A stretch of DNA of 48,732 nt from positions 44,457 to 93,188 of the forward strand of contig NZ_KI914644.1 of assembly GCF_000520495.1 (NCBI RefSeq), written 5' to 3'. This DNA comes from Arthrobacter sp. H14 (GTDB lineage Bacteria; Actinomycetota; Actinomycetes; Actinomycetales; Micrococcaceae). Position numbers and translations under genes: made by a program. Shown here in pieces: positions 1 through 48,732 of the stretch (position 1 is its first letter; every line of letters starts with the position of its first letter). The notes under the pieces are model-generated. The model made no database searches and was not told where the DNA came from. It saw only the letters and a program-made list of their open reading frames with translations.

Positions 1-290
1 GCGCCGTGAAGGGCATGAAAGCGGGCAGCGTCGTGATCGACCTCGCGGGCGAGACCGGAGGTAACTGCGAGCTGACGGAACCGGGACAGGTCGTAGTCAA
101 GAACGACGTGACCATCGCATCGCCGCTCAACCTTCCCGCGGAGATGCCCGAACATGCCAGCCAGCTTTATTCGAAGAACGTCACATCGCTTCTCGATCTC
201 CTGGTGAAGGACGGCCGGCTGGACCCGGATTACGACGACGAGATCGTCGCCCAAGCGTGTGTCACCAGGCTGACCCCGACCGAAAGCTGA
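1..290 (+). CDS. pntAA: NAD(P) transhydrogenase alpha subunit part 1, C-terminal fragment
   Basis: This is the last ~95 residues of the NAD(H)-binding subunit of proton-translocating transhydrogenase; the gene begins before the window. The fragment carries the family sequence VVIDLAGETGGNCELTEPG, followed by a segment on loading and unloading of the NAD-binding domain ending near residues DPDYDDEIV. The peripheral subunit passes hydride between NADH and NADP+ together with the membrane part (pntAB) and the NADP-binding subunit (pntB). It stops at 288-290, and pntAB starts 2 nt later, so the three genes form one operon. The split alpha subunit is the usual actinobacterial arrangement. The real start cannot be judged here. 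Confidence 0.93.
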   Translation, partial: AVKGMKAGSVVIDLAGETGGNCELTEPGQVVVKNDVTIASPLNLPAEMPEHASQLYSKNVTSLLDLLVKDGRLDPDYDDEIVAQACVTRLTPTES

Positions 291-292
291 TC

Positions 293-609
293 ATGGACTT
301 CTTCCTTGCCAATCTGGCCATTCTGGTGCTGTCGGGATTCGTCGGTTTCGCCGTCATCTCGAAAGTACCCAACACGCTGCATACACCGCTGATGTCGGGG
401 ACCAACGCGATTCACGGCATTGTGCTGCTGGGGGCCCTGATCATACTTGGGACGGTGGACGATCCCGGCTTCCTGATGCAGGCCATCTGCTTCGTCGCCA
501 TCGTTTTCGGGACCGTGAACGTGGTCGGTGGATTCGTTGTGACTGACCGGATGCTGTCCATGTTCAAGGCGAAGACGCCGGCCCGTTCGACCAAGGCGGA
601 GGATCATTG

Positions 610-610
<1 letters not shown>
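293..610 (+). CDS. pntAB: NAD(P) transhydrogenase alpha subunit part 2 (membrane)
   Basis: A 105-residue membrane protein forming the alpha-derived part of the proton channel (domain II) of transhydrogenase. It has three hydrophobic stretches, roughly residues 3-22, 38-58 and 62-82, and a short basic C-terminal tail. The conserved stretch SKVPNTLHTPLMSGTNAIHG is characteristic of the family. The start was set at ATG 293, just after the pntAA stop; the frame is open upstream to about 257, but those residues overlap pntAA and do not resemble the family. Its TGA at 608-610 shares one base with the pntB ATG, which implies coupled translation. Confidence 0.93.
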
Positions 611-2025
<1,415 letters not shown>

Positions 2026-2098
2026 TTCAGAGCGGAGCCCGGGTGTGGAACCTGAACTCTGACCCATCCGGTCTGCCGCTGACGACGAATAACTAGTA

Positions 2099-2113
2099 GA
2101 TTAACCGTTAATC
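2099..2113. promoter_or_regulatory. Inverted repeat upstream of the lipoprotein gene
   Basis: GATTAAC, one base, GTTAATC is a perfect 7-bp inverted repeat ending 18 nt before the ATG at 2132. The position suits an operator overlapping the promoter or 5' leader. No regulator gene is adjacent, so the role is inferred. Confidence 0.35.
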
Positions 2114-2131
2114 GTCTGAGTGGAGTATGGA

Positions 2132-2824
2132 ATGAAACATAAGAGTTGGCTGGGCGCCGTCGCCATAGCGTCGGTATTGCTGTCCGGTTGCGCAGCTTCC
2201 ACCTCGGCTTCGCCTGAAGATTCCGCCGCGCCGTCCTCCGCCGCGGCACCTTCCTCCACGTCCGGGTCTCATGGTGGAGAATCCCACACGATGGCCGATG
2301 GAACGGAAATGTCCGGGGCCGAACATGGGGCCGCCGGCCACGGAACCGAGGAGTCCGCCAAGAAGTCTGCCGAGCAGACTGCCCGCGAGCCATCGGACGC
2401 TGCACGGATGGTGTGTAATGGCCAAGTGGTAAAGAGCATCACCAGCTTCTTCGACCTGGAGGAAGCACCCGTGCCGTCGTCGACATGGGATCAGCCGACG
2501 TTCACCTGTACCTATGACCTCGAAAGCGGACCCCTGGTGCTGACGGTGCACGATGCCACCGACGCCGAAAAGGGCAAGGCCTACTACGAATCGCTGAGGA
2601 AGAGCCTGGGGAGCCCCGAGGAATTCAAGGGAATGCTCGGCTTGGGCAGGCCCGGCTTCGCCACCGGAGATGGCAAGGTTGCCTTCATCACCGACGGCAA
2701 GACGCTCGAGGTCGACGCCACTGGGCTGAGCGGCAAGATGGGCGTGGCGGGCACGTCGACGCCCAGCGATGCGGCCTACGCGGTTGCCTCAGCAGTTCTG
2801 GCCTGCTGGATTGACCACACATAA
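2132..2824 (+). CDS. Secreted lipoprotein with His/Met-rich linker, unknown function
   Basis: A 230-residue lipoprotein not assigned to a named family. Residues 1-20 are a type II signal peptide with the lipobox LLSGC (lipidated Cys20). A Ser/Ala-rich stretch follows, then a segment around residues 45-73 with repeated His and Met (SHTMADGTEMSGAEHG, then AAGHG) that resembles metal-binding tails seen in actinobacterial copper-related proteins. The C-terminal ~130 residues look globular and contain three Cys (MVCNG, FTCTY and one near the C-terminus). ATG 2132 was preferred over GTG 2120 because TGGAG sits 6 nt before it and the signal peptide then begins with a clean MKHK. Metal binding is an inference. 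Confidence 0.75.
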   Translation: MKHKSWLGAVAIASVLLSGCAASTSASPEDSAAPSSAAAPSSTSGSHGGESHTMADGTEMSGAEHGAAGHGTEESAKKSAEQTAREPSDAARMVCNGQVVKSITSFFDLEEAPVPSSTWDQPTFTCTYDLESGPLVLTVHDATDAEKGKAYYESLRKSLGSPEEFKGMLGLGRPGFATGDGKVAFITDGKTLEVDATGLSGKMGVAGTSTPSDAAYAVASAVLACWIDHT

Positions 2825-2854
2825 GCCGCAGGTAGGGCGGAAGGCCACTAGGGT

Positions 2855-4009
2855 CTAGCGGGCCGGGCTTGGCAGCGGACTTCGGCTGGAGTTGAGCTGC
2901 GCCATTACCGCCGTCGCTGCTGCCCGTCCGGCACGGTTCGCTCCCAGGGTTGAGGCCGAAGCGCCATAGCCGGTCAGGAACATCCGCGGATCTTTTACGA
3001 CCTTCACGCCATCGGTCCTGATGCCTCCACCGGGCTCGCGCAGGTGCAGCGGTGCGAGGTGGTCGAGCGACGGCCGGAAACCGGTTGCCCACAGAATGGC
3101 GTCGGCCTTCACTTCCGTGCCGTCGTCGAACACCACCGAATCCTCCGTGATCGAGGTGAACATGCGGCGGGCGACGAGGACGCCGTCGTCAATTCCCTTT
3201 TGATATTCCGGAGTCAGCGGCAGGCCGGTTGTGGCGACCACGCTCAATGGCGGCAACCCGGCAGAGGTGCGCTCGCGGACGCGCCGTTCGATGTCGCGGC
3301 CCCACTCGGCGTCGAAGGGGCGGTCGGTGAATTCCGGCGGGCGGCGGGTGACCCACGTTGTGGTCGCGACCTTCGACAGTTGCAGCAGGAACTGGACAGC
3401 GGACGTGCCGGCCCCGACCACGACGACGTGCTGGTCGCGGAATTCGTCGGCGGAACAGAAATCATGGGTGTGGAGCTGGCGTCCCTGGAAGCGGTCGCGG
3501 CCTGCATAGTAGGGCCAGTACGGTCGGTCCCAGGCACCGGTGGCGTTGATCAGGGAGCGCGCCTGCCAGGTGCCGGCACTGGTATGGACCGTCAGGGGCG
3601 CATCGGTGGCGCGATCGTTGCCGTCGTCGAACCGGACGCTGGTGCCGTCGTCGCCTCCGCTGGTGGCGTCGAACCCGCCACTGGCGACGTCCGGCTCAAC
3701 CTTGGAGACCGACACCGGCCGGTGCACGGGGAGCCCGAATTCGCGCTCATACTTCTGGTAGTAACGGCAGACGACGGCGGACGCGGGCTCACCCGGATCC
3801 GGTTCGCCGAGAGGCATGCCGGGAAGATCGTGAATGTTGTGTGCGGCGCCGAGGGTCAGGGAGGGCCAGCGGTGCCGCCATGCGCCGCCGGGACCGTTAT
3901 TGGAGTCCAGGACGATGAAGTCCTCTTCCGGTACCAGTCCCAGGCGCTTCAGGTGATAGGCCGCGGACAGACCGGCCTGGCCTGCGCCGATCACGATCGC
4001 CTCCAGCAT
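2855..4009 (-). CDS. FAD/NAD(P)-dependent flavoprotein monooxygenase-like
   Basis: A 384-residue two-dinucleotide-binding flavoprotein resembling the CzcO/flavin monooxygenase group. GAGQAG at residues 8-13 is the FAD-binding loop. GAGTSA at 199-204 is the NAD(P)H-binding loop. ATG motifs occur at 156-158 and in LWATGFRPSL near residue 315. A Gly/Asp/Ser-rich stretch (about residues 109-137) looks like an inserted loop. The strict BVMO fingerprint was not seen, so the substrate is unknown. ATG 4009 is preceded by GAGAGGA. The gene lies 98 nt after the alpha/beta hydrolase gene on the same strand and may be co-transcribed with it. Confidence 0.82.
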   Translation of the reverse strand: MLEAIVIGAGQAGLSAAYHLKRLGLVPEEDFIVLDSNNGPGGAWRHRWPSLTLGAAHNIHDLPGMPLGEPDPGEPASAVVCRYYQKYEREFGLPVHRPVSVSKVEPDVASGGFDATSGGDDGTSVRFDDGNDRATDAPLTVHTSAGTWQARSLINATGAWDRPYWPYYAGRDRFQGRQLHTHDFCSADEFRDQHVVVVGAGTSAVQFLLQLSKVATTTWVTRRPPEFTDRPFDAEWGRDIERRVRERTSAGLPPLSVVATTGLPLTPEYQKGIDDGVLVARRMFTSITEDSVVFDDGTEVKADAILWATGFRPSLDHLAPLHLREPGGGIRTDGVKVVKDPRMFLTGYGASASTLGANRAGRAAATAVMAQLNSSRSPLPSPAR

Positions 4010-4107
4010 GTTTTCCTCTCCACGGTGCGTTCACCTGTAGAGCGGTGGGCCGTGCGGCCTTATTCCCGCCCTGCCCGTACGAACATATGGCACGCAGCAG
4101 CTGAATT

Positions 4108-4851
4108 TCAGGGTGTGATCAGGGCGTGAATCCGCTCGGCGCAAGACTGTGGCGCTTCCCAATGCACCATATGGCCGGCTTCCGGAACCACGGCGAGGTC
4201 CGTTCCGGCATGGGCGTTGACGTATCCCTGCACCTCGGCCAGCGGACGCGTCTTGTCTTCAGCGCCGACGATGACCTGCACCGGTGCCATGAGCTGGGCG
4301 GGGACATCCGGTTCCACCCCGTCGAGTGCCGCGAGCAGGCTGGCGTCGAGCACGTCCCGGCGGATCCCGAAGGGCGCATGTGTCATCGCGGCGTCTTCCG
4401 GCGGAGAGTTTCCGTACCAGGCGTTGAGGCAAAACTGGATCGCATCCTCGCGGATTGGACCGTTCAGGAACAGGCCGGTGAGCAGTTCACGGGATGCGGA
4501 CGACGGCGCCGTGGGCACCATCCCGAGCAGCGTCACCGAAGCGACGAGTTCCGGATGCCGGGCGGCGATGGTGGCCGCTATGCTTCCGCCGAGGGAGTGG
4601 CCGACCAAATGAACGGGCGCTTGCCGGCGGGTAGCGAATTCCGCGGCGAGAAGCTCAGCCACCGTCCCTACGCCCCATTCGAATCCGTCCGGCAGCGCCG
4701 CTGCCCCGTAACCCGGAAGTGGAGGAGCGACGGCGGAGTGCCCCAGCTGCTCAAGTCCGCGCTGCAGCGGTGTCCAGTAACCCGCCGGACAGGCCCAGCC
4801 GTGAAGGAGAACCACATCAGCTGCCGGGTCGCCGTCGTCGTCATTGTGCAT
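4108..4851 (-). CDS. Alpha/beta hydrolase, BioH-like
   Basis: A 247-residue alpha/beta-fold hydrolase. The oxyanion-hole strand VVLLHGWACP is near residue 20. GHSLGG near residue 88 gives the nucleophile Ser. Asp in GAEDKTRP and His in AGHMVHWE complete the catalytic triad. The short N-terminus and HGW motif resemble pimeloyl-ACP methyl ester carboxylesterase (BioH) and similar esterases, but no biotin gene is nearby and the substrate cannot be assigned. ATG 4851 is preceded by AAGGAG at a good distance. It is transcribed away from the AEC transporter gene, with about 220 nt of shared upstream DNA. Confidence 0.85.
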   Translation of the reverse strand: MHNDDDGDPAADVVLLHGWACPAGYWTPLQRGLEQLGHSAVAPPLPGYGAAALPDGFEWGVGTVAELLAAEFATRRQAPVHLVGHSLGGSIAATIAARHPELVASVTLLGMVPTAPSSASRELLTGLFLNGPIREDAIQFCLNAWYGNSPPEDAAMTHAPFGIRRDVLDASLLAALDGVEPDVPAQLMAPVQVIVGAEDKTRPLAEVQGYVNAHAGTDLAVVPEAGHMVHWEAPQSCAERIHALITP

Positions 4852-5069
4852 TGTCTGCTCACTCCTTCGTATTCGGTTGGGCCGCCATCACTTTAGGCAG
4901 GTTACGCCTTACCGGCAACACGCCACCGCGGATTTGAGTCGAGCGGCGTCTTAATCGATCCGCCGGATGGGTGCTGGGGGTTCGACGGCGGTAATATCGC
5001 CACGGTGACGTGTCGGCGGAACACCGCGGCCACTGCGTGGCTAACGGTAATAAATAGCGGGAGGTGATC

Positions 5070-5996
5070 GTGGCAGGAGTGCTCGAAGGCTTCGCCGTTA
5101 TCGTTCTCGTGGTCGCCGTCGGCTTCGTTCTTGGCCGGTTCAACGTGCTCGGAACAGATGCGCAGCAGGTAATCTCGCGGCTGGTGTTTTCAGCCGGTAC
5201 GCCCGCCCTGCTTTTCGTCACTCTGACTGAGGCGGATCTCAATTCCGTCATCTCTCCGGGGTTGGCCGTGACGGCACTTTCGACCACCGCGATCGCATTG
5301 CTCTACGCCGGCATCGCGCGTTTCGCCTTGAAGCGCAGCACCGGTGAAACGGTGATCGGCGCGCTCGCCGCCTCGTACGTCAACGCTGGAAACCTCGGCA
5401 TCCCCATCACCGTTTTCGTCCTGGGTGACGCCGCCTACGTGGCGCCCGTGATGCTGTTCCAGGTCGTGGTGATGGCGCCCGTTGCCTATGCGATTCTCGA
5501 CCTCGACGCGCAAAAGGTCTCCGGTCCGGTGTGGAAGCGCGTTGTCCGCCCGCTGCACAACCCGATCACGATCGGCAGCGGTCTGGGCATGCTCGTGTCC
5601 GGAACGGGAATGACGATCCCGGACCTCATCTACCAACCGATCGAGCTGGTGGCCGGCATGGCGGTGCCTGGAGCGTTGATCGCCTTCGGCCTGTCGCTGT
5701 CGTCGGGATGGCGGATGACCTCGCCGCCGCCACGGCTGGACCTCACGCTGATTTCGGTGCTGAAGCTCGTCATCCACCCCGCGCTGACGTTTGTGCTTGC
5801 CTACTTCGTGTTCCAGCTGTCGGGAATCCTGCTGCTTGCCGTCACCTTATTCGCGGCGCTGCCCACTGCCCAGAACGTTCTGATTGCGGCAATCCGGTAC
5901 AACCGCGGTCCCGGTCTTGCTCGTCAGGCGGCGCTAATCACGACGGCGTCGTCCATCCTGCCGATGGTGCTGATCGTTACGCTGATTCCGGGCTGA
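5070..5996 (+). CDS. AEC-family auxin efflux carrier-like permease
   Basis: A 308-residue integral membrane protein of the AEC (auxin efflux carrier) family, with about ten hydrophobic helices in two five-helix bundles. The N-terminal half contains GYVNAGNLGIP-type residues (YVNAGNLGIP near residue 108), a hallmark of the family. The second half ends in LPTAQNVLIAAIRYN. Such carriers export small organic acids or related anions; the substrate is unknown. GTG 5070 was chosen because GGGAGG ends 5-6 nt before it; an in-frame GTG at 5064 lies inside that ribosome-binding site. The 3' end overlaps the convergent lactonase gene by 20 bp. Confidence 0.88.
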   Translation: MAGVLEGFAVIVLVVAVGFVLGRFNVLGTDAQQVISRLVFSAGTPALLFVTLTEADLNSVISPGLAVTALSTTAIALLYAGIARFALKRSTGETVIGALAASYVNAGNLGIPITVFVLGDAAYVAPVMLFQVVVMAPVAYAILDLDAQKVSGPVWKRVVRPLHNPITIGSGLGMLVSGTGMTIPDLIYQPIELVAGMAVPGALIAFGLSLSSGWRMTSPPPRLDLTLISVLKLVIHPALTFVLAYFVFQLSGILLLAVTLFAALPTAQNVLIAAIRYNRGPGLARQAALITTASSILPMVLIVTLIPG

Positions 5997-7047
5997 ATTC
6001 TATGCAGCGCGGGCCGGCAGCACACTCGTAGCTGTCCAGGAACGCCAGTGCCCCGGTGGACTGGTCGATCTGATAGACGGACAACCGGCTGGACACTTCG
6101 CCGCACGTCAGCAGGTATTGGCCATCCGGGGTGATATTCATGCCGCGTGGCTGGGTTTCGGTGGGGAACGAGTCCAGGTAGCTGAGCTGGCCGCTGCCGC
6201 CGTCGACCGCGAATGCCGTGATGGTGCTGCTGGACCGTTCCGTGGTGTAGAGGAACCGGTTATCCGGTGTCAGCCGCAGTTCCGCACACCAGATTGCGTC
6301 CGGACCGGGTTTGGGAACGGATCCGTCGCGGACCCGTCCGCGGATGAGCTGCAGGTGTTCGGGGACGGAGGAAACGGACTGGATTTCCGTGAGCGAGCCG
6401 GTGCCGGCGTCGCGTTCGAAAACAGTGACGGTCCCGGCCATCTCGTGCAGCACATAGACGTGGATTCCGGAGCTGGAGAAGCGCAGGTGCCGGGGGCCGC
6501 TGCCCGGCTGGGAGGCCGCCGTGCCGCCGTCGTCCAGCTTTCCTGTTGTGGCATCGAAGCTCCACCAAGCGGTCAGATCGTCGCCGAGGGCTGTCGCATA
6601 CACGTACTTGTTGTCGGGCGAGGGGAGCACGGTGTGGGCATGCCGGCCGGGAATGACCTTGCCAGTCCGCGCGCCGGTGGCCACGCCATCGTCGATGCTG
6701 CTGACCGTCACGACGTCATCATTATAGGAAGCCGCGAGCAGATGTGTGCCGTTGCGGTCGGGGGCCAGGTACGCCATCGACGCGGCCAAGGGCGCCGTAC
6801 CTGCCTGGTGGAGTCTGGAACCTGCGGCTGAGCCTGAACCTGAAGCCTGAAGGGAGACCACGCTCGGCGGATCCGAACGGACGGCGGCGTACAGCATGCT
6901 TCCGTCCGGGGCGGTCGCCAGCCACTGGACCTCGTTCCCGGCCTGGAACCGGCCATGGCCTGACAGCACCCCTTTGTCGAGGTCGAGCTCAAACGTATCG
7001 ATCGATTTCCCCGCGGCACAGCCAACATAGACGGCGACAGAACTCAC
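5977..7047 (-). CDS. Beta-propeller lactonase family protein
   Basis: A 356-residue protein of the seven-bladed 6-phosphogluconolactonase (Pgl)/YbhE family. Each blade shows a repeated pattern such as YVYATALGDD, FLYTTERSSSTITAFAVD and YLLTCGEVSSRLSVYQID. The late GPRHLRFS and LRLTPDNRFLYTTER stretches are typical. Proteins of this family hydrolyse 6-phosphogluconolactone or act as less defined cytoplasmic propellers; no signal peptide is present. The GTG start at 7047 is preceded by GGGAGG with 5 nt spacing; the frame continues upstream, but those residues look like read-through of non-coding DNA. It overlaps the convergent AEC gene by 20 bp. Confidence 0.85.
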   Translation of the reverse strand: MSSVAVYVGCAAGKSIDTFELDLDKGVLSGHGRFQAGNEVQWLATAPDGSMLYAAVRSDPPSVVSLQASGSGSAAGSRLHQAGTAPLAASMAYLAPDRNGTHLLAASYNDDVVTVSSIDDGVATGARTGKVIPGRHAHTVLPSPDNKYVYATALGDDLTAWWSFDATTGKLDDGGTAASQPGSGPRHLRFSSSGIHVYVLHEMAGTVTVFERDAGTGSLTEIQSVSSVPEHLQLIRGRVRDGSVPKPGPDAIWCAELRLTPDNRFLYTTERSSSTITAFAVDGGSGQLSYLDSFPTETQPRGMNITPDGQYLLTCGEVSSRLSVYQIDQSTGALAFLDSYECAAGPRCIEFSPESA

Positions 7048-7090
7048 ACTTACCTCCCGGATTGGATTCAATGGCCAGCTTAGCTTGGGA

Positions 7091-8011
7091 CTATTCGCCC
7101 TGTGCCGGAATGCCCACGAAGCCGGCACAGTTTTCCTTGAGTGCCGCGACGACGGCCTGCACGCCCGGGCGGCGCTGGTTGGTCCTTCGGACGACGGCGA
7201 TGATCCGACGCCGGGTGGACGGCGCCAAGGGCACGGTGGCAATATCCGGTGCGACGGCGGTGACCGCCAGTTCCGGCAGCACCGTCACGGCGCGCCCGGC
7301 GGCAACAAAGGCGAGCCCGACGTCGGCATTGTGGAACCGGGCAACAACGGAGGGGCGGAATCCGGCTTCCGCGCAGGCGCGCTGCACAAAGGCGCCGAGA
7401 TAGGTTTTCGATTCCTCCAGCAACCAGGGATCATCGGCGAGCTCCTCCATTCGGATCGACCGTGCCTGCGCCCGGGGATGGTCAGGCGGCAGGACGACCA
7501 GCAGCCGGTCCTTCATCAGCAGTCCGCCTACCAGGTTCTCATCGATCAGCGGTTCGTCCGCGAAGGAATCGACGACGGCTACGTCGATATCGCCCACCGC
7601 CAAACGGCGCAGACTCTCGTGCGATTCGCTCTCATCCACCGTGACATTCAGGTCCGGAAACCGTTCGTCGAGCGCGGTGCACGTCCGGGGGAGGAGGGCG
7701 CGCGCCCCGCTGGAAAACGCGGCGCTCCGGATCATGCCCGCAACCTTGGTCCGGCTGGCCTGCAGGTCGGTTTCGGCCGCCTCGATGGAGGCAAGGATGC
7801 CATGGCCGTGGCGCACCAGCAGGGCGCCCTCTTCGGTCAACCGGACCCGGCGGCCATGGCGCTCGAGCAGGCGGACCCCGGCCTCGCGTTCGAGGACGGC
7901 CAGTTGCTGGCTGACGCCGGAGGTGGACAAAAACCGTACTTCAGCCACACGTGTCAGCGTGCCGAGCCGGTCGAACTCGAGCAGCAGGCTGAGGCGTTCG
8001 GGGTCAATCAT
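7091..8011 (-). CDS. LysR-family transcriptional regulator
   Basis: A 306-residue LysR regulator. The N-terminal winged helix-turn-helix (about residues 3-60) contains LSLLLEFDRLGTLTRVAE and STSGVSQQLAVLEREAG, followed by the effector-binding domain of two alpha/beta lobes. ATG 8011 is chosen because GAAGGA lies 7 nt upstream and MIDPERL is a standard LysR N-terminus; a TTG at 8047 is possible but adds atypical residues. It is divergent from the SHMT-like gene at 8149, so that gene is its most likely target. The effector is unknown. Confidence 0.92.
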   Translation of the reverse strand: MIDPERLSLLLEFDRLGTLTRVAEVRFLSTSGVSQQLAVLEREAGVRLLERHGRRVRLTEEGALLVRHGHGILASIEAAETDLQASRTKVAGMIRSAAFSSGARALLPRTCTALDERFPDLNVTVDESESHESLRRLAVGDIDVAVVDSFADEPLIDENLVGGLLMKDRLLVVLPPDHPRAQARSIRMEELADDPWLLEESKTYLGAFVQRACAEAGFRPSVVARFHNADVGLAFVAAGRAVTVLPELAVTAVAPDIATVPLAPSTRRRIIAVVRRTNQRRPGVQAVVAALKENCAGFVGIPAQGE

Positions 8012-8030
8012 CCGCAGATCCTTCACAAGC

Positions 8031-8047
8031 TTGCCAAAAATTGTCAA
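8031..8047. promoter_or_regulatory. Direct repeat in the LysR/SHMT-like divergent region
   Basis: TTGCCAA and TTGTCAA are repeated 10 bp apart, one helical turn, 20 nt upstream of the LysR ATG in the 137-nt divergent region. A regulator binding site is a reasonable but weakly supported reading. Confidence 0.25.
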
Positions 8048-8148
8048 TAGACGGTGGAAGGTTTCCGCCTGAGACTGAGTATAGAACCAGTGCGTGCTGA
8101 TTCCAGCGTCTCTGCTCGTGCCGCCGTCGTTCCTTCAAAGGAGTCTTC

Positions 8149-9444
8149 GTGTTCCCTGCGCTGTCACCCCGGTCCTGGGTCCCCGCACCAAGCGAGGATC
8201 TCGTGCGCCGTGTCTCGGAAGCCACCGCGGCGGACAGTCCAGCCGGCATCCTCGGCGAGCTGGACCGGCTGGTCGAGCAAAACCGCACGATTCACGACGT
8301 CGACGCGGTCAATCTGAACCCTGCCACCAACGCGATGAATCCGAGGGCGGAGGCGATGCTCTCGGCACAGCTTGGCCGGCCCTCGCTCGGGTACCCTGGC
8401 GACAAGTACGAGATGGGCCTGGAGGCCATCGAACGAATCGAGATCATTGCCGCCGAACTCGCCGCAGAGGTCTTCTCCGCCCGGCACGCCGAAGTCCGGG
8501 TCGGCTCCGGTGCGCTGGCGAATCTCTACGCCTTCATGGCGACCTGCAAACCCGGAGACACGATTATCGCCCCGCCGGCCGATATCGGCGGACACGTCAC
8601 CCACCATGCACCCGGTGCGGCCGGGATGTACGGGATCAACACCGTTCCCGCCCTCCGGACCCTGGCGCACGAAGTCCGGCCGAAACTGATTACCGTTGGC
8701 GGCAGCCTGAACCTGTTCCCCCACCCGATCTCCGCCATCCGCGGGATCGCCGACGAGGTCGGTGCGTACGTCCTCTTTGACGCTGCGCACCTGTGCGGGA
8801 TGATCGCCGGAAAGGCGTGGCCGCAACCCCTCGCTGAGGGCGCACATCTAATGACCATGAGCACTTACAAGAGCCTCGGCGGTCCACCCAGTGGGCTGGC
8901 CGTTACTGACGACGACGAGCTCGCGCAACGGCTGGATGTCATCGCCTTTCCCGGACTGACCGCAAATTTCGACGCCGGCAAGACCGCTGCGCTCGCCGTC
9001 ACCATGGTCGATTGGAAAGTTGCCGGAGCGGACTACGCCCGGGCCATGATCGATACTGCCCAAGCCCTTGCGGCTGAACTGGCCGACCGGAGCGTGGAGA
9101 TCTTCGCAGCAGGGCGGGGCGGGACGACATCCCACCAGTTCGGAATACCGGCTGCCTCATACGGGGGCGGACAGCAGGTAGCGCACCGGCTCCGGAAGGC
9201 CAACCTGCTGGCCTGCGGCATTGGGTTGCCCGCGCCGCTGGTTGAGGGGGACATGAACGGTCTGCGCATCGGCACGCCGGAAATCGTCCGGCGCGGCATG
9301 CGCCCAGCGGATATGCCGGAGCTGGCAGGCTTTATCGCCCGTGGCCTGGATCCAGGTACCGATCCGGAGCAGGTCGCCCCCGAAGTCTCTGCCTGGCGCA
9401 AACAGTTCGACAGCATCCACTTCACCGCCGACAACCCGAACTGA
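8149..9444 (+). CDS. Serine hydroxymethyltransferase-like PLP enzyme
   Basis: A 431-residue fold-type I PLP enzyme of the SHMT family. The PLP-binding Lys is predicted at 241 in STYKSLGGPPSG, and Asp211 in LFDAAH would pair with the PLP pyridine nitrogen. LGRPSLGYPGDKYEMG matches the substrate-site segment that in housekeeping SHMT reads as a YAEGYPGxRYYGG-like stretch. The divergence from the housekeeping THKTLRGPRGG lysine motif suggests a paralogue acting on another beta-hydroxy or alpha-methyl amino acid. The GTG at 8149 is preceded by AAAGGAG at 6 nt. It is divergent from a LysR gene, its likely regulator. The 3' end is 4 nt from the convergent flavin reductase gene. Confidence 0.85.
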   Translation: MFPALSPRSWVPAPSEDLVRRVSEATAADSPAGILGELDRLVEQNRTIHDVDAVNLNPATNAMNPRAEAMLSAQLGRPSLGYPGDKYEMGLEAIERIEIIAAELAAEVFSARHAEVRVGSGALANLYAFMATCKPGDTIIAPPADIGGHVTHHAPGAAGMYGINTVPALRTLAHEVRPKLITVGGSLNLFPHPISAIRGIADEVGAYVLFDAAHLCGMIAGKAWPQPLAEGAHLMTMSTYKSLGGPPSGLAVTDDDELAQRLDVIAFPGLTANFDAGKTAALAVTMVDWKVAGADYARAMIDTAQALAAELADRSVEIFAAGRGGTTSHQFGIPAASYGGGQQVAHRLRKANLLACGIGLPAPLVEGDMNGLRIGTPEIVRRGMRPADMPELAGFIARGLDPGTDPEQVAPEVSAWRKQFDSIHFTADNPN

Positions 9445-9448
9445 CCGG

Positions 9449-10063
9449 CTACCGTTCGTAGTGCCCCGGCCAGTCGGCGGCGCGGATCCGTTTGATCTCG
9501 CGGATATGGCCGGCGGTGCCCCACTGGTCTTTGCCCAGGCGGGAAAGCGGCTGCAGTAAGTCGACTCTGGGATGCTGGCCATCCAGCACATCGGTAGCGA
9601 TTGCCGCGTGCAGGACCTCGCCGAAAACCACGGTGCAGTCACCGATCGGGAGCGTCCTATACAGTCGGCATTCGAGTGCAACGGGAGACTCTTTCACCCG
9701 CGGAGCCGCAACAGTCAGGGCCGGCTCCCGGGTGAGACCGACGGCGTCGAACTCACTGACATCAGCGGGGAAATTGGTGCCGGTGGCATTGACCTGTTCG
9801 AAGAGGTTTTCCGGCGTTAGGTTGACCACAAAATCCTTCGTGGCCTCAATGTTCCGCAACGAATCCTTCTCGCCGACTGAGGTGAATTGGATGATCGGCG
9901 GGTTGACGGAAGCGACGGTATAGAACGAATGCGGTGCGAGATTGTCCACGCCCGCTTCAGAGGTTGAGGAAACCCATGCGATCGGACGAGGCACCACCAC
10001 CGAGTTCAGCAGGGCATAGAATTCGCGGGCGGAAAGATCTTCGCGGCGGAAATCGGTTCGCAT
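9449..10063 (-). CDS. Flavin reductase-like FMN-binding split-barrel protein
   Basis: A 204-residue protein of the flavin reductase-like (DIM6/NTAB) family. NSVVVPRPIAWVSS near residue 20, NLAPHSFYTVASVNPP and KDSLRNIEATKDFVVNL are the FMN-binding signature stretches. Members use NAD(P)H to reduce FMN or carry FMN as a small oxidoreductase. No monooxygenase partner is adjacent, so its role in the cell is open. ATG 10063 follows GAGG very closely, giving a weak ribosome-binding site. It is the next gene downstream of the Rpf gene but is separated from it by a strong hairpin. Confidence 0.88.
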   Translation of the reverse strand: MRTDFRREDLSAREFYALLNSVVVPRPIAWVSSTSEAGVDNLAPHSFYTVASVNPPIIQFTSVGEKDSLRNIEATKDFVVNLTPENLFEQVNATGTNFPADVSEFDAVGLTREPALTVAAPRVKESPVALECRLYRTLPIGDCTVVFGEVLHAAIATDVLDGQHPRVDLLQPLSRLGKDQWGTAGHIREIKRIRAADWPGHYER

Positions 10064-10117
10064 GCCTCAATTCCAGCACACGGGAGCGTTTCCCCGGGGA
10101 GGTAGCGGGCGTTAAAC

Positions 10118-10166
10118 ACGAATGCGCTCCGTGCCGGCGAAGATTGCCGGCACGGAGCGCATTCGT
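10118..10166 (-). terminator. Rho-independent terminator after the Rpf-LysM gene
   Basis: Two perfectly complementary 21-nt arms (10118-10138 and 10146-10166) with a 7-nt loop form a very stable GC-rich hairpin 14 nt past the stop codon. On the minus strand the stem is followed by GTTT, a short U run. It should end transcription before the flavin reductase gene. Confidence 0.8.
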
Positions 10167-10180
10167 ACGCTGCGGAGGTG

Positions 10181-11190
<1,010 letters not shown>

Positions 11191-12216
11191 TTACGACGTC
11201 GGGCCCAGCTGGCTGTCGTCCTTGCCATCCGGATTGCCGCTCCCGGCGAAGACGGTGTTGTTGCCGTCCCTGATGACGGCCTGGTTGACCAGCGGGATAT
11301 GAAGGCCGGCCTCGTCGAGTTCTGCCTTCAAGCGGGCGCGCATCTCGCGGGCAACGCCCCACTGTTCCAGCGGCTTGGTCCGGAGCACCAGGCGAATGGT
11401 GATTGATTCGCCGCTCAGGGCCTGCACGCCCCAGACTTCAGGTTCATCCAGGATGAGGCGGCGCCATTGCCGGTCCATCCGCATCTTTTTAGCAGCCTGA
11501 AGGATGAGATCGCTGACCTGCTCGAGGTCGGAATAATACGGAATCGGGATATCGAGGACGGCACGCGCCCAGCCCTGCGAGAAGTTGCCCACACGCATTA
11601 CTTCGCCATTGCGGACGTGCCACAGCGTGCCATCGAGATCGCGGAGCTGGGTCACCCTCAAACCGACATTCTCGACTTCGCCGGAAGCATCTCCCAAGTC
11701 GACATAGTCGCCGATCCCATACTGGTCCTCGGCAACCATGAACAGCCCCGAAATATAATCCTTGACCAGCGCCTGGGCGCCGAAACCAAGTGCGACGCCG
11801 ACGATACCGGCGCTCGCCAGCACCGGGGCCATATCGAAGCCAAGCTCGGACATAACCATCAGCAGGACCAGCGCGGTGATCACGATAGTGGACAGCGAAC
11901 GCAGCACTGAGCCGACGGTTTTGGCGCGCTGGGCCCTTCGCGCGTTCGCCAACGGCGAATCCTGAATGAGCCAGTGCCTGGTCTCTTGTGCCTGACCGGT
12001 TTCTGCAGGCACCACCTCATTGTCCAGCTTTGCGGCGTCGCCCTTGGCTATGTGGTCCATGGCCCGGCGGATGATCATCCGCAGGATCAGGTTCAGCACA
12101 ATGCCGGCAACAATGATGATCGCGATGCGCAGCGGCTTGTCGAGGAGGAAGTCCCAAATCCCCGAAGCGGCAACCCCCGCGCTCTCGACTGCGTCCTGTG
12201 CCGTATTTTCGTCCAT
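11191..12216 (-). CDS. MscS-family small-conductance mechanosensitive channel
   Basis: A 341-residue MscS-type channel. Three hydrophobic segments occur at about residues 29-49, 106-126 and 130-150. The third, pore-lining one (VLASAGIVGVALGFGAQALVKDYISGLFM) has the Gly/Ala packing pattern of MscS TM3. The beta domain follows with YGIGDYVDLGDASGEVENVGLRVT and VRNGEVMRVGNFSQGW, then the cytoplasmic vestibule domain. It would release solutes on hypo-osmotic shock. There is no clear Shine-Dalgarno; TAACCT lies 7 nt before the ATG, so the mRNA may be leaderless. It is a monocistronic unit. Confidence 0.92.
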   Translation of the reverse strand: MDENTAQDAVESAGVAASGIWDFLLDKPLRIAIIIVAGIVLNLILRMIIRRAMDHIAKGDAAKLDNEVVPAETGQAQETRHWLIQDSPLANARRAQRAKTVGSVLRSLSTIVITALVLLMVMSELGFDMAPVLASAGIVGVALGFGAQALVKDYISGLFMVAEDQYGIGDYVDLGDASGEVENVGLRVTQLRDLDGTLWHVRNGEVMRVGNFSQGWARAVLDIPIPYYSDLEQVSDLILQAAKKMRMDRQWRRLILDEPEVWGVQALSGESITIRLVLRTKPLEQWGVAREMRARLKAELDEAGLHIPLVNQAVIRDGNNTVFAGSGNPDGKDDSQLGPTS

Positions 12217-12311
12217 AGTGCCGAGGTTATGCGGGTCCGGAGGGAGCAGGCAAACTGTCAGGAACTACTCGGTTGTCATTCAACATAGCCGCAAAGTTGG
12301 GTTTTCGACGT

Positions 12312-12351
12312 CGGAGCCTGCGGCCCGCAGGCTCCGATAGGCTCTATCGGA
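12312..12351. repeat. Two adjoining hairpins upstream of the DUF456 gene
   Basis: A perfect 12-bp inverted repeat with a single-base centre (12312-12336) is followed directly by a second inverted repeat CCGATA/TATCGG (12335-12351) that shares its first bases. The element sits between divergent genes, about 28 nt before the GTG at 12379, so it is unlikely to be an ordinary terminator. It may be a mobile palindromic repeat or a leader structure. Confidence 0.45.
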
Positions 12352-12378
12352 AGAGCCCGTGGCAAGACAAGGAGCGCC

Positions 12379-12879
12379 GTGGACATTTCCGTCGTCATCG
12401 TCATCGTATGTGCGTTATTGATTGTCGTCGGGGTTATCGGCGTCGTCGTTCCTGTGCTGCCGGGATCACTGCTGGTCGTCGCTGCCCTGCTGGTGTGGGC
12501 CGTGACTGTGCAGAGCATGGCCGGCTGGATCGTATTCGGCATCGGGGCGCTGCTGCTGACCATCGGAATGCTCGCCAGCGCCGTGCTGACGGGACGGCGG
12601 CTGAAGCAGCGGAAAATTCCCAACCGCTCGATTCTCGTGGCGCTGGTCTTCGCGGTCGCGGGGCTGTTCCTCATCCCAGTGGTGGGTTTGTTCGTCGGCT
12701 TTGCGGCTGGACTGCTGCTGGCGGAATTCATCCGCCAGCGGGATTTCCGGGCGGCTGTTTCCTCCAGCTGGGCCGCCTTGAAAGCGACGGGTATCGGCAT
12801 CCTGGTGGAGTGCGGGCTGGCCTGTCTGGCCGCGAGCGTGTGGGTCATTGGACTCTGGGTGCACTTCGCGGGCAGCTGA
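12379..12879 (+). CDS. DUF456 domain membrane protein
   Basis: A 166-residue hydrophobic protein of the DUF456 family, with about four to five membrane segments. The N-terminal GVIGVVVPVLPGSLLVVAALLVW segment (around residues 18-40) is the family hallmark, with the PVLPG turn between the first two helices. A Gly-rich GLFVGFAAGLLLAEF stretch follows near residue 115. The function is not known. The GTG start at 12379 follows AAGGAG with 4 nt spacing. No operon partner is evident; it converges with the DNA glycosylase-like gene, with 57 nt between stops. Confidence 0.85.
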   Translation: MDISVVIVIVCALLIVVGVIGVVVPVLPGSLLVVAALLVWAVTVQSMAGWIVFGIGALLLTIGMLASAVLTGRRLKQRKIPNRSILVALVFAVAGLFLIPVVGLFVGFAAGLLLAEFIRQRDFRAAVSSSWAALKATGIGILVECGLACLAASVWVIGLWVHFAGS

Positions 12880-12936
12880 TTGAACTCCATAGCGACGGTT
12901 GGGGAGTGTGACCAAAGTCATACTCTCGACATGGGT

Positions 12937-14004
12937 TCAGCGAAGCGTGGCGAACCGTCGTTCAATAAGGCGCAGTTCCGCCTTGGTGAACCGCCGGCTG
13001 AACGACGTCGGTTCGATCCTTCGGTCCACACCCTTTCCGGCGCGCTTCCAGGTACCAGTCACCTGACCGTCGCGGATGATGGTTGGACGGAAGACGCCGT
13101 TGCCGCCGGGAACAATGCGCTGGGCAAATTCAGGTCTCAGTGCCGCCGACCGGTCCTGATAACCGAGCAGGTATTCGTCAAAACCAGGCAGCAGGAACAG
13201 TCCCGATGCTTCGTGCGCTTCGCCGCCCGGCAACGCCGGTGATGCGGGGTCCATCAGGTACTCAACGCCGTCGTACCAGCTGCTTTCCAGGTTCTGCCGG
13301 GCGAGTGCGACGGCGGTTTTCACATCCGCCGCCCGGAGTTTGGTCCACCAGCCGAAATCCTTCACGGTCGCCGGTCCGTGGCTGCGGAAATATCGTAGAG
13401 CCAGTTCGCCCAGCGCCTCGTCCGGTTCGAGCCGGCGCGGATGTGGAATCCAGGAGTCGATGAGAACCAGCTGCTGTTCACCACCGCGGACCGGGCCGAA
13501 GCACAGCACTCCCGTCATCGCCAGGTGCCCGATCAGATGGTACCCGCGTTCCTTCACCTCCAGCAGGCCGGCCTTCCGCCACAGGGCGATCAGCTCATTG
13601 CGGCTGATCGGCTTTCCATCACGCATCTCCGCCAGCGCGATGTCCCGGGCGGCGCCAATGAGCCGGTCGTCGATGCCGAGTTCAGCATGCCGGCGGGCCG
13701 ACGTGGCGACCATCCGGGCCGCCGTCGTCCGCAGCATCCAGCCCAGATCCTCGGCCGGTACAAAATGCAGCGTGCCCCGCATCGGCCAGGACCGGACGAT
13801 CGTTCCGGCGTCGAGGGCGGCAAGGACCGCCTCCCGGGTCCCGCCTTGGAAGCGCAGTGCCACCGAAGTGACGGCCCCATTGAAGTCCTGCGCCTGAACA
13901 GCCATCATCCAGCGCACGACGTCGGCAGCACCGGCTTCCATCGGAGCGGCGATGCGTTGGGAAACCAGTCTCAGCTGGCCAATGCCGAACTTCACCATCT
14001 GCAT
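12937..14004 (-). CDS. AlkZ-like DNA glycosylase (HTH_42 family)
   Basis: A 355-residue winged-helix protein of the HTH_42 (former DUF1006) superfamily, which contains the interstrand crosslink glycosylase AlkZ and YcaQ. Residues 37-39 are Gln-Ala-Gln (in MAVQAQDF), matching the Gln-x-Gln catalytic motif of the AlkZ-like branch as I recall it, rather than the Gln-x-Asp of the YcaQ branch. SWPMRGTLHFVPAEDL (about 75-90) and PGFDEYLLGYQDRS near residue 280 are family landmarks. It would excise bulky alkylated bases. ATG 14004 gives the family N-terminus; about 120 codons of open frame upstream do not resemble it. The ribosome-binding site is weak. No biosynthetic gene cluster is adjacent. Confidence 0.8.
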   Translation of the reverse strand: MQMVKFGIGQLRLVSQRIAAPMEAGAADVVRWMMAVQAQDFNGAVTSVALRFQGGTREAVLAALDAGTIVRSWPMRGTLHFVPAEDLGWMLRTTAARMVATSARRHAELGIDDRLIGAARDIALAEMRDGKPISRNELIALWRKAGLLEVKERGYHLIGHLAMTGVLCFGPVRGGEQQLVLIDSWIPHPRRLEPDEALGELALRYFRSHGPATVKDFGWWTKLRAADVKTAVALARQNLESSWYDGVEYLMDPASPALPGGEAHEASGLFLLPGFDEYLLGYQDRSAALRPEFAQRIVPGGNGVFRPTIIRDGQVTGTWKRAGKGVDRRIEPTSFSRRFTKAELRLIERRFATLR

Positions 14005-14104
14005 AATGCTAAGCCGGATTAGTGCCCGGCGGACCCGGAAACCGGCTTCTTTGGAAGTACCTCCTGCCGCGGGTAGCGTTGAGCGGGAAAATGGGGAGAC
14101 TACT

Positions 14105-14350
14105 TTGCGATATGCATTCCGTGGGGTCGTTTTGATTATCGGCCTGATGGCTTTGGCGGGTTGTTCGGCCCTCAATCCCGGCACCGCAAAAGCGGAGAAG
14201 ACGGCCGAAGCGTTCCATGCAGTCGGAGTTTTTGGCCGTTTTGTCCATGGCCGTCCTGGCGGTGTATCTGCGCCAACGTGGTTCACCGGAATCCAAGCCG
14301 GTGGGCGAGCCGCATTCATCCACGGGCGTACAAGGTTAATGCAGTCGTGA
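14105..14350 (+). CDS. Possible small lipoprotein, perhaps frameshifted
   Basis: An 81-codon frame from TTG 14105, preceded by GGGGAG, begins with a convincing lipoprotein signal peptide: basic RYAFRG, hydrophobic core and the lipobox LAGC. The mature part starts SALNPGTAKAEKTAEAF. Third-position GC is high up to about 14216 and then falls, while it becomes high in the next frame, where the small membrane protein lies. Either a very short lipoprotein gene overlaps a second small gene, or one gene has been frameshifted. No function is recognised. Confidence 0.4.
   Translation: MRYAFRGVVLIIGLMALAGCSALNPGTAKAEKTAEAFHAVGVFGRFVHGRPGGVSAPTWFTGIQAGGRAAFIHGRTRLMQS
14217..14339 (+). CDS. Possible 40-residue single-helix membrane protein
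   Basis: From ATG 14217 this frame encodes 40 residues with one membrane helix (FLAVLSMAVLAVYLRQRG) followed by a polar tail rich in Pro, Glu and Ser. Codon third positions are GC-rich in this frame and not in the overlapping lipoprotein frame, which supports coding. The ribosome-binding site is poor. It could equally be the shifted 3' part of the lipoprotein gene at 14105. Confidence 0.4.
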   Translation: MQSEFLAVLSMAVLAVYLRQRGSPESKPVGEPHSSTGVQG

Positions 14351-14484
14351 ATTGAATTCATCCACTTTTCCGGGCGGATAAACGTCGAATAACAAGATAC
14401 TAAGTACCCTTACGTTCGCGGATAATGGTGGCTGGAGTTTGTAATACGACGCTTCATACGACCGAAAATGTAAGGAGATGCAAA

Positions 14485-14949
14485 ATGGCCAGTTCAGCAG
14501 CCCACAACACCCCGGGCGGAAGCTCGCGCACGCCGGTCCAGCTAGCCGCTCTCGTCGTCGGCGTTGTCTTTTTGCTCGTCGGCATCCTGGGGTTCATCCC
14601 CGGAATCACCACCAACTACGGTGCGTTGCAGTTTGCCGGTCATGAGTCCGAAGCCTTCCTGCTTGGGGTCTTCCAAGTCTCAATTCTGCACAATATCGTG
14701 CATCTGCTGTTCGGTGCCGCCGGTATTGCCATGGCGAAAACCGGTCCGTCGGCCAGTAAATACCTGATTGTCGGCGGCATCATTTACGCTGTCCTGTGGA
14801 TCTACGGCCTGATTGTGGCTCCCGAATCGGGTGCCAACTTTGTTCCCTTGAATACCGCCGATAACTGGCTCCACTTGGTCCTCTTCATCGGCATGGTGGC
14901 TATGGGATTCCTGCCAGGACGGAAGACAGCAGCCACAGCACGGGCATAA
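14485..14949 (+). CDS. DUF4383 domain membrane protein
   Basis: A 154-residue protein of the DUF4383 family, with four predicted membrane helices (about residues 17-37, 60-80, 90-110 and 122-142). ILGFIPGITTNY near residue 34, the LLGVFQVSILHNIVHLLFGAAG segment and NTADNWLHLVLFIGMVAMG are recurring family stretches. The function is unknown; these genes are common in soil actinobacteria and are often noted as stress-linked. ATG 14485 was chosen because TAAGGAG lies 7 nt before it. A stable hairpin lies 25 nt past the stop. Confidence 0.9.
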   Translation: MASSAAHNTPGGSSRTPVQLAALVVGVVFLLVGILGFIPGITTNYGALQFAGHESEAFLLGVFQVSILHNIVHLLFGAAGIAMAKTGPSASKYLIVGGIIYAVLWIYGLIVAPESGANFVPLNTADNWLHLVLFIGMVAMGFLPGRKTAATARA

Positions 14950-14974
14950 ACAGCATGACCGGACTGCTCCCACG

Positions 14975-15011
14975 GGGACCACTGCTACTCTAAGCGGGTA
15001 GCAGTGGTCCC
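14975..15011 (+). terminator. 14-bp perfect hairpin between DUF4383 and MFS genes
   Basis: Arms 14975-14988 and 14998-15011 are perfectly complementary with a 9-nt loop. It lies 25 nt after the DUF4383 stop and just before the MFS gene's ribosome-binding site. There is no clear U run, so it may be a terminator or a leader element of the next gene. Confidence 0.55.
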
Positions 15012-15028
15012 TTAGCGACGGAGGTGCC

Positions 15029-16210
15029 ATGAAGGCATTGCCGCTGATTGTCAGCGGGACGGCGCTGGTGGGTGCCACCTATGGGCTGGCGCGTTTCAGC
15101 TATGGTCTGTTTGTTCCGGCCTTCAGCAGGGAATTCGAGCTGACGCCGTCCCTGGCCGGGGTTATCTATTCCGGAAGCTTCCTCGCCTACTGCCTTGCCG
15201 CCGTCGTCGCCTTCCGCTTTGCTGACCGGCCCCGCTGGAGCATTCTCCTGGCGGGGGTCACCGCCACAGGTGGCAGCGTCGTCGTCGCCGCAGCGGTTTC
15301 CCCGATCATGTTGGCAGCCGGCATCCTGATCGCCGGCGCCGGCGCAGGATTCGCATCGCCGGGCCTGGTCGCTCTCGTTGCCCACCACGTACCTTTCCGT
15401 GCTGGCGACCGAATCCAGACTGTCGTCAATGCCGGCAGCGGGATCGGCGTAGCGGTGGGCGGCCCGATGGCGCTCCTGTTCAGTGGAAACTGGCGTACGG
15501 CGTGGTGGCTGATCGCGCTCATTGCCGCCGTTGCGACCGCCCTGACTCTGCTGACCGACCGTCCCGCGACTGGCGCGACAGGTAGAGCCGGCGGGGCGGA
15601 TGAGACCGATAGAGCTGCCGCGGGATTGACGCTCTCCGGCCTGGCCCCGCTGCGGACCGCGATGGCGGCGGCTGTGCTCGCCGGGGCAGCCAGCGCGGGG
15701 GTGTGGACCTTCGGCCGCAGCCATGTCGTGGCATCGGGCGGACTATCCCAAACCCAGGCCACGGTTTTCTGGGTCCTCGTCGGCATCGCAGGCGTGGCCG
15801 GCGCCTTTTCGGGTGATGCGGTGGACCGGATCGGCCTGCGCCGCAGCTGGATGACGACGTCGGCGTTGCTGGCGGGTGCCACGGCGGCTGTTGGCTTTTG
15901 GGCGGGGCAGCCGGTGGTGGCTTTTAGCGCCGGGGCCATCTTCGGGGGCGCCTACGTCGCGTTGACGGGGATCCTGATTGTGTGGGCGGCCCACCGGGTG
16001 CCGGAGCAGGCATCGGCGGGCACCGCGGCACTTTTCATTGCGCTCGCCGTGGGTCAGGCGGGCGGCGCGGCGCTGCTCGGTGGGCTGCTCGAGGTTGCCG
16101 CGGCCTGGGTCGGTTTCCTGCTCGCGGCATCAACCGGTGTCCTGGGCGCCGTGGTGGTGGCGGCGGATGCGGCTGTCGATGAGCGGCCGCGCAGCCCGGA
16201 CCTGGTTTGA
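15029..16210 (+). CDS. MFS transporter, YbfB/YjiJ-like
   Basis: A 393-residue major facilitator protein with about twelve membrane helices. The N-terminal LVGATYGLARFSYGLFVPAF segment (about residues 11-30) and ELTPSLAGVIYSGSFLAYC resemble the YbfB/YjiJ subgroup. A charged, Gly/Ala-rich central loop (GATGRAGGADETDRAA, about residues 180-195) divides the two halves. The substrate is unknown. ATG 15029 follows GGAGG at 4-5 nt. The dehalogenase-like gene starts 9 nt after its stop, so the two are probably co-transcribed. Confidence 0.87.
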   Translation: MKALPLIVSGTALVGATYGLARFSYGLFVPAFSREFELTPSLAGVIYSGSFLAYCLAAVVAFRFADRPRWSILLAGVTATGGSVVVAAAVSPIMLAAGILIAGAGAGFASPGLVALVAHHVPFRAGDRIQTVVNAGSGIGVAVGGPMALLFSGNWRTAWWLIALIAAVATALTLLTDRPATGATGRAGGADETDRAAAGLTLSGLAPLRTAMAAAVLAGAASAGVWTFGRSHVVASGGLSQTQATVFWVLVGIAGVAGAFSGDAVDRIGLRRSWMTTSALLAGATAAVGFWAGQPVVAFSAGAIFGGAYVALTGILIVWAAHRVPEQASAGTAALFIALAVGQAGGAALLGGLLEVAAAWVGFLLAASTGVLGAVVVAADAAVDERPRSPDLV

Positions 16211-16219
16211 GGGGTTGCC

Positions 16220-17089
16220 ATGTTCGAGGGGTTCACCTCAGAAGTGATCAACGTGGGCGGCGCCGAAATCTTCGTCCGGCATGCCGGGAATGGTCCCGCC
16301 GTCCTGCTGCTGCACGGACACCCCCGGACATCGGCCACTTGGGTCCACGTCGCCCCGGCGTTGGTGCAGTTCGGCTTCACCGTTGTCTGTCCGGACCTGC
16401 GCGGCTACGGCGCCTCATCGAAACCGGCGACGACGCCGGATCATGCGCCATACTCCAAGCGTGCGATGGCGGGTGACATGTCACGCTTGATGGAGCGGCT
16501 GGGACACCGCCGGTTCCACGCCGTCGGCCACGACAGGGGCAGCTACGTCGCATTCCGGCTCGCGATGGACAGCCCCGACCAGCTCCGGAAGCTGGTGCTG
16601 ATCGACTCGGTACCAATTAAGGAAGCGCTCGACCGCTGCGGTTCCAGGTTTGCGGCGAAGTGGTGGCATTGGTTCTTTTACGCCCAGCCGGACACCCCCG
16701 AGCGGGTTATCAACGCCGACCCGGACGCCTGGTACCGGGGTACGCCGCTGCACATGGGCGGCGAGGCCTATGCGGAGTTCCGGTCCGCCACCTGGAACCC
16801 GGCGACCGTCAAAGCGATGCTGGAAGACTACCGGGCGGGTCTATGCATCGACTACGAAAACGACACCGCGGACCGGACGGCGGGCAGGAAAATACGCTGC
16901 CCGCTGCTGGTGCTCTGGACCTTGCGGGACGACATGGAAGAGCTGTATGGCGATCCGCGCCGGATCTGGCGGGACTGGGCCGACGACGTCGAAGGTCACG
17001 GCATCGATTCCGGTCACCACGTGGCGGAGGAAGCGCCGGAAGCCTTAGTGCAGGCGGTCAGCCGCTTCCTCCGGACGGATGGCAATTAG
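16220..17089 (+). CDS. Fluoroacetate dehalogenase-like alpha/beta hydrolase
   Basis: A 289-residue alpha/beta hydrolase resembling fluoroacetate dehalogenases. HGHPRTSATW (32-41) forms the oxyanion region. GHDRGSYV gives nucleophile Asp105 and Arg106. His150-Trp151 in WWHWFFYAQ match the halide-binding pair. Asp129 and His266 are the likely acid and base. Known fluoroacetate enzymes have a second carboxylate-binding Arg four residues after the nucleophile; here that position is Tyr109, so fluoroacetate activity is doubtful and another ester or haloacid substrate is possible. The start is ATG 16220, just after the MFS gene, which may carry its substrate. Confidence 0.82.
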   Translation: MFEGFTSEVINVGGAEIFVRHAGNGPAVLLLHGHPRTSATWVHVAPALVQFGFTVVCPDLRGYGASSKPATTPDHAPYSKRAMAGDMSRLMERLGHRRFHAVGHDRGSYVAFRLAMDSPDQLRKLVLIDSVPIKEALDRCGSRFAAKWWHWFFYAQPDTPERVINADPDAWYRGTPLHMGGEAYAEFRSATWNPATVKAMLEDYRAGLCIDYENDTADRTAGRKIRCPLLVLWTLRDDMEELYGDPRRIWRDWADDVEGHGIDSGHHVAEEAPEALVQAVSRFLRTDGN

Positions 17090-17123
17090 CCCCGATCCTA
17101 CAGGCGCCGAGTAGCCCTGATTA

Positions 17124-18506
17124 TCAGGCTCCGGCGCCCACGATCAGCAGGATGCCGGCGAAGACGATTCCGGAAGCGATCAGCGTGACCATCGTGTAGC
17201 CGAGGATGTCGCGCATCTTCAGCCCGGCAATGGCCAGCAGTGGCAGTGCCCAGAACGGCTGGATCATGTTCGTCCACTGGTCGCCGTAGGAAACAGCCAT
17301 GATCGCAACTGACGGATCGACGCCGAGGCGGTCGGCGGCGTCGAGCATAATCGGTGCCTGCACGGCGAATTGTCCGCCGCCGGAAGGGACGAAGAAGTTA
17401 ACGATGCCGGCCGAGAGCAGGGCCAGCACGCCGAAGGTGGCTGGACTGGCGATGCCAACCAGGAAGTCGGAGAAGACAGTGATGAGTCCCGTCGTCGTCA
17501 TAATTCCCATAATTCCCGCGTACAAAGGGAACTGCAGCAGGATTTCCCCGACGTTGGAGGCGGCGTTCTTGATCAAGCCGATGAGCTCGAAGGGATTGCG
17601 CACGAGCAGGAAGATCAGCGCCAGGAAGGTCCAGTTTACGATGTCGAGCGTGGCCGTCCCGCCCTGCACGTAGTGGATGACCAGATAGGTGGCCAGCGCT
17701 AGGCCGACGATCGTGGTCAGGATGCGGCTGGCATCGACGTGGTCGGCCGGGGTGACAACTTCGTCCTCGATATCGACGTCGTCGGTGTTCCGGGCGTCGA
17801 CCTTGAGCTCGATGATTTTGTCGCCGGCCCGCGGAGCGACGAGTGCAAGGGCGAGAGCCACGAAGATGATGGTGGCAATGGCGGCCGTGATGTTCCACCA
17901 GGTGAAGGTCGTCTCGCTGACCGGGATGGTGCGGCCCAATTGTTCGGCGATGAACGAATCCGGTGTGGCGGCGACCAGCGGGCCGGAGCCGGAGTAGCCC
18001 ATATGCCACACAACGAAGCCGGAGAAGCCGGCGGCGACGAGCATCGGAAAGTGCAGGGCCATGCCCTTTTCGCGGCCCTGCGCGGCAACTTCTCTGGCCA
18101 GCAGACCGCCGACGACAAGACCGAGCCCCCAAGTGATCAAGGAGGCGACGGCCGCCACGACGAAAACGAAAACGTACGCCTGAACCGGGCTTTTGGGAAC
18201 CCCGCCGAGAAACGCCAGGAATTTGCGGACCGGCCCGGTGTTGGCCAACGTATGCCCGAGCAGCAGAATCAGCGCCATCTGCGTCATAAAGGCCAGCAGG
18301 CCGGACAGGCCGTCGCCCCAGCTGGAAACGACGTCGACGAAACCGGCGTCGGTCAGCAACAGTGCCAGTATTCCGACCACCAGGGTGAGGACGACGGCGA
18401 ACACCAGCGCACTGGGGATGTAGCGTTCGACGACGGAGTTGACCGGCCGCATCGCAGCGGAAAGGCCGGACGATTTCTGCTTCGGTTCAGGGCTCGAGGT
18501 AGGCAT
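17124..18506 (-). CDS. atoE: Short-chain fatty acid transporter (AtoE family)
   Basis: A 460-residue membrane protein of the AtoE/TIGR00366 family, with about ten to twelve helices. Landmarks are VERYIPSALVFAVVLT near the N-terminus, SLITWGLGLVVGG, VWHMGYSGSGPL, FFVPSGGGQFAVQAPIML and SYGDQWTNMIQPFWALPLLAIAG. The last two closely match the acetoacetate-operon transporter. It should import short-chain fatty acids such as butyrate. No CoA-transferase or thiolase gene is adjacent. ATG 18506 was chosen to begin at MPTSSPEP; the frame is open further upstream without family similarity. The ribosome-binding site is weak. Confidence 0.88.
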   Translation of the reverse strand: MPTSSPEPKQKSSGLSAAMRPVNSVVERYIPSALVFAVVLTLVVGILALLLTDAGFVDVVSSWGDGLSGLLAFMTQMALILLLGHTLANTGPVRKFLAFLGGVPKSPVQAYVFVFVVAAVASLITWGLGLVVGGLLAREVAAQGREKGMALHFPMLVAAGFSGFVVWHMGYSGSGPLVAATPDSFIAEQLGRTIPVSETTFTWWNITAAIATIIFVALALALVAPRAGDKIIELKVDARNTDDVDIEDEVVTPADHVDASRILTTIVGLALATYLVIHYVQGGTATLDIVNWTFLALIFLLVRNPFELIGLIKNAASNVGEILLQFPLYAGIMGIMTTTGLITVFSDFLVGIASPATFGVLALLSAGIVNFFVPSGGGQFAVQAPIMLDAADRLGVDPSVAIMAVSYGDQWTNMIQPFWALPLLAIAGLKMRDILGYTMVTLIASGIVFAGILLIVGAGA

Positions 18507-18509
18507 GAT

Positions 18510-18528
18510 ACATACTCTAGGCGTATGT
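18510..18528. promoter_or_regulatory. Inverted repeat upstream of the AtoE-family gene
   Basis: ACATAC, 7 nt, GTATGT is a perfect 6-bp inverted repeat a few bases before the transporter start codon, in the divergent region shared with the LVIVD-repeat gene. The form suits a dimeric regulator such as a GntR- or TetR-type protein. No local regulator is present. Confidence 0.35.
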
Positions 18529-18687
18529 GCATACCGGTTCCGGCATTTTGCCAGCCAATTCTGTGACAACCTTCACAAGCAGCGTCTCCTATGCGTACGT
18601 TCTAATAACTACGTTCGCACGAGCGGCCGGCAGCGACGGGCAATCCCCGTTCAGCAAGCGGCTGCTCTTTTCTTTGGAGGTACATGC

Positions 18688-20028
18688 ATGACTCGACTAA
18701 CCCGGCTTATAGGAGCTTCGGTGATCAGCGCCGCTTTGGCGGTGAGCCTGGGCAGCACTGTGGCAACTGCCCACGACGACGGCAAGGGCGCCGTCCAGCC
18801 ACCGTCCATGGAAGCGCAGGAACACGAGTTCGAAAACGTTGCCGCCTCTGCGGCTAATGCGGAGAGTAGCGCTCCTAAGGGATTTGCTCCCTGCATCAAC
18901 GGAATGGCCGCCAAAACCTACCCGTGTGACGGCGTCGACATGATGAGCCACCTGACGAGGGCAGACCTCGGGCTCAGTTTCGTGAACGATATCTGGGGCT
19001 GGACGGATCCGAAGACCGGACACGAGTACACCCTGGTGGGCGGTATCGAAGGCACCGTCTTCGTCGACATCACGGACGCCAAGCGTCCCGACGTCGTCGG
19101 CATCCTTCCGACGCACTCCACCTTGGGCGGCGACGTTTGGCGGGATATTAAGGTCTCGGGCCACCACGCTTACATAGTGTCGGAGAACGCCGAACACGGT
19201 ATGCAGGTTTTCGACCTCACAGAGCTGCGTGGTGCCACCGGAGAACCGACTGTCTTCGAGGCGACGGCCCACTACAGCGAATTCGGCAGTGCCCATAACC
19301 TCAATATCAACGAGGATTCCGGCTATGCCTACGTTGTTGGCAGCCGGACATGCGACGGCGGACTGCACATGGTCGATATCAGCGCCCCGGCAAACCCCGA
19401 ATTCGCAGGATGCTACTCCAGCGAGGGCTACATCCACGATACGCAGTGCGTGATGTACGAGGGTCCCGACGTCGCCTACCAGGGCCGCGAAATTTGCTTC
19501 AACTCGAACGCCGATGGCGACGAGAACACCTTGACCATCGCCGATGTGACCGACAAGTCGAACCCGGTGACTCTCTCGAAGGTGTACTACGAGAACGATG
19601 GTTACAGCCACCAAGGGTGGCTGACGCCGGACCAGGGTTACTTCCTGCACGGTGACGAGCTGGATGAGGCAACGCGCGGAATCAACACGACTACGCGGGT
19701 GTGGGACGTTCGTGACCTGGACAATCCCGAAGTGATCGACGTATACGACAACGGAACCGATTCCATCGACCACAACATCTACACCGAAGGTGACCGGGCT
19801 TTTGCCTCGAATTACACCTCCGGCCTGCGGATCTTCGATACCAGCCTGGTCGCTGACGGCGAGCTCAGCGAGGTCGGATTCTTCGATGTCTACCCGGAGA
19901 ACAACAACGCGACCTTCGAAGGTGGAACCTGGAGCAACTACCCCTACTACGAGCAGAACGTCGTGGCGGTGGGCAGCATCGACAGGGGACTGTTCGTGCT
20001 GAAGCCCCGGGGCGACGTCGGCCCATAA
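18688..20028 (+). CDS. Secreted LVIVD-repeat, choice-of-anchor B-like protein
   Basis: A 446-residue exported protein. Residues 1-28 are a signal peptide ending ATAH. The mature part contains CINGMAAKTYPCDGVD and then a beta-propeller built of LVIVD-like blades, for example VFVDITDAKRPDVVG, MQVFDLTELRG, LHMVDISAPANPEF, LTIADVTDKSNPV, TRVWDVRDLDNPEV and LRIFDTSLV. This matches the choice-of-anchor B family (TIGR04312). No anchor is present at the C-terminus, so it is probably released or held non-covalently. Paired Cys suggest disulfides. ATG 18688 follows TTTGGAGG at 7 nt. A strong hairpin follows the gene. Confidence 0.87.
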   Translation: MTRLTRLIGASVISAALAVSLGSTVATAHDDGKGAVQPPSMEAQEHEFENVAASAANAESSAPKGFAPCINGMAAKTYPCDGVDMMSHLTRADLGLSFVNDIWGWTDPKTGHEYTLVGGIEGTVFVDITDAKRPDVVGILPTHSTLGGDVWRDIKVSGHHAYIVSENAEHGMQVFDLTELRGATGEPTVFEATAHYSEFGSAHNLNINEDSGYAYVVGSRTCDGGLHMVDISAPANPEFAGCYSSEGYIHDTQCVMYEGPDVAYQGREICFNSNADGDENTLTIADVTDKSNPVTLSKVYYENDGYSHQGWLTPDQGYFLHGDELDEATRGINTTTRVWDVRDLDNPEVIDVYDNGTDSIDHNIYTEGDRAFASNYTSGLRIFDTSLVADGELSEVGFFDVYPENNNATFEGGTWSNYPYYEQNVVAVGSIDRGLFVLKPRGDVGP

Positions 20029-20069
20029 CCGCCGTCCATTCCGGCTCTTTCGGAGAGTCTCCTGAAGAA

Positions 20070-20105
20070 CACCGGGGCCCGCATCGTTTGGTGCGGGCCC
20101 CGGTG
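20070..20105 (+). terminator. Terminator hairpin after the LVIVD-repeat gene
   Basis: A perfect 14-bp GC-rich inverted repeat with an 8-nt loop (20084-20091) lies 41 nt past the stop and between convergent genes. There is no strong U run, but position and stability favour transcription termination, perhaps in both directions. Confidence 0.7.
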
Positions 20106-20143
20106 CGTTCCGTCGAAGCGGGACCAGTCGAATGAGTCGTTGG

Positions 20144-20581
20144 TTATGTATCGGCGCCTCGGTTGATGTCGATGGTGACCAAACCTTGGTTTGAGCATGC
20201 CGACAGGAGGTCATGATCACCGGCGGCGACTGCTGTTGCCGGTCCATTGACGGCCAAGGCTGAGGCAAGATGCACGGCGTCGTATCCGCGAAGGTCTTCG
20301 AATACGGCCAAGGAAGCCGCCTGTTCAAGAAGCGGCGTGGTCGGACTAATTAAGGTCATGTCCCCCAAGAGGATGCTGAGCTCTTCGACCGTGGGCCCCA
20401 GCTGATCCCGGCCGATCCGGTCCATCCGCGCGGCCATGGCCAGCGCCGCGGCAGCCTCGACACGGGCGAGCTCGGAAGACACGACCGCATCGGCGCTTTG
20501 CCACAGTTCAGCTACAACGCCACTGGATGGCTCCTGGGTAATCAGCGGGATTAGAGCGGATGTGTCTACATAGAGGATCAT
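20144..20581 (-). CDS. vapC: VapC-type PIN-domain toxin
   Basis: A 145-residue PIN-domain endoribonuclease. The conserved acidic set is visible: Asp6 in YVDTSAL, Glu42 in ARVEAA, Asp101 in GYDAVHLASA, and Asp122/Asp124 in AAGDHDLL. The length is normal for VapC toxins, which cleave tRNA or rRNA and halt translation when not bound by antitoxin. Its ATG overlaps the antitoxin stop by 4 nt, so translation is coupled. The pair appears intact. The RNA target cannot be predicted. Confidence 0.92.
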   Translation of the reverse strand: MILYVDTSALIPLITQEPSSGVVAELWQSADAVVSSELARVEAAAALAMAARMDRIGRDQLGPTVEELSILLGDMTLISPTTPLLEQAASLAVFEDLRGYDAVHLASALAVNGPATAVAAGDHDLLSACSNQGLVTIDINRGADT

Positions 20582-20835
20582 CGGCGCTGAGCGGCCACGA
20601 GATCCGACACAGTTCCGTTGGCGGGGAGCGGGTGTGGTTTCGTGCGCCGGCCGCGCACCGGGGGTGTAGCCACTCCGGATTCAATTAGCTCCTCCAGAAT
20701 GGACCGTTCTTCGATTGGCACAATTCTGGCGACGGGATGACCATGCTCGGTCACTGTCACGGTCCCGCCGTTCTTGACTTGGGAAATGTGCGCGCTCAGG
20801 TGGTTTTTCAGTTCCCGCAGACCAACAGATTCCAT
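20578..20835 (-). CDS. vapB: Phd/YefM-type antitoxin of the VapC pair
   Basis: An 85-residue antitoxin. The N-terminal ~50 residues (VGLRELKNHLSAHISQVKNGGTV, then TEHGHPVARIVP) are the Phd/YefM fold that dimerises and binds DNA. The C-terminal tail (PPVRGRRTKPHPLPANG) is basic and Pro-rich and would wrap the PIN toxin. It is first in the operon, so antitoxin is made before toxin. A palindrome in the promoter spacer is a likely self-regulatory site. AAGGCG precedes ATG 20835. Confidence 0.92.
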   Translation of the reverse strand: MESVGLRELKNHLSAHISQVKNGGTVTVTEHGHPVARIVPIEERSILEELIESGVATPPVRGRRTKPHPLPANGTVSDLVAAQRR

Positions 20836-20861
20836 TTTCGCCTTATCGATAATGTGTCCCC

Positions 20862-20894
20862 ATTATGTCTCTATTGTAGCTACAGAGGCAATAG
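20862..20894 (-). promoter_or_regulatory. Candidate vapBC promoter with internal palindrome
   Basis: On the minus strand TTGCCT (20891-20886), an 18-nt spacer and CATAAT (20867-20862) make a plausible sigma-70-type promoter 26 nt before the vapB ATG. The spacer contains the perfect palindrome TGTAGCTACA (20875-20884), and CTATTG/CAATAG flank it (20871-20894). This fits autorepression by the toxin-antitoxin complex. Confidence 0.45.
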
Positions 20895-20939
20895 CTGCTA
20901 GCGGGGTTGGAAGTGCCGGACCGGAACCGCTGGCGCCCC

Positions 20940-20951
20940 TAAGCTTGGAGT
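20940..20951 (+). promoter_or_regulatory. Leaderless -10 element for the MFS gene at 20952
   Basis: TAAGCT, six bases, then ATG is the usual spacing of a leaderless actinobacterial transcript. A GGAG one base before the ATG is too close to act as a ribosome-binding site. Confidence 0.45.
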
Positions 20952-22151
20952 ATGACCCCGCCCTTCTACCGCAGCCGCCGGTTCTGGCTGTGGTCCACGG
21001 GTTCGCACCTGTCGAACCTGCCGGCGGCGATGGCGCCGCTGACGTTCACCGCCCTGACGGCGACACTGACCGGTTCATACTCGACCGGTGCCGGTATGGT
21101 CGCGGCGATGATTCTCAGCCAGGTGGCACTGGCCATTCCGGTCAGCCGCCTGCTGGACCGTGCCTCCTCCAATGCCGGACTGCGGCTGTTGTTACTGCTG
21201 CGCGCCGTGGTGTTCGGCATCCTCCTCTGCGCTGTCCTCTTGTCAGCGCAGACTTACTTGCTCATCGGGCTGGCGGCGCTCGCGGGAGCGGCCGGGTCGG
21301 CGGTTCCGGGCGGCTTCCGTGCCCTGCTGACCGGGATCGTCGGCTTCGCGGACCTGCGCCGCAGTGTGGCATTGACGGCGACGCTGAACGAGCTGATGTT
21401 CGTGATCGGGCCGGTCCTGGTGGGAGTCCTTGGGCTCATCACCGAATCGATGCCCTTGATCGTCATGGCGGCGCTCACCGCGGCCGCGGCGGCTTTCGTG
21501 CCCGGCAACGCGGCTGCGGCCCGGAGTGCGCCACCGGTGAAAGGCGCATCCATGGTGCCGAGGCTGTTCGGTTGGATGCTGGCCGGTTTCGCCGCCGCGT
21601 CCATCGTCGCGATCGTCGAAGTCGGTGCGGTCGCGTTGGCACTGCGGCTTGGCCGGGACGCCACCTGGGCTACCGTGATCGTGGTCGTACTCTGTATTGC
21701 CAGTGTGTCCGGCGGCGTTTTCTGGACGTGGCGCAACTACCGCGGTTCGACGGCGACACTGCTGGTGCTGCTCGCCGGCATGATGGCCGGTGCCGTGCTG
21801 ATCGCGCTGAGCCTGAACTTCGTATTCGTCCTGGCCGGTGCGGTGCTCGTCGGTCTGTGCCTCGCTCCGCTGGGAACGACGGCGTCGCTGCTGGTGGAGG
21901 ACGCGCTGGACCCACATCGCAGGATCGAGGGGTTCTCCCTACTGCGGACGGCGTCCGGGCTCGGAGCCGGCTTTGGCGCTCTGCTGGTAACGCTGGTTCC
22001 GATCGGCGCCGCAGCTTCTGCCGGTGTCGCGGCCCTGGCGGGTGCGATAGCCGGGTTGTACTTCTGGGCGCGGCTGTCCGCCCGGCGCAATCTGACCGAA
22101 CCAGCGCCGACGTCGGAAGAGGTTGAGGTTCCCCGGCCCGGCGGCGACTGA
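20952..22151 (+). CDS. MFS transporter
   Basis: A 399-residue major facilitator protein with about twelve membrane helices. It starts with a short basic MTPPFYRSRRFW segment, and the first helix region reads STGSHLSNLPAAMAPL. SRLLDRASSNAGLRL corresponds to the loop 2-3 motif. Helices rich in Gly and Ala follow, and it ends with a polar tail (EPAPTSEEVEVPRPGGD). The subgroup resembles actinobacterial exporters of unknown substrate. It probably starts translation on a leaderless mRNA. The 3' end faces the aldo/keto reductase gene with 9 nt between stops. Confidence 0.87.
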   Translation: MTPPFYRSRRFWLWSTGSHLSNLPAAMAPLTFTALTATLTGSYSTGAGMVAAMILSQVALAIPVSRLLDRASSNAGLRLLLLLRAVVFGILLCAVLLSAQTYLLIGLAALAGAAGSAVPGGFRALLTGIVGFADLRRSVALTATLNELMFVIGPVLVGVLGLITESMPLIVMAALTAAAAAFVPGNAAAARSAPPVKGASMVPRLFGWMLAGFAAASIVAIVEVGAVALALRLGRDATWATVIVVVLCIASVSGGVFWTWRNYRGSTATLLVLLAGMMAGAVLIALSLNFVFVLAGAVLVGLCLAPLGTTASLLVEDALDPHRRIEGFSLLRTASGLGAGFGALLVTLVPIGAAASAGVAALAGAIAGLYFWARLSARRNLTEPAPTSEEVEVPRPGGD

Positions 22152-22160
22152 TCCGCAGCC

Positions 22161-22994
22161 TTAGTGGCCGAAGTCGTCCGAATCGGCGATATCGCTGACG
22201 CCGGTGTCCATCGAGGAGATGCTGTCCATGTCGTCGGGAGCCAGTTCGAAGTCGAAGATATCGATATTCTGCCGGATCCGTTCAGGTTTGGCTGACTTGG
22301 GGATGACGACGGCGCCCAGCTGTACGTGCCAGCGCAAGACAATCTGCCCCGGCGTCTTGCCATACTTGTCTGCCAGTGACGTGAGGGTCTGTTCCTGAAG
22401 CAGGTCGCCACCCTTGCCCAGCGGGCTCCATGACTCGGTGACGATGCCATGCTGGGCATGAAAGTCCCGCGAATCAGGCCGGGTGTGCCGGGGATCGAGC
22501 TGGATCTGGTTCACGTCCGGGGCCAGTCCCTCGTCGAGCACCCGCTGCAGATGGGCCGGCTTGAAATTCGAAGTGCCGATCGCCCGTACCCGCTTGTCCT
22601 CGAGCAGGGCCGCGAGTCCCTTGAACGCATCCACGTACTGGTCCTGCCCGGGATTCGGCCAGTGGATCAGCAGCAGGTCGATGTAGTCGACGTCGAGGAG
22701 CTTGGCGCTGTTCTCGAAGGCGCGCTGGGCGCCGTCGTAGCTGTGCCAATCCTTGTTGAACTTCGTGGTGATGAACACGTCACCGCGGTCGATCCCGGAG
22801 CGGCGGATACCTTCGCCGACACCGGCCTCGTTCCGGTAATTTTCAGCGGTGTCGAAGAGCCGGTAGCCGGAACCGATGGCGGTTTCGACGGCGTCGGCCG
22901 CTTCCGCATCATCGAGCGGCCAGGTGCCGAACCCGAGCACGGGCATGGACGCACCGTGCTTGAGACGGACGGTGGGGGCGGTGGAATCTGTCAT
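22161..22994 (-). CDS. Aldo/keto reductase (2,5-diketo-gluconate reductase-like)
   Basis: A 277-residue NADPH-dependent TIM-barrel reductase. The catalytic tetrad is Asp48, Tyr53 (LFDTAENY), Lys78 (ITTKFN) and His111 (LLIHWPNP). VIPKSAKPERIRQNIDIFDFEL near the C-terminus is the NADPH-binding segment. The length and HWPNP motif place it with the AKR5-type 2,5-diketo-D-gluconate/methylglyoxal reductase-like enzymes. ATG 22994 follows CAGGAG at 6 nt; the frame extends upstream without family similarity. It lies 115 nt downstream of the glutamate dehydrogenase gene on the same strand. Confidence 0.92.
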   Translation of the reverse strand: MTDSTAPTVRLKHGASMPVLGFGTWPLDDAEAADAVETAIGSGYRLFDTAENYRNEAGVGEGIRRSGIDRGDVFITTKFNKDWHSYDGAQRAFENSAKLLDVDYIDLLLIHWPNPGQDQYVDAFKGLAALLEDKRVRAIGTSNFKPAHLQRVLDEGLAPDVNQIQLDPRHTRPDSRDFHAQHGIVTESWSPLGKGGDLLQEQTLTSLADKYGKTPGQIVLRWHVQLGAVVIPKSAKPERIRQNIDIFDFELAPDDMDSISSMDTGVSDIADSDDFGH

Positions 22995-23109
22995 GAACTG
23001 CTCCTGAAAATCCCGCGTCGGACGGGGTAGGCATTCGAAACATTGCGGTCTGTCCAGCCTATAACCCGCGTCCGACACTCAGAAGTGTTGCACGGCCCCA
23101 CCGAGTGGA

Positions 23110-24420
23110 TCAGGGGTAGAGTCCGCGGATCTGGCGTGCTTCGGCAACGCGTTCGACGGCGGTGACGGTCGCCGCCTCGCGGAGGTTGAGGCTGCGGCGG
23201 TTCGCCACGGTCAGCACGTTGTGCCAGGCGGCGAGCATCCGGCTTTCGAGCCGTTCCTCGACCTCCGCGGCGGTCCACCAGTAGGCCTGGTTTCCCTGCA
23301 CCCATTCGAAGTAGGAGACGATCACGCCGCCGGCATTGGCCAGAATGTCCGGCACGACCAGGATCCCGTTGTCTGCGAAGATCCGGTCCGCTGCCGTCGT
23401 CGTCGGACCGTTGGCTCCTTCAACAATCACCTTCGCCTGGACCCGCGCCGCATTGTCCGCATGCAGGACGCCTTCGACGGCGGCCGGAACCAGCAGGTCG
23501 ACGTCCAGTTCCAACAGCACGTCGGACGGGATCGGATCAGAGCCGGGGAAGCCGACTACGCTGCCGGTAGTCCGCACATGGTCGGTCAGCGAACGGATGT
23601 CCAGCCCTTCGGCGGCATGGATCGCCCCGTACTGGTCCCCGACGGCAACCACGCGGACACCGGCGTCGGCCAGGAATCCGGCAGCACCGGCACCAACCTT
23701 GCCGAAGCCTTGCACGACGGCGGTGGAGCGGGCGGGCGCGAGGCCCGCGTGATTCAGCGCGGCCAGGGCAATGTGCACGACCCCCCGGGAGGTGGCAGAG
23801 GGACGGCCGAGCGAGCCGCCGACGCTGACCGGTTTCCCGGTGACGACGCTGGGTACGGTGTAGCCGACGTTGACGGAATAGGTGTCCATCATCCACGCCA
23901 TCGTCTGCTCGTCGGTTCCAATGTCCGGGGCGGGAATGTCCTTGTCCGGACCGATGATCGGCAGGATCTCGCTGGTGTAGCGGCGGGTGACGCGCTCGAG
24001 CTCCCGCTGCGAGTAGTTGCGCGGGTCGATGGTGATTCCACCCTTGGCTCCGCCGTACGGCACATTGAGCAGCGAGCACTTCCACGTCATCCACATCGCC
24101 AGGGCGCGGACCTCGTCAAGGGACACGTTCGGGCTGTAACGGAGGCCGCCCTTGGCCGGGCCGCGGGAGAAGTTGTGCTGCACGCGGTAACCGGTGAGCA
24201 TTTCGACGCTGTCATCGTCGCGGCGCAGCGGAATTCCCACCGTCATTTCGCGCCGGGCCTTCGCGAGATGCTGGTGCAGGCCGTTGCTGAATCCGAGGGT
24301 CTGGACCGCGGCGGAGAGCTGCGCCTGGGCGTTTTCGAGCGCCTCGGCGCCGGTATCCCGGACAGGAGCTGCGCCAGGAGTGGCAGGGGTGGCGGGAGCG
24401 GACAAAACTTCAGTCGTCAT
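23110..24420 (-). CDS. Glu/Leu/Phe/Val dehydrogenase (glutamate dehydrogenase)
   Basis: A 436-residue enzyme of the Glu/Leu/Phe/Val dehydrogenase family that interconverts glutamate and 2-oxoglutarate. Lys90 (RGPAKGGLRY), Lys114 and Lys126 (VPYGGAKGG) are the substrate and catalytic lysines. IPAPDIGTDEQTMAWMMD and VVQGFGKVGAGAA (the NAD(P)-binding loop) follow. An Ala/Pro-rich N-terminal extension of about 30 residues is variable. ATG 24420 fits best, 8 nt after AAGGA; an in-frame ATG at 24426 is too close to it. Whether it uses NAD or NADP cannot be read with confidence. Confidence 0.93.
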   Translation of the reverse strand: MTTEVLSAPATPATPGAAPVRDTGAEALENAQAQLSAAVQTLGFSNGLHQHLAKARREMTVGIPLRRDDDSVEMLTGYRVQHNFSRGPAKGGLRYSPNVSLDEVRALAMWMTWKCSLLNVPYGGAKGGITIDPRNYSQRELERVTRRYTSEILPIIGPDKDIPAPDIGTDEQTMAWMMDTYSVNVGYTVPSVVTGKPVSVGGSLGRPSATSRGVVHIALAALNHAGLAPARSTAVVQGFGKVGAGAAGFLADAGVRVVAVGDQYGAIHAAEGLDIRSLTDHVRTTGSVVGFPGSDPIPSDVLLELDVDLLVPAAVEGVLHADNAARVQAKVIVEGANGPTTTAADRIFADNGILVVPDILANAGGVIVSYFEWVQGNQAYWWTAAEVEERLESRMLAAWHNVLTVANRRSLNLREAATVTAVERVAEARQIRGLYP

Positions 24421-24581
24421 TGACATGTTCCTTGTTGGTGAAACGGGGGAGAGGTGCCTTCTCAGCGTATGGGGCGGTACGTTTTCCGGCAGTAGGCAGC
24501 TGGCCAATCTTTCGAAGGTCGTGTTGTGCAGATGATCAGCTGCCAGGCGCCGGGCAGGGGCGACAGTTGCCGCGTTGGCTC

Positions 24582-26114
24582 TCAGCGGTCTGCCTTGGTG
24601 CTCCGCAGTGTCAGGAGCACGGTGACGGCAGCACTGACCATCAGCGCAACGCCGATCGCCGCCGTCGTCGCCACTCCCGAATCAAAGGCAGCCTTCGCCG
24701 ACTCGAGCAGCGCCTGGCCAGGTCCGGAAGGCAGGGAAGCGGCGACGTCGACCGCCCCGCCCAACGTCTCGCCTGCCACCAGCTGGTCGGGACCGCTCAA
24801 TCCGGCGGGAATGACCACATTGCGTTGGTAGGCAGCGGTGACGATACTGCCCAGAATCGCGGTTCCCAGCACGGCGCCGAGTTCGTAAGCCGTTTCCGAT
24901 ATGGCCGACGCCGCTCCTGCCTTGGTGGCCGGGACGCTGGACAGGATCAGATCGTTGGAGATGGTTTCACCCGCTCCCACCCCTGCACCGAGGATCATGA
25001 ATCCGGCCATTACACCGTGCACGTCGCCCTGATGCCCGGTCTGGAGCACAACGTAGTACCCGACGGCGTTGAGCAGGAGTCCACCGGCCACGACGTAGGA
25101 CGGCTTGATCCGGCGGACCATCGGCACGACGGCGAGGCCGGCCAGGATGGTCAGCGCAAGGCCGGGCAGCATGGTCAGGCCGGCCTCCAGGGGAGACTGT
25201 TCCGCGACCAGTTGCAGGTGCTGGGACAGGAAGAAGATGAAGCCGACCAGTGAGAAAATGCTGAGCAGGTTGGCAGTCAACGCGCCGCTGAAGACGGGGT
25301 TCCGGAACAGCCGCACGTCGAGCATCGGGATGCGGCGGCGGAGCTGGCGCCGGACAAAAGGCCCACCGAAGAACAGTCCGACGGCGATGGGAGCCACGGA
25401 AGCCGCACCGGCGCCGTCGACCGCAAGAGCCTTAATGCCGTAGACGACCGGTGCCATGGTCAACAGGGCCAGGGCGATGCTGATTGGGTCAACAGGCCCG
25501 GGCGCGGGATCCCTGGATTCCGGGACGAAGAACGGTGCGAGCACCAGCAGCGGGATCAGCACCGGCACTGCCACGAGAAATACCGAGCCCCACCAGAAAT
25601 GTTCGAGCAGGAAGCCTCCGGCGATCGGGCCGAGGGCGGCGCCACTGGAGAATCCGGCAGCCCATATGGCGACGGCGGTCCGGCGCTGGGTCGTGTCGGT
25701 GAACATGTTGCGGATCAGCGACAGGGTGGCCGGCATCAGCATGGCACCGAAGAAACCAAGCACCGCGCGTGCGGCGATGAGCATCTCGCCGCTGGAAACG
25801 AAAGCGGCCAGCACCGAGACCACGCCGAAACCGGCGCTGCCAATCAACAGGAGACGGCGGCGGCCGATGCGGTCTCCAACGCTGCCCATCGGCACCAGCA
25901 AGCCGGCGAGAACGAGCGAGTAGACGTCGACAATCCACAACAGCTCCGTGCCGCTGGGATTCAGCGCCAGGGAGATGGAGGGAATGGCGAAACTCAGGAC
26001 GGTATTGTCTGCCGCGACGAGCAGCACAGGCAGCATCAGCACCAGCAGCCCGAGCCATTCGCGGCGACCGGCCCGGTCCTTGGCGACTACAGGTGTGGCA
26101 ATGGAGATGGACAT
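24582..26114 (-). CDS. DHA2-family drug exporter (QacA-like MFS)
   Basis: A 510-residue MFS exporter with about 14 helices. VAADNTVLSFAIPSIS (about residues 33-48) is the DHA2 motif D1, GSVGDRIGRRRLLLIG is motif A, and GAALGPIAGGFLLEHFWW is motif C of antiporters. It would exchange protons for cationic or hydrophobic drugs, like QacA or LfrA. It is divergent from a TetR-family gene, and a perfect palindrome overlaps its candidate -10 (TATAGT), so TetR repression is very likely. Drug specificity is unknown. Confidence 0.92.
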   Translation of the reverse strand: MSISIATPVVAKDRAGRREWLGLLVLMLPVLLVAADNTVLSFAIPSISLALNPSGTELLWIVDVYSLVLAGLLVPMGSVGDRIGRRRLLLIGSAGFGVVSVLAAFVSSGEMLIAARAVLGFFGAMLMPATLSLIRNMFTDTTQRRTAVAIWAAGFSSGAALGPIAGGFLLEHFWWGSVFLVAVPVLIPLLVLAPFFVPESRDPAPGPVDPISIALALLTMAPVVYGIKALAVDGAGAASVAPIAVGLFFGGPFVRRQLRRRIPMLDVRLFRNPVFSGALTANLLSIFSLVGFIFFLSQHLQLVAEQSPLEAGLTMLPGLALTILAGLAVVPMVRRIKPSYVVAGGLLLNAVGYYVVLQTGHQGDVHGVMAGFMILGAGVGAGETISNDLILSSVPATKAGAASAISETAYELGAVLGTAILGSIVTAAYQRNVVIPAGLSGPDQLVAGETLGGAVDVAASLPSGPGQALLESAKAAFDSGVATTAAIGVALMVSAAVTVLLTLRSTKADR

Positions 26115-26122
26115 GGAGAAAT

Positions 26123-26146
26123 ACTATACCGTCTAGACGGTACAGT
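26123..26146. promoter_or_regulatory. TetR operator between drug exporter and regulator genes
   Basis: TACCGTCTAGACGGTA (26127-26142) is a perfect 16-bp palindrome. ACT/AGT extend the dyad after one mismatch. It overlaps the exporter's candidate -10 on the minus strand. A partial copy (ACGGTACAG) lies just before the TetR ATG at 26170, so self-repression is also likely. Confidence 0.8.
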
Positions 26147-26169
26147 AAAGAAACAGGTACGGTACAGAT

Positions 26170-26733
26170 ATGTCTGCCAAACCTTCCGCCCGCGACAAAG
26201 TCCTGTCGGCGTTCGAAAGCCTGCTCATTGAAGAAGGGGAGCGGGCCGCCACGATGGATGCGGTTGTCGCCCGGGCCGGAGTATCAAAAGGCGGGTTGCT
26301 GTACCACTTCAAAAACAAGGAAGCTCTGGCCGCGGCGCTGGTTGAAAAGCTGCGCGCCCTCGCCGATGCGGACATTGAAGCCATGCGGACCGACCCTGAC
26401 GGGCCGTCGATGTATTTCGTCCGCGAGTCGGTGTACGTCGGCAGCGGCCTTGACCAAACCTTGATTGCCGCCATGCGGGTGGGTCAGAACTCGGAGACCG
26501 AGGCTCGCGAGCAATTGCAGCGGATTCACCAGTGCTGGTTCGAGTTGATTGTCGAAGAGGTGGGGGACCACTCCATCGCGCGCGCCATCATGCTGCTTGG
26601 CGACGGCCTCTACTACAACGCGACCCTGGCCGGCATCTGGCCCGAGGAGGCCGGCATCGGTAAAGAGGAATCTGTGCAGGGACTGCTCGAAGTGGTCCGA
26701 ATGCTCAAGCGCCATGCTGCCGCAAAGGCGTAA
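26170..26733 (+). CDS. TetR-family transcriptional repressor
   Basis: A 187-residue TetR-family regulator. The helix-turn-helix lies at about residues 28-47 (TMDAVVARAGVSKGGLLYHF), with FKNKEALAAALVEKL after it. The C-terminal ~130 residues are the ligand-binding, dimerising domain of the TetR_C type. It is divergent from the DHA2 exporter, with a palindromic operator in the 55-nt gap. TACGGT lies 6 nt before the ATG and no Shine-Dalgarno is seen, so the mRNA may be leaderless. A tandem repeat begins at its stop codon. Confidence 0.93.
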   Translation: MSAKPSARDKVLSAFESLLIEEGERAATMDAVVARAGVSKGGLLYHFKNKEALAAALVEKLRALADADIEAMRTDPDGPSMYFVRESVYVGSGLDQTLIAAMRVGQNSETEAREQLQRIHQCWFELIVEEVGDHSIARAIMLLGDGLYYNATLAGIWPEEAGIGKEESVQGLLEVVRMLKRHAAAKA

Positions 26734-26813
26734 CGCGCAACTGCAAAGGCTTTGCTGCTACGACGTAAAGCGCAACTCCAGAAGCTTTGCGTCCAGGCGT
26801 AACGCGCAACTGC
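26727..26813. repeat. Tandem repeat of 34-35 bp, about 2.5 copies
   Basis: The core GGCGTAACGCGCAACTGC occurs at 26727-26744 and exactly again at 26796-26813, with a variant GACGTAAAGCGCAACTCC at 26762-26779. The period is 35 then 34 bp. The DNA between cores includes near-copies of an AAAGGCTTTGC or AGAAGCTTTGC palindrome. The first copy contains the TetR stop codon. It may be a dispersed intergenic repeat and could end transcription. Confidence 0.7.
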
Positions 26814-26857
26814 GGGTGTCCTCCCCGCGTCGTAAATGAATCATTTTCGTTTTCGTC

Positions 26858-26906
26858 TTGCCAAGCGGGTTTATCGTCGTTCATACTAAACGAACGCTAT
26901 TCGTTT
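26858..26906 (+). promoter_or_regulatory. Candidate promoter and operator of the agmatine operon
   Basis: TTGCCA (26858-26863), 18 nt and CATACT (26882-26887) form a possible promoter. Directly after it AAACGAA, 5 nt, TTCGTTT (26888-26906) is a perfect 7-bp inverted repeat at the expected start of transcription. A second AT-rich repeat, AAATGA/TCATTT, is at 26834-26846. The layout suits repression by a dimeric regulator not encoded inside this operon. Confidence 0.5.
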
Positions 26907-26935
26907 ATGTGACCGCCGTCTCTCTCTGGAGAATC

Positions 26936-27931
26936 ATGATTGAACTAACCCGCCTCGACCCGCCGGCTTCATTCGCCCGCACTGCGGAACCGTCCCGCAA
27001 GCCACTACGTGCCGGGCTGGTTCAACACCGCTGGAATGCCGACCCGCAGCGTTTGCGGTCCGAGCTCAACGAGGGCATCGAGCGCGCGGCAGCACACGGC
27101 GCCTCGGTGGTGTTCCTTCCCGAACTCTCGCTGTCCAGGTATCCGGCCGATACCCTTCCGGAATCCGAACCTGCCGCTGAAGCCGAAGACCTGCTCACCG
27201 GGCCGACCTTCACCTTTGCCGCCGCTGCGGCCCGCGCCAATAACGTCTGCGTGCACGCCTCGCTCTACGAGAAAGCCGACGCCGGTGACGGGCTGGGGTT
27301 GAACACGGCCATCCTCGTGTCCCCGGAGGGCGAGTTGCTGGCGCGGACGCATAAACTGCACATTCCGGTCACCGCCGGGTACTACGAGGACAAGTACTTC
27401 CGCCAGGGCCCCGCGGCAGAAGATGCGTACCAGATCCATGCACCCGCCGAACTGGGCGGCGCCCGCCTGGGGATGCCGACCTGCTGGGACGAGTGGTTCC
27501 CGGAGGTCGCACGGATGTATTCGCTGGGTGGTGCCGAGCTCCTGGCCTACCCGACCGCCATCGGCTCCGAACCAAGTTTCCCGGCCTTCGATACCCAGCC
27601 GCTGTGGCAGCAGGTGATCGTTGGAAACGGCATCGCGAACGGATTGTTCATGGTTGTGCCGAACCGCTGGGGCGACGAAGGAAACGTAACCTTCTACGGT
27701 TCCTCGTTCATCTCGGATCCCTACGGACGCATTCTCGTGCAGGCACCGCGGGACGAGTCGGCCGTGCTGGTCGCGGATCTGGATCTTGAGCAGCGCAGCG
27801 ACTGGCTGGAGCTCTTTCCCTTCCTGTCCACCCGCCGTCCCGAAACGTACAACCGACTCACTGAACCGGTGCGTCACGACACTCCCTACGGGGACAGCCC
27901 CGCGCCGGCCGGCATCCCCGGGATCGGCTGA
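26936..27931 (+). CDS. aguB: N-carbamoylputrescine amidase
   Basis: A 331-residue nitrilase-superfamily enzyme. The catalytic triad is Glu63 (FLPELSLSRYP), Lys140 (RTHKLHIP) and Cys183 (PTCWDEWFPE); the CWDxWFPE motif is typical of N-carbamoylputrescine amidases. It hydrolyses N-carbamoylputrescine to putrescine, CO2 and ammonia, the second step of agmatine breakdown. ATG 26936 follows CTGGAGA at 5 nt; open frame upstream to 26858 crosses the operator-like repeat and is not coding. The agmatine deiminase gene begins 2 nt after its stop, so the two are translated from one message. Confidence 0.92.
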   Translation: MIELTRLDPPASFARTAEPSRKPLRAGLVQHRWNADPQRLRSELNEGIERAAAHGASVVFLPELSLSRYPADTLPESEPAAEAEDLLTGPTFTFAAAAARANNVCVHASLYEKADAGDGLGLNTAILVSPEGELLARTHKLHIPVTAGYYEDKYFRQGPAAEDAYQIHAPAELGGARLGMPTCWDEWFPEVARMYSLGGAELLAYPTAIGSEPSFPAFDTQPLWQQVIVGNGIANGLFMVVPNRWGDEGNVTFYGSSFISDPYGRILVQAPRDESAVLVADLDLEQRSDWLELFPFLSTRRPETYNRLTEPVRHDTPYGDSPAPAGIPGIG

Positions 27932-27933
27932 AC

Positions 27934-28989
27934 ATGGGAGCGTCAAACATGGGCCCGTTGAACAGCGGTTGGAGGATGCCGTCGGAGACTGCGCCGCAGG
28001 AGAAAATCTGGATGGCCTTCCCGCCCGGCGGCTACGCATTGGGCGATACCCCCGAGGAGGCGCACGCCGCCCGTTCCACCTGGGCCGCCGTCGCCAACGC
28101 GGTGGTCGAATTCGAGCCGGTCACCGTCGTCGCCGCCGAAGACGATGCCGGGATGGCCCGCAGCTACCTTAAGCCTGAGGTCGAGATTGAAACCGCGCCG
28201 CTCAACGATGCCTGGATGCGGGACGTCGGGCCCACCTTCGTGATGAACGACGACGGCGGGCTGGCCGCGGTCAACTGGATCTTCAACGGCTGGGGCCGGC
28301 AGGACTGGGCAGAGTGGGACAAGGACGAGGAGATCGGCACGGCAGTCGCGGACTGGGCCGGCGTCGAACGGATCGATTCACCGCTCGTCAACGAAGGCGG
28401 CGGTATCCAGGTCGACGGCGAAGGCACCGTCCTGGTCACCGAGACCGTGCAGCTGGATCCGGACCGCAATCCCGGACTGACCAAGGCGGAGGTTGAGGCA
28501 GAGCTGGCCCGCACCATCGGCGCCACCCATACGATTTGGCTGCCGCGGGGACTAACCCGCGACGCACAGAAGTACGGAACCCGCGGGCACGTGGACATCG
28601 TGGCGGCCATCCCATCGCCGGGCGTGCTACTCCTTCATGCGCAGAACAACCCTGACCATCCCGACTATCAGGTCAGCCGTGACCTGAAGAGCTTCCTGGC
28701 CGGCACACACGATGCGGCCGGACGCAGCTGGAACATCATTGACGTTCCGGCCCCCGAAACCCTGACGGACGAGGAGGGGTTTGTGGACTACAGCTACATC
28801 AACCACCTCGTCGTCAATGGCGCGGTGATCGCCTGCAGCTTCGATGACCCGAATGACGAGCAGGCACGATCCATCCTCGCAGCCGCCTATCCCGGACGCC
28901 GCGTGATCAGCGTAGACGCACGCGAACTGTTCGCCCGCGGCGGCGGCATCCATTGCATTACGCAACAACAACCCCGAAAGGCCCAATGA
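27934..28989 (+). CDS. aguA: Agmatine deiminase
   Basis: A 351-residue enzyme of the peptidyl-arginine-deiminase-like superfamily that turns agmatine into N-carbamoylputrescine and ammonia. NDAWMRDVGPTFV (Asp92, Asp97) and NEGGGIQVDGEGTVLVTE bind the guanidinium group. GHVD carries the general His, and Cys341 in GGGIHCITQQQP is the nucleophile. The start is ATG 27934, 2 nt after the aguB stop; a second in-frame ATG at 27949 is possible. Its TGA overlaps the permease ATG by 4 nt. It acts first in the pathway although second in the operon. Confidence 0.94.
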   Translation: MGASNMGPLNSGWRMPSETAPQEKIWMAFPPGGYALGDTPEEAHAARSTWAAVANAVVEFEPVTVVAAEDDAGMARSYLKPEVEIETAPLNDAWMRDVGPTFVMNDDGGLAAVNWIFNGWGRQDWAEWDKDEEIGTAVADWAGVERIDSPLVNEGGGIQVDGEGTVLVTETVQLDPDRNPGLTKAEVEAELARTIGATHTIWLPRGLTRDAQKYGTRGHVDIVAAIPSPGVLLLHAQNNPDHPDYQVSRDLKSFLAGTHDAAGRSWNIIDVPAPETLTDEEGFVDYSYINHLVVNGAVIACSFDDPNDEQARSILAAAYPGRRVISVDARELFARGGGIHCITQQQPRKAQ

Positions 28990-30536
28990 TGAGCCAGACC
29001 ACCCGTACGCCGGCCCCCGCCGGGAACAAACAACCAGGCGGAATTACCGCCAAGGGGCTGCAGAAGGGGCAGCTGGGGCTGCTCGCCGTCGTCGTCATCG
29101 GTATCTCCACGATTGCACCCGCCTACGTGTTGACCAGCTCCCTCGGTCCCACCGTGCAGGCCATTGGCGTCCACCTGCCCGCGATCTTCATTGTCGGCTT
29201 CATCCCGATGTTCCTAGTGGCGCTCGGCTACCGTGAACTCAACGCGGATTCGCCGGACAGTGGCACCACCTTCACCTGGGTGACCAAGGCCTTCGGGCCG
29301 TACATCGGCTGGATCGGTGGATGGGGGCTGCTCGCCGCGAACATTATCGTGCTCTCCAACCTGGCCGGCGTTGCGGTCGACTTCTTCTACCTGTTCCTGG
29401 CCCAGCTGACCTCGCAGGGCTGGATCGCGAACTTGGCCGGAAACATCTTCATCAACGTCGCCACCTGCCTGGTCTTTGTCGGGCTCGCGGTGCTGGTGTC
29501 CTGCCGCGGCATGCGCACCACCAAGACCGTGCAATACATCCTGGTCGGCTTCCAACTGGCCGTGCTCGCCTGGTTCGTAATCGGCGCCTTCTCCGGCATC
29601 TCCCGCGGCATCACCGGCTCCGACCTGGCCTTCAGCTGGGACTGGTTCAATCCGCTGCAGATTGAAAGTTTCTCCGCCTTCGCGCTCGGCCTGTCGCTGT
29701 CCATCTTCGCCTTCTGGGGCTGGGACGTCTGCTTGACCGTCAGTGAGGAAACCACCAACGGCCGCCGCACCGCCGGCGCCGGAGCCACCTGGACCGCCGT
29801 CGTCATCCTGGGCATCTACCTGCTGGGCGCGATCGCCACGGTGATGTTCGCCGGCGTCGGCGATACCGGCCTGGGACTGAACAACCCCGACAACGCGGGC
29901 AATGTCTTCACCGTCCTCGCCGCGCCCGTGATGGGCCCGTTCGCAATCCTGCTGTCACTGGCGGTGCTGTCCAGCTGCGCCTCATCGCTGCAGACCACGA
30001 TGGTCTCGCCGGCACGGAGCCTGCTCGCAATGGGCTACTACAAGGCACTGCCGGACAAGTTCGCCTCCGTCAGCAACCGCTTCCACTCGCCGGTCTACGC
30101 CACCATCGTCGCCGGTGCCATCTCGGCTGGTTTCTACGCCGTGATGCGCTTCCTCAGCGACAACGTACTCAACGACACCATCATGGCGCTGGGCCTGATG
30201 ATCTGCTTCTACTACGGACTGACCGCGATCGCCTGCGTCTGGTACTTCCGCCAGACCCTGTTCACCAGCGTGCGGAACTTCTTCTTCCGGCTGCTGTGTC
30301 CGCTGCTGGGCGGGATCGGCCTCCTGGTCGTGTTCCTGCAGACAGCCGTCGACAGCTGGGACCCGGCATTCGGCAGCGGCTCGGAGATCTTCGGCATCGG
30401 ACTGGTCTTCATTATCGGCGTCGGGATCATTGCCCTCGGGGTCGTGGTGATGCTGTTCATGCGCCGCAGCCGGCCGGAGTTCTTCCAGGGTGAAACGCTG
30501 CAGAAAGACACGCCGGCCCTCGTGGTCCCCGAGTAA
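28986..30536 (+). CDS. APC-family permease, probably for agmatine or putrescine
   Basis: A 516-residue amino acid/polyamine/organocation (APC) transporter with about twelve helices. An early VVVIGISTIAPAYVLTSSLGP stretch is the substrate-binding helix 1, and FAFWGWDVCLTVSEETTNGRRTAGAG matches the loop after helix 6. Its position between agmatine deiminase and putrescine oxidase genes makes agmatine or putrescine its likely substrate; that is inference from context. ATG 28986 overlaps the aguA stop, and a second ATG follows directly. GAAAGG is just upstream. Confidence 0.87.
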   Translation: MMSQTTRTPAPAGNKQPGGITAKGLQKGQLGLLAVVVIGISTIAPAYVLTSSLGPTVQAIGVHLPAIFIVGFIPMFLVALGYRELNADSPDSGTTFTWVTKAFGPYIGWIGGWGLLAANIIVLSNLAGVAVDFFYLFLAQLTSQGWIANLAGNIFINVATCLVFVGLAVLVSCRGMRTTKTVQYILVGFQLAVLAWFVIGAFSGISRGITGSDLAFSWDWFNPLQIESFSAFALGLSLSIFAFWGWDVCLTVSEETTNGRRTAGAGATWTAVVILGIYLLGAIATVMFAGVGDTGLGLNNPDNAGNVFTVLAAPVMGPFAILLSLAVLSSCASSLQTTMVSPARSLLAMGYYKALPDKFASVSNRFHSPVYATIVAGAISAGFYAVMRFLSDNVLNDTIMALGLMICFYYGLTAIACVWYFRQTLFTSVRNFFFRLLCPLLGGIGLLVVFLQTAVDSWDPAFGSGSEIFGIGLVFIIGVGIIALGVVVMLFMRRSRPEFFQGETLQKDTPALVVPE

Positions 30537-30590
30537 CGCTGGATCAACAACCGCACAACGAAACAACCGCTACGCCAGAAGGAACACACC

Positions 30591-31952
30591 ATGAGCACCA
30601 TCGAGCGCGACGTCGTCATTATCGGCGCCGGAGCATCAGGACTGACCGCCGCCCACGAACTGACCAAAGCGGGGCTCAGCGTCGCCGTGCTGGAAGCCCG
30701 CGACCGGGTCGGCGGACGGCTCTGGACCGGGAATATCGACGGCGCCATGCTCGAGCTGGGCGGTCAGTGGGTCTCGCCGGATCAGGACGCGTTGATTGCG
30801 ACGCTCGCGGACCTGGGCCTGGAGACCTATTCCCGCTACCGCGACGGCGACAGCGTCTATGTCGACGAGGCTGGGGAGAAGAGGCGTTTCACCGGCGATA
30901 TGTTCCCGGTCCCGGCCGAAACGGCGGCCGTGATGGAGGACCTGATTGGGCAGTTGGACACCTTGACGGCGGAGGTCGGCGCGGAGGAACCGTGGAAGCA
31001 CCCGCGCGCGGCCGAGCTTGACCGGATCTCCTTCAGCACGTGGCTGGAACAGCAAACGGACGATCAGATCGCCCGTGACAATATCTCCATGTTCATCGCC
31101 GGCGCCATGCTCACCAAACCGGCGCACGCGTTCTCGCTCCTGCAGGCGGTGTTGATGGCGGCCAGCGCCGGCAGTTTCAGCAATCTGGTCGATGCCGACT
31201 TCATTCTGGACAAGCGCGTCGTCGGGGGTCTGCAGCAGGTTCCGCTGCGGCTGGCTGAACGGCTCGGCGAGGACGTGCTGCTGGGCACCCCGGTGCGCAA
31301 GGTGCAATGGAACGACGACGGCGTCACGGCAGTGGCGGACGAGGTGACCGTGCGTGCCAAGTATGTGGTGATGGCCGTCCCGCCGAACCTGATCTCGAGG
31401 GTGGATTTCGAACCGCCGCTGCCCCGGCGCCAGCAGCAGATGCACCAGCACCTCTCGCTCGGGCTGGTCATCAAGGTGCACGCGGTCTACGCCACGCCAT
31501 TCTGGCGCGAAGACGGGCTATCCGGAACATGTTTCAGCCCGTACCAGGTGGTGCACGAGGCGTACGACAACACCAATCACGGGGACACCCGGGGCACGTT
31601 GGTCGGTTTCGTCTCGGACGAGACCGCCGACGCCGTCTTCGCTCTGTCCGCCGAGGAGCGGAAGCGGAAAATCCTCGCCTCGCTGGCCAGCTACTACGGC
31701 GACCAGGCGCTAACTCCTGAGGTTTACTACGAGAGCGACTGGGGCACCGAGGAATGGACCCGCGGCGCCTATGCGGCCAGCTTCGACCTCGGCGGATTGT
31801 CCCGGTACGGCGACAGCCTGCGCGATTCAGTAGGGCGGATCCACTTCTCCTGCAGCGACATCGCCGGAGCCGGATTCCAGCACGTCGACGGCGCCATCCG
31901 GATGGGCCGCAACACCGCCACCGCCATCACCGAGCTCGAGAACCCGGCCTAG
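30591..31952 (+). CDS. puo: Putrescine oxidase (flavin monoamine oxidase)
   Basis: A 453-residue flavin amine oxidase. GAGASG (12-17) binds the ADP part of FAD, followed by ARDRVGGRLWT and LELGGQWVSPDQ. The C-terminal FSCSDIAGAGFQHVDGAIRMG region closes the FAD site. The sequence style matches the putrescine oxidases of Kocuria and Rhodococcus rather than tyramine oxidases. It would oxidise putrescine to 4-aminobutanal with H2O2 and ammonia, the last step encoded in this operon. AGAAGGA precedes ATG 30591. No aminobutanal dehydrogenase gene is in the window. Confidence 0.9.
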   Translation: MSTIERDVVIIGAGASGLTAAHELTKAGLSVAVLEARDRVGGRLWTGNIDGAMLELGGQWVSPDQDALIATLADLGLETYSRYRDGDSVYVDEAGEKRRFTGDMFPVPAETAAVMEDLIGQLDTLTAEVGAEEPWKHPRAAELDRISFSTWLEQQTDDQIARDNISMFIAGAMLTKPAHAFSLLQAVLMAASAGSFSNLVDADFILDKRVVGGLQQVPLRLAERLGEDVLLGTPVRKVQWNDDGVTAVADEVTVRAKYVVMAVPPNLISRVDFEPPLPRRQQQMHQHLSLGLVIKVHAVYATPFWREDGLSGTCFSPYQVVHEAYDNTNHGDTRGTLVGFVSDETADAVFALSAEERKRKILASLASYYGDQALTPEVYYESDWGTEEWTRGAYAASFDLGGLSRYGDSLRDSVGRIHFSCSDIAGAGFQHVDGAIRMGRNTATAITELENPA

Positions 31953-32027
31953 GGGAGTTTGGGCCGGGAAGCTCCCCGTTGGGACATTTAGACCTGCGCG
32001 CCGGGGGCGAAAAGTCCCATCGGGGAG
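31952..32027. repeat. Compound palindromic element after puo
   Basis: A short hairpin (GGGGAG at 31952-31957, CTCCCC at 31972-31977) overlaps a larger one: CTCCCCGTTGGGAC (31972-31985) pairs with GTCCCATCGGGGAG (32014-32027) with one mismatch and a 28-nt G/C-rich loop. The two folds exclude each other. It lies between convergent genes and may serve as a two-way terminator or be a dispersed repeat. Confidence 0.55.
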
Positions 32028-32088
32028 CCAACCCGGGCGTGTCGTGGTCCCCCTGCAGCGCAACCAATTCTGGTCGCCGGCCCGGTGG

Positions 32089-32835
32089 CTACAGGGCGAA
32101 CCAATTCCGTTGCGGGTTCCGTACCGACGGGGCGCTCCGGTGCAGTTCCGGTTTCGCCGCCCATTGCACGCCATTTGCCAGAACCCGGCGGATCTCCGGC
32201 CGGTGATACACCGGGTACTCCTGGTCTCCCGGACTGAAGTAGAAGATCCGCCCCTTGCCGCGGTTGAACGTGACGCCGGAGCGGAAAACCTCCCCGCCTT
32301 CAAAGGAACTGATGAAGATCAGGTCATCGGGGGCGGGGATGTCGAAGAATTCGCCATACATCTCGTGCTTGTCCAGCACCACGGGATGGTCGATCCCATC
32401 GGCGATCGGATGCGTCGGGTTCACATTCCACACCATTTCCCGTTCGCCGTCATTGCGCCACAACAGTGAACATGTGGTCCCCAGCAGTCGGGTGAAAATC
32501 TTTGAGAAGTGTCCGGAGTGCAGCACCAGCAGTCCCATGCCGCCCAGCACGTGGCGCTGCACGCGGTCAACCACGACGTCGTCGACCGCGTCATGGGCGA
32601 TGTGCCCCCACCAGAGCAGGACGTCGGTGTCCGCCAGGACCTCTTCGCTCAGTCCGTGCTCCTCATCGGCCAGCACTGCGGTCCGGATTTCCGCTTCCGG
32701 ATAGTGCTCGGCCAGTCCTGCCGCGATGGCGCCGTGGATGCCATCCGGGTAATGGTCTGCGATCGAGGCGGGCTCCTGCCGCGCCTCGTGCACGCCCTCG
32801 TTCCAGACGGTGATCTTCAATGCCGGGTTGCTCAT
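32089..32835 (-). CDS. ThuA-like domain protein
   Basis: A 248-residue protein of the ThuA family, which has a glutamine-amidotransferase-like fold and is found in sugar-use operons such as the trehalose/maltose genes of Rhizobium. ITVWNEGVHE opens the first strand, TDVLLWWGHIAHDAV and GMGLLVLHSGHFSKIF follow, and GKGRIFYFSPGDQEYPVYHRPEIRRVL is the family C-terminal signature. Its exact reaction is not established; a role in 3-keto-sugar metabolism has been proposed. It starts 2 nt after the stop of the Gfo/Idh/MocA gene, in the same LacI-controlled operon. Confidence 0.9.
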   Translation of the reverse strand: MSNPALKITVWNEGVHEARQEPASIADHYPDGIHGAIAAGLAEHYPEAEIRTAVLADEEHGLSEEVLADTDVLLWWGHIAHDAVDDVVVDRVQRHVLGGMGLLVLHSGHFSKIFTRLLGTTCSLLWRNDGEREMVWNVNPTHPIADGIDHPVVLDKHEMYGEFFDIPAPDDLIFISSFEGGEVFRSGVTFNRGKGRIFYFSPGDQEYPVYHRPEIRRVLANGVQWAAKPELHRSAPSVRNPQRNWFAL

Positions 32836-32837
32836 GA

Positions 32838-33992
32838 TTACAGTTGCACCTCTCTGTGTTCGGCCGCCGACTGGTAGCAGGCGTCAATGATCCGGGCCCG
32901 GCTCAGCGCGATCGACCCGTCGTGCTGGCCCCAGACCGTTTCCCCGCCGCGGACGGCAGTGATGAAATCTTCGACGACGGCGCGGTGCGCCCGGCCGGGC
33001 TTCGCTTCCGGAGTGTAGTCGGCGTTTTTGCCGTCCTTTTCGGTGTAGACCCTCAGCTCGGCCACGGGCGCCAGCGGAGCTCCGGCGGCACGCAGGTCCG
33101 CCCCGCCGTCGGTGCCGAAGACCGAGAAGTCCATCAGGTCCGCTTCGTCGCGATAACTGGCCCAGCCGGATTCGATGATCAGGGTGGCACCGCCTTCGAG
33201 ACGGATGAAAGCCGACGCGAAATCCTCCACCTCGTAAGCGAAATTGGTGCTCAGTGCTGTTGCCCTGTCGTTGCCGCCGCGGCCGCGCGGTCCCAACTCG
33301 GCGAAGGTGGCAGCGGAAACACTCATAACCTTAGGTTCACCAAGCAGGTGCAGCGCGTAGTCCAGCACGTGCACGCCGATGTCGGCCAGCGGCCCGCCGC
33401 CGGACATTTCCCTATTCGTGAACCAGCTGCCGAGCTTGGGAATCCCCGAGCGGCGCACCCATGAGGCCTTGGCGTAATACGGCCGGCCGAGATCGCCGTC
33501 GTCGATAATGCGCTTGAGCACCTGGATATCGCCACGGCGGCGGTGGTTGAACGCTACGTCGAGGACACGTCCAGCCCGACGTGCGGCATCGACCATTTCC
33601 TGCCCTTCGTTGCCGTCGCGGGCGATCGGCTTCTCACTGAGCACGTGCAGTCCACGGTCAAGAGCGGCGATGGCAATTGGCGCATGCAGGAAGGTGGGAA
33701 CGGCGATGCTCACCGCGTCCAGACCCTCCAGGTCCAGCAATTCTTCCCAAGTCCCGAAGGCATGTGGAACGGCATACTCCCCAGTCAGCTGGGCCAGCAG
33801 ATCGGCTTCCATTCCGGCCAAAGCAACGACGTCGACGCCGTCCAGCTCCCGGTACGCGTCCAGATGCTGCTGGCCTGCCCAACCCAAACCGATGACTCCG
33901 ACCTTGAGAGTGTCGCCCGGGTAAGACCCGCCGAGTTGGTGAATGCCGCCGTCCCTGAGTGTGGTGTCGTCGTTTCCAGCCGTCTGTTCCAA
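32838..33992 (-). CDS. Gfo/Idh/MocA-family sugar dehydrogenase
   Basis: A 384-residue NAD(P)-dependent oxidoreductase. VGVIGLGWAGQQHLDAY is the Rossmann loop. LSEKPIARDGNEGQEMV contains the conserved EKP Lys, and GGGPLADIGVHVLDYALHLLG carries the Asp and His of the sugar site. Such enzymes oxidise a sugar hydroxyl. The TTG at 33992 is the preferred start, with AAGGA 8 nt before it; ATG codons further upstream lie beyond the LacI operator and are unlikely. It heads the operon with the ThuA-like gene and is divergent from lacI-type gene 34117. Confidence 0.88.
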   Translation of the reverse strand: MEQTAGNDDTTLRDGGIHQLGGSYPGDTLKVGVIGLGWAGQQHLDAYRELDGVDVVALAGMEADLLAQLTGEYAVPHAFGTWEELLDLEGLDAVSIAVPTFLHAPIAIAALDRGLHVLSEKPIARDGNEGQEMVDAARRAGRVLDVAFNHRRRGDIQVLKRIIDDGDLGRPYYAKASWVRRSGIPKLGSWFTNREMSGGGPLADIGVHVLDYALHLLGEPKVMSVSAATFAELGPRGRGGNDRATALSTNFAYEVEDFASAFIRLEGGATLIIESGWASYRDEADLMDFSVFGTDGGADLRAAGAPLAPVAELRVYTEKDGKNADYTPEAKPGRAHRAVVEDFITAVRGGETVWGQHDGSIALSRARIIDACYQSAAEHREVQL

Positions 33993-34028
33993 ATTCAGGT
34001 CCTTAGTCTCTGGCTCACATGCTCCGCA

Positions 34029-34046
34029 GATGCAAACGTTTGCATC
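34029..34046. promoter_or_regulatory. LacI-family operator, gfo/lacI divergent region
   Basis: GATGCAAACGTTTGCATC is a perfect 18-bp palindrome with the central CG typical of LacI/PurR-family operators. It lies 36 nt before the dehydrogenase start and 70 nt before the LacI ATG, so it can control both directions. Confidence 0.85.
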
Positions 34047-34116
34047 ATTTTGATCGTACCAGCCGGACACATGGCATGCTGGAGACAAGTAAAATTTCAA
34101 CCTGCGAGGACGACCC

Positions 34117-35190
34117 ATGAGCGCGAGCATCCACGATGTTGCCCGGGTCAGCGGTGTGTCCACGGCGACCGTGTCCCGCGCACTCCGCGGCCTGCCCACC
34201 GTTTCGGAGCTGACCAGGCAAAAGGTCCTCCGCGCCGCGGATTCGCTGGGCTACGTCATCTCATCCAACGCCTCCAGCCTGTCGACCGGCCGGACCAACG
34301 CCATCGGCGTCGTCGTGCCCGCCATCAATAAGTGGTTCTACTCGTCGGTGCTCGAGGGCGCGGACCAGATACTCCGCAACGCCGGCTATGACCTCATTGT
34401 TTACAACCTCGGCGGCTCGGAAGAGAACCGGCAGCGGGTCTTCAACCGGGCCATGCTCCGGGAGCGGATCGACGCCGTCCTGATCCTGTGCCGCGCGCTG
34501 CTCGAAGTTGAGCAGGCCGTGATCGCAGACCTGCACTACCCCTCGGTTGTAGTGGGTGGCCGGTTCGACGGCGGAATCAGCGTCAGCATTGACGACGGCG
34601 ACGCCTGCGGGAAAGCCATCGATTACCTTGCGGCGCTTGGCCACCGGCGGATCGGGTTCATTGGAGGCCAGACTGACGACTCGTCGTCGTTCTCCGTTTC
34701 GCGGGCACGCAATGAAGCCTTCGGGGCGGCGATGGCGGAAGCGGGACTCGAGGTGGATCAAGCGCACGTGGCCTACTCGGATTTCACCATCGCCGGCGGC
34801 GCCCGGGCAACAGAACAAATATTGTCCGACGCCGGAACAGGGGCTGGATCCGGCACTGGCACCGGGACTGGGGCGGGCCCCGGAACCGGTCTGCCCAGCG
34901 CCATTTTTGCCGCCTGTGACGAGATGGCCTTCGGTGCCATCAGTGCTGCCCGCCGCAACGGATTGCGGGTTCCCGAGGATCTTTCCATTGTGGGCATTGA
35001 CAATCATGAGGCCGCCGAAGCGCTGGGGTTGACCACCGTCGCGCAGGACCCGCTCGGCCAGGGAGCAGCCGCGGCGCGGATCCTCCTCGACGCCCTGCGC
35101 GGTTCTGAACCGAAGCCGGGTTGGATTGTCACTCCCAGCGAGTTGGTGGTCCGGCGTTCCGCGGCGCCAATGAGTCTGACCCATTCCTGA
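34117..35190 (+). CDS. LacI-family transcriptional regulator
   Basis: A 357-residue LacI regulator. The N-terminal helix-turn-helix (IHDVARVSGVSTATVSRALR, about residues 5-24) is followed by the hinge helix near residues 47-56 (SSNASSLSTG) and a periplasmic-binding-protein-like sugar domain. A low-complexity Gly/Thr/Ala run (encoded at about 34833-34889) sits before LPSAIFAACDEMAFG, where family members have only a few residues. GCGAGG precedes ATG 34117. The matching palindromes at 34029 and 35241 are its likely operators, linking the gfo/thuA-like operon, itself and the sugar-binding lipoprotein gene. Confidence 0.92.
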   Translation: MSASIHDVARVSGVSTATVSRALRGLPTVSELTRQKVLRAADSLGYVISSNASSLSTGRTNAIGVVVPAINKWFYSSVLEGADQILRNAGYDLIVYNLGGSEENRQRVFNRAMLRERIDAVLILCRALLEVEQAVIADLHYPSVVVGGRFDGGISVSIDDGDACGKAIDYLAALGHRRIGFIGGQTDDSSSFSVSRARNEAFGAAMAEAGLEVDQAHVAYSDFTIAGGARATEQILSDAGTGAGSGTGTGTGAGPGTGLPSAIFAACDEMAFGAISAARRNGLRVPEDLSIVGIDNHEAAEALGLTTVAQDPLGQGAAAARILLDALRGSEPKPGWIVTPSELVVRRSAAPMSLTHS

Positions 35191-35240
35191 AGTTCCGACT
35201 TCCAGCCGCGATTGTTCACGGCCGCCCTTCCGGAAGGAAA

Positions 35241-35254
35241 TGCAACCGTTTGCA
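35241..35254. promoter_or_regulatory. LacI-family operator before the sugar-binding lipoprotein gene
   Basis: TGCAACCGTTTGCA repeats the core of the 34029 operator (TGCAAACGTTTGCA) with one substitution. It lies 86 nt before the ATG at 35341, so the same LacI protein probably controls that gene. Confidence 0.8.
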
Positions 35255-35340
35255 TCCGCCCTTGATCGCTTGCTAGCGTGAACCGCGTCACATAGCTGGG
35301 TGGGCACGAAGTCTCCCGGTCGTCTCATCGAGGAGAAGCA

Positions 35341-36633
35341 ATGTTGAACAACAAGAGATTCGCGCCCATCGCTGCCGTGGCCGCTCTGACGATGGCCTTG
35401 ACCGGATGCGGAGGCTCCACCGGCGGCGGAGGAGGAGCCGGAAGCGATGAGGGCCCGGCCGCTGAGAATCTGGATGCCCGCGGGCCGATCACCTACGTCC
35501 GCGGCAAGGACAACAGTGACGTTGTGCGCCCGCTGATCAAGAAGTGGAACGAGGCACATCCGGATCAGAAGGTTACCTTCAAGGAACAGTCCGATACGGC
35601 CGATCAGCAGCACGACGACCTGGTGCAGAATCTGCAGGCCAAAAATGCGGATTACGACATCATGGAAGTCGATGTTGTGTGGACCGCCGAATTCGCCGCG
35701 AAGGGCTGGCTGCAGCCACTCGAAGGCGACATGGCCATCGAGACCGAAGACATGCTGGATGCGACGGTCGAAACCGGCATGTACAACGACGTGCTCTATA
35801 CCGCGCCGCAGCGGAGCGACGGCGGACTGCTCTACTACCGCAAGGATCTGGTTCCCAAGGCCCCCGGGACCTGGGACGAGATGATGGGGATGTGCGACAT
35901 CGCCGAGGAAAACGACATGGGCTGCTATGCGGGTCAGTTTGCCCAATACGAGGGGCTCACGGTCAATGTCGCCGAGGCCATCAACACCGCCGGCGGAACA
36001 ATCATTGACGAGGAGGGCAACCCGACTCTGGAAACGCCGGAAGCCAAGGCGGGACTGGGCAATCTGGTGGAGGGATTCGAGAGCGGGAACATTCCCGAGC
36101 AGGCCATCACCTTCCAGGAGGAAGAGAGCCGGCAGGCGTTCCAGAGCGGAAACCTTCTGTTCCTGCGCAACTGGCCGTATGTCTACAACCTGGCCAAGAC
36201 CGAGGCATCGTCCAAGGTGCAGGGCAAGTTTGGCGTCGCGCCGCTGCCTGGCAAGGACGGTCCCGGTGCTTCATCGCTGGGCGGACATAACCTCGGAATC
36301 AGTGTCTACTCGGACCACAAGGCGACCGCACACGACTTCATGGAGTACATGATCAGTGCCGAATCTCAGACATTCCGGGCAACCCAGGGATCACAGGCGC
36401 CCACACTGGCGGCGCTGTATGACGATCCGGAACTGATCAAGCAGCTTCCCTACCTGCCGGTGCTGAAAACCTCCATTGAAAATGCTGTGCCACGTCCGGT
36501 GACGCCGTTCTACCCCGGCGTATCGAAGGCGATCCAGGAGAATTCCTACGCCGCACTCCAAGGGGAGAAATCGGTGGACCAGGCACTGGCGGACATGCAG
36601 CAGGCGATTAAGTCGGCGGCTGCCGGGTCATAG
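35341..36633 (+). CDS. Sugar ABC transporter substrate-binding lipoprotein
   Basis: A 430-residue extracellular solute-binding protein of family 1. The lipobox LTGC puts the lipidated Cys at 23, followed by a Gly/Ser linker. ADYDIMEVDVVWTAEFAAKGWLQPL, GGLLYYRKDL, FLRNWPYVYNLA and GGHNLGISVYS are standard landmarks of trehalose/maltose-type binding proteins (LpqY/ThuE group). The specific sugar is not certain. GAGGAG precedes ATG 35341. The permease genes that normally follow are absent: the next gene is convergent after 1 nt. It must use permeases encoded elsewhere or be a remnant of a longer operon. Confidence 0.9.
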   Translation: MLNNKRFAPIAAVAALTMALTGCGGSTGGGGGAGSDEGPAAENLDARGPITYVRGKDNSDVVRPLIKKWNEAHPDQKVTFKEQSDTADQQHDDLVQNLQAKNADYDIMEVDVVWTAEFAAKGWLQPLEGDMAIETEDMLDATVETGMYNDVLYTAPQRSDGGLLYYRKDLVPKAPGTWDEMMGMCDIAEENDMGCYAGQFAQYEGLTVNVAEAINTAGGTIIDEEGNPTLETPEAKAGLGNLVEGFESGNIPEQAITFQEEESRQAFQSGNLLFLRNWPYVYNLAKTEASSKVQGKFGVAPLPGKDGPGASSLGGHNLGISVYSDHKATAHDFMEYMISAESQTFRATQGSQAPTLAALYDDPELIKQLPYLPVLKTSIENAVPRPVTPFYPGVSKAIQENSYAALQGEKSVDQALADMQQAIKSAAAGS

Positions 36634-36634
36634 T

Positions 36635-38101
36635 TCAAACCGCGGTGACGAAGTCCTTCAGTGCTTCCAACTGGGCGAGCCGCGCTTCCGGTTTGAGATA
36701 CATCATGTGCCCGGCCTCGTGGTAGTGGTGGTTGAACCGGTCGCGTGCCTGTTGGCTCAGGTTCATGTGGGCAAAGACGTACTCGGCCGCAAAGTGCGGC
36801 GTGGCCCCGTCCTGGTACCCGTAGTCCACGTGAACGCGCATGTTCGGGTTGTGCACCATCAGCCGCTCGAGGACATCCGATACGTCAACCGGTGCGCCTT
36901 CGAACGTCTTGTAGCTCCAGGGCTGGACCCTGGCGGTGAGGATCTCGTAGGGAAGGTCGTTCTCGTACCCGAGTTCCACCCGGACATAATGGTTAATCGC
37001 CGCGGCGTAGGGCCCATTGATGGCGCGAAGGCTCGGGTCGTCCATATTCTTGGAATCCTGCTGTCTGGCCGGCTGGGCGGTGAACCGGCCATCGATCCGG
37101 CCGACCACCAGATTGTCTTCACGCAGCAGTTCGGCCGCGAATTCGAAGTAATTCCAGCGCAGATTGGTCCGCCTGATGAACCCCTCGCTTAAGGTGAGGA
37201 TGGCAGCGAGCCGGCTGACGACGTCGTCGTACTCGGCTTCGGTGAGCCGGTTTCCTTGGGTGAGGGCGTAGCCAAAGTCCTTGGCCGCAAACTCCTCCGC
37301 TTCCTGGACGACGTCGGTCAGCTCCCGACCGGGATGCCGGCCGTGGTAGTGCGCAATCGCGGCATAGGTGGGGATGTGCAGGGCGTAGGGCTGGTCGCTG
37401 CCGGCGAAGAACCGCAGCGTCGACATGTTCAGCACGGTGGAAATCAGGCCGAGTCCGTTAACCGCCATACCGTAGGCATCGTAGAGCCGGCCGGCGACGG
37501 CGACCGCACGGAGGGTGCCGTATGACTCGCCGGCGATGTACTTGGGGGAGAGCCAGCGACCGTTGCGTGTGACCCAGAGGCGGATCACTTCGGCCACCAG
37601 GTCCCGGTCTTCGACAAAGGCGTGGAACTCGTCCGCTTCGCCGCCTTCGACGACGCGTGAGTAGCCGGTGTTCACCGGGTCGATCAGCACCAGGTCGCTG
37701 TGCTCGAGCAGGGTTTCGGGGCTGTCGACGATTCCGTAAGGGGGCGCGGTGAGGTTGCCGACGTCGCCCGAATCCACCAGTCGGGGACCGAGCAGGCCCA
37801 TATGCAGCCAGACCGAGGCCGATCCGGGACCGCCGTTGAAGGCGAACGTGACTGGACGGCTGCCTGGTTCCGCATTGTCCTTCGTGTAGGCGACGACGAA
37901 GATTTCCGCCTTGGGTTTGGGCCCTTCAGTCTTTCCGTCCTTGCTGACCGATTCCGTCCGCAGCACCAGGCGGCCGGTCGTCGTGGTGTATTCCATGCCG
38001 GATGGTCCGTGCTTGTGTTGGCGGGTGACGAAGTCGTCGGAGACTTCAGGGGTTGCCTGCTCACCGGTTGTGCCGTCGTCGTTTTTTGTGTCCTCAGTCA
38101 T
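36635..38101 (-). CDS. S10-family serine carboxypeptidase-like protein
   Basis: A 488-residue peptidase S10 family protein. FAFNGGPGSASVWLHMGLLGP is the oxyanion-hole region, and GESYGTLRAVAVAGRL carries the nucleophile Ser. Asp in RVHVDYGYQDGATP and His in EAGHMMYLKPEA complete the triad. No signal peptide is present (it begins with polar MTEDTKNDD), so it appears to be cytoplasmic, unlike plant and yeast carboxypeptidases; this is usual for bacterial members. The substrate is unknown. ATG 38101. It converges with the sugar-binding gene with a 1-nt gap. Confidence 0.9.
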   Translation of the reverse strand: MTEDTKNDDGTTGEQATPEVSDDFVTRQHKHGPSGMEYTTTTGRLVLRTESVSKDGKTEGPKPKAEIFVVAYTKDNAEPGSRPVTFAFNGGPGSASVWLHMGLLGPRLVDSGDVGNLTAPPYGIVDSPETLLEHSDLVLIDPVNTGYSRVVEGGEADEFHAFVEDRDLVAEVIRLWVTRNGRWLSPKYIAGESYGTLRAVAVAGRLYDAYGMAVNGLGLISTVLNMSTLRFFAGSDQPYALHIPTYAAIAHYHGRHPGRELTDVVQEAEEFAAKDFGYALTQGNRLTEAEYDDVVSRLAAILTLSEGFIRRTNLRWNYFEFAAELLREDNLVVGRIDGRFTAQPARQQDSKNMDDPSLRAINGPYAAAINHYVRVELGYENDLPYEILTARVQPWSYKTFEGAPVDVSDVLERLMVHNPNMRVHVDYGYQDGATPHFAAEYVFAHMNLSQQARDRFNHHYHEAGHMMYLKPEARLAQLEALKDFVTAV

Positions 38102-38250
38102 AAACCGAGACTATCCTCCGGCGATGACATTTCTGTTCCTGCGCTCACCATCGGCCAAAGTTCAGGCCCAGGTCCGCGGCGATGGATGACTACCGCTTGT
38201 GCCCGGGTCCACAACAGAACAACCTGCGCCGGTCGTTGGCCGACAGACCG

Positions 38251-38262
38251 TAAAATGGATGG
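38251..38262 (+). promoter_or_regulatory. Leaderless -10 element for the SDR gene
   Basis: TAAAAT at 38251-38256 is followed after six bases by GTG 38263, the spacing of a leaderless transcript. No Shine-Dalgarno sequence precedes the start. Confidence 0.5.
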
Positions 38263-39702
38263 GTGAACCCTCCCGAGCTGAGCCACGACGAGATCCAGTC
38301 GTGCCTGAAAGTCCTCAACGCCATCCACGTCTACGACGAGGAGCACCCGGACTATGTCCGGGTGCGGCAGGCGACGGGAAAGATGTTTAAGGCGGTGAAG
38401 CGGCACCGGCGCAACGTCAAGCGGGACGCCGCCAATGAGGCCGACAGAGCCGTGATGGCGCTGACTGCGACTGCGGCTCCGGACCGCATTGACGACGAGA
38501 CGCGCGGCAACAAGCTCGCGCCTTCGACGACGGGGCACAGCGCGGGCACTTTGACGCGGTCGCGGCCCTGCTATATCTGCAAGCAGCACTATACGCAGGT
38601 GGATGCGTTTTACCACCAGCTCTGCCCGGCGTGCGCCGAATTCAGCCACGGCAAGCGGGATGCCAGGACAGACCTCACTGGCCGCCGCGCCCTGCTCACG
38701 GGCGGTCGCGCCAAGATTGGCATGTACATTGCGCTGCGGCTGCTGCGGGACGGCGCCCACACCACGATCACCACACGCTTCCCGAAGGACGCCGCTCGTC
38801 GCTTCGCGGGCATGGAGGACAGCACCGACTGGCTGCACCGGCTGCGCATTGTGGGCATCGACCTGCGCGATCCGTCCCAGGTGATCTCCCTGACCGATTC
38901 CTTGAACGAGGCCGGTCCACTGGACATTCTGATCAACAACGCCGCGCAGACGGTGCGGCGGTCCGGGAACGCCTATCAACCGCTGGTGGAGGCCGAACTG
39001 GAGCCACTGCCCACCGACAGGCCGATGCCGGAGCTGCTCTCCTTCGGCCACACCCAGGACAAACACCCACTGGCTTTGACCGCCCAAATGGCGGAGCACC
39101 CGAAAATGGCCGGCGATGAAGTAGCCGCGCTGGCCCTGTCCTTGGGATCGACATCCCCGGAGCGTATCGCCGCTGGAAACGCCATCGACGCCGGTGGCTT
39201 GGCTCCGGACCTGCATACAGCCAACAGCTGGACCCAGGTGGTTGAAGAGGTGGGCCCGCTGGAAATGCTGGAGGTGCAGCTTGCCAACGTGACCGCGCCT
39301 TTTCTTCTGGTGTCCCGGCTCCGGCCCGCGATGCGCCGTTCGATGGCCCGTCGCAAGTACATCGTCAACGTCTCCGCTATGGAGGGTCAGTTCTCCCGCG
39401 CCTACAAGGGCCCGGGGCATCCACACACCAACATGGCCAAGGCGTCTCTGAACATGTTGACCAGGACCAGCGCTAAGGAAATGCTGGAAGCCGACGACAT
39501 CCTGATGACGGCGGTTGACACCGGCTGGATTACCGACGAACGTCCGCACTACACCAAGGTCCGCCTGGCGGATGAGGGCTTTAAGGCCCCGCTGGACCTG
39601 GTCGACGGTGCTGCCCGGGTCTACGACCCCATCGTGATGGGCGAAGCAGGCGAGGACCAGCACGGCGTCTTCCTCAAGGATTACAAGCCCAGTCCCTGGT
39701 AG
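38263..39702 (+). CDS. SDR-family protein with zinc-ribbon-like N-terminal domain
   Basis: A 479-residue protein, nearly twice a normal SDR. Residues 1-130 are a separate domain with a Cys4 motif, Cys103, Cys106, Cys121 and Cys124, spaced like a zinc ribbon. The SDR part begins with LLTGGRAKIGMYIALRLL (145-162) and has ILINNAAQ (222-229). About 100 residues are inserted before ANVTAPFLLVSRLRPAM. Catalytic Ser371 is present (VNVSAMEG) and the Lys is at 393, but the usual Tyr four residues earlier is Thr389 (HTNMAK); Tyr381 is nearby. It may use a changed mechanism or act non-enzymatically. GTG 38263 is probably leaderless. Confidence 0.83.
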   Translation: MNPPELSHDEIQSCLKVLNAIHVYDEEHPDYVRVRQATGKMFKAVKRHRRNVKRDAANEADRAVMALTATAAPDRIDDETRGNKLAPSTTGHSAGTLTRSRPCYICKQHYTQVDAFYHQLCPACAEFSHGKRDARTDLTGRRALLTGGRAKIGMYIALRLLRDGAHTTITTRFPKDAARRFAGMEDSTDWLHRLRIVGIDLRDPSQVISLTDSLNEAGPLDILINNAAQTVRRSGNAYQPLVEAELEPLPTDRPMPELLSFGHTQDKHPLALTAQMAEHPKMAGDEVAALALSLGSTSPERIAAGNAIDAGGLAPDLHTANSWTQVVEEVGPLEMLEVQLANVTAPFLLVSRLRPAMRRSMARRKYIVNVSAMEGQFSRAYKGPGHPHTNMAKASLNMLTRTSAKEMLEADDILMTAVDTGWITDERPHYTKVRLADEGFKAPLDLVDGAARVYDPIVMGEAGEDQHGVFLKDYKPSPW

Positions 39703-39835
39703 GGCGCGGTCCCGGGCTGGTTCTCATGCCGCACCGCTGCCTCCAAGGCCTCGGCGCGCCATGTGGCACTCTCAGGTTTAATCTCCGCAGCTATGCTTCC
39801 ACAGCTTGTCGGGTGTTGTGACGACGTTCTCAATT

Positions 39836-41017
39836 TTAGAGACGCTCCAACGCCCAATCCCAGTTGATGTGTTCTTGTTCCAGCCGGACGGCGGGCCCAT
39901 AGGAGTCATTTCGAAGCGACTCATACACCGTCAACTCCTCCGGAGCGAGCCGGGTCAGGATCGCGCGTGAGGGGTTCGGCTCCTGGCCCCAAAGATTGCG
40001 GTGAGCCAGCAACGTTTCCGTGTCCATGAGGATGGAGTGCACATGTGGATGGCCGGAACGCAACTGATCGAGAATCCGGAAACCGTGAGTGTCCAGGTCG
40101 CCCCAATACAGCACATCACAATTGCGGAGCCACTCGGCTTCATCCACTGCCGAGAAGCCGTAGCCGGCTCCAAACACAGCGAGCGTCCTTGGCCGTGCGG
40201 GTAGGGAAAGGAAGTTGACCAGGTTCTCGGTCACGATGACGGCATCCACGTCCGGTGCGAGGTTCCTGAAGCCCTCCGCCGTTACGGTGATGTCCCGGAC
40301 TGCACCCAACAGTTCCGACTCCGGATCCAACAGGCGGAAACGTACCCGCTCCGGCGCGGCCAGGAAACCGTGCCGGCTTGCGAAACTGGACCCAGGCCGG
40401 CCGCGTTCGGGTTCCAGCGCCGTGACCATCTCGTCAATGGTCCGGCGTCGGGTTTCAACGAACTTCGTGTGCACACCGGCCAGGCTGAGCTGACGGAGGT
40501 AGATGCCGGGTGCGGGATTGTCGCGGAACCACACGGCGACGGCGGCCGCCGTGAGTGCATCCTCGCTGAGTTCGAGCAATTGCAGTGGCCGCCTGACCGC
40601 CCACACCTGGAGCGCCGGTTCGATTCCCTCGATCCGGGAGGCGAGGTCGAGGAACGTTCGCGCCTGTCGTGATTTGCCGATAAAAGCAATTTCGTCTTCG
40701 GCCGTGGCGAAGACGGCAGCGGACGGAACGTCGTTGGCTCCGATCGTGTTCCGCCCGACTGCTGCGGTGGAGATGGAGAAGTCGCCGGCACCACCGTGGA
40801 GCTCCGCCGCCCAGGCTCGAGCCGCAGGATAGCTGTCCCGCAGCTCCTTCGCGGTGGGATGTTTCAGCGGTCGACGGCGGGGGTAGGTGTCGTCCGTGGG
40901 CGCCAGCAATTGGCGAAGGAGGGCACCAGTTTCCCAGGCCTTGCGGGACTGCGTCCGTAGGGCGGCCAAAGTGGTCCAACCGTGGACGGATGGGGCGGGA
41001 GCCGCGTTAGCCGCCAC
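39836..41017 (-). CDS. jetD: Wadjet defence protein JetD, Toprim-domain nuclease subunit
   Basis: A 393-residue protein of the DUF3322/DUF2220 families that make up JetD. The C-terminal Toprim-like active site shows Glu264 (VIVTENLVNF) and Asp307/Asp309 (YWGDLDTHGF), with EQEHINW at 380-386 near the end. In Wadjet complexes JetD cleaves plasmid DNA after the JetABC motor has extruded the loops. The GTG start at 41017 overlaps the jetC stop by 11 nt. It is the last gene of jetABCD. All predicted active-site acids are kept, so the nuclease looks functional. Confidence 0.93.
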   Translation of the reverse strand: MAANAAPAPSVHGWTTLAALRTQSRKAWETGALLRQLLAPTDDTYPRRRPLKHPTAKELRDSYPAARAWAAELHGGAGDFSISTAAVGRNTIGANDVPSAAVFATAEDEIAFIGKSRQARTFLDLASRIEGIEPALQVWAVRRPLQLLELSEDALTAAAVAVWFRDNPAPGIYLRQLSLAGVHTKFVETRRRTIDEMVTALEPERGRPGSSFASRHGFLAAPERVRFRLLDPESELLGAVRDITVTAEGFRNLAPDVDAVIVTENLVNFLSLPARPRTLAVFGAGYGFSAVDEAEWLRNCDVLYWGDLDTHGFRILDQLRSGHPHVHSILMDTETLLAHRNLWGQEPNPSRAILTRLAPEELTVYESLRNDSYGPAVRLEQEHINWDWALERL

Positions 41018-44000
41018 GGCGGTCCCGTTCCTGGCGGTATTCCTGAATGGTCATATTGCGCAGCTGGGAATCGTCGCCGTTCTTGTTGGCCACGAATCCC
41101 ACGTTCGCGACGAAGGGCTCAATCACGTGGATTTTCTGCAGCGGTGTCACGATCAGCAGCTGCAGTTTCATCCTCTTGAACAGCTCGAGCCCGTATTTCG
41201 CCGATTCATCCGAGCCGCGTCCGAATGCCTCATCGATAACGACGAATCGGAAACTGCGGCCGCTGCTGCTCTTGCTCAGAGATGAGGCAAGTCCGAACTG
41301 GAACGCCAAGGCAGCGGCGAGGATGGTGTAGGCGAGCTTCTCCTTCTGGCCACCGGATTTTCCGCCGGAGTCGGTGAAATGTTCGTGTTCCTCACCGGTC
41401 TCGGTCCATTTCTCGGAGGCGGAGAAGACGAACCAGTTCCGTACGTCGCTCACCTTTGTGGCCCAGCGGTTGTCCAGTGCCGTCAGTCCCTCACGGCCAC
41501 GGAACCGTTCCACGAGCTTTTCGACCTGCAGGAACTTTTGCTCCGAGTACTGGTCGTCATCGCCAAGTGTTCCTTCCGAACATGCCCGCAGGTCGGCGCC
41601 AAAGTCGCGCACATCGGCGTCGGACGTGTTCTGGTGCTCAAGCTGGATGTGCCGGCCGGGGTTGTATTCGATGGTGGCCAATGAGCGGTTGATTTCCGCT
41701 ATACGGTTGGCAATATCCTGCCTGCGCGATTCGAGGAAGGCGTTGAAGGCGACCACTTCGTGAATGGTGTTCTGATTCAGCGACTCTTTGAAGTGCTCCT
41801 CGAAGCGTGGTAAGTCATTGTCAACAAGCTGGTTCAGCAGCCGGTTGTACTCTCCGGCGGCGTCCAGTGCCGCATCGACCTCTGTAGTCTCGTTCGGATA
41901 TTTGTTCCGGAATGCCTGCATGAGACCGACTGTCCGTTCGCCCGAGCGGGCGATCTGTTTGTTGAGCGAGTCGATAGTCGTGCTGAGAGCGTTGCGGATA
42001 CCGCTTGCGATCTTTTCCGTATTTTTGTACGTGAGCGTGGTGTCGGCGAGTGCGTCAGCAGCGAGCCGTTCCAAGTCCTCCAGCAGCCCTTTATCTTCAG
42101 TCAGAGGCGTTTCCGCAAGAATGGATTGGCAGTCCTCGATCATTTCAGCGATTTCTTTGGTGGCACCTTCATTGGCGCCGATCCGCTTCTGGATCTTTTC
42201 CATCTGATTTTCGGCCCGGTGCAGGCGCGACTGGGTGTCGTATTCTGCCGCAGCGAGCTTCTGCAGGACATCGTTGGCCGCTTCGAGGGAGGATTTCTCT
42301 GTTTTCAGACCCTCAATCCGGTGGGCGGTGAGTTGCCAGCTGACTTCCGAGAATTCCTTGACGCTGGAGATTGTCCCCAGATGCCGGTGTTGCTGCCCCA
42401 GCTGGCCGAGGGCGGAATCGACCTTTGTCAGCTCGGCGTCAGTTGCCCGCACCTGCCCTTCGAGTGCTTCCAGGTCTGTTTGGAAGCCGGTGATTTTTGC
42501 GTGGTTGTCCCAGCCCAGGACGAAATTCCGCCGGTCGTTCAAGTCCCGCCGGTCGTCCTTCTCGTGCCTGCCACGTCCACCCTTGAGCTGACCGTTGAGG
42601 GTCAGTGCCTTCGGATAGCGACGGAAATCGTCGAGCGACTCGCAGCACATGTGGTCGAAACGGTGGTTCAGCTCGTCGAGCAGGTACTCGCGGAAACCCG
42701 TTCCAGGTTTGATGGCGATCTTGGATGCCAGGGTTCCTGGCTCCGGGGGCCGTCCCGGGCTCGTCTGCCCGATTTTCAGGTAGACCAGCCGCGTCCGCAA
42801 GTTATTTTCGTCCACCCATTTGCTGACGGCTGGATAGTGTTCTGTGGGGACCAGCATCGACAATGCGAATCCGTGAAGAGTGCGTTCTGCCGCGCCTTCC
42901 CATTCCCCTTCGCCATCCCGCACCCGGAGCAACTCGCCGCCGAAGGGCAGATCCGGTTCGCGGATCCCGGTGCCTTCGCACAGGCGACGACGCAGTTCCA
43001 GTTGCGGACGCGGAAGCAGGTTCTGCCGGGACTGAAGACTTTTCAGCTCCGCCCGGATCTCCCCGGCACTGTACGCGTCCTCATTGCGTCTCATTGTCAA
43101 CCGGGTGCGGCGCTCCTGCAGATCGCTGTTCTGTGCCTGCAGCGATTTCTCCACTGCAGGCAAGCCGGCGGAATTCTTATCGAAGAGCACCTGATCTTCC
43201 GGAACGTGCAGCTCCAGGGCCTCTGCGGCCACCGCATAGCGTTCGAAACGGGAACGCTGTACAGCCGATTCTTCACTCAACCTGGCGATCTCGGCGTCAA
43301 TCGCCGCCAGCCTCCCACCTCCGTTGGTGCGGATATCCTCCTGCAGGTTTGTTAGCTCATGGCGCAGCCGCGAGATGTCCCCGGCGAGCTTTTTGCGGTC
43401 GGACTCCAGCCGCGTGCCGGTTCTCTCGAGTTCCGTCTGATGCTCCAGGCTTAGGTCCAGCCGTCGTGTGGTGAAGAAGGGATGCAACTGGTCGCGCTGG
43501 TCGCGGCCACGCTGTTCCCGCTCCTCGAGTTCGGCATGCCTGGCGGCGCCATCCCGGATCGGTGTCAGCAGGGCAACCTGGTCCTTCGCCCGCAGGACGG
43601 CGCCGTGGGCCTTTTTCAAGTCATCGAAATGATGGATCAGATTGTCGATCCTTGTGGCCACATCGTCCTGCTCGAGCATGTTGGTGCGCACGAAGTGGGT
43701 GATATTTTCCACCTGTTTCATGGACACCGTGCGGTGGAACAGATCCATTGCCTGACTGCCGGTAATGCCGAATTGGCGTTTGAAGGCAGCAGCATATGGG
43801 TCGAAGGAATCATGGACGGCGGCGCCCGCCGCCCGCAGCCTTTTCTTCAGCTTGGCGGGCTCCTGTTCGAAGTTGGAGAAATCCGCCATGATGGACTGTT
43901 CCTCCTGGGCCAGGGAGTAGAAGCGGTTCGGTTGGCCCGATTCCTGTGGTGCCCACAGGGTGATCGCAAGACTGACAGACTTGTCGAGTTCAGCATTGTA

Positions 44001-44396
44001 GAACACTCCGAGGACCACCGAGTATGAACCCGGCCCGCGGAGTGCCACGGGTTTGGAATATTCGCCGGCCGTCGTTCGCGCACTCTTGTGGTAGCCGCGC
44101 ACGTACGACATCAGGCTGCGTTCCTTCTTTTGAGCACCCGCTGCCTTGTTGTAATCGATCTTGTTGGCTGGCAGCAGCAGGGTGGTGATGGCGTCCACCA
44201 CCGTGGATTTGCCGGAGCCTATGTCTCCAGTCAAAAGACTGTTGTCACCGTCGAGGGTGAAGGTGCGTACGCCTTGATGGAACGTGCCCCAGTTGAGAAG
44301 CTCGAGCCGGTGCAGTCGGAACCCCGGGGGTGGGCCGTCGTCGTCGTTCTTGACTTCATCCAGGCTGAACAGGCCTGCCTGCAGTTCCGTGGTCAT
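41007..44396 (-). CDS. jetC: Wadjet defence protein JetC, SMC/MukB-like ATPase
   Basis: A 1129-residue SMC-like motor. The Walker A loop GDIGSGKST is at 57-65. The long middle is mostly charged coiled coil broken by a hinge-like globular part (about residues 480-640). The ABC signature KSGGQ is at 1013-1017 and Walker B VVIDEA at 1052-1057, followed by the TPLQKIHVIEPFVANVGFV segment shared with the DUF4194/3375-linked ATPases. It hydrolyses ATP to extrude DNA loops and sense small circular plasmids. ATG 44396 overlaps the jetB stop by 4 nt. The ATPase motifs are intact. Confidence 0.95.
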   Translation of the reverse strand: MTTELQAGLFSLDEVKNDDDGPPPGFRLHRLELLNWGTFHQGVRTFTLDGDNSLLTGDIGSGKSTVVDAITTLLLPANKIDYNKAAGAQKKERSLMSYVRGYHKSARTTAGEYSKPVALRGPGSYSVVLGVFYNAELDKSVSLAITLWAPQESGQPNRFYSLAQEEQSIMADFSNFEQEPAKLKKRLRAAGAAVHDSFDPYAAAFKRQFGITGSQAMDLFHRTVSMKQVENITHFVRTNMLEQDDVATRIDNLIHHFDDLKKAHGAVLRAKDQVALLTPIRDGAARHAELEEREQRGRDQRDQLHPFFTTRRLDLSLEHQTELERTGTRLESDRKKLAGDISRLRHELTNLQEDIRTNGGGRLAAIDAEIARLSEESAVQRSRFERYAVAAEALELHVPEDQVLFDKNSAGLPAVEKSLQAQNSDLQERRTRLTMRRNEDAYSAGEIRAELKSLQSRQNLLPRPQLELRRRLCEGTGIREPDLPFGGELLRVRDGEGEWEGAAERTLHGFALSMLVPTEHYPAVSKWVDENNLRTRLVYLKIGQTSPGRPPEPGTLASKIAIKPGTGFREYLLDELNHRFDHMCCESLDDFRRYPKALTLNGQLKGGRGRHEKDDRRDLNDRRNFVLGWDNHAKITGFQTDLEALEGQVRATDAELTKVDSALGQLGQQHRHLGTISSVKEFSEVSWQLTAHRIEGLKTEKSSLEAANDVLQKLAAAEYDTQSRLHRAENQMEKIQKRIGANEGATKEIAEMIEDCQSILAETPLTEDKGLLEDLERLAADALADTTLTYKNTEKIASGIRNALSTTIDSLNKQIARSGERTVGLMQAFRNKYPNETTEVDAALDAAGEYNRLLNQLVDNDLPRFEEHFKESLNQNTIHEVVAFNAFLESRRQDIANRIAEINRSLATIEYNPGRHIQLEHQNTSDADVRDFGADLRACSEGTLGDDDQYSEQKFLQVEKLVERFRGREGLTALDNRWATKVSDVRNWFVFSASEKWTETGEEHEHFTDSGGKSGGQKEKLAYTILAAALAFQFGLASSLSKSSSGRSFRFVVIDEAFGRGSDESAKYGLELFKRMKLQLLIVTPLQKIHVIEPFVANVGFVANKNGDDSQLRNMTIQEYRQERDRRGG

Positions 44397-45010
44397 ACGG
44401 TTGCCTCTTTAGTCTTGGCACTGGAGCCGCCATCAAGTGAAGCCCGGTAGTCGGCCAGCCGGGAGTCGAACTCCTCCAGCCACTGGGCATCCACGTAGGC
44501 TTTGAGAATCCGGGCGACTTCGTAGGTGCCGGCCTGTCCGCGCATCCGGCGAAGGAAGCCCAGCTCCACTACCTTTTTGATATCGGAGCCGAGCCTGTCG
44601 AGAATCCGGGCCTCGTTGCTCGATTCCGGGAGGAAGACCGAGATCATATCTTCGATTTCCGTCTCGGTCATGACAAGTCGGGTTTCGCTGCTGTTGGCGT
44701 CGAATTCGGCGAGCTTTGCACGCAGCAGCGCCAGTAGCAGGCTGACATTGAACGTCAGCTGCCGGCGTGGAACGAGTCGGGGGAGTGCGGCGTCGCTCTC
44801 TTCCCTGGACCGGAGAAAAGCGTAGCCTTCCGTCTCGTCGAGAATGAGCTCCAGGCCCAGTACGGAAACGTAATCCCGCACATGGGAAGCCAACTCCAGA
44901 AGGGCCTGCCACACCTTGCCGTCCGATTCCGCATAGACGACACCTTTGAACAAGCGGGTGACGATGACCGGCAGTTCCTCTGGATGGCCGGTTTCGGATT
45001 CGCTGCTCAA
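44393..45010 (-). CDS. jetB: Wadjet defence protein JetB (DUF4194, MukE-like)
   Basis: A 205-residue DUF4194 protein, the MukE-like kite subunit of the Wadjet motor. VTRLFKGVVYAESDGKVWQ, LGLELILDETEGYAFLRSR and RLVPRRQLTFNVSLLLALLRAKL are typical of the winged-helix kite domains. ILDRLGSDIKKVVELGFLRRM forms the second. It bridges JetA and JetC. ATG 45010 overlaps the jetA stop by 4 nt, and its own stop overlaps jetC by 4 nt, so subunit synthesis is tightly coupled. Confidence 0.93.
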   Translation of the reverse strand: MSSESETGHPEELPVIVTRLFKGVVYAESDGKVWQALLELASHVRDYVSVLGLELILDETEGYAFLRSREESDAALPRLVPRRQLTFNVSLLLALLRAKLAEFDANSSETRLVMTETEIEDMISVFLPESSNEARILDRLGSDIKKVVELGFLRRMRGQAGTYEVARILKAYVDAQWLEEFDSRLADYRASLDGGSSAKTKEATV

Positions 45011-46449
45011 GATGGCCTCACAAAGATGATCTGTTCAATGGTGGCTTCACGCAGACTGCCGTCCGGCATTGCCCACGATAATTGCTGTGTGTGGTCGGAG
45101 TTAATCGTGGCCCAGGGCGAGTCAGTGGCCAATTGGAAGTACGCCACGATCTCCGCCAAACCCTGGGTGAGTGGAAAGGCATCCGTCACGTCCGCGAGAG
45201 TGGCCTGCTCTGCATCTGTCAGCACCGTATCGATGTTCCCACGCAACCGCTCATTGTCGACATAGAACTGCTCGAACAAGGCTCCTGGATCAACATCCGT
45301 ATCGTCGGCGGACAGGATCTCGTCGTCGACCATCACCCGGGAACTGGGCTCGTAGAGCGGACGCTCGAAGGGCAAAGCCACCTCAATGGTCTGGGCAGGC
45401 ACCTCAAGGAAGGTGCCCGACGGCGGGGTGTTGCGGACGGCCAGCGCGTCGCCTTCGATACGCCGGATCAGCTGCATGATGCGCTTGTTCTCCAGGAAGA
45501 CTTTATCGTCGAGCAAGCGGCGCATCTGCTGGGAAAGCTGTCGTACGGTGCTCTGGGTCTGTTCGACGGCAGGAAGCCAGTCCTGGTGCATGCTGGTAAG
45601 GGCATCGACGTTTTCAAGACTGCTCAACGCCTCAATCTGCGTAGCGCGCTCCAACAAGCTCGTCAATTCAGTGCGCAACCGCGGGGACATGAGGTAGTCC
45701 CAGAACCCTTGGAAGGTCCGGCCCTGCGTGGAGCTGCTGATGCCCTGCTGATTCGAAAAAATAGTCTCCAGCAGCTCGCCCTGGCTGCCTTCCCACGTAG
45801 CGATTTGCTCCCGCACTCGACGGTCCAGTCGCCGGAAGTTCTGCTCCACTTCCCGAAAGTCGGCGAGTAAGTCCCGGGCGGTGTCGGTGAGCTGTTGAAA
45901 GTGATCCAGAGCTTCGGGGGTGCTCATCACCTTGATATGGCCTTCGCGGATTTGCTGCATCTCGACGTCGATGGCATCGCGTTGTTTCTGTAGTTCATCC
46001 AGCCGCACATCCGGGTCCGTTTCGGATTGCTGGACCAGCGTCTGCAGCAACTGGAAGATGCTGGTCAACCGCGATTGAGTTGCCACGAAGTCCCGTCCGC
46101 GCAGGTTCTCCACCCAACGGACGACATCCTCGGCCGCCGCGGTGAGATCGTAGACCGGCTCGTCCTGCCCGGGCACATAGTATTTGCGCAGCCAGCTTCT
46201 CTCCGGCGCGGCCCACTCGTCCAGATACTCAGCCGCTGGACGGGGAAACTTATCCTCACCGAGCGAATCGCGAAGCCCGAAGAGAACATCATCGAGGGTG
46301 TCGATCAATGCCTGGCGGGCGATATTGCGGTTGTTGGGCTCGGTGAAAGCAGCCATGAAGAATGCCAGGGCAAGCGGGGCATTTTGTGCGCGCAACAGGG
46401 ACCATCCTGCGTGGTTCTCACGTAACGAATTGATCGCGTAATAGTCCAC
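45007..46449 (-). CDS. jetA: Wadjet defence protein JetA (DUF3375, MukF-like)
   Basis: A 480-residue DUF3375 protein, the MukF-like kleisin of the Wadjet complex. The N-terminal winged-helix domain (YYAINSLRENHAGWSLLRAQNAPLALAFF) is followed by a coiled-coil middle (about residues 150-330) and a C-terminal region that would bind the JetC head. The GTG at 46449 is preferred: GGGGGAGG ends 8 nt upstream, whereas the in-frame GTG at 46458 would overlap that ribosome-binding site. It is the first gene of the operon, and 46450-46563 separates it from the divergent PNPOx-family gene. Confidence 0.93.
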   Translation of the reverse strand: MDYYAINSLRENHAGWSLLRAQNAPLALAFFMAAFTEPNNRNIARQALIDTLDDVLFGLRDSLGEDKFPRPAAEYLDEWAAPERSWLRKYYVPGQDEPVYDLTAAAEDVVRWVENLRGRDFVATQSRLTSIFQLLQTLVQQSETDPDVRLDELQKQRDAIDVEMQQIREGHIKVMSTPEALDHFQQLTDTARDLLADFREVEQNFRRLDRRVREQIATWEGSQGELLETIFSNQQGISSSTQGRTFQGFWDYLMSPRLRTELTSLLERATQIEALSSLENVDALTSMHQDWLPAVEQTQSTVRQLSQQMRRLLDDKVFLENKRIMQLIRRIEGDALAVRNTPPSGTFLEVPAQTIEVALPFERPLYEPSSRVMVDDEILSADDTDVDPGALFEQFYVDNERLRGNIDTVLTDAEQATLADVTDAFPLTQGLAEIVAYFQLATDSPWATINSDHTQQLSWAMPDGSLREATIEQIIFVRPS

Positions 46450-46551
46450 GCTCTTCACCTCCCCCGCGTCGCTTGTGGCTTGCCCTCAATGTTAGGGGTT
46501 GGGTCCGACATTTTCTGCCGGCAGCTACCGGGAGGCCAAGGCGGTGCGGGC

Positions 46552-46563
46552 TAAGATGTGGCC
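46552..46563 (+). promoter_or_regulatory. Leaderless -10 element for the PNPOx-family gene
   Basis: TAAGAT, six bases, ATG 46564 matches leaderless actinobacterial start spacing. An in-frame GTG at 46558 would lie between the -10 and the expected transcript start. Confidence 0.5.
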
Positions 46564-47232
46564 ATGAGAGATTCCGGCCGGTTGCGGCAACTGTTGCGCG
46601 AAGTACAAGTCTTCCCGGAACAGATGTCGGGATTCGATCCGGATCAGACCCCTGACCAACCTGTGGAGTTGTTTCTGCAGTGGCTGGCTGCCGCAGTCGA
46701 CGCCGGGGTTTTGGCTCCGCACGCGGTCAACGTAGCCACCATGGGGGCTGACGGTATGCCGGACGCGCGGATCGTGATTCTCAAAGATATCAGCGACGGA
46801 TGCTGGTGCTTTGCCAGCAGCAGCACGAGTCCCAAGGGCCAGCAACTGCAGGCGGCGCCATCGGTTGCACTGACGTTTTTCTGGCCCTCCGTTGGGCGCC
46901 AGATCAGGATCAGGGGCCGCGTGCACGTGGGTTCGCCGGTCGAGAACGATCAGGACTTCAAGCGTCGGAATTTGGTTGCGAAGGCGTTGGTGCTTGCCGG
47001 GCAGCAAAGTGACGTTATGCAGAGGACGGATGACCTCGACGATGCAGTTGCCGGTGCCAGGGCCCAGTTTGATGTTGATCCGGAAACCGGTTCACCATCC
47101 TGGACTGTTTACAAGGTCACGGCGCAGACTGTGGAGTTCTGGCAGGCGGACCCTGACCGCCGCCATATTAGACTGCGCTACAGCCGCAACGATGGACACA
47201 GCGCGTGGAGAAAAGACCTGCTCTGGCCGTGA
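46564..47232 (+). CDS. Pyridoxamine 5'-phosphate oxidase family protein
   Basis: A 222-residue FMN-binding split-barrel protein of the PNPOx/PhzG type. NVATMGADGMPDARIVILKDI, FASSSTSPKGQQL and QIRIRGRVHVGSP are the FMN-binding strands, and the C-terminal RLRYSRNDGHSAWRKDLLWP matches the PNPOx dimerisation tail that in PdxH binds the substrate phosphate. It may make pyridoxal phosphate or oxidise another small molecule. The conserved tail ends in LLWP rather than the PdxH RLAP, so the housekeeping role is uncertain. Probably leaderless. Confidence 0.85.
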   Translation: MRDSGRLRQLLREVQVFPEQMSGFDPDQTPDQPVELFLQWLAAAVDAGVLAPHAVNVATMGADGMPDARIVILKDISDGCWCFASSSTSPKGQQLQAAPSVALTFFWPSVGRQIRIRGRVHVGSPVENDQDFKRRNLVAKALVLAGQQSDVMQRTDDLDDAVAGARAQFDVDPETGSPSWTVYKVTAQTVEFWQADPDRRHIRLRYSRNDGHSAWRKDLLWP

Positions 47233-47344
47233 TGTCCTGGCTGTCCCACCAAACTGGTCTCCCAATGCATGCCAGGGCTTATCGGCCCGCTGGCGGGAAG
47301 CCAAAAAGGCTTTACTACTGTTTGGGCCAAGGGGCTTCCATGCG

Positions 47345-47433
47345 TGCCTGTTGACGGATACACCGCGGCGCCGGGCCTCCTCGTAGAGGCGGTCGCGAAC
47401 GATGGACGAAACCTTGATCGTGGTCATAGCCAT
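47345..47433 (-). pseudogene. N-terminal remnant of a small antitoxin gene
   Basis: The minus strand from ATG 47433 encodes a MAMTTIKVSSIVRDRLYE start followed by EARRRGVSVN, typical of the first half of ribbon-helix-helix or MazE-type antitoxins. After about 29 codons the sequence stops resembling them; the open frame runs into the 3' end of the convergent PNPOx-family gene by 140 bp. No toxin gene follows. It is best read as a broken toxin-antitoxin locus. Confidence 0.45.
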
Positions 47434-47445
47434 AAAATCAGTATG

Positions 47446-47462
47446 CCTCGGCTGTACCGAGG
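47446..47462. promoter_or_regulatory. Inverted repeat upstream of the antitoxin remnant
   Basis: CCTCGG, CTGTA, CCGAGG is a perfect 6-bp inverted repeat 13 nt before the remnant's ATG. It could be the old self-regulatory operator. Confidence 0.3.
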
Positions 47463-47525
47463 AGCAGCCGGTTTCGTTGGTGATTTATGCGAGACCGAGC
47501 TGCTCCAAGGGAAGACGTCCGGACA

Positions 47526-47771
47526 TTAGCGGGCGGATGTTTTCCAGAAGGTGAAGTCGTCCTGGTTCAACGCGCGCCGGGTTCCATCCGCGGCTTGGCG
47601 GATCCAGACGGTGCCGAGGCCGGGTGCGGTGTCTGCAACCTGGCCGCGGTAGTAGACGCGGGCACCTCTGCGGACTTCGATTTCATCGCCGCGGTTCAGG
47701 GCGCCAAGGCTGCGAATACGTTTGGGGAGGGAGTTGATTGGTTCCTGACGGATATTTTCAGCTAATGAGAT
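47526..47771 (-). CDS. Small basic protein of unknown function with non-standard start
   Basis: From 47771 the minus strand has an 81-codon frame with protein-like composition: ISLAENIRQEPINSLPKRIR, then RSLGALNRGDEIEVRRGARV, YYRGQVADTAPGLGTVWIRQ, and an end at DDFTFWKTSAR. The strand-like pattern resembles a small beta-barrel or SH3-like fold. Upstream to the preceding TGA there is no ATG, GTG or TTG. AAAGGGG lies 6 nt before the ATC at 47771, which suggests either a rare ATC start or loss of the original ATG. No family is recognised. The opposite-strand frame in the same place looks like a shadow. Confidence 0.5.
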   Translation of the reverse strand: MSLAENIRQEPINSLPKRIRSLGALNRGDEIEVRRGARVYYRGQVADTAPGLGTVWIRQAADGTRRALNQDDFTFWKTSAR

Positions 47772-47861
47772 GGCCGACCCCTTTCGATGATGGCTTCAGT
47801 TATGTCAACCATCAACGGCGCAAAGATATTCCCCTCTATGCATAATCGTGCAGTTCTTTTG

Positions 47862-48302
47862 TTACGACTTCACGAGTTTCCGGCGGACCACCGTTGGCTC
47901 GGGGTTGGTGTGGACCGCGCCGTCGAGGATCACAGTCGGCACGGTTTCGTTGCCATTGTTGTTCTCGCGAACGAACGCCGCGGCGTCGGCATCACGCCAA
48001 ATATTCACCCAATGTGCCTTCCGGCCGGTCGATCCGAGCAAGGTCTTCATCCGGATACAGAACACGCATCCCGGCCGCCAGAAAATCACTACTCCACGCG
48101 ACGACGGCGGCATGTCCTTCAGCTCTGCCCACGGTTCACCCTTGCGGCCAAAGAGCGGGCTCAGCAGCCAAGCGACAACCAGCAGTGCGACGGCGGCAAT
48201 CACTGCTGAAGCCCAATTGCCCTCCTGCCCATAGATAAAGACGACGATGACGGCCATGGCCGCGACGGCGATGGAGTTTGACCAGCGAACGAGTGAACTC
48301 AT
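47862..48302 (-). CDS. Membrane-anchored glutaredoxin-like protein
   Basis: A 146-residue protein with two N-terminal membrane helices (about residues 9-24 and 31-49) followed by a glutaredoxin/mycoredoxin-like domain. Cys79 and Cys82 (RPGCVFCIRMK) form the redox pair, and TVPTV near residue 120 contains the cis-Pro. The domain faces the cytoplasm if the N-terminus is inside, and would reduce disulfides or mycothiol adducts. It is 9 nt downstream of the acyl-CoA dehydrogenase gene and may share its message. Confidence 0.85.
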   Translation of the reverse strand: MSSLVRWSNSIAVAAMAVIVVFIYGQEGNWASAVIAAVALLVVAWLLSPLFGRKGEPWAELKDMPPSSRGVVIFWRPGCVFCIRMKTLLGSTGRKAHWVNIWRDADAAAFVRENNNGNETVPTVILDGAVHTNPEPTVVRRKLVKS

Positions 48303-48311
48303 AGCTCCACG

Positions 48312-48732
48312 TTAACGGTAATTCCGGTGCAGGTTCTCCGCGTTGGATGGCCCGGAGACCGGCTCGGTGATCCAGGGACCGGTACCTTCGGAGGGGTCCA
48401 GGATTCCGTCTTCCAGCCACGTGTAGTTGCCCTCCAGGATCCGGTTGGAGAGCTTCCGGTCCGGCCCATCGCTGTTCCGCCACAGATCGGTAAACAACTG
48501 CCGGATGCGTTCCCGGGACTGCAGGCAAAAGGCGTCCGCCAGTTCGTAGGCGCTCCTGCCTTGGGCCGGGTCCTCTGACCGGAGCTGCTCCGCCCGGATG
48601 CATGCCGCCGAGATAGCAAATAGTTCCGCTCCAATGTCAACGATCCTGCCCAGGAATACCTGTTGGTGCTCGAGCTTTGCCTGCCAGCGGCCCATCCCCA
48701 TGAAGGTATGGCGGGCGAGCTTCCGGGAGGAG
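48312..48732 (-). CDS. Acyl-CoA dehydrogenase, C-terminal fragment
   Basis: This is the 3' end of a gene that starts beyond the window; about 139 residues are visible. HTFMGMGRWQAKLEHQQVF and GRIVDIGAELFAISAACIRAE resemble the C-terminal helical extension of long actinobacterial acyl-CoA dehydrogenases (FadE type). The end is LDPSEGTGPWITEPVSGPSN followed by AENLHRNYR. The FAD and substrate sites are outside the window, so specificity cannot be given. Confidence 0.8.
   Translation of the reverse strand, partial: SSRKLARHTFMGMGRWQAKLEHQQVFLGRIVDIGAELFAISAACIRAEQLRSEDPAQGRSAYELADAFCLQSRERIRQLFTDLWRNSDGPDRKLSNRILEGNYTWLEDGILDPSEGTGPWITEPVSGPSNAENLHRNYR

What the first reader, a model, noticed from the sequence alone, without database searches (positions are those of the whole stretch)
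39836..46449. Complete jetABCD (Wadjet) anti-plasmid system
All four subunits are present and overlapping: kleisin JetA, kite JetB, SMC ATPase JetC with intact Walker A (57-65), signature (1013-1017) and Walker B (1052-1057), and Toprim nuclease JetD with Glu264, Asp307 and Asp309. This is a known defence type; an intact copy is of interest for plasmid handling in this strain.
Basis: partly seen in the sequence, partly recalled or inferred. Interest (0 to 1): 0.75.

Follow-up and report, generated by a model that had tools for sequence, protein, structure and literature searches.

The report
Ordinary complete type I Wadjet operon
This bacterium, probably a relative of Arthrobacter, carries a complete and apparently intact copy of Wadjet, a known defence machine that finds and cuts small circular plasmids; it is a sound but ordinary example of a system common in its phylum.

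Summary
On the minus strand, 39836-46449, lie four intact genes: jetA (DUF3375), jetB (DUF4194), jetC (SMC ATPase) and jetD (DUF3322 + JetD_C Toprim). Each overlaps the next, with no N and no internal stop. Every Jet model they match in PADLOC is a type I (Jet1) model, JetC nearly end to end (1411.6 bits). All four are related to solved Wadjet chains, JetB only weakly. The ATPase motifs and JetD's acidic residues are intact and identical in the 8 relatives aligned. JetD Glu264 aligns with the residue mutated in JetD(E248A) (PDB 8q72) and with C. glutamicum MksG E236. Distribution is patchy: DUF3375 in 23 of 58 other genomes searched, JetD_C in 69 of 294 others of the family, fragments included. 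Wadjet is published as present in 42% of Actinobacteria (PMC10482375 passage). Two small branch features: JetB lacks the IFDR motif reported for another type I system, and JetD keeps the tyrosine proposed as catalytic in MksG.

The parts
45007..46449 (-). jetA (kleisin, MukF/MksF-like, DUF3375), GTG start; alternative GTG at 46458
   Evidence: PF11855 456.5 bits, cut-off 28.6; PDLC00457 JetA1 654.3 bits; solved JetA 8q72_E E=1.9e-25; ribosome-site-like run before the start
44393..45010 (-). jetB (KITE, MukE/MksE-like, DUF4194), TTG start
   Evidence: PF13835 147.8 bits, PF21980 MksE 73.4 bits; PDLC00474 JetB1 304.2 bits; solved JetB 8as8_C E=0.0055 only
41007..44396 (-). jetC (SMC ATPase, MukB/MksB-like); Walker A 57-64, signature SGGQ 1014-1017, Walker B 1051-1056
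   Evidence: PDLC00512 JetC1 1411.6 bits over 16-1127 of 1129 aa; 8as8_A JetC E=3.6e-54; motifs
39836..41017 (-). jetD (Toprim nuclease, MksG-like); E264, Y286, D307, D309, E380, E382
   Evidence: PF09983 178.2 bits, PF11795 139.4 bits; PDLC00530 JetD1 444.1 bits; MksG 8b7f E=6.4e-30, JetD(E248A) 8q72 E=1.8e-10; residues

Best explanation
A complete operon for a type I Wadjet complex (JetABCD, the counterpart of MksFEBG) of an actinobacterial branch. JetC dimers, held by the kleisin JetA with JetB bound, would extrude DNA loops using ATP. On a small circular DNA the two linked motors would run out of DNA and collide, which would switch on the JetD Toprim dimer to cut the circle. Shown here: four intact genes, family membership, conserved ATPase and nuclease residues, patchy distribution. 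Inferred from published work on other type I systems: complex formation, loop extrusion, circle-specific cutting, and plasmid restriction in this strain.
For: Family profiles. Sequence relation of all four proteins to solved Wadjet subunits. JetD E264 aligns with the mutated residue 248 of 8q72 and with MksG E236, and D307 with MksG D279; the E236A and D279A mutants of MksG had drastically impaired nuclease activity (PMC10123090 passage). JetC K63, S64, S1014, G1015, G1016, Q1017, D1055 and E1056 are identical in 9 of 9 rows; JetD E264, D307, D309, E380 and E382 are identical in 9 of 9 rows (window plus 8 relatives). The mechanism rests on review passages of PMC10586767.
Against: No functional data. 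JetB's match to solved JetB is weak (E=0.0055), and JetB lacks the literal IFDR motif reported to contact JetD in another type I system. No sigma-70-type promoter stands out (2 found, 1.3 expected from shuffles) and terminator-like sites are near chance (9 found, 7.0 expected) over 39600-46700.
Confidence: 0.96

Rival explanations
1. A housekeeping condensin (MukBEF/MksBEF-like) for chromosome folding, not a plasmid-defence system.
For: JetB also matches the MksE condensin model (PF21980, 73.4 bits) and JetC weakly matches MukB N-terminal (20.5 bits, under its cut-off of 23).
Against: A jetD nuclease gene with intact Toprim residues overlaps jetC. Distribution is patchy: 23 of 58 other genomes searched have DUF3375, and the only other genome of the genus that is held has no match for JetA's family or for JetC. 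C. [quoted passage not shown]
Confidence: 0.03
2. A once-working Wadjet now inactive through missense changes or lack of expression.
For: Decay occurs in the family: genome G001 of the same genus holds a C-terminal jetD piece in a 137-aa open frame, and no JetA, JetB or JetC match in the 16 kb fetched around it.
Against: All four frames are open, overlapping and nearly full length against the profiles, with every catalytic residue examined kept.
Confidence: 0.06

Closest known systems
Corynebacterium glutamicum MksBEFG (type I Wadjet)
   Same: Its nuclease MksG (8b7f) is the best solved relative of JetD. MksG E236, Y258, D279, E349 and E351 correspond to E264, Y286, D307, E380 and E382 here (numbering of the chain counted by hand from the alignment).
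   Different: Only JetD/MksG was compared directly; MksB, MksE and MksF, and M. smegmatis EptABCD, were not. MksG cut DNA without MksBEF in vitro at high concentration (PMC10123090 passages); unknown here.
[quoted passage not shown]
   Same: All four subunits related in sequence to solved JetA, JetB, JetC and JetD chains; same ATPase motifs and acidic residues. Which chain is from which species is partly recalled.
   Different: JetC is distant (187 bits over about 1100 aa). JetB is 205 aa against 249-250 and has no IFDR. The JetD chains 7til and 8q72 have Leu where this one has Tyr286.
Wadjet operons of three unnamed same-family genomes (L048, L049, L050)
   Same: JetA 72-75%, JetB 69-76%, JetC 66-73%, JetD 55-66% identity, same gene order.
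   Different: None of six flanking genes of the window was found beside them, though L049's contig ends about 0.4 kb beyond jetA. The JetD linker is longer by about 40 aa (L048) and about 110 aa (L049).

Membership tests
Wadjet type I (JetABCD) | Four genes jetA, jetB, jetC, jetD in one operon | tested here: met
Wadjet type I (JetABCD) | All four belong to type I rather than type II/III by sequence | tested here: met
   Every Jet model matched at E<=0.001 is a Jet1 model; JetC's other, weak matches are to LmuB, mad3, PtuA and an ATPase model. That PADLOC also holds type II/III models is recalled, not checked.
Wadjet type I (JetABCD) | JetC with Walker A, ABC signature, Walker B | tested here: met
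Wadjet type I (JetABCD) | JetD with DUF3322 N-terminal region and Toprim with conserved acidic residues | tested here: met
Wadjet type I (JetABCD) | IFDR motif at JetB N-terminus (reported for one type I system; not stated to be defining) | tested here: not met
   None of 8 JetB rows (window plus 7 relatives) holds the literal string; L055 was left out because no JetB match was found there
Wadjet type I (JetABCD) | Cuts small circular DNA, restricts plasmids | not testable with these tools
   needs a bench assay
MukBEF/MksBEF condensin without nuclease | No JetD/MksG gene in the operon | tested here: not met
   jetD present and intact

The most novel reading that the evidence does not exclude
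This actinobacterial branch couples motor to nuclease, and cuts DNA, somewhat differently from the solved E. coli and P. aeruginosa systems: its short JetB has no IFDR motif to hold JetD, and JetD carries a tyrosine near the metal site (Tyr286, the counterpart of MksG Tyr258) where those JetDs have leucine.
Probability: 0.2. Interest if true: 0.35.

Novelty: new member of a known kind. Interest (0 to 1): 0.12.

Why it matters
An intact Wadjet would help explain poor uptake or low copy number of small plasmids in this strain and would argue for removing it before genetic work. For science at large it adds one more member to a well-studied family.

Tried and rejected
A fifth, co-inherited gene beside the operon was sought by comparing open frames of 90 aa or more in the window with those of 10 fetched regions (E<=1e-8, identity 28% or more, 70 residues or more). 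Eight regions hold Jet genes; L046 (the window's own contig beyond its right end) and L047 (the same-genus genome G001) do not. Between the window and the eight, apart from Jet proteins and frames lying across the Jet genes, only a LacI-type regulator pair (31%) passed. Between the window and L047 the PdxH-like and glutaredoxin genes matched. L049, L052 and L054 are short contigs, so little of their flanks was seen. No new component was found.

A defence island was sought: 10 flanking proteins (8 of the window, 2 of L046) against PADLOC gave one match, to a desaturase model, by a protein that Pfam calls a flavin-containing amine oxidoreductase. No island as far as tested; most flanking genes were not scanned against PADLOC.

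An empty site in G001 was sought. The right-flank PdxH-like (63%) and glutaredoxin (52%) genes are kept there, but the left-flank SDR gene has no true counterpart (best E=3.2e-6), so no insertion joint can be named.

The own genome has no TrwC relaxase; other plasmid markers were not tried. JetD against genome contigs found nothing. The SDR neighbour against the same collection gave 80 kept loci, of which 18 of the first 20 rows are titled Arthrobacter, Paenarthrobacter, Pseudarthrobacter or Micrococcaceae; the other two are titled Sporosarcina beigongshangi and an Acidobacteria MAG. The host is therefore probably of that group, which is an inference.

Paper searches: 'Wadjet, JetABCD, plasmid' listed 11 papers and 'Wadjet, Arthrobacter' 5. 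Passages only were read of PMC10586767, PMC10123090, PMC10482375 and PMC11719660. PMC9637719, which I recall as the source of the IFDR motif, is not held, so the motif is known here only through the review passage. The review's species attributions and the PADLOC type II/III models are partly recalled.

Full report
Observation. The minus strand of 39836-46449 holds four long open frames of 480 (or 483), 205, 1129 and 393 aa in the order jetA-jetB-jetC-jetD, each with a single stop at its end and overlapping the next by 4, 4 and 11 bases.

Identity. Pfam: DUF3375 456.5 bits, DUF4194 147.8, JetD_C 178.2, DUF3322 139.4, all over their cut-offs; JetC matches AAA_29 and SbcC_Walker_B over their cut-offs. 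PADLOC best models: JetA1 654.3, JetB1 304.2, JetC1 1411.6, JetD1 444.1 bits, nearly end to end. JetC also has weak matches to LmuB, mad3, PtuA and an ATPase model, which I read as the shared ATPase head. NCBIfam has no model above its cut-off for any of the four. Solved relatives: JetC 8as8 and 8dk2 (E about 1e-54 to 1e-53), JetA 8q72 (1.9e-25), MksG 8b7f (6.4e-30), JetD 7til (2.2e-12), JetD(E248A) 8q72 (1.8e-10), JetB 8as8 (0.0055, weak).

Active residues. In the printed alignments JetD Glu264 sits on the position that is Ala in the E248A chain of 8q72 and on MksG E236; Asp307 sits on MksG D279. The MksG numbers follow from setting chain residue 342 of the fusion protein 8b7f to E236, counted by hand; Y258, D279, E349 and E351 then fall on Tyr, Asp, Glu and Glu. 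The MksG paper reports drastically impaired nuclease activity for E236A and D279A, and drastically reduced activity with a remainder for Y258A (PMC10123090 passages). The counterparts here are E264, D307, Y286, E380 and E382. Among 9 JetD rows (window and 8 relatives) all five and D309 are identical, except that Y286 is Phe in 1 of 9 (L054). Among 9 JetC rows G57, G62, K63 and S64, the SGGQ signature and D1055-E1056 are identical. The L052 jetD frame contains a run of 10 N near its start, away from these residues. The C-terminal alignment places SGGQ on SGGE and VVIDEAF on TIILDEAF of solved JetC.

Distribution and surroundings. DUF3375 is found in 24 of 59 genomes searched, own included, that is 23 of 58 others: 16 of 36 of the same genus or family and 7 of 22 of the same order. 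JetD_C is found in 70 of 295 genomes of the family, own included; this counts fragments such as that of G001. The own genome has one DUF3375 match. The only other genome of the genus that is held lacks DUF3375 and JetC. It keeps the PdxH-like and glutaredoxin neighbours on one contig, and on another it has a lone C-terminal jetD piece, 44% identical over residues 296-393, with no JetA-C match in 16 kb. The closest operons (JetA 72-75%) show none of six flanking genes of the window. The operon has 60.2% G+C against 63.1% for the window, a slight difference that proves nothing. JetC relatives occur in 16 PLSDB plasmid records, the best at 66% in a 1.35-Mb record of Arthrobacter sp. StoSoilB13. 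All this fits a defence module that is gained and lost. Whether the 150,724-base contig that holds the operon is chromosomal was not shown.

Host. No call names it. Its SDR neighbour has its closest named relatives in Arthrobacter, Paenarthrobacter and Pseudarthrobacter (18 of the first 20 rows of 80, Micrococcaceae MAG included), so a member of that group is likely.

In print. A survey reports Wadjet in 42% of Actinobacteria and 7% of other bacteria (PMC10482375 passage). A Paenarthrobacter genome is reported with one Wadjet type I of four genes and one Wadjet entry listing JetA, JetB and JetC (PMC11719660 passages).

Mechanism. From the review (PMC10586767 passages): JetABC is the sensor and JetD the effector; the complex cuts circular but not linear DNA without regard to sequence, and needs ATP and a working JetC; circles larger than about 100 kb escape. 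Total loop extrusion with collision of the two motors is the proposed way of recognising circles. For this strain these steps are inferred from membership.

What differs. JetB is 205 aa against 249-250 in the solved ones. The literal IFDR motif, reported by cross-linking to contact JetD, is in none of 8 JetB rows; L055 was dropped because no JetB match was found there. A degenerate equivalent was not excluded. Tyr286 is Leu in the JetD chains 7til and 8q72. These are features of the branch, not of this copy, and the tyrosine is already described as conserved in actinobacterial homologues.

Verdict. The finding is correct and ordinary: a complete type I Wadjet, likely to work, in a group where such systems are frequent.

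Noticed in passing
L049:4625-6136 (-), L048:5159-6478 (-): JetD of two close relatives carries extra stretches (about 110 and 40 aa) between the N-terminal region and Toprim, near window JetD residues 202-208; the frames stay open.
   Followed up: partly
L056:7407-7820 (-) (G001:C19): The same-genus genome holds a lone C-terminal jetD piece. Partial JetD_C matches also appear in G133, G232, G296, G189 and G083 of the family; these were not looked at.
   Followed up: partly
L057:10528-10944 (+) (G185) and G009:C12:91755-91907 (-): A second, partial JetD_C piece lies about 6 kb (G185) and about 9 kb (G009) from a full-length jetD.
   Followed up: no
L046:190-289, 6806-6905, 12017-12116: Three runs of exactly 100 N in the window's own contig beyond its right end: scaffold gaps, so gene calls there are unsafe.
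   Followed up: partly
window:38263-39702 (+): A 479-aa short-chain dehydrogenase with about 130 extra residues before the SDR domain; full-length copies at 65-84% identity in 11 of 38 other genomes, none in the same-genus genome, and many in named Actinobacteria.
   Followed up: partly
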